This document shows, one piece after another, positions 1 through 64,000 of a stretch of 64,000 nucleotides of DNA. The stretch lies in the NCBI GenBank assembly GCA_963678675.1, contig OY783191.1, positions 25,564,955 through 25,628,954 of the forward strand, read 5' to 3'. Made by a program: the position numbers and the translations under genes. The notes under the pieces were generated by a model. The model made no database searches. It saw only the letters and a list, made by a program, of their open reading frames with translations, and was not told the DNA's origin. Source of the DNA: Xiphydria camelus (taxonomy: Eukaryota > Arthropoda > Insecta > Hymenoptera > Xiphydriidae). The first letter of the stretch is position 1. Each line of letters opens with the position of its first letter.

Positions 1-350
1 TCGAAAGACAACTTATTTTTCGGTACTCTTATTGTTAGACAACTTCTTGGAATTTCTCATTTTGTGCTATTTGGGAACCCTCATAAACTATAACCTTCAA
101 TTTATTAAAAAAAACAATAAAGAAGTTTCAAAAAAGTCGACGAAAAGATGTCTTAACGATACTGTTACCATACGACTAAAAGATGTCTAAATTTTGTCAT
201 CTTTTAGTCATATCTATTAGACGACAAAAAGTGGGACGTAAGACGTCTTTCAGTCATCTTTTCGTCGACTATATGCTATCATTGAAAGATGACTTTAAGT
301 AAAATCAGCCATCTTTTAGGCATCTTTTGGATGACTTTGTGCTGTCTGGG
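1..350. mobile_element. MITE with CATCTTTT iterons, copy 1 (partial)
   Basis: This block is repeated almost identically in inverted orientation at 22064-22424, so it is a discrete mobile unit. It is packed with the short motif CATCTTTT or its complement AAAAGATG in both orientations. The right end reads GACTTTGTGCTGTCTGGG and abuts Harbinger transposase coding sequence, which it truncates. The left end (about 65 bp, judged from the complete copy) lies outside the window. No coding capacity is seen. The superfamily is not certain. Confidence 0.8.
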
Positions 351-2617
351 ATAAACTGAGAAGCCGCTTTACCCATGAACATTTACTACAACTTCTGCGA
401 ATTAGTGAACCAGATGATTATAAGAATTTTCTCCGAATGGATGACAACAGTTTTGATACATTATTAGCATTAATTCGGCCAGACATCGAAAAACAAGATA
501 CTGTAATGCATCTTGCAATTCCTGCTAGTCAGAGACTGTCTGTAACATTGAGATACCTTGCCTCTGGTATGGATATGGAAGATTTAAAGTTTACCTGTGC
601 CATTGCTCCACGAACGTTGGAGATAATCATAATGGAAACATGCGAGGCTATAATCCAGAAATTAAGAGATTACATTCAGGTAAGTTTATTTATAGGACGT
701 TTATCTTAAAATAGCATACATTAACAAATGAACTTAAAAAGATTAATTATTTATGTAAAGAATTGAATGCCATCAAGTAGTTTGCTGCAGTTGGTTCTTC
801 AGTGTCTTCAGTCAGAAAACTAGGAGAGGCACTGGCGACGTTGGAGGTATTGAAAGAATCGCGATGACTTTCTTGTTTGCGATAGCTTTGTTTCTGTGTT
901 TGAGAAGAGTTAAGCGGAAATGGTGAAAGTAAGACCTTTTGGAAAGAGCGGTCAGGTGTACGGGATGGTGAGCTGTTCGGTGCAGGCGAAGTTGAACACA
1001 AACGTGATGGGGTTTGCGATGATGGTAAAAAACGCACTCCGTTCCCCTTGTTAACGCACCCATTTCACCTTCAAACAGGGTATCGTTAATGATTTTCTCA
1101 GCATACCGTCGTTGGTCTGGGGCTAATGTGTTCAATTTTATAGCCCACCCCTTAGCTAGTATGTCCTCTTCAGTGTCCGATGGTTTTTAAAAATACGCTG
1201 TAGCTAACCCCACGAGTTCATCTGTTGATGATTCAGGTGCTGGTTTTTGTCTCTTAGGGGGCACAGTCTTGACAGATGCCGCCTGGGGCTCTTGGCAGTC
1301 TTGAACCAATGGTTGCTGTAAAGAAAACATAAAAATAATAGCATACAAGATTGAAGAAGTTTATAAAAAAAGTGAAGTGAAAAATGTGAATAACAATATT
1401 TTTTTATTTCAGATTCCAAAAAATGCACAAGGATGGAAAAAAGTGGCGCAAGAGTTTGAAGAAAGGTGGAACTTCCATAACTGTATAGGAAGCGCAGATG
1501 GCAAACATGTGGCCATACAAAAGCCCTCGAACTCTGGTTCTTACTATTACAACTATAAGGGAACTTTTAGTATCGTGCTTATGGCTATTGGGAATTCAAA
1601 TTAAGAGTCGCAGCGCCAGGTGGCTATTACTGGAACCAGTTTCTGCCACATTGGGCGCTTTCCATTCATGACACAAGTCCTATGGTCGACACACTTCTAT
1701 TAGAACCACCGACTGATTGGCAGGTTCCAGCAGAAAGAGCTAATGGTTTAATTTTGTGTCCACTTGTGTCTAACCACTGCCACTCTGTCATTAATAGTAA
1801 CAAATTAGAAAAGAACAACAGTAAACGAGAGGCACAAAATTAATAAAAATCAATGGTAAACAATCGATAAAAAGGTGTGTTTTACAGTCCCCAATTGTGT
1901 GGTTAGGAAATAATGTGGCAGAAACTAGTTCACCATTATAGCCACCAGAGTGAGTACCGCTTCTCTTGAATTCCCAATTGTTAATGCGAATTATCAATTC
2001 CTCATGATTGATGTTGGAGCCAATGGACGGGTATCTGATGGAGGCGTTCTGAAGAACACACTATTTTGGGAAAAAATGTCTCAAAACCAACTCAATATTC
2101 CTGATCCACGCGAATTACCAGGAACAGATAAGAAGTATCCTTATATGTTCATTGGTGATGAAGCCTTCCAGCTAATGCCAAATTTTATGAAACCCTACAA
2201 TAGATCTTGTCTTACAAATGAAAAACGCATTTTCAACTATAGATTATCTCGTGCGCGTAGAATCGTTGAAAACGCGTTTGGTATTTTAACATCAAGGTTT
2301 AAGATTTTTCAAAAAAACATCAAATTCGCACCAGATAAGGCTCGAAAGATAGTAATGGCTCTTGCTGTTATTTACACAACTACTTGTCAACTAGAAATAA
2401 TACAAATTACATTCAGCGCAATGATGTTGATTATGAAAATACAGCTTCTGGAACAATTGAAGTAGGTTCATGGTGACAGGGAACAGAACTGTTAACTGAT
2501 CTTCAAAGAATGAGGGGTAATTCAGCGGTTGAAGCTAAGAAAGTTAGAGATAATTTTTGTGATTATTTCAATACTGTAGGTTCAGTGCCATGGCAAGAAA
2601 ATTGCTTGAAATTGTAA
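351..2617 (+). pseudogene. PIF/Harbinger (HARBI1-like) transposase, interrupted
   Basis: A DDE transposase of the PIF/Harbinger superfamily, which would cut and join the element at TWA targets. Exon 1 (351-679) encodes the HARBI1-type N-terminal helical region and ends at a CAG|GTAAG donor. Exon 2 starts at 1413 after a pyrimidine-rich TTTATTTCAG acceptor, in phase 0. The catalytic triad is recognisable: first Asp in GSADGKHVA (about 1490), second Asp in FLMIDVGANG (about 2005), Glu in RRIVENAFG (about 2260). Damage: the N-terminus is removed by the MITE ending at 350; a 386-bp MITE (1590-1975) splits the DDE domain after LMAI; a frameshift lies near 2375 and an in-frame TGA follows a Trp codon near 2475. 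The reading frame then reaches TAA at 2615. Exon 2 sits inside the intron of the opposite-strand MADF gene, and the intron here (680-1412) holds that gene's second exon. Confidence 0.88.
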
Positions 2618-3089
2618 ATTATACTAACAAATAAAAAGTACCTAACCTTCCTAATGTAGTGAAATAAAGAAATATTTAAACTATACGAAATAGTTTTTTA
2701 CTTACCTCTGAACTTTCAGTATCTGCTATCTCCACTTGATCTTTTATAAAAAGTAGATCGTTATAGTACCATAATGCAGGCTCCGGAATGTCATCACTAG
2801 ATGCACCTGATCGCTTTTTTTGATCAATTTTCTGGTACTCTTTATTGAAGTTGGTTCGCAGGATATTTATTTTTTTCTTCAAATTATCCTCCGTATAATT
2901 TGGTTTATACTGTTGTAGAGCAGTTAGAATTTTTTTTAAAGCAATGCTTTTCTTATTCTTGTTTAAATAATCCTTCGATTTTACTCGCCACAACTCCGGT
3001 TGATCGCGGTACAAAGCAATTAAAAGTAATACAAAATCTCTATCTCCTAAGTTTTCGAGTTCCACGGAGCTCTGCGGCGTATCCGCCAT
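747..3089 (-). pseudogene. MADF-domain protein of the Harbinger element (two exons)
   Basis: Harbinger elements commonly carry a second gene for a Myb/SANT-like (MADF) DNA-binding protein that partners the transposase. Exon 1 (3089 to 2706) encodes the N-terminal MADF domain: an ALYRDQPELW motif, then WRVKSKDYLNK and a LWYYNDLLFI segment typical of the family. It ends at a GAG|GTAAG donor. Exon 2 starts at 1315 after a TTTCTTTACAG acceptor. It encodes a linker and then a segment around residues RRYAEKIINDTLFEGEMG, typical of MADF/BESS C-termini. Damage: one in-frame TAA where Lys is likely (about 1193), and a frameshift near 1045, after which the Ser/Pro-rich tail continues in another frame to a stop near 747. 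The intron encloses transposase exon 2 on the other strand. Probable partner of the transposase; now non-functional. Confidence 0.82.
1590..1975. mobile_element. 386-bp GGGAATTC MITE inside the transposase
   Basis: Ends are GGGAATTCAA and TTGAATTCCC, followed inward by an imperfect inverted repeat that includes GTTTCTGCCACATT on both sides. Removing it rejoins transposase codons LMAI and VNANYQF. A second copy of exactly the same length lies at 13585-13970 in the opposite orientation. The target duplication may be ATT but cannot be fixed, because the flank and TIR share bases. Non-coding; superfamily unknown. Confidence 0.85.
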
Positions 3090-3109
3090 CGCGTGGCCGT
3101 CTGGTGCAA

Positions 3110-3345
3110 CTGCCCGAACGCGATTGACAATTTATCGATTACACGATCAATTGGGATGCGTCAATGGTCCCCGTCAATGTGCTTCAATCAAATTTCCTAT
3201 CAATGTCCGTCCATCGATTGACAATGGCATCAATCGCTTCGTACACGATCAATTTGATGCCCATTGACAATATTATTGACCGTCTCCGGGCCACTTTAGG
3301 CTATGTTGTGGCCATAGGACGATATGGTACGTAGCGATTTGTAGA
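3110..3345. repeat. Harbinger subterminal ATTGAC/ATCAAT iterons
   Basis: Just upstream of the MADF start the sequence contains many ATTGAC, CAATTG and ATCAAT hexamers in both orientations between about 3120 and 3290, then a GGGCCACTTTAGGC stretch. Clusters like this near transposon ends often serve as transposase or Myb-protein binding sites. The opposite element end is lost, so the TIR cannot be checked. Confidence 0.5.
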
Positions 3346-4318
3346 CTCTAGGTTGTACGCTACTGGTCGGAGACGCAAGGAAGGCGAACGATTGGCTCTG
3401 CTATCGTCGGCAGACGGCAATCGTCGCGAGAGAAGTTCCCTAGGGTGTATGCACCTAGCAGACGAGAAAGTATGGCGGTTGACACATACGTTTGTTTACA
3501 AAGTGGAATTTTTCGGAGCAATTGTATTTTTTGGAAATAAAACGTGATTTTCAAAGTTAATAAAATATTTCCATTCGCGAAACGATTTCCTTCGCGCTTA
3601 TTTCGAACCTCGGACGCGCTTATTAATAAAAAGTAAAAATACAGTTAAATCGAAGTAATGAAGGAAGGGTGATAAATCTTAGGTTAAATGTAAAATAATT
3701 AACGAGTTGTAGAGACAAGTGAACCGACGTGGAAGATTACAGTGACCAGGCATTTCTCAAGATTTTTGAGTAGGGTAAGTGTAACGATAAATCAAGAGGA
3801 ATAACAAAAATGAATTGTTTTCAAGTCATTCAATTTCTTTATACTTTACAAAGGCAATAATATTACAAAAATTATTCGTAGAATTAGAGAAAGTGATGAA
3901 TTCTTCATGGAAATGACTTCGACTATGGACGAAGCATCACAACGCTAAACCAATGGATGACGGAAGAGTTCGACGATGTGCATCAGCCTCCACGGAGAAA
4001 TGTGCCAAAGACGAAGGAAGATTGGTGTGCCGCTCATGAGTTTGAAATAAATGAAACGTAAGATATTATTCATACAGAAAAAGATTGTGTAGTGCAGGTA
4101 TTTATTTACCAGTACGACTCACATTACCATCCGCTAACTAACGATATGGAAGTTTTCAGCAAGTATCGATAACCAGGACCATGGTGAATGACTATGTTTC
4201 GCAAGTGTGCCTGCGATCAGCAACCTGATCGAGTGCTTTGTAAGAGCCTGGGTTGGTGCCTCCCGCAGTAGTGTCAGATTACTCCCGACTGAAATCCTCC
4301 CTCGTTTCACTCTGTGGG
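3346..4318. other. Intergenic; dispersed repeat, no gene recognised
   Basis: Only short random open frames occur here. A block at about 3565-3640 (containing CCATTCGCGAAACGATTTCC) is similar to 60545-60640, so it is a dispersed repeat. I see no splice-supported exon or family match in the rest. Confidence 0.5.
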
Positions 4319-4464
4319 TATTATTTTCCATTAAAAGCTGTCACCATAGGTAGAGGCCGCCACAGACACACATGCTAGTTTGTCATTTTTCTTGTACAGT
4401 TTTAAGTTATAATGCAAGACGAAGTGTGCGTGATATTAAATCGGCTGTCTTAGTAATTGCGTAC

Positions 4465-5011
4465 TGTTTTGTTAGAAAGAAGAAAATACGGACCGGTTCG
4501 GTTTTGGCAACGCGAGAAAATCGAATACTCCTAGAGCGCACGAGCGTACAGAAACTCTTACGAACTAGTTGAGAAATCCGCGATGTTCAGCCTATTCGAG
4601 GTGCACAGAATTTAATGGCTACGCCGAACCGAAAAGAGCACACGCGGGAGCGCAACTACGCGATATTCGACTACTCCGGAGTACGTGTCGGACGGCAGTA
4701 GTGAGTGTATCCGAAAGCGCAATTACGCGAAACAAGGCGCTGAATCCGAAGTACGTTTCGGTCGTACGTAGCGAACACACAATAAATCCGTATATGCGAT
4801 GCACCGCGATTATTGTCGAGCACGTCGGTCGGAAATCGCGAGTACAAGAGAAAACGAACGCGATCACACGTTACGTAACGACTCGTTCGATTCACGGTTC
4901 GGACGCAAGAGTGGAGAAGTCTACGTGGCGCGAGACTTGCGAAGTGCCACGTAGGCCGACGGGAATCTAGCCAATGACTACGCTATCGGTCGCGCAGCTT
5001 TGGCGCGAACA
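4465..5011 (-). repeat. 3' LTR of the BEL/Pao element
   Basis: 547 bp. In element orientation it begins TGTTCGCGCC and ends CTAACAAAACA (TG...CA). It matches 7624-8172 with scattered substitutions and small indels, suggesting the insertion is not very recent. The internal side (5012 on) is G-rich on the minus strand, as expected of a polypurine tract. Confidence 0.92.
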
Positions 5012-5069
5012 TTACCGCCCGCCTTGCCATCAGCGGCGATGGTGAAACAAACGGGGAAGATCGTGTTGC

Positions 5070-7363
5070 TTAGCCGAAAGGTGATCCAACGTTGCGTCGC
5101 TCGATGCTGCTGCGTCTTCGTCGTGGCCGTCCTGCCCTGGATGAAGGCGGATGATCTGGATGAGCGTCCATTTGGTCTGGTGGAAACCTCTCATCCCGCA
5201 GGAGGGCGATGTCACCCAGTTTTACTGTTGGCTGATGTTGGTGACATCCTTGCTTCGCTATGGTTGGACAGCGTGTCCGAGTATCCATAGGAAGTGGTCT
5301 GGAATTGAAGGCCTCTGTCTGAAACACTCGACATATCGCAGTAAGTAGCTGCCAGAACCAAGTGTTGATGCAGGCTGCGAAGGCGGTTGGGACACCCATT
5401 CGCTGACTGGAGGTGCTGCAGTGAATCTGCCTGTGAAGTCCCCCTTGAGTCTTGAGAAGGCACTGTTCACACTGCTCGTCATCTGTAGCGAGTGTAGACG
5501 GAATGCAGGCCTCCTTTAGCTTCCGAGCCCGTTGTACCGAATCTGCGGCGGAAGCCATGACTTTGCCCGACAGCACCCAGCCAAATTCGGTCTCCTGAGC
5601 GTAAAGTGTGCCAGGCGTACCCTTCCGCATGCCTGGCAGCATGATTTCATCGAGGACGTCAATTTCAAGTATCAAATCGACTTGACCTGGCTCGCCAAAT
5701 GTAGGATCCGCAAGGGTGATGCCGCTGATGTGGGGCCAGTTCTTCGTAGGTATCTGATACGATGGTAGAAGTCCTGTAAGTGGTGGTATCACGAGGGCTT
5801 CTGTCTTGAGGGAGAAGGTTGTCGAGAAGCGAGATCGCAGGATGAGTGATGTGGTCCTCTTGGCCAATCCTAATTGCTGTGCTCCGACACCATTGATTGG
5901 AATGGCCTCGTGAATTTGAGGCAGCCTGAGTTGCCGGGTGAGATGCTCCGTAGTGAAGGATGTCTCTGCTCCTGAATCGAGCAGAGCTCGCGCAATAACG
6001 GAGTCTCCCGTCTCTGGATTCATTACGATGACTCGAGCCGTCGCGAAAAGAACTGGACGGCGTTGTAGCGTTGTTAGCTGCGCGGTATAGCTAGCCACGG
6101 AGGTGCTGCTGCTCAAGCCGGGAGCGGAGTTTTCCGAGACGTCCGTTGGTCCGGGATGTAGACTTGTATGGTGCAGCCCGTTGCAAGTCTGACATCGTCT
6201 AGCTGACCGACACGTAACCAGCTGGTGTGCGCCCAAACAGTTTGTGCATAACTGCTTGGCCTCTACGAATAAGCTACGCCCCTCCAATGACTTGGCGAGA
6301 TATGTAGGGCAGAGACGCAGATAATGTTCTGCTCCACACTGCGGACACTGAAGAGGTTTTGCGGCCGGGTGATGCGTATTAGCGTTCACAGCCTTACCGC
6401 TCTTACCTCGATCGTCCTCAGAGGAATGATTCAGCCAGGAGGATGCGACTTCCTTGCTTTGTGAGGGTGCGAAGAACTCCACTGCTCTGATGCGAGTTTC
6501 TAGGAACTTTTGAAACTCGGGGAACGTGGATGGCTCTCTTGAATCATTCCTTGAAATTTCCCAAGCTCGTCGCGATCTGGAGTCTAGCCGCTCGACGGAC
6601 ATGAAGACGAGGATATCGTCCCAATGGTCGACCGGTCTGTCGAGAGTCTTCAGCGCGCCAAGCACTTCGAGGGTGGTGTTTAGCAGTCGCTTCAGTTCCG
6701 TAACGGACTCGGTGGTGACCGATGGGATGGCGAAGAGAGTGGTTAGATGCGCCTTCACCAATTGAGCTTTGTGCTCATACGTGTGACACAATAGATCCCA
6801 CGCCCGATGAAAGTTTTCGTCAGACGTTGGGATGTTCCGGGTCAATTGTTCCGGTTCGCCGACCAGGTTCGTTTTTAGATAGTGGAGCTTTTCAACTTTG
6901 GTAAGCTCGGTGTTGGAACCCACCATGGCGATGAACATGTCACGAAAGCTGGGCCACTTGACGTACTCACCGGCGAACTTCACTAAGGTTATACGTGGGA
7001 CCCTTCGAATGCTCGACGATCCGGGTGCGCTTTCAGCTTGTACAGTCGGCTGCGCGCCGGCTGCCGGAGTGTTGAGCGAATCGCGATATTCGATATAAGC
7101 TCGCCTTTTGCCACCGTATACGCTTCCTCGGTCTTATCGAACACCTCTTCCACGAAGTATGGTCGGAGTTTATCCGTAGGAACGGCCTTAGTTTTTATGA
7201 GCTGATGAGTATCCTTGAATTGAGCCCACTGTGACTCGAGCGTCTCGATTCGTGCTATCGCGGCTCCGCGAGTCATCCGTGCGGCGCCCATCTTCTGGAA
7301 GTTGCTCACCGTCCTGCTGATGCGACCGAAGAGCGTCTGCTGATCGTCGAAGATAGCTTCCAT
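5070..7363 (-). pseudogene. BEL/Pao gag-protease polyprotein with pol deleted
   Basis: The gag N-terminus (7363 to about 6990) is followed by a frameshift into a 637-codon frame. That frame carries, in order: a DUF1759-type gag region (residues about 1-150), a Cys-rich zinc-knuckle stretch with CPQCGAEHYLRLC (about 215-275), and a DUF1758-type aspartyl protease with the catalytic motif ALLDSGAETSF (about 330). After FGWVLSGKV (about residue 470) homology stops. The frame resumes with a short integrase C-terminal segment around PTVKLGDIALLRDERFPP. RT, RNase H and the integrase catalytic core are gone, so this is a large internal deletion. Gag and protease could once have supported packaging and maturation; the frameshift makes activity unlikely. 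Confidence 0.88.
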
Positions 7364-7603
7364 GTTTTCGAGGTTGCTTTAGCGACAAATTCAGAAACGC
7401 GCTGGATGGAACGGGACACTGCACTAACTCCGGACACACACACTGTAACGCGTGTCCGAGTTGAATTCAGGCGCACACTGATTGGCGCTGAACACTGCAC
7501 GAACGACGCACACACACACACCGTAACGCGTTTCCGAAATGGGATTTTCTGGTACGGCTCGTAGGAGTACCGACCGAAAGAACTCGTAATCCGATAAGGG
7601 CCG

Positions 7604-7621
7604 ATCCGGCTCGAAGGACCA
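7604..7621 (-). promoter_or_regulatory. Primer-binding site, tRNA-Tyr type
   Basis: The plus strand reads ATCCGGCTCGAAGGACCA, which matches the 3' end of insect tRNA-Tyr including CCA, as I recall it. It lies two bases inside the LTR, where a retrotransposon primer site should be. It is therefore a primer site rather than a tRNA gene. Confidence 0.8.
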
Positions 7622-7623
7622 AA

Positions 7624-8172
7624 TGTTTTGTTAGAAAGAAGAAAATACGGACCGGTCCGGTTTTGGCAACGCGAGAAAATCGAATACTCCTAGAGCGCAC
7701 GAGCGTACAGAAACTCTTACGAACTAGTTGAGGAATCCGCGATGTTCAGCCTATTCGAGGCGCACAGAATTTAATGGCTACGCCGAACCGAAAAGAGCAC
7801 ACGCGGGAGCGCAACTACGCGATACTCGACTACTCCGGAGCACGTGTCGGACGGCAGTAGTGAGTGTATCCGAAAGCGCAATTACGCGACGAACGGCGCT
7901 GAATCCGAAGTACGTTTCAGTCGTACGTAGCGAACACACAATAAATCCGTATATGTGCGATGCACCGCGATTATTGTCGAGCACGTCGGTCGGAAATCGC
8001 CAGTACAAGAGAAAACGAATGCGATCACATGTTACGTAACGACTCGTTCGATTCACGGTTCGGACGCAAGAGTGGAGAAGTCTACGTGGCGCGAGACTTG
8101 CGAAGTGCCACGTAGGCCGACGGGAATCTAGCCAATGACTACGCTATCGGTCGCGCAGTTTTGGCGCGAACA
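7624..8172 (-). repeat. 5' LTR of the BEL/Pao element
   Basis: 549-bp partner of the LTR at 4465-5011 with the same termini. It lies directly upstream, in element orientation, of the primer-binding site and gag. It would hold the promoter; I could not place a clear TATA box. Confidence 0.92.
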
Positions 8173-8317
8173 CGCACCGTCAATTGCTTGGCTCGAACGA
8201 AGTCAGCTGAGATTTGATTTGTGTCTGGGCGGGCATAACGGCCAGCAGGTGGACAATGAACTGTGTGTTGGTGTCGAAGAAGAGGACGCTGAATATTTAT
8301 GCGAAAACTGTAGCTAA
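8173..8317 (+). pseudogene. PHD-like C-terminal fragment of the interrupted TIR element
   Basis: The frame running out of the LTR continues to a stop at 8315-8317 with spaced cysteines: DLCLGG..., then CVGVEEEDAEYLCENCS. The ending resembles the last half of a PHD finger, a type of tail I recall on some pogo/Tigger transposases, which would fit the TA-flanked TIRs. The N-terminal part is cut off by the BEL insertion. The identification is tentative. Confidence 0.35.
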
Positions 8318-8836
8318 ACTAAAAATCACTTTCCTTTTTTTATAAATGTTTTTTAAAAATCAGTATTTTTTTGAAAAAGAATCTTTGTATTCAACATTAT
8401 TAAAATCATGTTCTTTCAGTGTTAATAAGTTAACATTTTCTTAAAATAAATTTGTTTTTCATTTAAGACTCGTTTTCTCAATTTATTAAACACTTCTTAG
8501 CTATGTGGCCATTATGCCCTACTCACGCGGGTAATGGCTAAATTTTACAATGTAGGTACTTTCCCTTTTTCCAACTACAATGAAAAAATTCTTACATGCA
8601 CTAGGATGGTTGTTGTATATATTCTATGATTTTGAAGTTTCCAAATCGATTGGAAATCAGTTTAAAAATTCAATAAACCTGATTATGCCTATCCTTCCCG
8701 TACCTATGGTGACAGCTTTTAATGGAAAATAATATGGCGGTCGTCGTTTCATGTTGACTTGTTCAAAGAACTATCGCTCTACGCGCGGAACGTGCGGAAA
8801 ATATCTGGCATGCTAAATCGGGGTGCGGACAGGCAG

Positions 8837-8991
8837 GGCCCCCTTTCTCGAGTCACTCGCAAGAGAAACGTATACGTTTCTTAGCGAGTAGGCCAATCAG
8901 GACCCCCACCACAACGGAATACTTGATCCTGATTGGTTTAGTGGCTAAGATGCGTATACGTAACTTTGCGAGTGATTCGAGAAAGGCCCCT
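8837..8991. mobile_element. 155-bp MITE with CAGGCAG target duplication
   Basis: Inverted ends CCTTTCTCGAGTCACTCGCAA and its complement (with changes) flank a short centre. The CAGGCAG heptamer is present on both outer sides (8830-8836 and 8992-8998). A 7- to 8-bp duplication suggests a hAT-derived MITE. Confidence 0.65.
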
Positions 8992-8998
8992 CAGGCAG

Positions 8999-9716
8999 TA
9001 CGCACGCGGAAGAGTTCTGATTGGCTGACGGTATTTTAGTACAGTAGACGGGCTGAGAAAATCGATTTTGTTGTCGACTTTTCTTCATAAGTGTCCGATT
9101 TTAATTTTTTTTAAATACTCGGAAAAATATATAGAACAAATGTGTTACATAAAGCCAAAGTATGGTTTTTAATTTTTAATAAAAATTTATTTTTCGTACG
9201 GCTTTTTCTTTAAATATCTTGAAAACTATTGAGAAGTTATCGAGACATGATGCGAAGAAAATTTAGAGAATTTCAAGACGAAACGATTGGTTTTTATCTC
9301 ATTTTGCTGCGATGAATAGTTCTCGAGAGATTGCATTTTGTATATAAATACGCGCCATAGCGCCCGCGCGCTATCGTAAATAAATGCCTCTAACTTCACT
9401 AAAAATTGATATTTTCCGATAATTATTATTTTGTTTTAAAGGTAATGAAAATAGCAATTCAACCTCGGTTTTTGATCATTTTTACTAATATTTGTTATAA
9501 TACTAATCAAAGAGAAAAATTACGTTCCAGTTGGACACAAAACGTGACAGATGAAAAAAATTGTTTAAAGGTTTAATGATTTATTTTACTACTTTTAAAA
9601 GAATCAAGGCTTTATAAAATTAAAAGAGGTTATTAAAACTAATTAAAACGTATTAAAAGTAATGAATTATACCTAAGGATATTCTGTAATAATCTTCATC
9701 ATCGTTTTGCATGAGA
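8999..9716. other. AT-rich intergenic stretch, no gene seen
   Basis: No open frame over about 60 codons, no inverted repeat and no family match. It contains a TATATAAATACGCGCC stretch near 9340 that looks promoter-like but has no gene attached. Confidence 0.4.
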
Positions 9717-9868
9717 GCCCGTGTCGAAAACCACTACAGAACGCTACAGAATATTTTCAACCACTACTGAAAACCTGAGTAGTGGCACAATTATAGTGGT
9801 GAGCAGTGGTTCAATGATGGTCAGTAGTGGTTCAATGGTGGTGAGCAGTGATCCAAAAGTGATATTTA

Positions 9869-11500
9869 TAGCCGGTTTTACCAACACGGTATAAACGCGG
9901 TATAGCGCTATACTGAGAATAACCAGTACGCAAGCGTTTTACACAAGTATGGTATAAGTCTGGAATAGCATAAACTTTGGAATAAATGCAGACATAACTT
10001 ATCCGGCAGTTTCATCGTGGGATAAGCTAGCTATCCTCAGTATAACCTAATTATTTGTTTGTGTCTATATTCTTCCGTGACATAGTCATAACCTGATCGT
10101 TGTGGTAAATTGTTATTAATTTTGAAATGGAGTTATTTGATATACCAGTTTTTGAATCATCATTTGATGAAGATATTGACGTATTACCAAGAATGAGAAA
10201 TCCGAAGAAAATACGCGTGCCCGGTAAGCAAATAAAAGATACCTATACCTATTATAATTTATAATCAATATATAATACAAAACTATTCCAGAGTTGACTG
10301 TTTCAAAGAATACTTACAATGATGTAGAATTCTTCACTCGATTTCGTTTGGAAAAACAAAACCGGCCAGAGATTATTGGGACAAATACGACATTGCATTG
10401 CACCAAGGTCGCAAAGAAATGCAGCAATTCAGCCAGCAACGAAATTATTGCCAACTTTAAGATTTCTTGCTTTGGGATCAATGCTAATTACTGTAAGTAA
10501 TCGTTTTAATCGTAATGTTAAAACTTTTAATTAGTTATTATTATATGCCGCCACCTCTGCCACCTCCGACGACTCCTCACATCGCAAGGAGAGATAGTTT
10601 ACAAGACTACCAGTTCATCGATCGGCATAAACCGCCACTGATCTCCCAGAAATTAATGGGCGATATACTGAAAGACATCGACAAAGTCAAATTGAAACTC
10701 GTCGCAAGGTATGATTAAACAATTTTATCGCGGTAAACTTTTAATTCGCCAGGAACAAAGAGGAGTTTCGCGTTGTCAGAATGTCGTGGCTGCGAAGGAT
10801 TGATTTTGTTCACAGTGGGCTTTTAAACGTGTTTTTCAGATGGCCGGGTGAGAGACCTTTGCGAGCCAAATGCGAAAATAGCCCTTGCAACGACCTTCAA
10901 GAGATCTTACGGAAACGATATATCGCAATGCAATCGCCGGACAGTAGAAATTACACCGCGACGTTGACGGTCGATAATTCGTTCTAGATTAAGAACTCGA
11001 TGATGCTCAATTTCTCTGGGTCGCAGCATTCCCGTCGAACGGTGCTTCGAGGAACGGCTATTGTAGCCTTGCTTTCCACGCGTGATATTGAATCATGATT
11101 ATAATTTTATCTGAGTCAGAGCTCTGGAGAATCAAAATTAACAGATCTCTCTTCTTTTTTTTATAAGTGAGTCTTTCCCTGCTAGGTAATTTTGCGCGAC
11201 ACATTTTAGATTATAGTTCTTTTTTAATAGGAGGATAGAAGCTCATAGAAACGTCGGAAAAATTTTGTTCTCCCTTCGCTCTTTTACTAGAAAATGCAAG
11301 TTTAAATTTAAAATTTAAGCACGCGGGTCTACAATCGCGAGAATCTCAACGGTATCCAATAATATCAACCAAAGAGGTCATCTACCATTGCATTGTCTTC
11401 TATAAGTAACATTTAAATTTATCTAGGTAGGTATTATACCTTTCTTCAATTCGCGTGATTGCAGTTTTCGGGAACAGAAGTGATACACCCATCGTATAAT
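9869..11500 (+). mobile_element. Truncated Pack-type Harbinger carrying MTFR-like exons, copy 1
   Basis: The left end GCCGGTTTTACCAACACGG matches the right TIR of the complete copy at 42589-45007, and the internal sequence matches that copy for about 1.6 kb. The right TIR is absent and similarity fades near 11500. TTA sits just outside the left end. The element carries transposase exons followed by captured host exons, described under the gene entry. Confidence 0.75.
10127..10987 (+). pseudogene. Chimeric Harbinger transposase N-terminus plus MTFR-like exons, copy 1
   Basis: Exon 1 (10127-10223) starts ATG with an acidic leader and ends CCCG|GTAAG. Exon 2 (10292-10493) is the HARBI1-like N-terminal region (EFFTRFRLEK...), shifted out of frame here. 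Two further exons (10545-10708 and 10840-10987) are unrelated to transposase. They read PPPLPPPTTP, then MGDILKDIDKVKLKLVA, a CAAG|GTATGA donor, and after a TTTTTCAG acceptor a basic segment and LQEILRKRYIAMQSP before a stop. Joining across the intron gives R-W-P-G at the junction in this copy, where the sister copy has RSPGGRPLR. Pro-rich, then DILKD.-KVKL, then SPGG is the layout of the mitochondrial fission regulator family (MTFR1/MTFR1L). Captured host fragment, degraded. Confidence 0.7.
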
Positions 11501-11668
11501 TTAAATTTTGTACCCTTTTTATATGATTCAATAAAAAATAGTATAACCATTACATGTGCACTACTTACCACTTCTTACCACTACGTACCACTGCATGCCA
11601 CTATTCACCACTGTATACCACTACTGACCACTGTAGTGTTCAGTCCGCTGTAGTGGTTTTCGACAAGG

Positions 11669-11807
11669 GAGAGACCGGTGAATTACTATTACTTCTACCC
11701 TGTAAATCGTCATTAATAATTATATTTTCATTTTCAAATTTAATGCGATGGATGACGCTTTCCTGAGTCATGTACCTAACGGGACCGTCCTAATGTCACT
11801 CTAACCT
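11669..11807. other. Short spacer
   Basis: Sequence between the CCACT element and the TTAA element. Nothing recognised. Confidence 0.4.
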
Positions 11808-11811
11808 TTAA

Positions 11812-13059
11812 GGAGGATCGTCAGAGAAATGACTTCTCAGAAACCATAGTTGAAAATTTTTTAAAATACTTGTGAACCCATTTTAATAAGAGAAAAAAAA
11901 ATCAAACAATTTCACTCTACAGTTTTCTCGTAATTAATTTTTAAAACTTACGAGATTAGCATTGAGTCTTATGGAGAGCATATTTCAAATGCATAGAACT
12001 TGCGATTTTCAACCGAAAACAATTCTGGAAACTATGAAATGAGTTTTATCACCACACGAACTTGTTTTTACTAAATTATAAAGAATTTTCACTCTACAGT
12101 TTTTTTAATATAAAGGAAAAACTGTCGAAAAATTCAAATATTTCATGTGCATCGTCCGCCATATGCAAAAACGTGGCAACATCGTACTATGTGACGTCAT
12201 AAGCTATTGGCGCGAAGCGTGCTGGTAAATTTAAAAGTACGAAAGTACAAATAGGATAATGTATTGACAGATTTATTACAGACAATAATTAACAATATAA
12301 AATTTCAGATATTTTAAAAAGTACAACTAGATATACACTGTGAAATATTTTCAAACGATTTTGAAGAATAACATTTCAATGAACACGATCGTTTCAAAAT
12401 AATATGAAAGTAAAAAACCCTACGAATATTGAGAAGCCACTTTTGTTTTTGAGTTCATCAAATTCTGATATGCATTAAAAAATATGAAATTATTAATAAT
12501 TGAACATTTAAACTACGTGCCGAAAATTATGCTCGATCTTTAAAAAAGGAATATAATTTATTAAGAACTTCCGACCGTGCATTAACTCGATTTAAAACTT
12601 GTTCTAATCCCTCTTTTCCAATTTTCAAGTAAGCTTCTGAAAAGGTTGTAAATTCAATATTTGCTCCTGCCAATTTGGACAGTTTGGACAGCATGGACTC
12701 GAGATTAAGGTTATAAACAGACGTCATGAACCGCTTCAACGCGTTGTCCGTCGATAAGAATTCTGTTTTACCTACCGATTTGCTACCAACTTACAAATGT
12801 TGAAATGCTATGTTGCCACGTTTTGCACACATTTTACATATTTAAAATAAATTAAGTTTGAAGTTATAAAATTGTTTTCCAATATTTATTTTATTTTTTA
12901 GATTGAAAGTAACAAAAAAGAAAAAGAATTCAGCACCTATATTTATTATTGCAGTTTTTATAAAACTTAAAATTTCACTATTTGAAATTGGCAACGCACG
13001 TCGATTTCTTTGTTCTTTTTCCCCTTCTACCTCACCCCGAAGAGCACTGACGATCCTCC
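11812..13059. mobile_element. 1.25-kb element with TTAA target duplication
   Basis: The 13-bp terminal inverted repeat GGAGGATCGTCAG occurs at 11812-11824 and, inverted, at 13047-13059. TTAA flanks it on both sides (11808-11811, 13060-13063). This fits TTAA-targeting superfamilies such as piggyBac or Kolobok. A second inverted pair (GCAAAAACGTGGCAACAT near 12166, ATGTTGCCACGTTTTGC near 12808) may be a nested element. No transposase is recognised; one minus-strand frame is listed separately. Confidence 0.75.
12527..12783 (-). CDS. Unrecognised frame inside the TTAA element
   Basis: An open minus-strand frame from about 12783 down to the TGA-type stop region at 12527. It has ordinary amino-acid composition, with leucine-rich helices (LESMLSKLSKLAG, then EQVLNRVNARSEVLNKLYSF). 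An acceptor-like GTAAAACAG precedes the segment beginning at about 12752, so it may be a spliced exon. I do not recognise the family. It could be a captured host exon or a remnant of the element's own protein. Its location between inverted GTGGCAACAT repeats links it to a nested element. Confidence 0.3.
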
Positions 13060-13183
13060 TTAAACTCCCTCTTGTTCCGCCGACACGCATATGAACGGAC
13101 TCGAAACCTTCCGCGCGGAATCTGTCTGCGCGCGCACGTTCCTCATTCCGCAGGCCTTCCGCACCCATATAAACCCCGCTTTA

Positions 13184-13328
13184 GGCTGGGTTCACATGGA
13201 CGCGGAAGGCTTGCGGAATGCGGAATGTGGAAACACCGTTAGCCAATCAGCTCTTCCGCGTGCGTACTGCTTGCCAATCCGTATCGATCCGCACTCCGCA
13301 TGCCTTCCGCGTCCATGTGAACCCAGCC
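13184..13328. mobile_element. 145-bp TTA-flanked MITE
   Basis: Near-perfect inverted ends, GGCTGGGTTCACATGGACGC and its complement, are flanked by TTA at 13181-13183 and 13329-13331. A TWA duplication points to PIF/Harbinger mobilisation. It is GC-rich compared with its surroundings. Confidence 0.82.
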
Positions 13329-13584
13329 TTAGGTTGGCTGGTGGTCGAGGAAGTAAACTCAGGCGCCACCGAGCTAAACACCCTTATTTACCGCCTGATT
13401 TGAAATATATCAATATGGCAGGAGTCAATGCTTACTTTATAAAGTATAGTAGGCATTGCAGGAGTCAAAAATGAAAATATAACCTTAATTTATGAATCTG
13501 TATGTAGTGAAGTGAATTGAAATAACAAAATGTAATATAAAACGGTGGCTGTGGAGCCTCCGTAGCCGCTTCCCACCATCGATT

Positions 13585-13970
13585 GGGAATTCAAGAGAAG
13601 CGGTACTCACTCTGGTGGCTATAATGGTGAACTAGTTTCTGCCACATTATTTCCTAACCACACAATTGGGGACTGTAAAACACACCTTTTTATCGATTGT
13701 TTACCATTGATTTTTATTAACTTTGTGCCTCTCGTTTACTGTTGTTCTTTTCTAATTTGTTACTACTAATGACAGAGTGGCAGTGGTTAGACACAAGTGG
13801 ACACAAAATTAAACCATTAGCTCTTTCTGCTGGAGCCTGCCAATCAGTCGGTGGTTCTAATAGAAGTGTGTCGACCATAGGACTTGTGTCATGAATGGAA
13901 AGCGCCCAATGTGGCAGAAACTGGTTCCAGTAATAGCCACCTGGCGCTGCGACTCTTAATTTGAATTCCC
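13585..13970. mobile_element. 386-bp GGGAATTC MITE, copy 2
   Basis: Same length as and very similar to 1590-1975, in the opposite orientation. Both copies share GCTATT next to one end, so the true terminus may extend a few bases beyond GGGAATTC or the two targets were alike. Confidence 0.85.
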
Positions 13971-13979
13971 AATAGCGGC

Positions 13980-14140
13980 CGACCCACGACGAGCGACGGT
14001 GTCGCCACCACCAGACGACGGAAACAGGTCCTTCTCCCGCGCGAAGAGGACCTGCCGCCTCAGTTGGAGATCTGCTGAATTCCTTTAACTGTTTCACTTT
14101 CATATTTTTTTTACCAGTCACGTCAGATACAGTCAAATCT
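13980..14140 (-). pseudogene. Exon-like fragment of unknown gene
   Basis: After a TTGCAG acceptor at about 14143 the minus strand reads a basic stretch (TVSDVTGKKNMKVKQLKEF) that slightly recalls the start of a SAP domain. It then runs into low-complexity Arg/Trp-rich sequence and the MITE. It is too short to assign. It may be another host exon carried by the element at 13332-14238. Confidence 0.25.
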
Positions 14141-14241
14141 GCAACAGTGCAGCATTAATAATATATTATAACCGTTTTAATTTGCCCGCGGGTGTTTGGC
14201 TCGGTGGCGCCATCTGTTTCAGTTTTGACCAGCCAACCTAA

Positions 14242-15613
14242 AGGGCCTTTTAGATGGTCATTTCCGTTCTCAGTTCAGTTTCATTTTCCGTTCCCGTTTC
14301 ATTTCAGTTCGGAATGACCGTCTAAAAAGGTTCCGTTCAGTTCTCACTATTCCTAGTCGCTTCAGTTCTCTGTAGCCTATCTGCGATCAAAGCACCTATA
14401 GCAAAATTGCGAGTTTTGCATGAGCACCCCTGTGGGTCTCCTCGTCCATTAGAATCACCGGAGAAGCGCGAATGTGCATGCGTAGTCATCCGCGGGTGTC
14501 GGCGTCGTCATGCCACGGATGACTACGCATGCGCATTCGCGCTTCTCCGGTGATTCTATTGGACGAGGAGACCCACAGAGGTGCTCATGCAAAGCTCGTA
14601 ATTTTGTTATGGATGCTTTTGATAGTGTGCGTCTGTTTATTCCACAAACATGGTGAACTTTGATAAATGTCAATGAATTCGACAACAAAATCTTGATCCT
14701 TGGATATAGTGACAGACCTATACGTGCACCGCTTAAGATTTTCAAGAAAACTGACGTGAGCGGACGGCTTGAGGCATGACGCCCTTGTTTACACATAGGA
14801 ATTTTAAGAAATGAAATGAAACAAATAGGTCTATCCATCCCGTCAGTTCTCAGTTTCCGTTTCCGTTCTTCTTTCATTTTTTCATTTTTATACGTAGGGA
14901 CAACTGACAGTTCGACTGAAACTGAAACTGAACTGAAAATGGAAATGACCATCTAAAAGGCCTTTAAAAATGAAAAAATGAAAGAAGAACGGAAACGGAA
15001 ACTGAGAACTGACGGGATAGATAGACCTATTTGTTTCATTTCATTTCTTAAAATTTCTATGTGTAAACAAGGGCGTCATGCCTCAAGCCGTCCGCTCACG
15101 TCAGTTTTCTTGAAAATCTTGAGCGGTGCACGTATAGGTCTGTCACTATGTCCAAGGATCAGGATTTTGTTGTCGAATTCATTGACATTTATAAAAGTTC
15201 ACCGTGTTTGTGGAATAAACAGACGCACACTATCAAAAGCATCCATTACAAAATTACGAGTTTTGCATGAGCACCTTTATGGGTCTCCTCGTCCAATAGA
15301 ATCACCGGAGAAGCGCGAATGTGCATGCGTAGTCATCCGCGGGTGTTGGCGTCGTCATACCACGGATGACTACGCATGCGCATTCGCGCTTCTCTGGTGA
15401 TTCTATTGGACGAGGAGACCCACAGGGGTGCTCATGCAAAACTCGCAATTTTGCTATAGGTGCTTTGATCGCAGACAGGCTACAGAGAACTGAAGCGACT
15501 GGGAATAGTGAGAACTGAACGGAACCTTTTTAGACGGTCATTCCGAACTGAAATGAAACGGGAACGGAAAATGAAACTGAACTGAGAACGGAAATTACCG
15601 TCTAAAAGGCCCT
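14242..15613. mobile_element. 1.37-kb palindrome: two inverted copies of a TAA-flanked element
   Basis: The left copy runs AGGGCCTTTTAGATGGTC... to ...GACCATCTAAAAGGCCT at about 14961, so it has its own TIRs. From about 14964 a second copy in reverse orientation, lacking one terminal 75 bp, runs to 15613. TAA flanks the whole unit (14239-14241, 15614-15616). Each arm holds a hairpin MITE (14405-14612 and 15252-15458) related to the palindromic MITE at 16012. Open frames inside are palindrome artefacts. Confidence 0.8.
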
Positions 15614-15696
15614 TAATAGGCTAAGCAAGTAACGATGGTGGCGCCGACGATTGGCCCGAAGCGGCAACTTTTGGCGGAGTGTCAGTCACAGTTTAA

Positions 15697-15842
15697 AGGC
15701 CATCACACGTGAAAAAACGTAAGCAGTAACAGTAAGGATTGACCAATTAGAAATATCATTCTTACGGAATTATGCTTGAACAGGCTTTCTGATTGGTCAA
15801 TCCTTACTGTTACTGCTTACGTTTTTTCACGTGTGATGGCCT
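15697..15842. mobile_element. 146-bp TAA-flanked MITE
   Basis: The inverted ends AGGCCATCACACGTGAAAAA and their complement extend through AAGCAGTAACAGTAAGGATT. TAA occurs at 15694-15696 and 15843-15845. PIF/Harbinger-type target. Confidence 0.82.
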
Positions 15843-15977
15843 TAACCACCGTCTGCCTAGCAGACAATAATTTTATAATTAATTAGGAATTACTCCTATC
15901 GTTTGGAAATAGTTTGGGGATATTGAGGAAATTAGTTTCAGATTTTGGGAAACGTTAATTAATTGATTATAAATTAT

Positions 15978-16530
15978 TTTTGAAGTGAAACTTCTTTGCT
16001 GAGGGTATGTACCGTATGTCCGCGATCATTTGAACCATAGGAAAATTGCGAGTTTTGCATGAGCACCCCTTTGGGTCTCCTTGTCCAATAGAATCACCGG
16101 AGAAGCGTGAATGCGCATGCGTAGTCATCCGCGAGTGTGGCGTCGTCAGCAAGTTCAGATCGGTTATCGAAATAATCGATCTGAACTTGCTGACGACGCC
16201 ACACTCGCGGATGACTACGCATGCGCATTCACGCTTCTCCGGTGATTCTATTGGACGAGGAGTCCCAAAGGGGTGCTCATGCAAAACTCGCAATTTTCCT
16301 ATGGTCCAAATGATCGCGGACATACGGTACTAAAAGCGCGCTCTATGCAAGGAAGAAACCGTAACGAAACCCACACACTCCAGCGCTACCGTACGTGCCT
16401 CACTCATACACCGAACTCGACCCTGCCCCATTCCAGTTAGGCCCTTCGCACACAACGCTACGCAGGTATCCGATACTCGACGAGTGTATACACACCACGC
16501 GACGCGACTTTCGTCGGTGATGCTATATTG
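15978..16530. repeat. Dispersed repeat, copy interrupted by a MITE
   Basis: The sequence from TGAAGTGAAACTTC through GTCGGTGATGCTATAT matches 33768-34003, apart from the 316-bp MITE at 16012-16327 and small indels. The other copy therefore serves as an empty site. Function unknown. Confidence 0.8.
16012..16327. mobile_element. 316-bp palindromic TA-flanked MITE, copy 1
   Basis: An almost perfect hairpin starting CCGTATGTCCGCGATCATTT with TA on both sides. It is identical to 20717-21032 at all but about one base, so its amplification is recent. Four extra bases (TATG) at the left border separate it from the simple empty site in the related repeat at 33787. Confidence 0.9.
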
Positions 16531-16531
16531 T

Positions 16532-16641
16532 AGGTTTGTTCCTGCAGAGAATCCGTGACTAATCCCTGACAGTTGGTGATTTGTACGTAGTGCGCATGTG
16601 TGGACTTTGACTAGTCAGGGATTTCTGTTGGAACACCGAAC
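16532..16641. repeat. Short inverted-repeat element
   Basis: GTTCCTGCAGAGAATCCGTG near 16540 is answered by an inverted, imperfect GATTTCTGTTGGAAC near 16621. The related repeat at 34003 lacks this block at the same junction (GCTATAT), which supports an insertion. Confidence 0.5.
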
Positions 16642-16780
16642 GCTGTCGCGTCTGCATCCAGACTTGACCTAAAATCCCCATAACTTTTGGAAGTTACTAG
16701 ATTTTTGGCGGCGCATTCAAACTCTTTGTATTAACCTCTAATTATTGTCATTTTATTAAGCAAGTAAGGTATAGATGGAT

Positions 16781-17640
16781 TGTAATAGAGGGAAAGAACG
16801 AGAACGTCGAAGACTGCGTGATAAGTTAAATAAGTCGCAGGCCACCGTGGTTTCTATTCGCGAGATTATAAACACCTTTATTGCGTGATGGACAGGGGAT
16901 CTGAGTCGCAAGCCACTGCGAACTCCGTTTGTAAATATAATATCCCCTTTCGCGGACCGATAGGTCGTAGTTAATTTAGCTAGCAAGAACCGTTCTCCTT
17001 TCTTTGAGTCACGTAGGCCTGCGCGCATAAGATTTGTCATCGATACGCGCTTCGGATTGCGGGAGTTCGTGCGCGGTAGACCCACGGTCGATGAGGGCAT
17101 GTTTTCTTCCGAGTGCGTGGGATTCTGCGCGCCAGAGTCAAGGTCGATGCGTACTTTCTTCGCACGTGGACGCGTGGAGCGTGGATTAGATCATTGTGCG
17201 TAGACGGAGAAAGTGGGAGTAGAGTCCTTGACTACGACTAGCGTCGAGTATCAGATTGGTTCCCCACATTAGCGCTGAGTATTTGATTGGTTCCCCACAT
17301 TAGCGCTGAGTATTTGATTGGTTCCCCGTTGTTACCGAGAGGCGGGGACTTTTGATTTAAAAGGATGCACTTTGCCGCTCGAGGGGCACTCAGATACCGA
17401 TTTATAACGACAAATTATATTCCAACTATGTGTTAAAATATAATTCATTGGTGATCACCTAATTCTTGGATTAAGAGTTTTCATTTCTCCACCTGCAATA
17501 AAACTCTTTATCTCCCGATCCCGCTCTTTTCGAGCAGAGTGGTTCAGCACTCCACGGGCACGGACCTGCCCCCTACTAACGGACCAAGAAGACCAGCCCG
17601 GCACGCAACAACGCACTGTACTCTAGTGGTGACGACAGTA
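16781..17640 (+). repeat. Possible solo LTR
   Basis: This block begins TGTAATAG. It has tandem CCAAT-containing repeats (17255-17335), a weak TATA-like GATTTAAAAGG (about 17352), and an AATAAA at about 17500 followed by a GC-rich stretch, ending near GACGACAGTAATTA. The layout resembles U3-R-U5 of a Gypsy-type LTR. No second copy or internal region is present and no target duplication was found, so the limits and identity are tentative. Confidence 0.35.
17255..17335. repeat. 31-bp tandem repeat with CCAAT boxes
   Basis: The unit starting ATTGGTTCCCCACATTAGCG repeats at 17255 and 17286, with a partial third unit at 17317. Each carries an inverted CCAAT box, as in enhancer repeats of LTR U3 regions. 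Confidence 0.75.
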
Positions 17641-17811
17641 ATTAATTTTAGAAGAGAGCGAACCTAACCTTTTTAATTTTCGACTAAGGTTATTGTTATT
17701 TTGTTTTATACACTACTAGTAGTGTAACAAAAATATGGATGAAAACTCAGGTACTACAATAGAAAGGTAATACGGTTTGGCGAACAAGGGTTGCAAACGT
17801 ACAGTCAGTTA

Positions 17812-18350
17812 AGTAAGAGCGTGTATGGCATTATTCATAAAGAAATTATTCAACAATGTTTTTTTCCACGTACATACGTTTGACATGTTCTAAGGCAATG
17901 CGCAATTATGTTAATAATGAGTCCAATCACCACCATCGACAATCACTTGGCATCCCCGAGGCATAGTATCCACCCATTTTTCGACGTATTCGCGGGGAAG
18001 TGCCTTCCAAACGCGTCGAATTTCTCAGGATAGCTACTTCACAGTGAACACGTTTTCATAAACAAGCAGAAGCTTGGACGGAAACGTGTCTTCACTGTGA
18101 AGCAGCTATCCCGAGAAATTCGACACATTTGGAAGGCACTTCCCCATAAATACGCTGAAAATTTGATGGATAGTTTGCCTCGGAGATGCCAAGCAATAAT
18201 CGATGGTGGTAATTGAACTCATTATTAACCAAATTGTGCATTGCCTTCGACCATATCAAACGTATGTATATGTTCAAAGAAACATTGTTTAATAATGTCT
18301 TCATGAATAACGCCGCACACGCTCTTACTTAACAGACTATACTTACAGTC
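17812..18350. mobile_element. Inverted duplication of a Tc1/mariner 3' end
   Basis: The two arms (about 17815-18045 and 18065-18345) are inverted copies, ending in GTTAAGTAAGAGCGTGT with TA-rich flanks. The right arm in plus orientation encodes the C-terminus of a Tc1-type transposase: REIRHIWKALPHKYAENLMD, then SLPRRCQAIID followed by a GG-rich end and stop. No catalytic core is present. This is a fold-back MITE made from the transposase tail. Confidence 0.7.
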
Positions 18351-18980
18351 TCACGTCCTTCACAGAACGCTAATTGCCGGACGGATCGGAGTAAGCCATC
18401 CCCGCAGTGGCCAGCTTAATAAATACCGCTATACACCATGGAATATGTATTGTAAAGGGGAGAAATAACGGATTCCATAGATAACTGTGTAAATCTGATA
18501 CCTGGCTTGCCATATACACCCGGGTTCACGGATTCTTCTTCTGGTTACTTTTGCAAAATGTTTCTATTATAGGTACTCTACATATTAATTACTCATTCAA
18601 ATTTCTAACATTAGCATCAACATCTATAGCAGAAATAATGGATTCGGTTTTTCAACAGTACAAATAACAATTAACAAATTAAGAGAGGGGGGGGGGGGCA
18701 GTTTTACTTCGACTAGGGTGTACACAATATCCTACAACAAATTATGTTGTTCAATGCTTAAGTCGGAACGCGTCGCTACTTCTCCTTATAAACGAATTAA
18801 ATAGCCAACGGTTGGTGGTGATTAGCAAAGTGATTTCGATGATGCGTGATTAATTAGGAACCGTCCCGCAATTAGCCTTCCACAGGAAAGATACAGGACT
18901 TCCAGCGCATTCACAGTCCCTGTTTGACCTTAATAGAGATACTTACATAGTAGTAATAAAATAGAGTAATAAGTATTTAC
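18351..18980. other. Intergenic with a poly-G run, no gene seen
   Basis: It contains a run of about 14 G at about 18686. A segment near 18868-18945 (GCAATTAGCCTTCCACAGG) resembles the repeat at 34810-34880. Nothing coding recognised. Confidence 0.4.
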
Positions 18981-18984
18981 CCTA

Positions 18985-19185
18985 CTGAAAAATTTCATGT
19001 GTAAAATTGTATGATTAATCGTATGTTAAATTTCGCGATTAATATTATGTCAAATTATATGTTAAATTACATGTTAAATCACATGATAAATTACATGTTA
19101 AATTGTATGGTAAATCCCATGTAAAAATCAATCAACTTTCACATGCTATTTAACACTCTATGTAACACGTGATTTAACACATTTT
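18985..19185. repeat. Degenerate minisatellite, ACATGTTAAATT unit
   Basis: About a dozen imperfect copies of a 15-18 bp unit built from CATG(T/A)TAAAT(T/C) occur in a row. Very AT-rich. Confidence 0.7.
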
Positions 19186-19463
19186 GTCAGACCTTTCTTA
19201 ATATTCTGTTATAATTTTTTCTGTTAGACAAATTTTACGTTAACATCTGTTTTTGATAAATTTATTAATACAATTTTTATTTACTATGGAACAATTTATT
19301 TATCAGCCAGATTAAAAAAAGGTAATATACACACAAAGAGAGATGCAGAAAAGAACAAACATAATGTTATAGGCTAAAAGGAACATCGTAAGTAAAAAAT
19401 ATAAGTAGACAAAGATTAAAGTATGTATAAATATCACCAGAATATAGATGACAGAAAAACGCG

Positions 19464-19704
19464 ATATGAGCCGTTGAAAACCAAAATGGTGTAAGTCACA
19501 TTTCATGTAAGCTGAGATTATTTGAGTGCAAAGTTAAGCACAATTTGAAAAATCTGTCTAGATGATACAAACAGATATTTTAAATGGTACATATGTTTTA
19601 TATCATCTAGACAGATTTTTCAAATTGTACTTAACTTTGCAGTCAAATAATCTCAGCTTACATGAAATGTGACTTACACTATTCTGGTTTTCAACGGCTC
19701 ATAT
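19464..19704. mobile_element. 241-bp palindromic MITE
   Basis: The arms starting ATATGAGCCGTTGAAAACCA are near-perfect inverted copies of about 105 bp around a short centre at 19570-19600. Non-coding. Confidence 0.8.
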
Positions 19705-20716
19705 GTAAAAGAATATAAAAGGAACAATATCGTGCAGAACGTTATCGTAGAAATTGCATGGCCAATGCACTGGAAAAAACTTGCACACTGCTTTCAAATG
19801 GTAGATATCGTTGTCGAAGTCTTCAGGAAATGTGGAGCCAAATCTTCAATGACGACTGGACTGCTCTGCATGGTCGGTCCTGCGATGTAGCCCGTGCTCT
19901 TATACTCCTTTCTCTGATCTGAAATACAAATACTCCTCATAAAGTATTAATTTTTTTTTTCGCTGACTACTGTTAAACTCAGGGATGTTACTCACTCGAT
20001 AGCCCAGCTGTCGCGCCGACCAATGCCTCCAGTCTCCTTTCCATGTTGCTTCGCCTCCGAGGCGATTAAATATCTGGCCTTCCTGAAGCTCGTGTACATC
20101 CTCCAGTCAATTCTTTCATTTTGGCTGCATCGATGAAGCTAATCTGCAACATGATGAAAGACGAGCACATGAAACGATAAAGAAACTCATTCATCTATCT
20201 GCCCCTCCTGCAAATAATTTCATTACATTAATTATTAATACTTACCCTTTTATGCAGGCAGCTGGATAATCCTTATTTTCCGCTTGTAAGTCCTTATTCC
20301 AAAGATCTTGCCCCGAATGTTTTAATTAATAACACGCTTTAACGTTAAACGCTGACGAACGAATCACATGCGAATCGAACTGACAGCTCGCAGACGCTCG
20401 CCTTCTTCCGTGGTGTCGATGGAGGTTATGTCACGATATGTAAAGTATAAAGTCAACAAGTTCACGCCAGGTGGCAGATAAATCGCTGAAAATCGCCGTT
20501 CGCAGAGCACAAAATCAGAATTCAGTTGGAAATCGGTTTTCAACCGCACATGCGCAGAAAAAAATTTCCAACCAGTCACAAACTGCGCTGTGCGAACGAA
20601 CCTTATAGTCGTACTGGCGAAAGAGTGCACTTCGGGAAAACTCGGAGCAACGTTCCCCCACTATGTGTCTTCCCCCACCAAGCGAGTTAGGCATGCGCAC
20701 ATCAAATTTTCGAGTA
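19705..20716. other. Low-confidence coding remnants, no gene assigned
   Basis: Minus-strand reading shows exon-like pieces, for example one after a TTGCAG near 20142 (ISFIDAAKMKELTGG) and an open stretch at 19870-19750. None extends or matches a family I know. They may be decayed host exons. Confidence 0.25.
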
Positions 20717-21032
20717 CCGTATGTCCGCGATCATTTGAACCATAGGAAAATTGCGAGTTTTGCATGAGCACCCCTTTGGGTCTCCTTGTCCAATAGAATC
20801 ACCGGAGAAGCGTGAATGCGCATGCGTAGTCATCCGCGAGTGTGGCGTCGTCAGCAAGTTCAGATCGGTTATCGAAATAATCGATCTGAACTTGCTGACG
20901 ACGCCACACTCGCGGATGACTACGCATGCGCATTCACGCTTCTCCGGTGATTCTATTGGACGAGGAGTCCCAAAGGGGTGCTCATGCAAAACTCGCAATT
21001 TTCCTATGGTTCAAATGATCGCGGACATACGG
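20717..21032. mobile_element. 316-bp palindromic TA-flanked MITE, copy 2
   Basis: Same length as and virtually identical to 16012-16327, flanked by TA at 20715-20716 and 21033-21034. The single clear difference is C/T near the right end (GGTTCAAATG here). Confidence 0.9.
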
Positions 21033-21393
21033 TATATGCACACTGGCAAAATCTTGCCTCCGCCACATGAAGTAGTCCCCTTTTTTTGAATGGGGATCTG
21101 GACTGCCAAACTTTACCACTTGGCAGCATCACCACTGCCTAGGCTTTTTCGCGCGCATTTCAATCCGCGCATATCGATTCTTAGCAATAGACCTTTTCAT
21201 TCCGGAAAAAAAATTGTGCGCATGAGCAAGTAAAAATGGCGGCTTCCGATTAACTTTCGGACAGTTTTTGGAAGTGTAGTGATGGAAACATTTTTTAATT
21301 AAATTATTAAAGTAATTACAAAGCTGATGACGCGAATTTGAATAATTATAATGAATAATAAATCCAATATTCGAAAGTAAAAGTCATTTTAGC

Positions 21394-22062
21394 ATGGAGA
21401 AACAACATAAAGGTGCTACTAAACGATGCTGTTACGGTTTGTGTAAAAGTGACACATGCTCTAAAAAGTTTAAAAAATATAAGTTTTCACTTCATTTCGT
21501 TCCCGAAACCTTGTCTTCAGTTTCGCAAGGGATATGTAAAGGAATCAATCAAAAAACATATCATGAAATGTAATAAATGTGAAAAAAGTGACAAGTGGGT
21601 GAGGTTATGTGGACGTGCAGATGAAGGATTTAAATCTATACAGTGTATTACTAAAGATACATATATTTGCTCTCTGCATTTTGTTGGCGAAAAAGGTTCC
21701 AGTGAAGGATATCCAGATCCTGTTCCTTTAAAGTACAAGAAATTGACAAAAAAGGTAAGTGGTCTCATTTGGAGTGAATCATAAGAGTTAAGAATGGTGC
21801 AAATAATGTTTTATTGTTTTAGCCAGAACGTAAAATACGTACTTGTTTAGAACAGAAAGATGTGAAATTATACACAACCTCCACTTCAGCAAAAACAGAG
21901 GACACAAATGATGATTTTGGAACACTGGAGCATCAATCGCAACGAACGAAAGAAGAGGTAACCTCTTCTACAATCATACATACATCTATGCAAACCATTT
22001 ACAATATATTAAATGTTTGATTGTTTTCAACTTTTAGGGTTGTGAGGTAATGGATATCGTAA
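21394..22062 (+). pseudogene. THAP-domain transposon-type gene, cut by a MITE
   Basis: A THAP (C2CH) zinc finger is a DNA-binding domain common in P, Kolobok and ISL2EU-type transposases. The start ATGGAGAAACAAC (21394) opens a frame with the first Cys pair (KRCCYGLCKSD). A frameshift near 21470 is needed to reach the rest: KWVRLCGR, then TYICSLHFVGEKGS...YPDPVPLKY, ending in a GTAAGT donor at about 21755. A second exon follows a TTGTTTTAG acceptor (21823-21957, GAG|GTAACC). A third starts at 22038 after a CTTTTAG and is stopped within 26 bp by the MITE at 22064. No nuclease domain remains. Orphan DNA-binding module, probably dead. Confidence 0.7.
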
Positions 22063-22063
22063 C

Positions 22064-22489
22064 AACCCAGACAGTACAAAGTCATCCAAAAGATGCCTAA
22101 AAGATGGCTGATTTTACTTAAAGTCATCTTTCAATGATAGCATATAGTCGACGAAAAGATGACTGAAAGACGTCTTACGTCCCACTTTTTGTCGTCTAAT
22201 AGATATGACTAAAAGATGACAAAATTTAGACATCTTTTAGTCGTATGGTAACAGTATCGTTAAGACATCTTTTCGTCGACTTTTTTGAAACTTCTTTATT
22301 GTTTTTTTTAATAAATTGAAGGTTATAGTTTATGAGGGTTCCCAAATAGCACAAAATGAGAAATTCCAAGAAGTTGTCTAACAATAAGAGTACCGAAAAA
22401 TAAGTTGTCTCTTTCGAAGGGATAACAGGTATACATTTTGTGATATTTTTACATACATTTTTGGAATTTCTCATTCTGTGCTACTTGGG
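22064..22489. mobile_element. MITE with CATCTTTT iterons, copy 2 (complete)
   Basis: The ends CCCAGACAGTACAAAG and CTACTTGGG are imperfectly inverted (shared pattern CCCARRYAGYACARA). Positions 22064-22424 are the inverted copy of 1-350. About ten AAAAGATG/CATCTTTT motifs lie inside. It terminates the third exon of the THAP gene. Confidence 0.82.
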
Positions 22490-22604
22490 TTGAAATAAAA
22501 TATTAAAAATTCAATTTTCAAGAGACAGTTTACATTTATTTAAAAAATTGTAATATAATTCCTTTATATTACAATTCCATTCCTACCATACAACATCTTA
22601 ATTG

Positions 22605-23239
22605 TTAAGTTTCTCGGCCCAATTTTAAATGATAACGGTATCTATCTCCGGCACGACGAAGCCATTCGTTAAAAGTTTGGGATAAGCTAGTGCTCGTCGA
22701 AGTGTCATATGCATTTAGAATAGTTCCTATAAATTGGAAAAATATAGTTACAAATTGAAAAATTGTGCAGCAGATAATGTTTAAACTTCATTTTATCTTA
22801 TATATTTCTATATACCGATAATAATATTAGCAAACGTCGTGTCTTTGATACCCTCCGTTTGTCGTTGCCCGTCCCATGTCAAATTTCTCCCCAGTTCATT
22901 TGTTAGCATTACGACAAGAACATTAGTTAGATGATTGTCGCTTGATTTCCCACCAATTCGAAGAATTTTATTTTACTGTGAAGTTATAAAATATGTATAA
23001 TAAGTCTGAACCACACATAAAATAAAAAGAAATCAAAATATATTGGAACTTACAAACTGTTTTCGTAGTTCTCGATCATCTTTTAATTCGTTTGAAAATG
23101 TTTTGAAATCTTGAATGGATTTTAACGGAAATATTGGTAACTGATCAACATAAATTTCTATTTTCCAAGAATAGAGAATAGGTTCCGTGGATACGTCTGG
23201 TGACCAAATCTTGTGCAGATTTGTAAACGAACCAGACAC
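22605..23239 (-). pseudogene. DUF4806-like gene remnant
   Basis: Three minus-strand segments read in order. 23239-23057 ends FKTFSNELKDDRELRKQF before a GTAAGT donor. 22975-22815 encodes IGGKSSDNHLTNVLVVMLT...LTWDGQ. 22727-22605 encodes SLSQTFNEWLRRAGDRYR and a stop. The pattern of a short acidic helix, an IGG segment, then N-x-W-x-G matches the DUF4806 domain frequent in arthropod transposon-like proteins. The second segment has a TAA directly after its best acceptor, so the copy looks inactive or the junction is misplaced. Function unknown. Confidence 0.55.
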
Positions 23240-23269
23240 TGGGCAGAAAAACGAATACTTCAGTTTCTA

Positions 23270-23680
23270 TTGAGCTGCACTGGAAAAAAAAGAATAGAAA
23301 TTATTCTGTTCGAAGGATAATCTGAGTACGAAAGGTAAAATAGATCAAAAATTATCCTATGAAGTATACAAAATAATGTAAGGAAGGTTAAATTTTAAAC
23401 CCTGGAAGGATAATTTTTGATCTAAATTAAAAATTCGACTCAAAGCGGACGTATTTTTATACCACGGAAGGATAAAAAATTATCCCATGTTGGAGAAGTA
23501 TATACGCGCAGCAGACGAAATTTTAGTCCACTGCAGCGGTGACTTTTTATTTTATCGCTTTCGGGTCTCTCCGTTGCCAATCGGATGATCCGAAAAATTG
23601 GCGGAGTTTAGCATAGTCGCCATTTCTTAATGGAATGACTAGCGTTCGTGAACGATTCAACATTATATTAACCGCAACAG
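23270..23680. repeat. Repeats of GAAGGATAAT in both orientations
   Basis: Between 23310 and 23490 the motif GAAGGATAA and its complement recur about six times. TAGATCAAAAATTATCC (23341) pairs with GGATAATTTTTGATCTA (23408). Probably a small fold-back element. No gene. Confidence 0.45.
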
Positions 23681-23693
23681 GTTGAGGGAGGGA

Positions 23694-24565
23694 GGTGTTG
23701 CGCCTCGGCTAGAGATTGACGACTCTGCTGTGGGAGAAATTCTGCAGGATGGCTACTTCGCTGTTGAGCTGGGTCTCCTACTTGGTGGGAAAACGCAGCT
23801 TGTCAATCACATTTATCGCTATCGCGCGGCCGGTCTAGTGATGAACTCCGCCGTAGATGATACCAAATTGACCCGAGCCAAGAACTTCGTCTGGGAAGAT
23901 GTGATAGAGCTGCGATATGTCGGTTACGCGTTCCTCTGGCTCAGTTGTCGACTGCTCCTGCCGACCTGCGAAAACGACGCGTGTTTTTCAATATAGCATC
24001 GGTACGCGTTCGCGCGCACACTCGCGAGCTCTGAACGTACTTGCCGATTTGGAGGTGATGGGCATCAATGCCTGCCTGATACTCGTTTTCCAGGTCCTCG
24101 CCAAGTGAGCGCTAATGCCACTTTCCGGCGGTGGAAGCTAACCACTCGCACCTGCGTAGAGGGGATCTTCGCCGACGTAGTAATCGACGTTGGCCGTTCT
24201 CAACTCGAAACAATGCATCGTGCCTGGAAGGAGAGAACGCGTGCATTGTACATCGACTAAACGCGCGCAGACAATTTCTAACGATATAGATATGTACTCA
24301 AGAGAATGTTGTTGAATCTTTTTGAAGTACTTGGAACTGCTGTCGCTTTGGAACAGAGTTATGGCCTTTGTGTCCAATCACCAGTAGTGTCTCTTCCTCT
24401 GAAAACACGAAGTCTTAATGACGGAGGAAGCGAAACCGAATCAGCGCCACGTCGTCGACCTACCATTGGATCGCGATTCATCGAATGCACCACCCATCCT
24501 TCCTTCAGGATCTTGGAGCCGCGTCGTTTTGTGTGCTTGACGCTTTGAACTATTCGCATCTGCAA
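23694..24565 (-). pseudogene. PKD: Unprocessed protein kinase D pseudogene (PH and kinase exons)
   Basis: Minus-strand exons recall insect protein kinase D, a diacylglycerol-activated Ser/Thr kinase. In order: 24565-24469, PH start (QSVKHTKRRGSKILKEGW); an intron closed by GTGTTTTCAG; 24398 on, RKRHYW, a TGA, then LDTKAITLFQSDSSSKYF; 24222 on, HCFELRTANVDYYVGEDPLY before a GTGCGAG donor; 24113 on, TWKTSIRQALMPITSKSAS; then [20 protein letters not shown], the kinase glycine-rich loop, and LNSEVAILQNFSHSRVVNL to about 23694. Introns are retained, so it arose by DNA duplication or capture rather than retroposition. Dead: at least four in-frame stops, and the ATP-binding lysine of the AIKVID motif reads Asn (AINVID). 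The rest of the kinase domain and the N-terminal C1 domains are missing. Confidence 0.85.
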
Positions 24566-24935
24566 CTGCGTTATCGCATATGAGGTACCAAGTGTGACGG
24601 AGGGTGTGATGGAGAAGAAAAAAAGATAAAGTATTGCAAGTGTCGAGATACGACATTGATTGAATAATTACCTCGATGGTCTGGACCTTTGAAATGCGTC
24701 GGAAGATGCGTCGTCGTGGCATGGAAAGAGGTCCTACGGAAATATCAAAAGCGTAAAATGATTCGTAGTGCACTTTCCTCGTGTTTCCTTGTGTTTATGC
24801 GATGAGAGGGGGGAGGATGAAAGGTTGGCTTATTGAATTAGTTAAGTTAGGTTAATTAGTTGATTAGTGTGGTATTTGGATCAGCCCATCCGCGCACAGT
24901 ACCTGTAACTGGAAATATTACGCCAACGTTGGAGA

Positions 24936-25007
24936 AACAGTAGATCATGCGGCGAGAGAGCCCTCGGTTAATCTGGAGCCTCGGTTAACCGAGAGTCTAC
25001 TGTACAG
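24936..25007. repeat. Pogo/Tigger-like terminal repeat remnant
   Basis: TACAGTAGACTCTCGGTTAACC (complement of 24986-25004 and neighbours) resembles pogo/Tigger ends. A partial inverted match starts at 24936 (ACAGTAGATC...CTCGGTTAA). It may be a tiny MITE. Confidence 0.45.
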
Positions 25008-25785
25008 TCACGGGCGCGACTTGGCGACGGCGTCATGCCGGCCGCCATTCGCACGCGTCCCAACTTGTTGCGCGCCGTTGTCACTTCACTGTAGATTCCC
25101 AGCATAGCTCGGTCGTTCGCAAGGGCCTCTTCGGTGTCCCGGAGCTCCCCCCCGAGGCGGCTTCTCGCGAGGGTCGCTCGTCCGGTGTCTCTCTTCTGGC
25201 CTTTGCGGTCTTTCGTTAACCGACGATGGCGTCCGTGCCACGAGGGAACTCGGCACGGCAGACTTCGTAATCGTCGAATAACTCCTAAACGCCGGCCTCG
25301 CCGTACTTCCACTTCACTCACAAGGAAACGTTTCGAGGCCGCCGCTTCCGATCTTGATGAAACTTCGTAAATTTAAAGTTTATCGAAAAATAAGAGACCC
25401 CTATTTTTTTATAGCGGCCCAATTTTGGTTTAAGGGGGTGAAATGGACCCCTGAATTTTCACCCCCTTCGAGCTATCTCCGAAACGAAGCGAGATAGATG
25501 AAAACTTTCAATGTACGTTTTGTTTGGTTTTTTTAGTATAATAAAATCCCCTAAACAGATTTTGAAAAAAAGCATTATTTTTCAAAAAAAAAAATTTTTT
25601 ATCTAATTTTTCGAAATTTCGGTTTAGTCATGTGGACAAAAATTTAGGAAATTTTATTACAAATTCAACCATGTATGACATGATATATTTCCCTCCTACA
25701 GTTTTGCAAATTTCTAACTTTTATGTCTGATAATGAGCGGGCTACCAATGGCAGTGACGGGATAGGTCGGGGGTTATTACTTCTA
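25008..25785. other. Intergenic, unassigned
   Basis: 25010-25370 is GC-rich with open frames on both strands but no recognisable protein. 25380-25740 is AT-rich with a GAGCTATCTCCGAAACGAAGC stretch, a kind of sequence common in insect repeats. No gene supported. Confidence 0.35.
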
Positions 25786-25833
25786 TGTATTTTAATGCCA
25801 CTTTTCTTTTATTTAATAAAGTTCAACTTCTAT

Positions 25834-26204
25834 GGCTCATAATTATGACAATAATGGTATTCCGTGAAAAAATGTTTTATACAAAGTTGTTTCTTACACC
25901 AAGCACACGTAATAACGGCAATATCGCCACATATGTGGCATCGTGGTTCCGAGTCCTGTGCAAAACAAAATTCTACAGGATGTTCAAATTCAGGAGGTCT
26001 CCTGAATATATATCCACTCTTGAACCACGAATATTTAATAAAGTTAGTAAACCGTGGTGAAGAAAACTGATTATGAGTAAGAGATTGAAGTTTTAAAATA
26101 TTATCTCTCGAATGAAGGTTAATATCGTAATTGAAAAGAGTTACAATATCTGAAAACCTCCTTACAAAATTCTTCCACATTCGAAAGCCGTATATGTCTA
26201 GCGG
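25834..26204 (-). pseudogene. Inverted C-terminal module of a Tigger-like transposase
   Basis: From 26204 the minus strand matches 28199-28286 of the plus-strand transposase (FRMWKNFVRRFSDIVTLFNY) for about 88 bp. It then continues beyond where that copy stops, to a zinc-finger-like tail (CHICGDIAVITCAWCKKQLC, then HF and H-x-C) and a stop near 25834. It supplies the missing C-terminus in reverse orientation. It is either a second broken copy or the product of an inversion. Confidence 0.75.
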
Positions 26205-26345
26205 AATATTATCAAAATAAAATGGACAAAAATTGTTCAGAAATCTTATTAATAAATCCGACCGTTAATTTATTTATATTATTTTCTGTTTGTGTGTAAG
26301 TAACTAATAATTCACTCACAGGTTAGATAAAATTGTCTGAATTTT

Positions 26346-26661
26346 TATAGTTTTTTGTTGGAATCATTTTTTTCTTTACTTTTCTTCTTCGCGTACTGTT
26401 TCCTCCAGTACTCCTCACATTCTTGCAGCTCTCGTTCTACTTCGGCCATGGATGGTCCTGTTGTGCGGAATGTCAGATCCAGCGATTTCCCGGGAGACGG
26501 CAATGGTATGTGCCCATTTTTAAGATCCTCCACGATCTTCTCAAAAGTCGGTAACTCGTTTGAACCCATCACTTGAATGATAGACGCAGCCAATGAAACT
26601 GAAGCTCTTTGCTTCTCGGCCCTGTATATATACTCCTCGAAAATGCCGTAAACAACATTCC
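26346..26661 (-). CDS. Exon of an unrecognised small protein
   Basis: An intact frame of about 105 codons ends with a Lys-rich tail. It includes NELPTFEKIVEDLKNGHIPL, PSPGKSLDLTFRT and a helical EVERELQECEEYWRKQYAKK. An acceptor-like TACAAATAACAG precedes it at 26662. The composition is that of a normal conserved protein and no stop interrupts it, so it may be a real terminal exon of a host gene or a captured one. It lies between the two inverted parts of the Tigger-like transposase, which is odd. No upstream exon was found and I cannot name the family. Confidence 0.4.
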
Positions 26662-26960
26662 TGTTATTTGTAGGGTTGCCTTATATGGCCCCGGTGATGC
26701 GAAAGAGGGAGTTTAGTTCTTTGGACAAGCTTTATTATTAGTTGGCTCTGTGCCCATGTAAAAATATTTTCGTACGCGCTCTCGAGTTTCGTACGCGGAC
26801 TCCGAGGATGATGGCCCCTTTTTGGGAAGTCGGACCTCCCACCCTCTCCAGTCTGTTTCGTTCTTGTGAGGCGACTTCATTATATATAAGGAAGCGAAAG
26901 AGAAAGCTTTTTAGTCTGAATATTCAGTTTCTATGGTGCACAGCAGTTCATATTATTATT

Positions 26961-28313
26961 ATGGCAATTATAAATCCGATCAATGTGTTAACTTTATTGG
27001 TGGCCGTTTTCAGTGTACCAAATGGAAGAGAAACTCCAATGAATAGTGCAGAAGTGCAATTGAAAGATTTATTACAAAATATTATTATACGTAGCATGGA
27101 GGATTCATCATTTCGAGTCGAACATGAAAATAAATTGGAATTGGAAGATTCAATCGAGGATAGTGAAATGCACGCTGTTAATACTGACTGGCTGGAATCG
27201 GATGTCGAGGATGTTCCTCACGTAGAAACCTCTATACCTCCAGAACCATATCCCTGTACACCCGATGAAGAAGCGGTTAGCTTTGAATATAAACAAAGTG
27301 CCATAGATTACTGGAACAGTGGGAAGAAAAGACGTCGAACCGTAGCAGCAGTTCAACATCAGTTTAAAAAAGTGAAATCTGATAGACAATTACGAAGATG
27401 GGCTGCGCAAGTAGGACAGGGGGGTACTCAAAATGATAAATTAATACGCATAGCGAAATATACTTTTGATAAATTTGTAGAAGCTAGTAGATCGAAAATA
27501 ATAGTACATGATGTAGACCTTAAACGATGGGCTTTACAAGCAAAAGAAGTAGAGAATCTTCCAACCTTCAAAGCAAGTCAAACATGGTTGAGGTCATTCA
27601 AGAAAGCATATAGAATTGTCTCTCGAAAGATCACAAAGTTTGTAACGAGAAAAAACGTTGAGGGTGAGGAAAGTTTGAAAGTACGAAGCCATGCCTTCGT
27701 AGAACAAGTGAAGCCACTCATTACACAATATGGACCACAAAATGTATTTAACTCTGATCAGAGTGGATTTAATTTAGAAATACATTCTGGCCGAACTTTA
27801 GCTACATCGGGGCAAAAAAAAATTGAAGCTGTGGTACAATCAATATCTTCTACAACCCACAGCTATACTATACAACCCACCATATCTGCTGATGGAAAAC
27901 TACTGTCGCCTCTTTATGTGGTATTAAAAGAGGCTAGTGGGCAATTGGGAGAACGAGTGCAACAAACCGTGTTTAGGCCGCCAAATGTATACTTCATGGC
28001 TTCCAAATCTGGGAAACTTACAACCGATCTCATGAAAACATGGCTGCAAGAAGTTTACTTCCCTAACACTGGATCTACAAGCGTCTTACTGCTGGACTCT
28101 TGGAGTGGACAATGTGAGCGAAGTGTTCGAGAAGCTACACCAGAAGACAAGACAATAATTTTAATGACGATTCCACAAGGCACCACCGGACTGATTCAAC
28201 CGCTAGACGTATACGGATTTCGAATGTGGAAGAATTTTGTAAGGAGGTTTTCAGATATTGTAACTCTTTTCAATTACGATATTAAGGAGGTTGCTCAGCT
28301 AACGCAAAATGGT
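26961..28313 (+). CDS. Tigger/pogo-type DDE transposase, C-terminus truncated
   Basis: I choose the ATG at 26961 (MAIINPINV). The frame is open from 26742, but that leader is low quality. Order of parts: an acidic N-terminus; a HTH region around RRRTVAAVQHQFKKV (about residue 125); a CENPB-type second HTH ending in LPTFKASQTWLRSFKKAY; then a DDE_1-like core with first Asp in NVFNSDQSGFNLE, second in VLLLDSWSGQ, third in GLIQPLDVYGFRMW. It would catalyse cut-and-paste transposition at TA. The frame is open over about 450 codons with no stop inside, unusual in this window. It ends in unrelated residues after FNYDI, where the true tail has been replaced (see 25834-26204). TIRs are not located. 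Confidence 0.78.
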
Positions 28314-28316
28314 TAG

Positions 28317-28970
28317 AAAGCACTGAAATTTTTTGAGGTTATTGACGAAAACATATTACGAATCTCTACAAAATTTCAGATGATTCGTCTTTTTTGTTTT
28401 CCAGAAATTAATTATTAAAGTTACGGTCTAATACGCAGGCGACATAGCGAAATCTGTACCAAAATTCTAATAAAATACTCATGCTTTAACAAAAATGGTA
28501 AGAATTGAATAGAAATAGATGTAACAGATTCTTTACATTTTTATGAATAATTTCTGCGCAGAGCGAAACGTTTTGTCTACGTCGTAATCGAGATATTAAT
28601 AAAATAAAAAGGAAAATTGTAGCTGGCTGCCGTAAAATAATAAAACACAGTACGACGCGTGGCAACGTCGCTATCGAGTCGACCATCTTGAATTGGCGCT
28701 GAATTCGAACGTACAAACTGTTGTTCTCCGATTATAAATGAAATTTCTTGCTGCAGCGCGACGAAGATCATTTCAATATTTCTTACCATAGTTGTTTTTT
28801 TTATTGCTTTTACCATTTTTTTTTTTTTCTTGTAAATACACGGGAGCGTAATACAATGTAATAAATACGAAAAACAATCATAATTAAAATCTGTTTATTA
28901 CGAAGATATCAAATGACATTAACAAACAGAAAACAGAAACACTTAAACATAAAAAAGTTTATCGCTTATA
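28317..28970. other. AT-rich spacer, no gene seen
   Basis: Between the Tigger-like transposase and the Mutator-like gene. Short frames only. A TCGACCATCTTGAATTGGCG stretch near 28677 is similar in style to other repeat ends here. Confidence 0.4.
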
Positions 28971-28977
28971 CATCTAA

Positions 28978-31900
28978 TCAGACAGCTCTTGGAAATGATT
29001 TATAATCATATCCAGCATTTTTTTTGTTTTTATAACTTGTTTTTTCCCATTCTCCTTTTTCTCGAGTAGTGAGATGACCGCATTGCTTCCTTCGTTATAC
29101 GCTTGCTTTATAAGACCGTAACTTATGCCTGCATTAGCCATTCTCTTCTTCATTTCGTTGGAAATAAGCGTATTTAACGGTGCGAGAGATTGCAAATTTT
29201 CCTCGTATTGCAACATCGCAACGTATTTTTTATTGGCAGCGAGGAGCTCGTCCACTGTCAAATCGTGAAACGTCACGTTTTGCAACATAATGACATCGAA
29301 CAACGCATATCGTGCGCATTTTTTGCGTGTATCGTGAAGTGTCGAGCGGCCAACTCCACTAAGCTGCAATCTTCTCCACGAAACTTGTTTCGGAGAAGTG
29401 GCAGTGTATCAACAAAACCATCGATGATTTCGATGAATTCATTGACAAGACCTACTCGATGGATGAATCGCATAAGTCTTGGTGCATCAAATCCACAATT
29501 ATGCGCAATCAGGGCACAACGCTTATTCAACCTTTTTAAAAATTGAAGTGAATCGTTCGCTACGATTCGTGCAGGGTTTGCCGATATGCTTTTTCCGTGT
29601 AAAAATAGATCATGTCCTTCGCTCGTTAATCCATTAACTTTGGATGCGGCTGACGATATACTTTCATTTGGTTGTATATATTCATTGAATACTACACTGC
29701 CGCATTTCATGGCAATCTGCAAGACTTCGCTGGTGACTTTTAATCCTGCAGTTTCGAGGTAAAAAAAAACTAAAGCCATTGCGGTATCGTCCGAAAAGGT
29801 GGTACTCAAGTTTGGTAATCCTGTAGAAACTCCAATATCGTTTTCTGTTGCAGGCATAGTCAATAGGCCAACGTGACTCTCGTAAGTTTCGCCTTCGAAA
29901 AGATCGCGTCCGTTCCGCAATTGCGATCGCTGCTTTCGGAGTATTCTTCGTCGTGCTTTGAATGCTGGTGTCTTGGCTTTTATCGATCGTATCCGAGCTG
30001 ATTTTTCACATCTTTCTACATGTTTGGATAGATGTGCTCCTACACTCAAATTGTATTTTTTACATACATCTTGGACGTATTGTTCACCAATATTTTTTTG
30101 AGCAACTGCAGCAGCATATCTAAAGTCAGCAGATTCCGAGAGACTATAGCAGATGGCTTTCGGAGCTTTTCTCGACATGATGCTGTTTAAATTTTCGTTA
30201 GCTTGACTCGATGCTCCAGACGAGAATTTCTTTGCATTCGCTGCTAATTTCTCGAAAAGTTTTTTCAGCTCTTCGAACAAACGTTCATTTTTAAATCCGC
30301 CAAGCACTGTTGTGTGAACGTAGTTCTCCGGATCTTTCGAATAATTACACCAATCTCCACAATTGTCGTGCTGGTTAAAAGCGTGAAACGGAATATTTTT
30401 TATTGCGGCGGCCAAACCATCCGGATTTCCGGGATTTTGAGAAACTGCGTACGTGAAGCATCGATGCAAATATTTGATAGCTTCTGACGATAGTTCTTTG
30501 TTCGTATCGGCTTTTTTATCAATTTTATATAACATGTTTGATTTCGTAGAAATCTGCCGTAGAAATTAAGGCGGCAGTCGTGTGTTTCTTTTGCATGTCC
30601 CAGATTACACAAACGGCACTGCCTGTTTCGTGTCGCAAAATCGAGAACCTTTCCAGATTGAGTACCGATAATTGCAGCATAGCCGTTTAAACTATCGTAC
30701 TGACGACCGGAACCGCGTTTGCTCCAACCCATATCGTAAGCGACAAAAAGTCGTACTAAATCGGTCATCACACTATCCATGGTGTTGTCTGTCTCGTTTG
30801 AGCATTCTGAACAGTCTCGATCAACGTTATTATTTTCTTCTTGCGATGATACGGTTGGAGCTGTTGAATCTTCTGTACTTCTGACGAGGAATCCACTTCG
30901 AAGATCTTTAGGCCTATACAAATATTCAAAAAAGGATAATATGGATGGTAAATGGATTAGAAAATGGATTAAAGTAAATAACCAACTCTCTACTATGCAC
31001 CTATGTAAAGTTTATTCATGATATCGTATTTAATTATAAGTGTTAGCTGTTTCGGCGAGATCTTAATAAATTTTATTGTAGAAATGTATGTATATATTTT
31101 ATTGTTTGCGTACGATTGTATAATAGCCGTATATAGTCAGAAAATTCTTATATAATTTTGTGTAATTTCTATTCAAATTTTAAAGCAAAAAGTAATACCA
31201 TCAGTGAAAACACGCGATTTCATTGTTGAAATAATTAATTGTTCATTGTTAATATACGTGATCATTAAATATTTCATTATTATTTACAATAATTATTTGA
31301 CAGTTCGATGATTATTCAATTAGAGTTGTTTGTGGTAGCCGAAGTTAAATAAAACAAATGTTTTGTCTTAGAAGATTTGTTTTCTTTAATTTTTTCCACT
31401 TTATAGGTATTCGAATAAGTATGCGAATACCTTCGAATACTTTCATAGGTATTCGAATAAGTATTCAAATACCTATAAACGTAATAATTCTAACGTCAAC
31501 TTACAAAAGGTTTTCCAATGACTCTCTATTTTGTAGTGTTAAGGATCTTTCTAATTTTGTGGCTTCCTCGCAGCTTTGTTTTGCAACATCCTCGATAATC
31601 GGCCCAACCTCTCGCTCATACTGCTTATACGTATTTGTCGACATGTTCGGTATATTCATACACTGCATATATTTGTTTATGGCAGTGTAGCCTAATCCTG
31701 CGTGGAGAGTACCTATGACACAATAAGTACATATGTATACGATTTATATAGTAAAATCATGAGAATAGATAGTCTATGTAAAACTTACCTAACGCTGATT
31801 TCGTATTTACACCAAACAACAGTTTACTGTTTGGCCCAACATGTTTTGTTCCACTCGGCACTTTATTTATGAGGAGGCAATGTTGACAGAGCACAGAAAA

Positions 31901-32146
31901 GATTGAGCCCAAACCGTGTTTTTGTTCATCTTTGATATTTTTTAACCACAGTTCTTCGTTACAGCTACTGCAGTGCATGTGCTTTGCCATAACCTTTAAA
32001 TCGACTATACGTCGGCCCACGACTGCGAATTCATCATCTGACTCAAGAATTTTCTTTCGACGCTGGCCACCTTCCACTTGTTTTAGCCGACGATTATATT
32101 GTTTCTCCGATTGGATTTTACCCTTCCACCTTTTCATTTTTACCAA
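28978..32146 (-). pseudogene. Mutator-like transposase with C-terminal DEDDh exonuclease, three exons
   Basis: Exon 1 (32146-31792): basic start, GRRIVDLKVM, paired CxxC (HCSSCNEEL, LCQHC), donor TTAG|GTAAGT. Exon 2 (about 31711-31514): LHAGLGYTAINKYMQC and TNTYKQYEREVGPIIEDVA, flanked by TCATAG and GTAAGT. Exon 3 starts at 30913 after TTGTATAG: VAYDMGWSKRGSGRQYDSLN, then the HDCRLNF motif, then (after a frameshift/deletion near 30540) CGDWC, SSQANENLNSIMSRKAP and CYSLSESADFRYAAA. These are hallmarks of the PF20700 Mutator-like transposase. A DEDDh exonuclease-like domain follows (about 29800-29310): FFYLETAGL, where the usual first Asp is Tyr; HNCGFDAPRL; and an NAHD motif at a second frameshift (about 29310). 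The C-terminus is helical. The gene is broken by two frameshifts. A hAT-type element sits 36 bp upstream of the start. Confidence 0.8.
31400..31480. repeat. TATTCGAATA repeats in the transposase intron
   Basis: GTATTCGAATA or close variants occur about five times in 80 bp (31405-31478), each self-complementary around TTCGAA. It lies in the second intron of the Mutator-like gene. Confidence 0.6.
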
Positions 32147-32181
32147 ATATCAACACTAACATTGAATACTATATTGACTAC

Positions 32182-33284
32182 CAGCCCTGTGCAACTCTCA
32201 GAAAAATGTGGTCACTTTAATGTCGCCAACCGCGTGGCGGCGCTAGTATCACCTGTCCGCCTGGACCTAAGCGGCTTGATAACTTAGTTCAAATGATTGA
32301 AATCAATTCAAAACTAAATAATTTAATGAACATTGTTGGCTATTGATTTATGTAGTTAATGAAACCTTATTGCTACAATGAGAAAGTAAAAAGTATCTGA
32401 AGTCAATAACTATCAATAAAAATTGTTTATTTTACATTTTTAAGCTACATCAATACTCTTTTTCAAGATATTAATTTTCACGTGCATATTTTCTGCTACT
32501 ATTATCTCTTCTATCTTGTAAATCCTGCACTTTTGGTTTAGGTGAATAAAACTAGTTTTATATATAACCATTATTTTTTCATGATCGTTAAATATAATAT
32601 TTTATGTTTCTATCCCAGTGAAAGGTTGATTCCGTTCGCAAGATCTTCCAGTACAAACTGTTCAAAACATTTTACTTCTTGTTGCTGAAAATCAGTTGGT
32701 AATACATTCTTTTCATTTTGCCCTGGCAATGCCTTGGAATTGACATCTTTGACAATATTTGAATGGAGTGCATCGGATGAGATGAGGGAATTTCTGATAT
32801 TGTCCAAGGGAATTGCGACGGGAGCCTTTCTGTAACCGCGTACACTTACACAGTATTCTCATTAAAATGTCTCGATCTGGCTTAGTAATAACTTCATGAG
32901 TTAATTTTTCACTAGGTAAAAAATGATTATGACAGAATATAGAATCTGATATCAGTTGAGGCAATTTTGTAGAGAGCTTCTCGCCATGCCTGGAGAATGT
33001 CGCTGTCTTTCGGAGCAGAAAAAAAAGGATTCGAGTCGTATCCGACTGCAACAAATCACTTTACATCTAGAAATTTCTTATTTTCACTAATTTTTTTATA
33101 ATTAAATCCACCCTTTCGACACTTTATTCGATTTATTGAATTTATGGTCAACTCAGGATATACATTTAAGGGGTTAAGATAACTACCGTAAACAGGACAG
33201 ACGACAACGGCGACACCACGCGGATAGGCGACACTAAGCGGCCGTAACTTACCTAAGGGAATTATATGCAGTTGCACAGGGCTG
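32182..33284. mobile_element. 1.1-kb hAT-type element with exact 8-bp duplication
   Basis: The 15-bp inverted end CAGCCCTGTGCAACT occurs at both termini. The direct repeat TTGACTAC is exact at 32174-32181 and 33285-33292. CAG-start TIRs with an 8-bp duplication define hAT. No hAT transposase is present. Minus-strand frames at 33277-33056, 33054-32713 and 32807-32610 read like parts of a foreign protein (for example QLISDSIFCHNHFLPSEK) that I cannot name. The element may be a non-autonomous derivative with captured sequence. Confidence 0.85.
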
Positions 33285-33292
33285 TTGACTAC

Positions 33293-33767
33293 TAATGAAG
33301 GCGTGCAGTGAAGTGCCGAAGGCGGCTGCCGTGCGGCGCGTGCGGCGTATACGCAGGGCTACCAATAACTGAAAACTACAATGCGCGTATGCCACATCTC
33401 CATTTTATTAATGATGTTTTCGAGATATAAATAAATAAAAATCGACTTGTAAAATATTTAAATAATTAATTATAATGATTCTAAATACTTTTTACCCAAA
33501 ATCTTTTTATTTTACGCAAGTAAAAATTTTATTATTCGAAGTTGGCAGCCGTCGGAGGCATCCGTGTATAAGCATAGGCGTTTCCCCCTTACCGCCTGCC
33601 CCGCAAAGACCCTGAGCAACCTCCTTAAGCATGCTCGAAACGAGCAAGACTTGGATACACATGCTACTAGGAGCACTTCCTGGAAAGAAGCATGCTTGCG
33701 TGCTCGAAACTAGCATGTGTATCTGGACCTTTAAAGTAATGTTTTTGGGGTAGAAGTTTTTTTGAAG
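33293..33767. other. Intergenic with short inverted motifs
   Basis: Includes GTGCGGCGCGTGCGGCG (about 33334). A loose inverted pair, GGATACACATGCTA (about 33652) and ACTAGCATGTGTATC (about 33710), may be a small MITE. No gene. Confidence 0.4.
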
Positions 33768-34003
33768 TGAAACTTCTTTGCTGAGGGTACTAAAAGCGCG
33801 CTCTATGCAACGACAAATTCCTAAAATACCGTAACGAAACTCACACACTCCAGCGCTACCGTACGTGCCTCACTCATACAGCGATCTCGACCCTGCCCCA
33901 TTCCACTATTAGGCCCTTCGCATACAACGCTACGCAGGTATCCGATACTCGACGAGTGTACACACACCACGCGACGCGACTTTCGTCGGTAATGCTATAT
34001 ATT
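33768..34003. repeat. Dispersed repeat, uninterrupted copy (empty site)
   Basis: Matches 15980-16530 without the 316-bp MITE: the join GAGGGTACTAAAAGCGCGC here corresponds to the MITE insertion point there. Useful as a natural empty site. Confidence 0.8.
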
Positions 34004-34069
34004 ATACTCCCGTGACCGGCATGCTCAAGTGGCCGATACTCGCGTCGCCGAGACTGTTCCGTCGCACAA

Positions 34070-34515
34070 TTAAGTTTTCTTCTATTTTACAACGTTTTAT
34101 TTTGTTGTTTGGCAATATGTTTATATGTACTCGAAAGAGCTCTTTCTGCTCTACAAAACTGTTATAATTGTTATTTCGAATAATTAAATTTTTTATTATT
34201 CTTCTGGCTTAGAAATGGAATATCCAGGGGGCAAAAATTAGCAGTTTCGACATCTGCCTTTCTTCGCTTTTCATCGAGGTCAAAAAACTGCCGTATACGG
34301 AGAAGGTGTTATAGGCGAGTCTTTGATAAAAAAGATGTCGAAAATTCGGATTTTTTCCTCCTGGATATTCCATTTCTAAGCCTGAAAAATAATAAACAAT
34401 TGTTATTCGAACAAACAATTATAACAGTTTTATAGAGCAGAAAGAGCTCTTTCGAATGAATATAAACACTTTGCGGAACAGCAAACAAATCGTTGTAAAA
34501 TGAAAGAAAATAAAA
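34070..34515. mobile_element. Fold-back element, arms about 140 bp
   Basis: CGAAAGAGCTCTTTCTGCTC, ACTGTTATAATTGTTATTCG and GAAATGGAATATCCAG are found inverted on the two sides of a centre near 34290. Both arms continue outward to TTTTACAACG / CGTTGTAAAA. No coding content. Confidence 0.75.
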
Positions 34516-34584
34516 GAAAACGCTACGAACTTATTTTCCAACCAAATAGCATCGCGATCATAAATACTTCGTCAAACTAGGGTT

Positions 34585-34895
34585 CATCTCGCCATCAGCG
34601 AAGCAGTACATTTCGACAAATCCAGGCTGCTAATGAGTTCGCAGTCCCGCACCTTTCCTGAAAGGGTTAATTACTGGACGAATCGGAATGAACCTTTGTC
34701 GAAATATTCGGTTATCTATTGAAATCGTCATTTCTCTCATTTACAAAGCTGAATGCATTTCGAATGCATTCGAAATATAGCGGTATCTGCGAGAAGTTGT
34801 TTATTACAATTCGTTCGGTAATTAGCCTTCCGGGAAAGGTGCAGGACTGCGAATACATACGCAGTCCTCGTTTGCCGAAATGTACCACCCGAACT
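34585..34895. repeat. Inverted repeat with GCAGTCC motifs
   Basis: TTCGCAGTCCCGCACCTTTCC (34638) pairs with the inverted GGAAAGGTGCAGGACTGCG (34834). ACATTTCGACAAA pairs with TTTGCCGAAATGTA at the rims. Related sequence occurs at 18868. Probably a MITE. Confidence 0.6.
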
Positions 34896-35222
34896 GCGTG
34901 CACTATAATGTGCACTATAATAGAATTTGTAATGTATGTGAAATTCTGAGAAACAGCGATTAATGTTTTATCACTGTCAAATATTATGAAGTAAAATTCC
35001 TTGATTCCGTTTATGATTTTCTAGAAATTTGTCAGTTTAGTGAACACTTCGTTCGTTCGATAAAAGTTACTTCGTATACGGAGAAAAGAGTTTATTTGCA
35101 ATTAATAAGTGTATACTTGATTATGGCGGAAAAAATATTTTGTTGGACCAAGTAAGTAAATATACTGGGTGATTCTTTAATATTGCGACAAACTTCAAGG
35201 ATGGGTTCCTTGGATGAAAATA
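34896..35222. other. AT-rich spacer, no gene seen
   Basis: No recognisable frame or repeat. Confidence 0.4.
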
Positions 35223-35455
35223 AGAAAAAAAACAAAACGTGTGGCCGCCACAAGCGGAAGAAGTGAAACTTCGATACCAGTTTCTCTGAATTTGATTTCG
35301 GTGGTATTAGTTTCAATTGGCTCTACGAAGAAGCATTGCAAAAGACTTGTATAGAGCCAATTGAAACTAATACCATCGGAATCAAATTCAGAGAAACTAG
35401 TATCGAAGTTTCACTTCTTCCGCGTGTGGCGGCCACACGTTTTGTTTTTTTTTTA
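35223..35455. mobile_element. Hairpin MITE, arms about 95 bp
   Basis: ACAAAACGTGTGGCCGCCAC and GAAGTGAAACTTCGATACC, followed by GAATTTGATT, are mirrored exactly on the other side of a 25-bp centre near 35338. A-rich/T-rich tracts form the rims. Confidence 0.8.
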
Positions 35456-35715
35456 TCAAGTTTTTACTATTGGTACTGTATTTTGAATAACTTTAACTCT
35501 TAAGTCTGCTGTGTTTCATGCATATTAAAATTTTATGCATATTCCTGATTCGTAGCGGACTATTATCGAGCGAAACGAAAGTAAGAAATCGTTTGAAGGG
35601 AGTGACGCAAGGAGTGGGGGAAGGCCATTTCTCAGAATGCACCTCTCCTACAGTCCCTGCACCGATCTCTTAACGAGAGTTGACTGTATTAGAGGTTTTT
35701 TGATGTCTAATGTAC

Positions 35716-35852
35716 GTACCATAAAAAATAAGGATTAATTGACTGTCTGAATTTAAGAGTTCTTTAGCAATTTTCGAAGTCTCATTTTCTGTGAGATTAT
35801 CTCTTATTAACACTATACAAACCAAAATAAAAAGGGAGAACATCTTTTTCAA
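35716..35852 (-). CDS. Possible first exon with signal peptide
   Basis: A minus-strand ATG at 35852 opens MKKMFSLFILVCIVLIRDN, a good signal peptide or membrane anchor, then an NETSK glycosylation-type site and LILIFYG ending at an ATG|GTACGT donor (about 35715). It looks like a first exon of a secreted or receptor protein, and some insect ionotropic receptors begin this way. No downstream exon is visible before the 35.4-kb hairpin. Only weakly supported. Confidence 0.3.
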
Positions 35853-35981
35853 AAGATGTCAAAACTGCATCAAAAAAATCGGAGCCAAGTTATTCACGTT
35901 GTAACTGTAAAAAGGAAGAAATCATACTATTTGAATTTCCACTTCTTAATTTGATAAGAAATTCAACAACCGCTTGAAAGA

Positions 35982-36511
35982 CTAATCAATATCATTACCG
36001 CGCATAGAAGAAAGCATATTCCGTATTTCATTTATATTTTCATATGAGAAACCAGTCAGTAACTTCGCTTGATCTTCAGGATAAGAAAAGTTACTTATTT
36101 GTTCTATAAGTGAAGAATCGCTGTCTACAGCAAGATTTTCTAACAATTTTTGTAGATCAGAGGTTTTTACAAAACTTGAATTAGAAATCACTTTTAAAAG
36201 GCATAGATCGTCTTCGTAGAACTTTTCTTTGATCGTAGGACTTTTCTTTTTGCAGCATCGATTTCCAATAGGAATAAATAGTCTTCTTTTTATATACGCC
36301 TGCTTTCGAGCTTCAAAAGGAATGACAGTTATGTTGTCTGTTGATCCGCAAACACAGCAATACTTACCTGTGCGTAGAAACAATTCTTGGCAATGATAAT
36401 TTAATACCTTCGGATCCAATCTCTTCATTTCCATGATGTAAATTAAATTCATAATCAGGATCATCTATGCAATCAATAAAAATCCATCTAAAATAGTCAT
36501 AATCATTACTA
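35982..36511 (-). pseudogene. N-terminal part of a DDE_4-type (Harbinger/ISL2EU-like) transposase
   Basis: After a TGACTATTTTAG acceptor near 36489, the minus strand reads toward a Cys-rich segment (KYCCVCGST...RLFIPIGNRCC). It then has helices typical of the region before the nuclease core in these transposases (TSDLQKLLENLA, DQAKLLTGFSYENINEIRNM), and stops at 35982. An internal CACAG|GTAAG could act as a donor, so splicing is uncertain. The DDE core is absent. It is probably a 5' fragment of a transposon gene. Confidence 0.55.
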
Positions 36512-36644
36512 TGATTGTTAAAGAAATTCAAGGACTATTTTAGTGAAATTAAACAAATTTGTTTAATTTAGTCAAAGTGTAGTGCATTAAAAAACCGCAG
36601 AAATGTTTCGTTGATTCATTCAGAAACGTGATGTTCTACTGATT

Positions 36645-36660
36645 GTGAGTTAGTAAAGTA
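36645..36660. repeat. 16-bp LINE target-site duplication, left
   Basis: GTGAGTTAGTAAAGTA, identical to 52744-52759 sixteen kilobases away. Confidence 0.95.
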
Positions 36661-36680
36661 GATAGATAGATAGATCTTTA
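36661..36680 (-). terminator. LINE 3' tail: AATAAA and ATCT repeat
   Basis: On the minus strand the LINE ends GGCTTAATAAAGATCTATCT with further ATCT units up to the target duplication. This is the simple-repeat tail used by many non-poly(A) LINEs. The AATAAA may act as the polyadenylation signal. Confidence 0.75.
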
Positions 36681-37217
36681 TTAAGCCTTGTGGCCCTGAA
36701 TAGAGAACTTGGTTGCTTACACACAAGCTACTTATTTATATACTCCACTGTCATTCTTAGATTACAACTTCTCATGCATGCTACTCCTTCGCATTCACTC
36801 CTCCTATACCCTCACTGCTTTCCTATGCTACTTTTCTTTATTTTTTCTCTCAGCTTTCTTTCCACTCTCCTTAACCAATTTACTTGCTTCGTGCTTGCAT
36901 CCTCCCGTAATAGCACCGTCCTACTTAACTCTGTCACTTCCAGCTCTGTACATTCCCTCCTTAGATGGTCTATCGTTCCCTCTTTCTTTTTACAAATTGC
37001 ACAAATTTTGTCCTCCTCTTCTAGACAGTACCTGTTTACCGTCTCCAGGTTCCCGCACCTCGCCCTCGCTACTAGTTTTTGACTACCCCACCCCCCTGCC
37101 TGCCACCCTGAGGTAAGTCGGGAGCCCGTCCGCTACCAGTTCGTCGTAAGAACCGTTGTATCTCGCCCTCGGTATCTTATTTCTTTGCGTTTGTCTCTGT
37201 ACATCTTCGTCTCGCCT

Positions 37218-39117
37218 TCATAGATTACCACCCCCTTCTATTCCTTGCTCTCTGTTCCAATCCAGACCTTCCTGGCTGAAGCCACATCTGTTCAGGTACT
37301 CATTTCTAATTTTCCAGCCGTTCGTCTTAATTTTTCCTTCTCTTTCCTCTTTTATGCATTCTTTCAACAGTACCTTTCCCTCCATATCCTCTGTTCTTTT
37401 TTCGAAGTCTACGGCCCTCTTGCCCATTCCGATCCTCAGCCGTTTTCTCTTCGTCTCTTCCAGTACAATATATCCTGGTGTGCAACGGTCCAAACCCAAT
37501 GTCCATTTTAAAAACTTTAGGTGAATCCCCTCCAGCTCTGCCCGCTCTTCCCATCCCCATACCTCTGCTCCATACGCCAGTATTCCTCTGACCAGACACT
37601 GGAACAGCTTCACTCTTCCGACGAAATTATCCCTGAATAGCCTCTCTCCTATTCCCCACGTCTGTCTGACTGCCAAATTTCCCTTCCTTGCCAATTCTCT
37701 TATCTGTCCTGTTGCTTTTCCGTTTCTCTTGAACACATACCCAAGATATTTGAACTCTTTTACTTCTTCTAGCTTCTTTCCTTTTCACTCCCAGTTTCTC
37801 TTCCGGTCTCTTCCTCCTCCCTTACGGAGCACCATAATTTTCGACTTCTCCTCATTTAATGTCAGTCTTTTTTTTGTTTAAATATTTCTCGAGTCATTTA
37901 CTCATGCTTTTCAGTTCCTCCTCTCTGTCTGCCACCAACACCACATCATCCGCATACGCCAGAGTCCAGAACTTTTCCCTCCCAACTACTATGCCTCCCG
38001 CCTGGCCCTTTTTCAGTTCTTCTTCTAGATCCGCTGTCAGTACCGTGAAAAGCGTTGGGCTCAACGGGCACCCCTGCCGCACACCCTCTTCCGAGACAAA
38101 CTCTTTCGATAGCTTCCCTCCAATCCTTACCGCGTTCATTGTCTGCGCGTAAATCTCTTTAGTTCTTTCTATCAGTCCTCTTTCCACACCAAGTTTGTCC
38201 ATCGCTTCCCATAATACCCCTCTGTCCACCCTGTCGAAGGCCGCCCTTAAATCGACAAAAAATGCGAACAGCTTCCCGGATCTTTTTGCAATTGTCCTTT
38301 CCACCGCATGTTGCAGTATATAAACGTTGTCTATGGTATTTCTTTTTTCACGGAATCCTGCCTGATTGTCTGGTAAAATCCCTTTCTTCTCCACTTCTTT
38401 CCTGAGTCTCTCGTTCAGCGCCGCGGTATACACCTTATATGCCGTGTTTAGTAGTGTTATACCCCTGTAGTTTTCCACTCTTTTGGCGTCCCCTCTCTTG
38501 TAGATTGGGGTAATTATCCCTTCTCTCCATTTGCTAGGGAACCCCTCCCCCCTCCATACTTTTTTTAGAATTTCCTGCATCCTCTCCTTTCCTCGATATT
38601 CTAGGCTCTTCCAAGCTTCATTGGGTATCCCATCCTCCCCCGCCGCCTTCTTGTTCTTCAACTTCTTTACCTGTAATTCAATCTCTTCCATATCTAGCTC
38701 CGCTAACTCTTCCTTATCTTCTCTCTTTCTGGTGAATTCTTCCATCCCGCCCCGCACGTCAATACCACCTAGCCCCATAAAGTGATTTCTCCACTCCTCC
38801 AATCCGATGCCTTAGTAAATCTCCGATCTTATCTTTCGTCCCTTATTAATGTACTTCCATATTTCCTTGCTCTCTCTTACTTTCTTGATTTTCTCTAGTT
38901 CCTCTTCTTATTTTTCCTTTGCTTTTCTCTGAAACATTTCTCTTAGTTGCGCTCTACTAGAACTATACTCCTCTTTGTCCCAGAAGCCTCTTTTCCAATC
39001 CTTGTATCTTTTCCTTACTTGCCTTTTCATTACCCTGCACTCCTTGTCCCACCAGGTTCGTTTCCCTATTTCCTTCTTTTTCATCTTTAGACGCTTCCTC
39101 GTCATGCTTTCATTTAC
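37218..39117 (-). pseudogene. LINE ORF2: reverse transcriptase and C-terminal domain
   Basis: The minus strand from 39117 reads a basic linker (TWWDKECRVMKRQVRKRYKD), then the RT palm and fingers: GIITPIYKRGDAKRVENYRG, FFVDLRAAFDRVDR (motif A Asp), EGVRQGCPLSPTLFTV (motif B), and LAYADDVVLVA (motif C, YADD catalytic pair). After a stop and frameshift near 37895 the C-terminal part continues (YGAEVWGWEERAELEG, FLKWTLGLDRCTPGYIVLEE), as in other APE-LINEs. It would copy the LINE RNA at the nicked target. In-frame stops occur near 38900, 38815 and 37888, and frameshifts near 37860. The upstream endonuclease is separated by three nested insertions. Confidence 0.9.
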
Positions 39118-39119
39118 TA

Positions 39120-42100
39120 GTCCAGTAAAAATCCTTCTGAAATCGATGTTTCGAGCCTCAAAGCTGAAAATTTGGTCAAAGATCCATTTTGGGTAGTTGA
39201 AAACAGGGGTGAGGTTTAAAAAGTTCTATATCCCCGAGGATTTTTGAAAAACAATAAAAACTACCCAAAAAATGGGCTCTACGAAAATAACTCGAAAACT
39301 AAGCGAGATATCGAAAAAAGTGTCAAATAAAAGTTGTAGAGCTTAAAATTCTCTATAAAAAAGGTTTACACAGTTTACCCCCACTCCTCACGGTTTACCC
39401 TTTAGAGCCGCGCGAACATTGGAAGTAGAAAAAAAAAAATCATGAAACCTCGAAAATTTAACATTTTTGACTGCTTTTTATTTTAAATTGCTTAAGAAAT
39501 TCTCTACTTTTTAAATAAAATGATATGATTTTTTTCTCTCAATTGTTTAAAAACTGCCAAGTAAAATCAACGATATCTCTCGATATATTGAATGATTTTT
39601 TCTTCTTTGTATTCCATGATTTTGTTAGTTAAATTCCCTGCACATTACACTCCGGTTATTCTTCTGTAATTGTCGTAAGTTTTTAAATAACTCCGTTTGG
39701 AAAATTGCTTTACAAACCTTGGTGCGTCCGGAGAACCACTGGTGGCCTGCTCCTTCCCCTCCATGGTGATGGGACCTGAGCCCGCTACCTTTCTGGGTCT
39801 CGTTCTCCTCCGTTTAAACTTTCCTAACATCGGCCGCTTCGCACAGCAAAATATATGTTATGCACCATCATGTAGCTATATTATAAACAAAGTATTGGAT
39901 TGTTTCGCCCATAAAGAAAGTAAATAGAAAGTTTTTCAATAATTTTTATTTTGCATACTAAAAATAACACCACCGCCGTTTTTTTTTATATAGATTCAAG
40001 CATGATTAAACTATGACATATAATTTTTACGAGATGATTGGTGTGGTAGAACAAGTCGAAATAAATTAATGAAAATGAAACAACTTTGCTTTCGCCGTTT
40101 TTCTAACGTAAGAGATAGCGGAAAACGGTGGAAGCGAAGTTGTACACCTATTAATTCGAATTTTTACTTTACAAAAATAATAGTATTTATTTACAATGAC
40201 TTATTACTAATGAGAATACAATTTACTGCACGTAATATATGTACATATAAATCGAAATTAAATCACATTAAAGGTGTTATTTTATGAACTGACACAGAAT
40301 CTTCGTTTTAATCTTCATCGCTTTCGTGATTTATTGTGGATTGAATATGTTCTTTGTGAAATAGTTTCCTTAATGTTTTCGCAGGTTTAATAAGCTTTGT
40401 TTGATATCGCGCAAATGAAATAAATAATAAATAATTGAAGCTATATGGGAACAACAACCGACCGTTCTTTTGCCATTTTCGCGCTCGCATGTGTCGATAG
40501 AATGTGAGTCGATACAAATGTAACAGTAATTGCAAGACGGTGGAGGTAGCGACTTTCTATCCCTGATAAGCCAGGTGTTCCGTCGCGCGTTAAGCGAACG
40601 TCTATATCGGTTCTTATCGTTCATTATTATAATTATCGCGATCTATGTAAAGCATTAATGTAGAGTTAATCCCGCCATCGGTCGCAATGGTGAATTATTC
40701 TGGGATTTTATACTGTTACGATTTCACCGTTCCATTGCGGTCACCGAGACTGCACTACGGTGGTTAACCCTTTGAAGCACACATTTTCCTGATATCCTTA
40801 TTTTCATAAACATAGTTGCTCTTCAGGTTTTTGGGGTCGCTGATTTCAAATTTGCTATCTGATTTTCAAAATTCCAAATGGTGGATCCAATATGGCGGAC
40901 CAAATTTGTAAAACTGACTCCGATCATGGTGAAAATTGGTATACAAAGTCAATTTTGTTAATTTCGACTGTAATATTGAGTTCGCTACTTTGAATTTTAA
41001 AAATATAATAACACATTTATATAAAGCATCACGAGATACCCATGTGTACCAACTTTTACCAAGATCAGAGTCAACTTCGGTACTTTTGTCCGCTATATTG
41101 GATCCGCTATCTTGACTTTTAAAAATCTAATAGCAAATTCGAAATCAGCGACCCCAAAAACCCATGTATACCAATTTTCACCATGATCGGAGTCAATTTT
41201 ACAAATTTGGTCCGCCATGTTGGATCCGCGTATATATATGTATATTGCGTTGTTAAAAGTTAACTGTATCAGTGCTCTATGTGAAAACGTGTAATTATAA
41301 ATCACGAAAGCGATGAAGATTAAAACGAAGATTCTGTGTCAGTTCATAAAATAACACCTTTAATGTGATTTAATTTCGATTTATATGTACATATATTACG
41401 TGCAGTAAATTGTATTCTCATTAGTAATAAGTCATTGTAAATAAATACTATTATTTTTGTAAAGTAAAAATTCGAATTAATAGGTGTACAACTTCGCTTC
41501 CACCGTTTTCCGCTATCTCTTACGTTAGAAAAACGGCGAAAGCAAAGTTGTTTCATTTTCATTAATTTATTTCGACTTGTTCTACCACACCAATCATCTC
41601 GTAAAAATTACATGTCATAGTTTAATCATGCTTGAATCTATATAAAAAAAAACGGCGGTGGTGTTATTTTTAGTATGCAAAATAAAAATTATTGAAAAAC
41701 TTTCTATTTACTTTCTTTATGGGCGAAATAATCCAATACTTTGTTTATAATATAGCTACATGATGGTGCATAACATATATTTTGCTGTGCGAAGCGGCCG
41801 AGGTTAGGAAAGTTTAAACGGAGGAGAACGAGACCCAGAAAGGTAGCGGGCTCGGGTCCCATCACCATGGGGAGGAAGGAGCAGGCCACCAGTGGTTCTC
41901 CGGACGCACCAAGGTTTGTAAAGCAATTTTCCAAACGGAGTTATTTAAAAACTTACGACAATTACAGAAGAATAACCGGAGTGTAATGTGCAGGGAATTT
42001 AACTAACAAAATTATGGAACACAAAGAAGGAAAAATCATTCAATATATCGAGAGATATCGTTGATTTTACTTGGCAGTTTTTAAACAATTGAGGGAAAAA

Positions 42101-42510
42101 AAACATCATTTTATTTAAAAAGTAGAGAATTTGTTAAGCAATTTAAAACAAAAAGTATTCAAAAATGTTATCATGATTTTTCATGATTTCATGATTTTTT
42201 TCTACTTCCAATGTTCGCGCGGCTCTAGAGGGTAAACCGTGAGGAGTGGGGGTAAACTGTATAAACCTTTTTTATAGAGAATTTTAAGCTCTACAACTTT
42301 TATTTGACACTTTTTTCGATATCTCGCTTAGTTTTCGAGTTATTTTCGTAGAGCCCATTTTTTGGGTAGTTTTTATTGTTTTTCAAAAATCCTCGGGGAT
42401 ATAGAACTTTTTAAACGTCACCCCTGTTTTCAACTACCAAAAATGGACCTTTGAGCAAATTTTCAGCTTTGAGGCTCGAAACATCGATTTCAGAAGGATT
42501 TTTACTGGAC
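39120..42510. mobile_element. 3.39-kb TA-flanked fold-back element with 1.2-kb inverted arms
   Basis: The arms 39120-40333 and 41299-42510 are near-identical inverted copies, beginning GTCCAGTAAAAATCCTTC at each end. TA lies on both outer sides (39118-39119, 42511-42512) and the LINE frame rejoins when it is removed. A 965-bp spacer holds a further inverted array (40828-41230). The arms carry no transposase I recognise; the mirrored frames at 39697/41934 and 40069/41562 are unassigned. Probably moved by a Tc1/mariner-type enzyme in trans. Confidence 0.88.
40828..41230. repeat. Inverted array of GATCCAATATGGCGGA units
   Basis: One forward unit (40828-40951) and two reverse units (about 41031-41112 and 41113-41230) share TTTGGGGTCGCTGATTTC, GGATCCAATATGGCGGA and ATCATGGTGAAAATTGG. 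The same family forms the array at 55310-55906. Confidence 0.75.
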
Positions 42511-42512
42511 TA

Positions 42513-42585
42513 TACCGCTTTTACCATCTCCGCCTAACCCTCCCCGACCCCCTCTTCCGTAAATGCGCTCTCCTCTATTTGCGCC
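42513..42585 (-). pseudogene. LINE ORF2 linker segment between insertions
   Basis: This 76-bp LINE island between the 3.4-kb and 2.4-kb insertions reads AFTEEGVGEG, a TAG, then AEMVKAV. It continues into the linker at 39117 once the TA duplication is collapsed, and backwards into VVWSEEAVTAF at 45040 once the TTA is collapsed. Confidence 0.8.
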
Positions 42586-42588
42586 TTA

Positions 42589-45007
42589 GGGCCAGTTTTA
42601 CCAAAGCCAAGTTATACCTAGAATAAGTATACCGAGGATAAATTTATACTCTTCTTTATACCTGGTACAAAGCGCAGGCGTTTTACCAGCTCCAAGTTTG
42701 CCTGGGATAACTATTCCAGGTATAAGCGTTGGCCATCTAAAATTATTTTTAGGTTGGTAGTAAGAAGTACGTACTGCGCATGACATTTGGTCGTTTTGAC
42801 AGCTGTTCCGGCGCGATAAATGAAATTCGGAGTTGTTATTCTCAGTATAACCTAACTTTTTGTTTTTGACGTCTTTATTCTTTCATGATATAATCATAAC
42901 CTGATCGTTGTGGTAAATTGTTATTAATTTTGAAATAGTTGATTGATGTACCAGTTTTTTAATCATCATCTGATGATGACATTGACGTATTACCAAGAAT
43001 CAGAAATCCAAAGAAAATACGTGCCCGGTAAATAAAAGATATCTATAACAATATATTTATATTTTCGTAACAATAACTTTTATTTTCGAGTCGTCGATAA
43101 AAGCATCAGGTACAAAACACGTCCAAACATTCGATATCTCACCAACAAGAATGTGTTCAGTCTCAAAAAACTATAAGGGTCGTCACACAATAATAGTAAT
43201 TACAACGTAAAATTGCACCATTTGATCCAAATCTCGTATCGGACAAAATATATTCTAAAATCTATAAACTTTTAAATCGCTACAACTTAAGATTTATCAC
43301 GCGGTGACATTACTCTGAGATTACATAGAGCGGTACAATGTTATCGTTTTTTTAAGTATACGCGACCCTATCTAAAAAGTATACAAAGAGCGTTGTACGA
43401 CTTGATGTCTAATGCCGAGGTATCTTACAAAAGTGTATCAATGCAAATCTAAAATTTTTTCATATTCTACATCGTACGACGGATGTATCACTTCTGCTCC
43501 TGAAAACTGCAATCACGCGAATTGAAGAAAGGTATAATGTCTACCTAGATAAATTTAAATGTTACTTATACAAGACAATGCAATGGTAGATGACTTCTTT
43601 GGTTGATATTATTGGATACCGTTGAGATTCTCGCGATTAGAGACCCGCGTGCGTCAATTTTAAATTTAAACTTGCAATTTCTGAGTAAAAGAGTGAAGAG
43701 AGAAAACAAAATTTTCCCGACGTTTCTATGAGCTTCTATCCTCCTATTAAAAAAGAACTATAATCTAAAATGTGTCGTGCGAAATTACCTCGCAGAGAAA
43801 GACTCATTTATAAAAGAAGGCTACAATAGCCGTTCCTCGGAGCACCGTCCGACGCGATTGCTGCGACCCAGAGAACTTGAGTATCATCGAGTTCTTAATC
43901 TAGAACGAATTATCGAACGTCAACGTCGCGGTGGAATTTCTACTGTCCGGCGATTGCATTGCGATATATCGTTTCCGTAAGATCTCTTGAAGGTCGTTGC
44001 AAGAGCTATTTTCTCGTTTGGCTCGCAAAGGTCTCCCACCCGGCGATCTGAAAAACACGTTTAAAAGCCCACTGTGAACAAAATCAATCTTTCGCAGCCA
44101 CGACATTCTGACAATGCGAAACTCCTCTTTGTTCCTGGCGAATAAAAAGTTTACCGCGATAAAATTGTTTAATCGTACCTTGTGACGAGTTTCATTTTGA
44201 CTTTGTTGATGTTTTTCAGTATGTCGCCCATTGATTTCTGGGAGATCAGTGGCGGTTTATGCCGATCGATGAACTTGTAGCCCTGTAAACTAGCTCTCCT
44301 CGCGATGTTAGGAGTCGTTGGAGGTTGCTGAGGTGGCGGCATATAATAATGACTAATTAAAAGTTTTAACATTATGATAAAAACGATTACCTACAGTAAT
44401 TAGCATTGATCCCGAAGCAAGAAATCTTAAAGTCGGCAATAATTTTGTTGCTGGCTGAATTGCTGCATTTCTTGGCGACCTCGAAGCAATGCGATGTCGT
44501 ATTTGTCCCAATAATCTCTGACAGGTTTGTTTTTCCAAACGAAAGCAAGTGAAGAATTCTACAACCATTGTATTCTTCGAAATAGTCAACTCTGGAATAG
44601 TTTTGTATTAGATATTGGTTATAAATTAGTAGGTATAGGTATCCTTTATTTACTTACCGGGCACGTATTTTCCTAGGATTTCTCATTCTTTGTAAGACGT
44701 CAATTTCATCATCAGATGATGATTTGACAACTGGCACATCAATCAACTCTATTTCACAACTAATAACAATTATTATGATTCTGTCACGGTTGTGATTCTG
44801 TCACGGAATAACAGACGCAAACAAAAAGTTAGGTTATCCCGAGGATAGCTAGCTTATCCAGCGCTGAAACTGCCGGATAAGCTATCCCTGCATTTATTCC
44901 AAAGTTTATCCTATTCCAGACTTATACCATCGTGGTAAAACGCTTGCGTACAGGTTATTCTCAGTATAGCGCTATACGGCGTTTATACCGTGTTGGTAAA
45001 ACCGGCC
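42589..45007 (-). mobile_element. Pack-type Harbinger with MTFR-like exons, complete copy
   Basis: The ends GGGCCAGTTTTACCAA and TTGGTAAAACCGGCCC are flanked by TTA on both sides (42586-42588, 45008-45010), a PIF/Harbinger target. The terminal arms are long: 42589-43045 repeats the right arm inverted, including a copy of transposase exon 1. It is inserted in the LINE endonuclease/RT linker, which rejoins on removal. Inside, in minus orientation, are two Harbinger N-terminal exons and then the captured host exons. Confidence 0.88.
43910..44760 (-). pseudogene. Chimeric Harbinger N-terminus plus MTFR-like exons, copy 2
   Basis: Exon 1 (about 44748-44660; its start ATG is changed to ATA) ends CCCG|GTAAGT. 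Exon 2 (about 44590-44393) is an open HARBI1-type N-terminal segment (RNAAIQPATKLLPTLRFLAS). Then come 44354-44181, MPPPQQPPTTPNIARRASLQ to MGDILKNINKVKMKLVTR with an AAG|GTACGA donor, and 44046-43910 after a TTTTTCAG acceptor. Splicing these two gives R followed by SPGGRPLRAKRE and LQEILRKRYIAMQSPDSRNS to a stop. Pro-rich, DILK-x-x-x-KVK, then SPGG is the signature arrangement of the mitochondrial fission regulator (MTFR1/MTFR1L) family. The intron is kept, so capture was at the DNA level. Both host exons are open here. No transposase catalytic core is present. Confidence 0.78.
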
Positions 45008-45010
45008 CTT

Positions 45011-45358
45011 AAAGGCAGTTACGGCCTCTTCTGACCAAACGACAACTTCTCTTTCTTCCTCCGCTATCTCTATCTTCTTTTCCACCTTGCCGCTTACGAC
45101 GCATTTAGTGGTTGGTGGTCCGACTCTACTCGTTTTGCTATCCTGAACTCTCTTACTCTTCTCAGTCCTTCCAGGTTAGTTATCCCGTAGTCTATTACCG
45201 TTGATCCCCTGGGTCCAACATACGTCAACTCTCCTTTTTCGTCTCCTTTGCTATTGCCATTTAGCAACAGCCAGCCTCTTCTTTCCAGCATCTGTATCAG
45301 TGCTCTGCCCTCCCCGTTGAGTACTCGGTCCTTCGACTCTCTCTTTTCTATCTCTTTA
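45011..45358 (-). pseudogene. LINE ORF2: second half of the APE endonuclease
   Basis: The minus strand reads LIQMLERRGWLLLNGN, STVIDYGITNLEGLRRV and the terminal RVESDHQPL. The last contains the SDH motif typical of APE-like endonucleases. The N-terminal half, with the GGDFNARAG motif, is at 48313-48820 beyond the 2.9-kb insertion. Confidence 0.85.
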
Positions 45359-45361
45359 GTC

Positions 45362-48270
45362 CGTCAGATAGTGACAGATTCTGGTGCCCCATTTTCGCAT
45401 ACAAGCCTCGAAGAGGGTTGAAAAGTAATTCGATGTTGAGTAGAATAAAGAGAAATTTACGAATGGCCCCTGGGGATAACATATGGAAAAATCGATTTTT
45501 CTTAACATAAATAAAAGGTGTTTTTTCCCCATTTTCTCACGCAAGCCTTGTTCACTAAATGATTAATTAATAAAACGTGGCTTCGGAAAACCAAAGGCTT
45601 GAGTGTAGCATGTGGATAAAGGGTTGAAATAATCTTGTAAGAAAAAATCGAGATTTTGAACGATTTTCCCACACAAGCCTATTGGAAGTATGGAAACGTA
45701 CATCGTCACTAGCCCGAAAATAATATTGGCTTGAGTGGCGCGAATGGATAAGTACATTTTAGGGTCGTAAAATTTAACATAAATTTTTGTCGATTTTTCA
45801 GTTATTTTTCCATGAACGAAATTAATTGCAATACACTTATGAATTTAAAAGTCCGTAAAAAAGTAATGGCTTGAGTGTAGAGTGTGGTCTACAAATTTTT
45901 AAAACATAGCAAAGTTGCAGAAAATTGTATGCAAATTGCCGCCATTTTCCCACGCAAGCCGTTTGACATGTGCTTAGAAAAAGTGATTCTAAGACTGTAT
46001 ATAACAAAAGGCTTGAGTGTCGAACGTGGTCTTCATATTAATTATACATAATGTATTTAAGAAAGAGCTGACAAAAAAATTCTAGAAATTGCCGCTATTT
46101 TCTCACGCAAGCCGTTTGACATATGCTTAGAAAAAGTGATTCTAAGACTGTATAACAAAAGGCTTGAGTGTCGGACGTGTTCATCATATTAATTATACAT
46201 AATGTATTTAAGAAAGAGCTGACAGAAAAATTCTAGAAATTTCCACCATTTTCCAACACAAGCCGTTTGGCATATGCTTACAAAAAATGATTCTAAGACT
46301 ATTGTAACAAAAGGCTTGAGTGTCGGACATGGAGCATATTATTTATGTATAAAAGAGCTAACAAAAAATCTATATATTTCGATTCTAAAACGATACAACA
46401 AAAGGCTTGAGTATCGGATATGGAGCATATTATATATCTAAGGAAGAGCTGACAAAAAATCTAGAAATGTTTATGCAGGGTTATTATTATTATTATTATT
46501 ATATATTTATTTCCGGCCTTACGCCATTATAATAGTCAGAAACTCTGTCCTCGCGCCTCGCGTCCTGTTATGGAAAAGAAATTCTTGAAAAAGTTGCAGC
46601 GTGTGAAAAATGCAATTAAATACCTAATAATAATTATGTGGTACATGTAACCCTATTATTTAATGGTAAATAAACATCTCTTTTATTTGTATTAAAAATC
46701 TATGTACACATTCCTTATAGTTTTCGTTTATTAGTTTGTTTCTTTAATTTTAATTTACTTACAACAGACATATATGTGAGGAAAAAGTTGACATATTTTT
46801 TGAATTTTTTTTGCGCGACAATTTAGACATTTTTATTTCGGATTTCGGTTTATCCTTGAAATAGTGAAACATTTTTAACACATTAAAATATCATCTTAAA
46901 CACGTGTCACAGATTCACGTGTCCCGCTTTTTCATTTGCAAGATCTAGCAACCCTGCTGCCACCGTGAGCAACTGAGCCCACATTTAACGCGCTTTCATA
47001 ACGCATGTGGATAGCCTCTTGTGAAGATGTAATAAAGCAGTGCATGTATTTACTGAGTTATTTGTCTTCAAATGGAATAATTGGTAAGTACTGCGATATA
47101 CATTTATTCAGGATGTTCTGACAAACGTGTGCTGCTGACCGACTAAATAGAGCAAGCCAGTCTAGCGATAGCGACAGGCGCCGGGTTCCTCGAGTCGCAA
47201 GCGAAGAGCCCCTCGACCGCGTGCTCAAATTTCAGGAGCCTCGCGGAAGGGCACGGAAGCCCTCAGAATTCTGTTATCAACAAAACTTTTTTTAAATTTT
47301 GTTATATATTTATAGAAGATCATTAACAACATTATCTGCATCGACAGTTTTGTTCTAAATGTACAGGGTGGAAAATGATGGAAATTTCTAGAATTTTTCT
47401 GTCAGCTCTTTCTTAAATACATTATGTATAATTAATATGAAGACCACGTCCGACACTCAAGCCTTTTGTTATATAATCTTAAAATCACTTTTTCTAAGCA
47501 TATATCAAACGGCTTGCGTGGGAAAATGGCGGCAATTTCTAGAATTTTTCTGTCAGCTCTTTCTTAAATACATTACGTATAATTAATATGAAGACCACGT
47601 CCGACACTCAAGCCTTTTGTTATATACGCTTAAAATCAATTTTTCTAAGCACATGTCAAACGGCTTGCGTGGGAAAATGGCGGCAATTTGCATACAATTT
47701 TCCTACAACTTTCCGACGCAAGCCTTCCTTCCGTCCACATCCGATAGTCATGCCAATTTTATAATAATGTCTAACACATCAAAAATAATCTATAGTTTCA
47801 AAGGCTTGAATGAAAAAATAACTGAAAAATCGATAAAAATTTCCGTTCAATTTTACGACCCTAAAATGTACTTATCCATTCGCGCCACTCAAGCCAATAT
47901 TATTTTCGGGCTAGTGGCGATGTACGTTTCCATACTTCCAATAGGCTTGTGTGGAAAAATCGGTCAAAATCTCGATTCTTTCTTACAAGATTATGCCATT
48001 ATTTCAACCCTTTATCCACACTCAACACTCAAGCCGTTGGTTTTCCGAGGCCAGGTTTGATTAATTAATCATTTAGTGAACAAGGCTTGCGCGTGAGGAA
48101 ATGGGAAAAAGCATCCTTTATTTATGTTAAGAAAAATCGATTTTTCCATATGTCATCCCCAGGGGCCATTCGTAAATATCACTTTATTCTACTCAACATC
48201 GAAGTACTTTTCAACCCTCTTCGTGGCTTGTATGCGAAAATGGGGCACCAGAATCTATCACTATCTGACG
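45362..48270. mobile_element. 2.9-kb long-TIR element with AAGCC iterons
   Basis: The ends CGTCAGATAGTGACAGATTC (left) and CTATCTGACG (right) are inverted, and homology continues for roughly 0.9 kb in each arm. A 3-bp GTC repeat flanks it (45359-45361, 48271-48273), and removal restores the LINE endonuclease. The arms contain tandem units of about 150 bp (45925-46470 left, 47385-47690 right), each with a CACGCAAGCC and an AAGGCTTGAGTGTCGGAC motif. The centre (46475-47370) has a TTA microsatellite (46484) and no recognisable gene. The superfamily is open; a 3-bp duplication would fit CACTA-like or Harbinger-like mobilisation. Confidence 0.82.
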
Positions 48271-48273
48271 GTC

Positions 48274-48820
48274 TACTTCTTCTTCCTCCTCATCCAGATC
48301 TGTTCGACTTTTTCATCCCGCTCTCGCATTAAAGTCTCCTCCTATAAGCAAGTTTCCTTCTTCCGTCTCCTCTATCCTTTCGTCCAGCTCTTTAGCGAGT
48401 CTCCCGACCCCCTCCCCGCAGTATATCATCCAGACCCTCCATTTCTCCCCTTCTATTACCAGCGATCTTTCCACCGCTCCCGTAAAACTTGTATTCCTAT
48501 TTTCCATTTCTTCTATCTTTGCCCTAACCCCTGTAATAATTCCCCCACATGCTCTCCCTCTTCGCCCTCCTTTGGTAGCTACCTGACATTTCCATTTCTG
48601 ACTTCCTGGTAAAAAACGCCCTATCCTATTCCACCTTTTTTTCATCTACCCACGTCTCAGTTAACCCTACAAAGTCGAATGACTCCACGTACCTCCAAAA
48701 GTCCCTATCCTTGCTATCTAGCCCTGCTACATTCCAGAATAACGCCCTCCACCGCCTTTCCTGTTCTACTTTTGCCCTATTCTTTGCTCCTCGCGCATCC
48801 GTTACCGCCGAAAAACCTGG
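48274..48820 (-). pseudogene. LINE ORF2: first half of the APE endonuclease
   Basis: Reads FWNVAGLDSKDRDFWRY, FVGLTETWVDEKK (catalytic Glu of the ET motif), a frameshift at an A-run (about 48640), then GGIITGVRAK and LLIGGDFNARAG (DFN motif), followed by a stop and the insertion at 48270. This nuclease nicks target DNA to prime reverse transcription. Confidence 0.85.
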
Positions 48821-48849
48821 TCTTCATTATCTTCTTTTTCCAGTCTCGA

Positions 48850-49728
48850 TCATGGAATCCATTTTTCCTGGATACGTAGCCTTTGGTACCCCACCTTTAC
48901 CTGTGTTCCTTTCACTTTCTCTCTTCTCCCTATTACTGCTAATTTCCTTTGAATCTCCCTCTCTTCTTGTATAAGGTCGTTGTCGATATAAATCCTCGGT
49001 TCTCCCAGCTGGCTCTTCCTCTTCATAACTTGCAACTTTCCTTCCCAGTTTCCAAGCTCTACTACCACCATGCTTCTTACGTTGGTCTTGATGATTTTTG
49101 CCCAATTGACTTTCACTTCGACCTTCAACTCTTTTTCCATGAATCTCTCCACCTCTTTCTCCTTTTCGGATCCCCTGATCTCCAGTCCTTTGATAACGAT
49201 ATTATTCCTTCTTTCTCTTTCCTCTCATATACAGTCAGCTGATCCTCTATTCTTTGCATTTCCTCCTCTCTCCCCCTTCTTCTTTATTCTTGATGTGTTT
49301 GTAGTGAGTTCCTCTTCCAACTTCGCGAACTTATTTTCCACGCGAACTTCTAGGTTTTTTCCTGTCTCCGTGATCTTAATTTCCCACGTCTCCATCTTTT
49401 TTCCCCATTTCTCCTCCCTTATTTCCAGTTCTTCTCTTAATTTTGCGTAGATCTCTTTCACCTCCTCACTAAATTCTCTCTTCAAGTCCTCTATTTCTTT
49501 TTTCATATCTTTAAATTGCATTCTAGTCTGTTCAGATATTATTTCCAACATTCCTTCCGCCTGTTGTGTCGTTCCTTTTGCTCCCAGCTTCATGTCCTCT
49601 GGGCTGTCCTCTGCCTCGACATCTGTCCTTCCGCCCTTTTTCAAACAGCTGTCCAGTTTCCTCTCCCCGCGACCTTCCTTTCCCAGCCTTTCGGCGTTGG
49701 TTGGTCTACTTCTCTTTTCTTTATTCAT
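48850..49728 (-). pseudogene. LINE ORF1: coiled coil and RRM-like RNA-binding protein
   Basis: Starts MNKEKRSRP at 49728. Residues about 60-150 form a long, charged coiled coil (KDMKKEIEDLKREFSEEVKE). A frameshift near 49235 leads into an RRM-like segment beginning RRNNIVIKGLEIRGSEKE and a C-terminal domain with EPRIYIDNDLIQEEREIQRK. The layout resembles L1-type ORF1 proteins that trimerise and bind element RNA. It ends near 48870. Confidence 0.78.
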
Positions 49729-49903
49729 GCTTTTCTTCTCTCGCGTATTTCCATTCTTTCTCCGCCGCTGGTCGACAGCTTACCTACCTTACAGACTTTG
49801 CTCTTTCCATGCTGGCTTTCTCTTTTGCTTTCCTTCCTCCTCACCGCTTCACTTAACCTCACTTCTGATTTTTCCACGGTTTTCCTAAACTCCTATCTTT
49901 ACC

Positions 49904-52593
49904 CTTAGGCCAGTCATTAGAGACATAACAATGGTGTTTTGGTGCAAAAGGTCGTGGAGTTTTGAAACTTGGTAGGAATGTAAACTTCAAGGTCCTTAAT
50001 ACGCACTTAAGTTTGCGACCTCGTGCGACCGCCGCTCGCGCCGCCATCTTGAAAAAATGGAGGTCAAAATCAGTTTTTGGTTTATATCTTGGTTCCTGTA
50101 GGTTTTAGGAAAAATATATTTAGAAACAAATTGAAGACAATAAATTTTGCTACAAAATCGCTATCTCAAGTTTTTTGGTCAGACTAATAGTTTCCGAGTT
50201 ACAGGACCGGACAATAGGGCGAACTATTTTTAATCTAGTAAAAGTTGTATTAGCATAGTACGTTTTACCAATAATCCACAAACTAGTCATAAGTAATTAT
50301 ATTATAACTGTTTATACAGTAATAAATACACGTATTCTGTTGTCTATAAATTATTGGTTGTACCTCTACTAACCGCTAATTGTTCTAATTCTATTGTTCT
50401 AATAAGTATAATATATGGGCCTCGGTTCCATTTGTAACATCGATGTATCGAAACATCGACATTTTAAACATCGATGAAAAACATTGACTCCTTTATAATA
50501 GAAAATAGAATAGTTTAGCGCAATCCCATTAAGCACAACGGAGCAGCATGTGGATATGCGGCCAACGCGTATTACATGTGATCAGAATGATGTGGCAAAG
50601 ATTGCAGAATGGTTATCGCAACATAATCCGTTTCCGCACAAGTCGATAGTTTACTCTCCATCAATAGTGGTGTCGTTGGTGATAAAACATTAAATTGCCA
50701 TATGGCACAAGAAATTGGTGCATCAGCTATGGCAAAAACTGTGGGGAATAATTTTGGTTCAATAAAATTAAAATATAAAGGTGCAGTGCTTTCCTTAGGA
50801 GCAGCTAAAAGCAGTATCAAAGTTGGAAATAATCCTATATCCATCAATCCCCAGTTATTATTTCAAAGAATCTGTATCGCCAAAAAAAGTGACGAGGAAT
50901 TAAAAAGTTATTTTCAGTTTGAACTCGCCCCATATCCCCTATCGCTTTTTAATCAGGATGACATGCGAAAGGGCACGAAATCGTCACTATTTAAGGCATT
51001 TTCCCCAGTAAACCAGCCTTTACGACCGGATAACAACATTTTGCATGTTTTTGACGGCGGCAGTTTGTTGCATCGAGTGGTATGGCAAGGCAATGATTCG
51101 TATTAACAAATTTGCATAAACTACATTCAATATGTCTAAATGCACTATGGTCATAACGCAGTTGTAGTTTTTGACGGTTATCCAGCGAATGCAGATAGCC
51201 GCAATACGAAAAGCGCAGAAAGATATCGATGCTCTAGAGCACATGTATCCACCAATATAATTTTCGACGACGCAATGATTCCACCTGTTTCGCAAGAAAC
51301 ATTCTTATCGAGCGATAATAACAAAAGAAATTTAATTTCCATGTTAAGTTCAAAGTTTAAAGAACATAATTACATAGCAAAGCAGGCAGTAGAAGACGCG
51401 GGTGTGCTCATTATTCAGACAGCCATCGACATGTCATTGTCTTTTGCGCGTATTTTTGTTGTCGGAGATGATATCGATTTATTAGTTTTATTAACTGCAA
51501 AGGCAAGAGACCAGGGAAACATTTTTTTGCTAAAACCAGCGAGAGGGAAAGTTGCAGAAGCGCTTTATTCGACGCGGAGCTTAAATTATAAGGAAGCTGT
51601 TGCAAAGAATATTTTATTTTCACATGCCATTAGTGGTTATGATACCACATCTGCCCTTTTTAACCGAGGAAAATTAAAGTTCTTCAATCTCCTGGATAGA
51701 AACGACTCAATGCTTGAGACTATAGCAATTTTCCAAGAACTCGAAACAGATGTGAATGCTCTCGCTGCAGTCGGAGAAGCGTTTTTATTGGCACTATATG
51801 GCGGCTCGTTTGAAAAGGACACATTGGATTCGCTTCGATACTAGCATTTTACGAAGTCTGTGTCCAAGAACAAATTTAATCGTGCGTTCCTATCACCCAC
51901 AAGAGATATTGCAAGACAGCATTGTCTGCGAGTTTATCACCAAGTTGCTATGTGGTGTGGCAGAGAAAAAGATCCTGAACGGCTGGCAGAAAACTGAGAA
52001 CGGGCTCGATGCTGTTCGGGCTACGTCAGAAGCAGCCCCAGACGCCATTTTAAAATCAATATCCTGCAAATGTAAAAAAGGTTGTGAAGGAGCGTGCGGA
52101 TGTCAGCAAACAGGTTTAAAATGCTCAGTGCTGTGTTTAAATTGTAACGGCACAACACGTGAAAACACTCCTAATTTGGTAGTTGATTCCGATCCTGAAG
52201 ACCCAAATGAGGATGATATGATGACTTTAATTCGTTGGAGTGGATATTGGAGGAGACAGAAAACATACAAAATTTGACAGATAGTGAACAAAATGTGCCA
52301 AAAAAACGCGCCGCTCAACTCTATCTCCTGCGTGGCGTGGAAATGGGTTGATAACATAAGTTATTATTATTTTACTGCACTAAACAATTTTAGGTAGGTT
52401 AATTTATACATATTGTGTAAAAAATAACATGTAAATGCAGCTTATACGGGATTTTTAAAAATTCACCCCACTGTTTGATCCTGTAACTCGGAAACTACTA
52501 GCCTGACAAAAAACTCAAGATAGCGATTTTGTAGCAAAATTTATTCTCTTCAATTTGTTTCTAAACATATTTTTTCTAAAACCAACAGGAAAA
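49904..52593 (+). mobile_element. Academ-like DNA transposon inserted in the LINE 5' region
   Basis: An inverted pair of about 105 bp (50104-50213 and 52478-52585; shared TTTAGAAACAAATTGAAGA and GTTTCCGAGTTACAGGA) encloses a nuclease gene. LINE sequence lies on both sides (CTATCTTTACCC left; CCCCTATGGTC right). ACCC at the two edges may be a 4-bp duplication. The left 200 bp outside the inverted arm has no partner, so the right end may be truncated. A gene for an XPG-type nuclease with a Cys-rich tail fits my recollection of the Academ superfamily. Confidence 0.65.
50580..52277 (+). pseudogene. XPG/FEN-like nuclease transposase with Cys-rich CXC-type tail
   Basis: The main frame from about 50702 reads MAQEIGASAMAKTVGNNF, LLFQRICIAKKSDEELKSYF, and LHVFDGGSLLHRVVW. 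Then AVVVFDGYPANADSRNTKSA, EDAGVLIIQTAID, IFVVGDDIDLLVLLTA and HAISGYDTTSALF follow the acidic-motif order of FEN1/XPG (PIN-like) nucleases: substrate Asp, D/E pair, DxD, then a GxD helix-hairpin site. The C-terminal segment (52050-52150) is a Cys cluster, CKCKKGCEGACGCQQTG and LKCSVLCLNCNG, like CXC/Tesmin domains or the Cys8 finger of Academ. Defects: frameshifts near 50665 and 51975, and stops TAA 51104, TAA 51137 and TAG 51842. This protein type recurs in arthropod and cnidarian genomes as an uncharacterised multicopy family. Confidence 0.72.
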
Positions 52594-52743
52594 CCCCTAT
52601 GGTCTAAGTATCCTTTAACTCTAGCATTGCGCTTCCTGTCTATTACCTGTACTACTCTTACCCTCTCTTATAATCGCTTTTCCTACAAGTTTTGTCACAC
52701 AACTTCTAGCACACGTCCGCACCACTCAACCTCCTGCAACCAA

Positions 52744-52759
52744 GTGAGTTAGTAAAGTA
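52744..52759. repeat. 16-bp LINE target-site duplication, right
   Basis: Exact partner of 36645-36660. It follows the 5' end of the LINE in minus orientation. Confidence 0.95.
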
Positions 52760-52799
52760 ATTATTTGTATTCAAACTGTTAAGGTATAATTAAAGACTA

Positions 52800-53260
52800 T
52801 TAGCTAAAAATTCTAATTAATGGGTATACATCTTTGCTTCCGTCGTTTTTTGCTATTTATTACGTTAGGAAAACGGCGGGAGCAAAGTTGTACATGTAAT
52901 ACAATATAATATAATAACAAATTCGAATTTACGTTCGTATTGCATAAGTGGGATACAAAGAAATTGAGATAAACGACATATTTTACCAAAAGACATGAAT
53001 TTATTAATATAGCAAAAAATAATTGGTTTTATTTTCATTAATTTTGTTTGACTTGTTACACCATACCAATCATCTTGTAAAAATTATACGTCATAGCTTA
53101 ATCATGCTTGAATCTATTTTAAAAAACGGCGGTGTTATTATTAATATGCACAAAAAATTATTGAAAAATTCAAACCTGTTGTTTTAATTTATTTATGGGC
53201 GAAACAATCCAATACTTTTTTTATTATACAGCTACGTAATGGTGCATAACATCAGTGCAG
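52800..53260. repeat. Diverged arm of the 39-42 kb fold-back family
   Basis: 52830-53250 resembles 41465-41770: a GCAAAGTTGTAC-type palindrome (GTTAGGAAAACGGCGGGAGC), AATCATGCTTGAATCTAT and ATGGTGCATAACAT occur in the same order with many changes. Older than the copy inside the LINE. Confidence 0.7.
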
Positions 53261-53459
53261 GGTGCATGGTGCAAAATCAGTCGAGTAGTTCTCGAGATAA
53301 AACATATCTGGCTTTTTGACGAAAACTTTTGATTAAATCAATATTTTGATCTAAAAATTTACTGAGAGCTTACTTATATATATACTTATATATTACCAAA
53401 ATATACCTGAATGAGGAAAAAATTCAAGAGGGGGCAGTTTTCATATGGTTATCCGGCTA

Positions 53460-54120
53460 TTGGGAAGTGTCTTATGGCGATATGACCTCTGGCGGCGAAA
53501 AAACAAACTAGTTTTAGACTGCAGTTTTGGAGCTTAGCAATGCATTAGAATAGGAGAGTGCACATAATAATTTATTTTTTCGCAAAATGACGTCCGAATT
53601 CTTAAAACTACCAGTGAAATCGAAAGGTAGACTTCTTTGCTACGTTCCTGGCTGTCAAAGTCGTTTAAATAAAGACGACGTGTCTTTCTAGTATTTTCTA
53701 AAGCCGGGCAAATGCTTCGTGTACACTCCAGACGCGTTTGGAAATTTAGAAAAAAACGATTTTTAGTAAAGTGGATGATAATATTAAAAATAAAATCAGT
53801 TACGCCGTATGTCAAAGTGTATTAGCGTCATTTCTCGAGAGTGCTGATTATATTTCCGTTGCCTATGCATGTACATGCTTAACCTAAATGTTTGCTCCAA
53901 AATAGTTATTCTTCAGATGTTCCAGCTTCCTAGAGATTTTAAAACACGCTCCCCTTCAAGGAAGTTCCTATTACCCGGTTTTGTATTCGCCCACAGGCCA
54001 ATTTAATTAATGTTAATCATATTTTACGTAAAAACTACTTTTAACCCATTGAAATATATTGAACCTGCACTTTTAAAGCCGCCATATTAATTTTAGCTCC
54101 GCCCATAAGACACTTCCCAA
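53460..54120. mobile_element. 661-bp TA-flanked TIR element with a THAP remnant
   Basis: TTGGGAAGTGTCTTATGG at 53460 is inverted at 54103-54120, with TA on both outer sides (53458-53459, 54121-54122). It contains a decayed THAP domain on the plus strand and no nuclease. Confidence 0.7.
53587..53830 (+). pseudogene. Degenerate THAP domain
   Basis: The plus frame from ATGACGTCCGAATTC reads KGRLLCYVPGCQSRLNKDD, VSF, a TAG, then YFLKPGK. The C-x4-C spacing, the PGC, and the VSF/P positions are those of THAP zinc fingers. Further stops follow within 100 bp. It is unrelated in sequence detail to the THAP gene at 21394, so this is a second family. Confidence 0.6.
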
Positions 54121-54122
54121 TA

Positions 54123-54720
54123 CCTTTTTTAAAATTTTCATACTATCTTCGATATAAAACTAAAAAGGGTGACTTCGCCGATTAGCCGACCGCACCCTGT
54201 TTTCGACCAGATTTGAAAATAAGAATATCAGCGCATTTTTTATATTTTTGACTACGCCACTGCATAAATCCACCATTCAACTACACTTATAAGAAGTGGC
54301 ACCCCCTTACGGTTTAAAACTAACCTTAGGGAATGGGTGGTCGAAAATGGGGAAAAACAGCATTTTTCATCATATACATACTTTTTTAATTTTCAGAAAG
54401 ATTTAGATACATTTTTAACATTTAGGCCAATTTATAGTTCCTGCGGATTCGATGTGTACCGTATGTCTCATCCCAGATGCATCACTTTTAAATTTCCCTG
54501 ACATTTGACTTCGGTAGTGGTTGGGTCGGTGCTCTAGTCATTTAGCTAGAGTTGGCTTCGGGAGAGTGCGCTGTGGTCTTACGAATCGAGCGAAAAGTGT
54601 CAAACGTCTGATCTCCCGGTAGCTGTCAATTCGAGAGATCGAAGCATCGAACCTCGAAATCGTTAATTTGTAAATAATGATGAATATTATGTAGAAGTAA
54701 TAAGAAATAATCGTTCGGGT
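54123..54720. other. Unassigned, probable repeat
   Basis: No gene. TACCGTATGTCTCATCCC near 54457 and an inverted TCTCCCGG... motif near 54615 are visible, but no full element could be delimited. Confidence 0.35.
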
Positions 54721-55205
54721 TTCTTCGATGAGATTCCCCAAGTGTTTAAAAATCGGTGTCCGATTTTTGCTAATAACTGTTGCTTCAACTTCCACTGATA
54801 TTAAGTATTACTGCACAACGAGTAAGTTGGAAGATTTTCATGAAGACTCACGGTTTTCTAACATGTCATCTTCTACAGATGCAACCGAAGAGGATCTAAC
54901 TCGTGTCCTATCCGTAAAAAGATGACTCGGTGGACATCGAACAATGTCAGGTTTGTCACCGAGCGCCTATCACCCATGGTATATTAATTGCTATACGCGC
55001 TTCCCGTTTCAAATATTCCAGCATTAAATAACTTTTGCTTCTTTCAAGATAATAACCTTCTTTATAAACTGTTCGTGGTAGGAGGCAACGATCGATAATT
55101 GCGACTAGCCGTAGACAAATTCGTCTATTAAAACTTAAAGGCAATTCGGTGTGCCGAACTACTACTGCGATGATGTGCCCGAGCTCGCTGATATTAAACA
55201 TTGAT
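54720..55205. repeat. Single arm of the 63-kb fold-back family
   Basis: GTTGCTTCAACTTCCA, CAACCGAAGAGGATCTA, GTCACCGAGCGCCTATCACC and AGTTTATAAAGAAGG-like sequence appear in the same order as in 63140-63560. Open frames on both strands (54728-54925 +, 55201-54956 -) are partly shared with the other copy (YLERSKSYL), but I do not recognise a protein. Confidence 0.65.
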
Positions 55206-55309
55206 ATTAAACATCGGACGCTGTAAACTGATTTGCTAGTGTATGCTTTGCAACTGGTACATTATCGCAGGAATAACACAGGCACACAAAAAAAAAGGTC
55301 TTGTTCCCA

Positions 55310-55906
55310 GAACCAGACCAGCATATCTTTATGTTTTTGGGGTCGCTGAATCCGAATCCGGTGTCCGTTTGTCTCCATCACGTCACATTTTTTTTAATCT
55401 CAAAAAACCATCAATAGATCATGATTTTCAAAAAGTTAATGGACTTAAACCAAATTCGCTATAAGAGGTTTGTTGGGTCGCTGATCACGAATCTGAAATC
55501 GGATTTCAAAAATTCAAGATGGCGGATCCAATATGGCGGACGAGATTTTTGAAAATCGACGGATTCATGCCGAATTTGGTATAAGGAGGTTTTTTGGGTA
55601 GCTGATCAGGAATCTGGTCAGATTTTAAAAATTCAAGATGGCGGATCCAATATGGAGAACAAGATTTTCGAAAATTTTGAATTTTTGTAAATATAACTTC
55701 ATATTCGTCATTAGCGATCGAAAAAAAAACCCTATACCAAATTTGGCATGAATCCGTCGATTTTCGAAAATCTCGTCCTCGATATTGGATCCGCCATCTT
55801 GAATTTTTAAAATCTGACTTCAGATTCATGATCAGCGACCCAAAAAAACCCCTTTTACCAAATTCGGCATGAATCCGTCGATTTTCAAAAATCTCGTCCG
55901 CCATAT
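55310..55906. repeat. Tandem then inverted array of about 120-bp GATCCAATATGG units
   Basis: Direct units start near 55315, 55468 and 55588. Reverse units run 55735-55850 and 55850-55906. Each has GGGTCGCTGATCA, CAAGATGGCGGATCC and AAAATCGACGGATTCATGCC. The right end stops at the palindrome at 55907. The same family lies at 40828-41230. Confidence 0.78.
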
Positions 55907-56673
55907 CCCAATAAACATGGTTACGTATAATAAACGTATAAAAATGGTTTAAACGAGTGGTTTAAAAAACGTTAATAACTGATATAGAATTAACGTATAT
56001 TATTTGGGTAAATGTCCGCCCCATCAACTAATTTTTCAACGTTTAAATTATTCCATTTAAGAAACGTATACAGAAAACGGATAAAATACGTTACGTAAAA
56101 CAAGTATACGTCATACCAATTTTAAACCGTTTTATACACGTATAGTTTAGACGTTAATAAATTAGTTTACGGGGCGAACATTTGCCTATAGAATATACGT
56201 TAATCCTATACCGCTTATTGACGTATTTTATACCATTCGATTAAACTGTACGTCTAAAATATACATATTTTTATACGTTTATAAAACGATTTAGAAACGT
56301 ATAAAATACGTATAATATAGACGTACAGTTTAATCGACTGGTATGAAATACGTCAATAAGCGGTATAGGATTATCGTATATTCTACAGGCAAATATCCGT
56401 CCCAAACAACTAATTTATTAACGTCTAAATTATACGTATATAAAACGGTTTAAAATTGGTATGACGTATACTTGTTTTACGTAACGTATTTTATCCGTTT
56501 TCTGTATACGTTTTTTAAATGGAATAATTTAAACGTTGAAAAATTAGTCGATGGGGCAGACTTTTACCCAAAGAATATGTGTTAATCCTATATCAGTTGT
56601 CAACGTTTTTTAAACCACCCGTTTCAACCATTTTTATATAATACGTCCATTATACGTAATCATGTCTATTCGG
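55907..56673. mobile_element. 767-bp palindromic element rich in TACGT
   Basis: The arms of about 380 bp mirror each other around 56290, with ends CCCAATAAACATGGTTACGT and ACGTAATCATGTCTATTCGG. TACGT/ACGTA pentamers occur every 20-30 bp. No coding sequence. The target duplication is unclear. Confidence 0.8.
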
Positions 56674-56933
56674 ATAGAATATACATCAATCCTACACTGT
56701 TTATTGACTTTTATACCTATGGGTTAAACTACTTTTATGTATCTACGATACATACTTATGTACATACGTATATAAAACTGATTAAAATTGTTGTTTAAGA
56801 TAGATAGGTAAGAAATTATCAAAGGGCTGGAAAATTATTCTTCTGAAAAAGGGGAATTTTCGGTGAATTTTCAAATTCCCAGCAAAGTAAAAACTACGCA
56901 GTAGTATAATAGTAGCTCTACTGTTTATGGTGA

Positions 56934-57097
56934 ACATATCGCTTGCTGAATGCAATAGTGGCACAAGTCAAAAAAAAATTAATTCTGATATTTTGTCAAC
57001 ATTTATGATGTTATGATTACTAGAGTTCATTGTTGACAAAATGTCGGAATTAATTTTTTTTTGACTTGTGCCACTATTGCATTCAGCAAGCGATATA
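56934..57097. mobile_element. 164-bp hairpin MITE
   Basis: CATATCGCTTGCTGAATGCA and TAGTGGCACAAGTCAAAAAA are exactly mirrored around a 30-bp loop at 57003-57030. Confidence 0.8.
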
Positions 57098-58870
57098 TTC
57101 TTCTGCACTAGATTTTTTCCCTTTTTACTGGAGAAAATCTTCACCGTCAAGTGCTAATGTTACATCAGGTCTTATAGACCAATCAGGATCAAGTATTCCG
57201 TTGTCTGTAACCCCATTACAACGGAATCTTAAAAAAGATTTGTCGCTAAGGGATTAAACAAGATACCAAAAGAAGAACACATTTTGCTAAGAGATGTAAA
57301 CACGGGGAGAGGAGTATGGAAAATTATTTTTCGTGTGAGAACATTCATTTTGTCGACGAGATCTATCTTGGAATGGATTTTCGAATCGTTAACGAAAGTG
57401 ATTGACGAAACTTTACATCCGATAACACATTACTTTCCGTCGACGAAAAACATTTCTCACGTGTCAAGAATAGCCCCCCTGACCAATTTGAATCCTTATT
57501 AATATTCTTTTTATTGAGAAATAAATAAATTTATGATTTATGCACAGTTAGTCAGAAAAATGACACTTTTTCCTCTTCTTCTAGGGGGGTTAGAAGTTCT
57601 CTTTCTTTTCTCTCCGTGTACGCTATCCATCTACAAACTATCAAATCGTATTAGTTTCATAAAATTTAATAATTTCAAATATGTATTTTTTTATTCTTAT
57701 CGAAGTATTGGTGACATGACGTACGTCAATCCCGGAGACACTTGGAACGCGCGCGCGACGCGATTTTCAAAATTTTTTTTCTTCGAAACAAAGGCCCACA
57801 AAAGAGAAAACCGAAACACGTGTCAAATATTTTTCGATATACTTTCACCAAAAAACTTGTAAAGGCAAAACCGATTTGACATCTGCCGGGGTCTCTTTGT
57901 GAGTTAAATTTTCTAGTGCGTTATGGATTTGTTAAACGTAATGAACACGGTACCTTATCCATCGAACTTCGCGTGTTGAGCGATTAAGACTTGATCTTCA
58001 ATTGAAGGATTGACACCTGAATGCGCTGGTTGTGACACTCGAATTTTGCTTGCGTGTTCTGCTGCTTGCCAATTGAATTGCGAGACACTACACGACGATG
58101 ATTCGTAGCACATTGAAGACGACGAGGTTCGTCTCGGGTTACATACCTTTCAATCTATCGGCACGGAGGTGTAGTGAGATGGTGGAAGGTAGCGTCGGTT
58201 GTTGCTACGCACCCTGCTTAACTGGTATGGGGGAGGAATTTCGGCGGGGCAGAAGATGACGCTGGGCCTTTCTGAGGTCTAAGTTCAATGGTAATTGAGT
58301 GATGCGCTTAACGGTCGAGCCAGCCGGACACTTGTTGTAGGCCGTGAGGGTGTGTCATGCTACCCAAAAACAGTGAATTGTTTTCCTGGATAGACCAGGC
58401 ATTAAATTTCCCCGATTGTCACCGACTGCACCCGACACTCCTCTCGTTAGGCCGGCTCGGATTGCTTTTTGATGGTGTCTTTGGAACAGGCACAACGGGG
58501 AACGGTATTTTCGATCTTTCCTTACCGAGATGTCTATTCGCCGAAGACGTGTTGATTATAGTCGGCGAGTTAATTTTGATTGACGCCATGAATCGACCCT
58601 CTATATTCCGTCGCTCGATGCGACGGAACATTATCCTTAAGCGTTTGTGCACGACTTCTGGGACACCCTGTATAGCAATTTTATATTTATGATAATTTTA
58701 TCAGAAATACCTATGAATTCAGTTACTGTTAAGTTTTAACGAGCAGTGAAGAAATAGAAGTCTGAAATAATTCAGATATAAGGTAAATGTACCAGTGGCC
58801 AGGTAGGTTTTATTAATCGAACATACATACGTATAATAAAAATTATCAAGTGAGGTAAACAAAATCAATT
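57098..58870. other. No gene assigned; weak frames only
   Basis: A plus-strand frame at 57258-57502 and one at 58357-58692 lack recognisable domains, splice context or repeats. 57740-57800 is GC-rich (CGCGCGCGACGCG). I found no inverted repeat spanning the region. Confidence 0.35.
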
Positions 58871-59168
58871 CGATGTGTCCTAAAAGAAAGCGCGTCACTC
58901 GGCGTAAAACCTTTAAAATACCCGTAACTCAAAATGATTAAAATAATCGATGTATCTTAATACTGCAGTTTGAAAAGACGTAATTCATGATATTAAGTGA
59001 ACTCATTAGTCTTTCGTCGCCTTCAGCTATGACTTTTTTCACTTGACATCATGAGTTACATCCTTTTAAACAGCAGCGATGAAATACTTTGATTCTTTTA
59101 GTGAGTTTGAGTTACGTTTCTTTTATCCATTACACCGAGTTACGTACTTTCTTTTAGGGTACGTCGAA
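58871..59168. mobile_element. 298-bp inverted-repeat MITE
   Basis: TTCGATGTGTCCTAAAAGAAAG at the left pairs with an inverted CTTTCTTTTAGGGTACGTCGAA at the right. GTAACTCAAAATGATT and CATGAGTTACAT-type motifs continue inward. Non-coding. Confidence 0.7.
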
Positions 59169-59569
59169 TTATTGAAGAAAAAATCAGTAAGTGAATTTGT
59201 GGTGTGAACTCGCCTTCCGCGATTAATAAACTGGTTAAAATAATACAGGAAGACACCCCGATGAAGCTCGGACTATGAACATTTTAGGCACATGAGAAGG
59301 ACACGATTGAATCCGCACAGCTAGTAAAAGAAAGTGGATGGTAAAAAATATCCGAGTTCTCCCGAATTAAACTAGATGCACTATTACGAATATTCTCCCG
59401 CACACGTGGTATATATATCGATTACACGCGCGCGCGCGTTGATCATCTTTTACGGAACTATTAATCCGGCTACATTATTCATATTTACCGTATTTTGTAA
59501 TGACCGAGACTTTTATTTAAGGCCGTATGTATGTTTCGAAATTACTGCATTCTAGTGTGGCGAAAAGGA
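59169..59569. other. Intergenic; short CG dinucleotide run
   Basis: It contains a CACGCGCGCGCGCG tract at about 59425 and a TATATATCGATT stretch. Nothing coding. Confidence 0.4.
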
Positions 59570-59806
59570 TGTGGTCGCCATCCTGATCGGCGGAGCGTTT
59601 CGTCCCGGAGTCGGCCTGTGGACTCGTCAGTAAGGCTAGGCCGACTCCTGCCTTAGACGCTCTGTGGTCCTCGGTGAGAGACGGGCAGTTGCGGTCTTAT
59701 ATAGAAACTTGCCCGTTGTTGGACCACTAACGAGAAACCGAAAGCCGTGGAGTCGAAGGGTGGCGCCACCTGGCGGCGGGGCGCCGTAGCGCGATGGGTC
59801 GCCACA
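59570..59806 (-). repeat. Candidate LTR (TG...CA) with adjoining polypurine tract
   Basis: TGTGGTCGCC and GGTCGCCACA form matching ends of a 237-bp GC-rich block. On the minus strand it is preceded directly by TAGGGGGGGAGTAC, as a polypurine tract would be. That suggests a 3' LTR of a minus-strand retrotransposon. No partner LTR is in the window. Confidence 0.4.
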
Positions 59807-60260
59807 GTACTCCCCCCCTAGTGACGTCTAATGTATGCAGACGGAACGAGGCGGAAGAAGTGGTGTGTGGGTGTGTGGCGACGGCTTGGCTGTGAGCGTG
59901 ACTGCGTGGGACGTCGGTGGACCTCGGTAGGAATCTTCGATCGAGATTCGATATACCGAGGGATTGTCGAAGGCTGGAAACTCCGCCGGTGCTCGTCGCA
60001 GCGTGTGAGATCGATCATCCTCAGGTGCGTGTGTCGTGGCATGCGTATGCCGTGCGTATCGGGGCCTGTACGTGTGCCGTGACGTCGTATCGAAGCGTGT
60101 GCGTGGGTCGTGACGGCGCGCCGCCAGCGCTGTCGCCGCGAGCACCCGTGTATCTTTACAGCAAAAATGTCTGCCCCCTTCACCCCTCAATTTTAACATC
60201 GAATTTTCTCAATAAATATACGGTTATAACCAAAACTATGCTTAGTTACGCCATATAAAT
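59807..60260 (-). other. Possible internal 3' sequence of the LTR element
   Basis: GC-rich, with overlapping Arg/His/Pro-rich open frames on both strands (60199-59828 minus) that look compositional. An AATAAATATACGG near 60211 could be a plus-strand poly(A) signal. No pol motif seen. Confidence 0.3.
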
Positions 60261-60539
60261 CGACTATTCTCTATCGATAGAGACCAGAGTAAATGTTGTA
60301 AGTTACATATTAACAGAGATTTTTCCTTAGCAACGCGAAGCCACGCCCCTCGCGCCTCAAAAGTCGAGAATCCGATTTCTCGGGCGATATATATATGTCA
60401 AAATCTCACAAAAATTCCGCCTGTCTTCGGCGGTATTCGGCCATGGTCGGAAATGTGTACACAGATACAGGAAAAATGTATGTGAGAGTGTGTGAGAGAA
60501 TATATTCCTTGAATGTTTAGTTGTTTTTCAAAATTAACA

Positions 60540-60640
60540 AATATTTCCATTCGCGAAACGATTTCCCTCGCATTTTTTCGATCCTCGGACGCGCTTGTTA
60601 ATAAAAAGTGAAAATTCAGTGTAATCGGAGTAGTGAATCT
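60540..60640. repeat. Dispersed repeat shared with 3565-3640
   Basis: Shares CCATTCGCGAAACGATTTCC, then TCCTCGGACGCGCTT and TTAATAAAAAGT, with the left part of the window. Confidence 0.7.
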
Positions 60641-60647
60641 CAATAGT

Positions 60648-63017
60648 GGTGAATGTGACAGACGCTCTGACAGCTAGCTATTATCAAATCGTTTGGATTT
60701 TTTAAAAATAATCAATATAGTGCACGGAAGCAGTGTCATTTTTCTCTGGTTGCTGGTGCATGAAGAGTAGGAAAGGAGACATCTGTATCTCGGAAGAAGT
60801 GGCATCAGATAAGTTACTTCCTAACTGACTGTCTTAAGGCGGTCGAGTCAGTTCAGAATGCAAATAAGATGCACTGTGATGGGAAATATACTTATAACAT
60901 TGTGTATAATATTCATATTTTTCATCTCTTTCAATAATATATTTTTTTATCTGAAAATTTTTTTTTATTGTAAAAGTTGGAAAAATTATATTATTTGACC
61001 TTAGAAACTAAAAGAGAAATGTATGGAAAGTGAATAGCAAAGATTTCAATTAAAAGTAGTAAATTCATAAGACAAACTTTAACGCTCATTTCCCAACACT
61101 TACACTTTGCTTTACTTCTCGTAGGATTCAGATTGAACCGAGGCACCGATTTGGATGGGCTACATCTTATTCTCTTCATAAGAAGATGCTTTCTCGTTCG
61201 AGTGTAGGAATTTATGATAGAATATAATTTGTGGTAGTGGTACTCGTTTCCATATCGATTTTTTGATAAATAAAATTTTCACGAATAAATATAGTGATAT
61301 CTTCGTTTGTGGAGTTACAAATTGAAATCCCTACACTCGAACGAGAAAGAATCTTCTTACGAAGAGAAAAAGTTGTAGCCCATCCAAGTCGGTGCTTCGG
61401 TTCACTCTGAATCTTACGAGACGTACAAAAATTAAAATAGCTTATATTGACAATTGGAGCCATCGGTAGCCTTATTCTTAGTGGTAATTTTTTAAGTATT
61501 TTGGGGGAGTAGTATATAGTATTTTTTATAAAAATGTACATAATTTATTTCCTAATAAAATCTTAATATGAAATTTTTTTTTCAGGCTGACTCGACCCCC
61601 TTAACCTCATTTTCATCCCTTATACAGAACAAATATCTTTGTGGTTATTCTATTTTTTGTTTTCAGCGCCATACGAGAACGGGACGGATTGATGGAAATT
61701 TGATTTTTCTTCGCAGTCAAAAATCAACCTAGGTAGAAAAGAATTCTCTAGAATTACGGTACAATGCCACAGTATGAACATCAGGTTCTACCGACATGAC
61801 ATGCTTCGACAAGGTCTGTATCAACTTTAGCGGTATATTGGGGGCACTGCACTAATTCTGTGGCACATTTTTCTATCTGGGAAAGCATATTATTATGGTA
61901 GTACAGCTGTACAGCGTTCCGATAATATACCGTCTTCCCGTACTGATAGTATACATGCATTTTTTACCTCCAATATGCCGGAATTAAAAATCTCTAGAAC
62001 TCTGCGGTACAATGCCACGATAGGAATATCAGGTTCTACCGACATGACATACTTCGACAAGGTCTGTATCAACTTTAGCGGTATATTGGGGGCACTGCAC
62101 TAATCCTGTGGCACATTTTTCTATCTGGGAAAGCATATTATTATGGTAGTACAGCTGTACAGCGTTCCGATAATATATAATTGGAACTTTTGATAATACA
62201 AAAGGGGGAATATATCGATAAAGAAAAGATAATAAAATAATTACTTCATTATTGTAATCCAATTCTATCGTATCTCCAACTTTTCTACCACGGCTTTCCC
62301 AGATAGAAAAATGTGCCACAGGATTAGTGCAGTGCCCCCAATATAATGCTAAAGTTGATACAGACCTTGTCGAAGCATGTCATGTCGGTAGAATTTGATA
62401 TTCCTACCGTGGCATTGTACCGCAAAGTTCTAGAGATTTTTAATTCCGGCATATTAGAGGTAAAAAATGCATGTATACTGTCAGTACGGGAAGACGGTAT
62501 ATTATCGAAACGCTGCACAGCTGTACTACCATAATAATATGCTTTCCCAGATAGAAAAATGTGCCACAGGATTAGTGCAGTGCCCCCAATATACCGCTAA
62601 AGTTGATACAGACCTTGTCGAAGCATGTCATGTCGGTAGAACCTGATATTCATACCGTGGCATTGTACCTACCGCAATTCTAGAGAATTCTTTTCTACCT
62701 AGGTTGATTTTTGACTGCGAAGAAAAATCAATTTTCCATCAATCCGTCCCGTTCTCGTATGGCGCTGAAAACAAAAAATAGAATAACCACAAAGATATTT
62801 GTTCTGTATAAGGGATGCAAATGAGGTTAAGACAGTCAGTTAGGAAGTAATTTATCTGATGCCACTTCTTCCGAGATACAGATGTCTCCTTTCCTGCTCT
62901 TCATGCACCAGCAACCAGAGAAAAATGACACTGCTTCCGTGCACTATCTTGATTATTAAAAAAAAAATCCAAACGATTTGATAATAGCTAGCTGCCAGAG
63001 CGTCTGTCACATTCACC
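60648..63017. mobile_element. 2.4-kb fold-back element with tandem repeats in its arms
   Basis: The outer arms GGTGAATGTGACAGACGCTC (60648) and the inverted GAGCGTCTGTCACATTCACC (63017) begin a long inverted repeat. It continues through 61601-62175 and 62293-62833 once the TTAA insertion at 60838-61600 is set aside. Each arm carries two units of about 275 bp (shared AGGTCTGTATCAACTTTAGC, GGGAAAGCATATTATTATGG). The centre at 62176-62292 is unique. No protein recognised. Confidence 0.85.
60838..61600. mobile_element. 763-bp TTAA element inserted in the left fold-back arm
   Basis: The ends GGCGGTCGAGTCAG and CTGACTCGACCCCC are inverted, and TTAA flanks both (60834-60837, 61601-61604). The right arm of the host element has the uninterrupted site GAGGTTAAGACAGTC at 62823-62837, proving insertion. 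Inside is a hairpin (about 61113-61212 with 61332-61430, sharing CACTCGAACGAGAAAG). Fits piggyBac or another TTAA-targeting group. Confidence 0.9.
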
Positions 63018-63129
63018 GAGCACTGTCACAATAGTTCATTCGTCGAGCTGGATCTAGCTAATTGTACGCTGAAACATGCCCAAGTCGTATTCAGCTTTGA
63101 GAAGATTTATTTTCAATATTGGACCAAAG

Positions 63130-63870
63130 GTACGGCAATCCTGTTGCTTCAACTTCCAGGTATATTAATTGTAAGTATTACTGGAGAACGAGTAGGTTAA
63201 AAGATTTTCGTGAACTCACGATTTTCTGACATGTCATTTCGTACAGGTGCAACCGAAGAGGATCTAGCTCGTGTCCTGTCTGTAAAAAGATGACTCGATG
63301 GACATCGGAGAAGGTCAGGCTTGTCACCGAGCGCCTATTACCTACGGTACATTAATTGCAATACGCGCTTCTCGTTTCATTCAACTATTCCAGCGTTAAA
63401 TAACTTTTACTTCTTTCAAGGTAATCACCTTTTATGAACTGTTCATGGTAGGAGGCAGCGACCGATAATAGAGACTCGTCGTAGACAAGTTCGTCTATTA
63501 AAACTAAAAGGCAATTGGTGTGCAACTGGAACATCATCGCAGGAATAATTTGTCTACGATTAGTCACAATCATTGATTGTTGCCTCCTACGATCAACAAT
63601 TCGTACAAGGTAAATGCTTTGAAAGAAGTAAAAGTTACTTAGAGCAGGAATAGTTTAAACGAAAATCGCATATTGCAATGAAAGTACTATGGGTGAAAGG
63701 CGCTCGGTGACAAGCCTGACATTCTCCGATCCATCGAGTCATCTTTTTACGGACAGGACATAAGCTAGATCCTCTTCGGTTGCACCTGTACGAGAAGACA
63801 TGTCAGAAAATCGTGAGTCTTCATGAAAATCTTCTAACCTACTCGTTCTACAATAATTCACTTAGTAATA
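63130..63870. mobile_element. Fold-back element, second member of the 54.7-kb family
   Basis: The left arm (63130-63500) and right arm (about 63560-63860) are inverted copies: CAACCGAAGAGGATCTAGC with GCTAGATCCTCTTCGGTTG, and TGTCACCGAGCGCC with GGCGCTCGGTGACA. The centre is near 63540. The arms resemble 54760-55180. No gene recognised. Confidence 0.75.
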
Positions 63871-64000
63871 AAAAGCTATTCCCCTACATGTACGTATTCT
63901 CCTCATGAATAAATTCCAAAAAGTAGTGAAATCCCCCCACAAAAACAGATTCTCTGTAAAAAAAGGCGGCATGTTCATTCAGTGCCAACAAAAATTGATA

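Follow-up and report, generated by a model that had tools for sequence, protein, structure and literature searches.

A probable gene-capturing PIF/Harbinger element: the 3' end of an MTFR-family gene between two inverted transposon ends

The window analysed here, that is the whole stretch of 64,000 nucleotides, contains one complete transposable element of the PIF/Harbinger type, 2,420 bp long and of the form GGGCC...GGCCC, and an older, incomplete copy of the same family; the features of both are collected in Table 1. A sequence-only reading of this DNA had placed the complete element at 42589 to 45007, of which the start holds, and the true end lies one base further, at 45008. Short terminal inverted repeats, GGGCC.GTTTTACCAA, are present at both ends, as expected of a PIF/Harbinger transposon.

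Table 1. Features of the complete element and of its older relative in the window (window positions).
Feature	Position	Strand	Basis or remark
Target duplication TTA, left	42586..42588	.	Read in the window copy and in the copy alignment
Target duplication TTA, right	45009..45011	.	Read in the window copy and in the copy alignment
Whole element, PIF/Harbinger type, apparently non-autonomous	42589..45008	-	21 further aligned copies with the same terminal bases
Right arm: Harbinger 5' end with exon 1, intron 1, exon 2 and start of intron 2	44341..45008	-	
Transposase-like exon 1 region	44658..44755	-	Splice motifs; donor GT after 44658; start approximate
Transposase-like exon 2	44391..44591	-	Open in the complete window copy
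Left arm: second, diverged Harbinger 5' end, inverted, with decayed exon 1	42589..43061	+	
Captured MTFR block, 1,279 bp	43062..44340	-	Alignment to the resident gene
Captured 3' part of host exon (poly-Pro, DILK..KVK)	44179..44340	-	
Captured host intron, GT/AG kept	44048..44178	-	GT from 44178, AG ending 44048
Captured last host exon (SPGGRPLR..., stop TAG)	43900..44047	-	
Captured 3' UTR, 838 bp, end just past AATAAA	43062..43899	-	
ATG spanning the breakpoint	44340..44342	-	AT from element, G from host poly-proline codons; exact cargo breakpoint here uncertain by a few bases
Older truncated copy B of the captured family	9871..11496	+	90-93% identical to the complete copy

The window also holds, on the minus strand, pieces of a Mutator-like transposase (PF20700; 29276-31011), a LINE-type reverse transcriptase (37221-38811, with RVT_1 at 37897-38811) and a 687-aa frame with DUF1759 (5073-7133, E 8e-33), which we take to be probably derived from a retroelement, and, on the plus strand, a 524-aa DDE_1 transposase frame in which a Tc5-type DNA-binding match stays below threshold (26742-28313). 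A reading frame that is presumably a LINE-like endonuclease lies beside the element at about 45094-45363, and 151-bp tandem repeats are found nearby (45933-46346 and 47370-47689). A decayed and different Harbinger occupies 360-2620 and 2679-3131, with a DDE_Tnp_4 domain on the plus strand at 1929-2462 (E 4e-21) and a further frame on the minus strand. The Rfam search of the window gave no match.

When the two arms of the complete element are compared in inverted orientation, about 225-235 bp align at 79% identity (E 1e-47), and, except at the tips, the two sides have little in common over their outermost 160-250 bp. The long terminal inverted repeats that had been read from the sequence are thus found in the arm pair and, in short form, at the tips, and are missing from most of the outermost sequence. 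Judged by this layout, the element is a composite made from two inverted Harbinger 5' ends, and not one Harbinger into which cargo was inserted; it looks as if two elements had fused around host DNA in the manner of the Pack-TYPE model. Since the arms and the cargo fill the element, there is no room in it for a DDE_Tnp_4 domain, and its transposase portion consists of N-terminal exons only.

Exon 2 of the right arm matches the N-terminus of another Harbinger transposase of the window (E 3e-5), and that Harbinger bears a DDE_Tnp_4 domain, but exon 2 has no match in Pfam and none to one other genomic Harbinger copy. The transposase-like exons had been called HARBI1-like, a likeness that we assume; that exon 2 derives from a transposase is suggested by the match within the window. 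As had been observed, exon 2 is open in the complete copy, its reading frame running through the exon without a stop. Exon 1 of the complete copy has ATA where the older copy has ATG, and exon 2 of the older copy has one extra A relative to the complete one.

The centre of the element is a block of host origin, with the exon/intron layout that the sequence-only reading had described; the splice junction, given there as 44181/44046, lies at 44179/44047, two bases and one base away. Capture had been proposed to have occurred at the DNA level, and this is confirmed because both the intron and the long 3' UTR are retained; the intron likewise rules out an origin from spliced RNA. Searched by themselves, the two captured 103-aa peptides match nothing in Pfam at E values of 1 or below. 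No in-frame fusion of transposase and cargo is visible by read-through, as the exon 2 frame meets a stop and the cargo is in another frame. The captured poly-A signal could, we infer, terminate transcripts within the element.

Using PF05308 to search the genome (G000, 357 Mb in 38 contigs), we obtained two exon matches, both in one locus on contig C29 (three candidates scored). This resident MTFR-family gene (G000:C29:5086701-5088943) gives, when its exons are joined, a conceptual protein of 231 aa that matches PF05308 with E 9.4e-16 and 59.2 bits (cut-off 26.3), and its locus corresponds to both exons, the intron and the 3' UTR of the cargo, so that the MTFR identity first suggested by short motifs stands. 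Alignment of the resident gene across exon, intron and UTR also rules out a chance resemblance. The captured stretch corresponds to 7291 to 8943 of the resident locus (L011), one breakpoint falling within the poly-proline codons of the gene and the other just past ...AATAAAAGTTATTGTTACGAAAA; no Harbinger sequence was seen at either of these breakpoints in the resident gene. Since the resident locus lacks the element there, the cargo moved from the gene to the transposon, and the possibility that it is a gene of the transposon's own is ruled out. The sequence-only reading had held that the presence of the exons in every family member would speak against capture; by number this is nearly the case, a single cargo-free relative having been found (L067, described below), but the resident gene shows that the cargo was acquired.

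With gaps set aside, cargo and gene agree at 798/881 positions (90.6%) up to L011 position 8540 and at 370/384 (96.4%) beyond it. By part, the complete window copy is identical to the gene at 131/155 positions of the exon part, 119/130 of the intron, 141/150 of the last exon, 394/433 of the shared UTR and 370/384 of the distal UTR; the older copy agrees with the gene at 868/965 positions overall, and the two window copies with each other at 813/878. The resident 3' UTR is longer by 225 bp (L011 7781-8005), which neither window copy has and which look like an insertion that followed the capture; by eye this segment is partly self-complementary and resembles a small transposon insertion. A segment of 87 bp of UTR (L011 8075-8161) is kept by the gene and the older copy and is absent from the complete one.

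That two copies in the window share the same pair of exons was found to be correct, the second copy matching the first at 9871-11075 (90.2%) and 11156-11496 (92.7%), with its right end unmatched and its first bases missing. In the whole genome, a 31-base word spanning the junction of element and cargo occurs 376 times (193 + 183), the reversed control giving 0, and this figure counts junction words rather than whole elements, some of them lying in local tandem repeats. The 893 first-look genome candidates are likewise not a copy count. At G000:C1:27106571-27107327, three junction words spaced by 363 bases form a small tandem repeat of cargo sequence. Among viral contigs the junction word had no match.

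Twenty-two copies, drawn from the 40 best matches and hence biased to young ones, were aligned: 21 are 2,420 bp long and one is 2,422 bp, nucleotide diversity (pi) is 0.00075, and 8 of the 22 are identical to the consensus. There has thus been a very recent burst of element copies. Matching TWA duplications, 3 bp long as in PIF/Harbinger transposons, flank 20 of the 22, the two mismatched cases being L004 (TTA/TAA) and L028 (TAA/TTA), and these duplications agree with the earlier proposal that the chimera moves as a unit. The base before TWA is C in 14/22 and the base after it is G in 14/22; copies that are stacked have one TWA in common. In L029-L032, copies form stacked and nested clusters, and one such cluster, on contig C28, shows a unit of about 2.83 kb that is repeated. 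Two copies (L020 and L027) share a private base and agree in the left flank close to the element but not in the right flank, and are perhaps insertions into one other repeat. We consider it highly probable that the family is a Harbinger which has captured part of a gene and which moves as one unit.

We also looked for parental and cargo-free relatives. Directly after the shared part of the element, a different base was found at seven places; six of them are cargo copies with a point change or slippage, and the seventh (L067) is cargo-free. The latter keeps part of intron 2, continues into other sequence with a Myb/SANT-like fragment (PF13873, E 4e-7) and ends in GGCCC/TAA; on its 5' side it is truncated by other DNA. 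Two-gene Harbingers carry a Myb/SANT-like gene besides the transposase. On the left side no cargo-free arm was found, the sole left-arm word with another next base being a point mutant of a cargo copy. The end motif was present in 0 of 30 DDE_Tnp_4 loci (150 of 2,075 candidates scored; flanks of 1.5 kb), and an autonomous partner with these ends was not found among them. Many of the 150 scored among these 2,075 first-look DDE_Tnp_4 candidates have long open frames that are repeated at several places, and the genome seems to be rich in young Harbingers.

The best explanation for these observations is a Pack-TYPE transposon of the PIF/Harbinger kind, that is, a host gene fragment lying between transposon ends and present in multiple copies with target duplications. 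We propose that two related Harbinger 5' ends, inverted relative to each other, came to flank the 3' end of an MTFR-family gene, and that a Harbinger transposase acting in trans would have acted on the outermost end of each side and mobilised the whole intervening stretch, with the final coding exons and the intron between them as well as the 3' UTR and poly-A signal. Afterwards the composite spread, with the captured exons as neutral passengers. Sites of the form C-TWA-G are favoured by new copies, and the element probably recreates such a site at its own ends, so that copies stack. Mobilisation of neighbouring insertions together is the origin proposed for composites of this kind in a study of plant elements (PMC8903248). 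That a fusion of two insertions was the capture step is, in our estimation, somewhat better than an even chance; no locus was found at which two independent insertions lie close together on either side of the gene.

The capture step might instead have been a faulty repair, in which gap repair after excision switched into the MTFR gene and then back to a second Harbinger end, with no pair of insertions involved. The breakpoints have no target duplication, the one on the 5' side lies inside a GCC/CCG-rich stretch, and the resident gene bears no trace of an insertion at its breakpoints, all of which would suit such a repair. However, each arm is a 5' end with a regular outer tip, which is what the fusion model would predict, and at several places copies are stacked or nested, a state presumed to precede fusion. 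We regard faulty repair as a reasonable second choice, with a probability clearly below one half.

The fate of the captured exons was followed in the substitutions. With A the complete and B the older window copy, dN/dS is 0.22 between host and A, 0.20 between host and B, and 0.99 between A and B. Between the gene and the ancestor of the elements there are 15 synonymous and 4 nonsynonymous changes, whereas among eight element copies we counted 13 synonymous and 32 nonsynonymous distinct changes (Fisher p 3e-4 for the contrast). On these counts the gene side appears to be constrained and the element copies free, and the exons within the transposon seem to evolve like a pseudogene. The frame is open to the stop in 6 of the 8 element copies, that of L025 being shifted and that of L014 lacking a stop.

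Gene-side synonymous divergence is about 0.24, well above that of intron and UTR together (p 5e-5), and the distal UTR is closer to the gene than is the rest of the UTR (p 0.0025). CpG decay was tested as the cause of the high synonymous divergence and rejected; the pattern could be due to constraint on the gene UTR, to a different donor species or to small numbers. The second of these would imply that the fragment was captured from the MTFR gene of another species and that the loaded Harbinger entered this genome by horizontal transfer before its burst. The 15 synonymous changes, in about 72 sites, are about three times the equal-clock expectation (5.5, by a rough reckoning; Poisson p 6e-4), and such a transfer would account for this figure as well as for the excess over intron and UTR and for the finding of one MTFR locus alone in the genome. 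Against it, the intron (9/131) and the shared UTR (22/433) fit a simple star with the element branches, the distal UTR is 96% identical to the resident gene, and the counts are small and come from comparison with one genome. We therefore hold horizontal transfer to be unlikely; if it were true, hundreds of copies of a foreign gene end would lie beside the resident gene.

Small RNAs derived from the many copies might act on the resident MTFR transcript: the element contains exact matches to 293 of the 1,829 host 23-mers of the compared stretch, including 40 that lie in exons, and the longest shared run, in the UTR, is 74 nt. Such an effect would be possible, and we give it a low probability. 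That the captured exons yield a selected peptide or chimeric protein is very improbable, and a selected passenger peptide is rejected, for although most of the aligned copies are intact in frame to the stop, the splice sites and poly-A signal are intact in the window copy and an ATG lies across the breakpoint, the ratio of synonymous to nonsynonymous changes within the element is close to the neutral expectation and the read-through from exon 2 ends at a stop, with the cargo in a different frame.

The Pack-TYPE reading can be set beside known systems. Harbinger-type MITEs are short, non-autonomous and high-copy elements that are moved in trans, typically without a captured gene. The closest animal precedent that we found is Turmoil-1 of Caenorhabditis elegans, a member of the Harbinger superfamily with exons and an intron of rsp-2 and a piece of cpg-3 (PMC2572040), and thus, like the present element, an animal Harbinger element carrying host exons plus an intron. 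The cargo of Turmoil-1 lies in the terminal repeats of a 5-kb element that has its own transposase and is known from one full copy and eight fragments (PMC2572040); by comparison, the element described here has a single central cargo that makes up half of it and includes a 3' UTR and poly-A signal, with a junction found 376 times. The authors of that 2008 paper state that gene capture by cut-and-paste transposons was unknown in animals before their own case (PMC2572040).

The plant elements are comparable in other respects. Pack-PIF and other Pack-TYPE transposons of rice and maize are, in the available part of their description, non-autonomous, have their ends around gene fragments, and have a proposed composite origin (PMC8903248); a further likeness given there for Pack-TYPE elements of these plants is that local insertions are mostly in one orientation (PMC8903248). 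The Pack-PIF family described in that part is from a plant, its elements being about 0.5 kb long with cargo of 58 and 163 bp (PMC8903248), whereas the present element belongs to an animal-type genome, carries 1.28 kb of cargo with intron and UTR, and has two arms that are both 5' ends. For arthropod MULEs, which belong to another superfamily, gene capture is named as an ability, with no case shown in the part of the paper seen (PMC13359780). Among the listed titles and abstract openings of the open literature (subscription papers being outside this scope), we found no insect Harbinger that was described as carrying captured exons.

In plants, much of the shuffling of genes stems from their capture by cut-and-paste transposons, a process that has rarely been documented in animals. 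Here a single assembly combines a captured gene end in high copy number, a gene of the source type and the breakpoints, and it also holds older and younger subfamilies of the element, stacked copies and near-identical recent copies. Because these features are found together, the fusion model could be tested directly, as could the fate of the exons after their capture and any action that small RNAs may have on the source gene.
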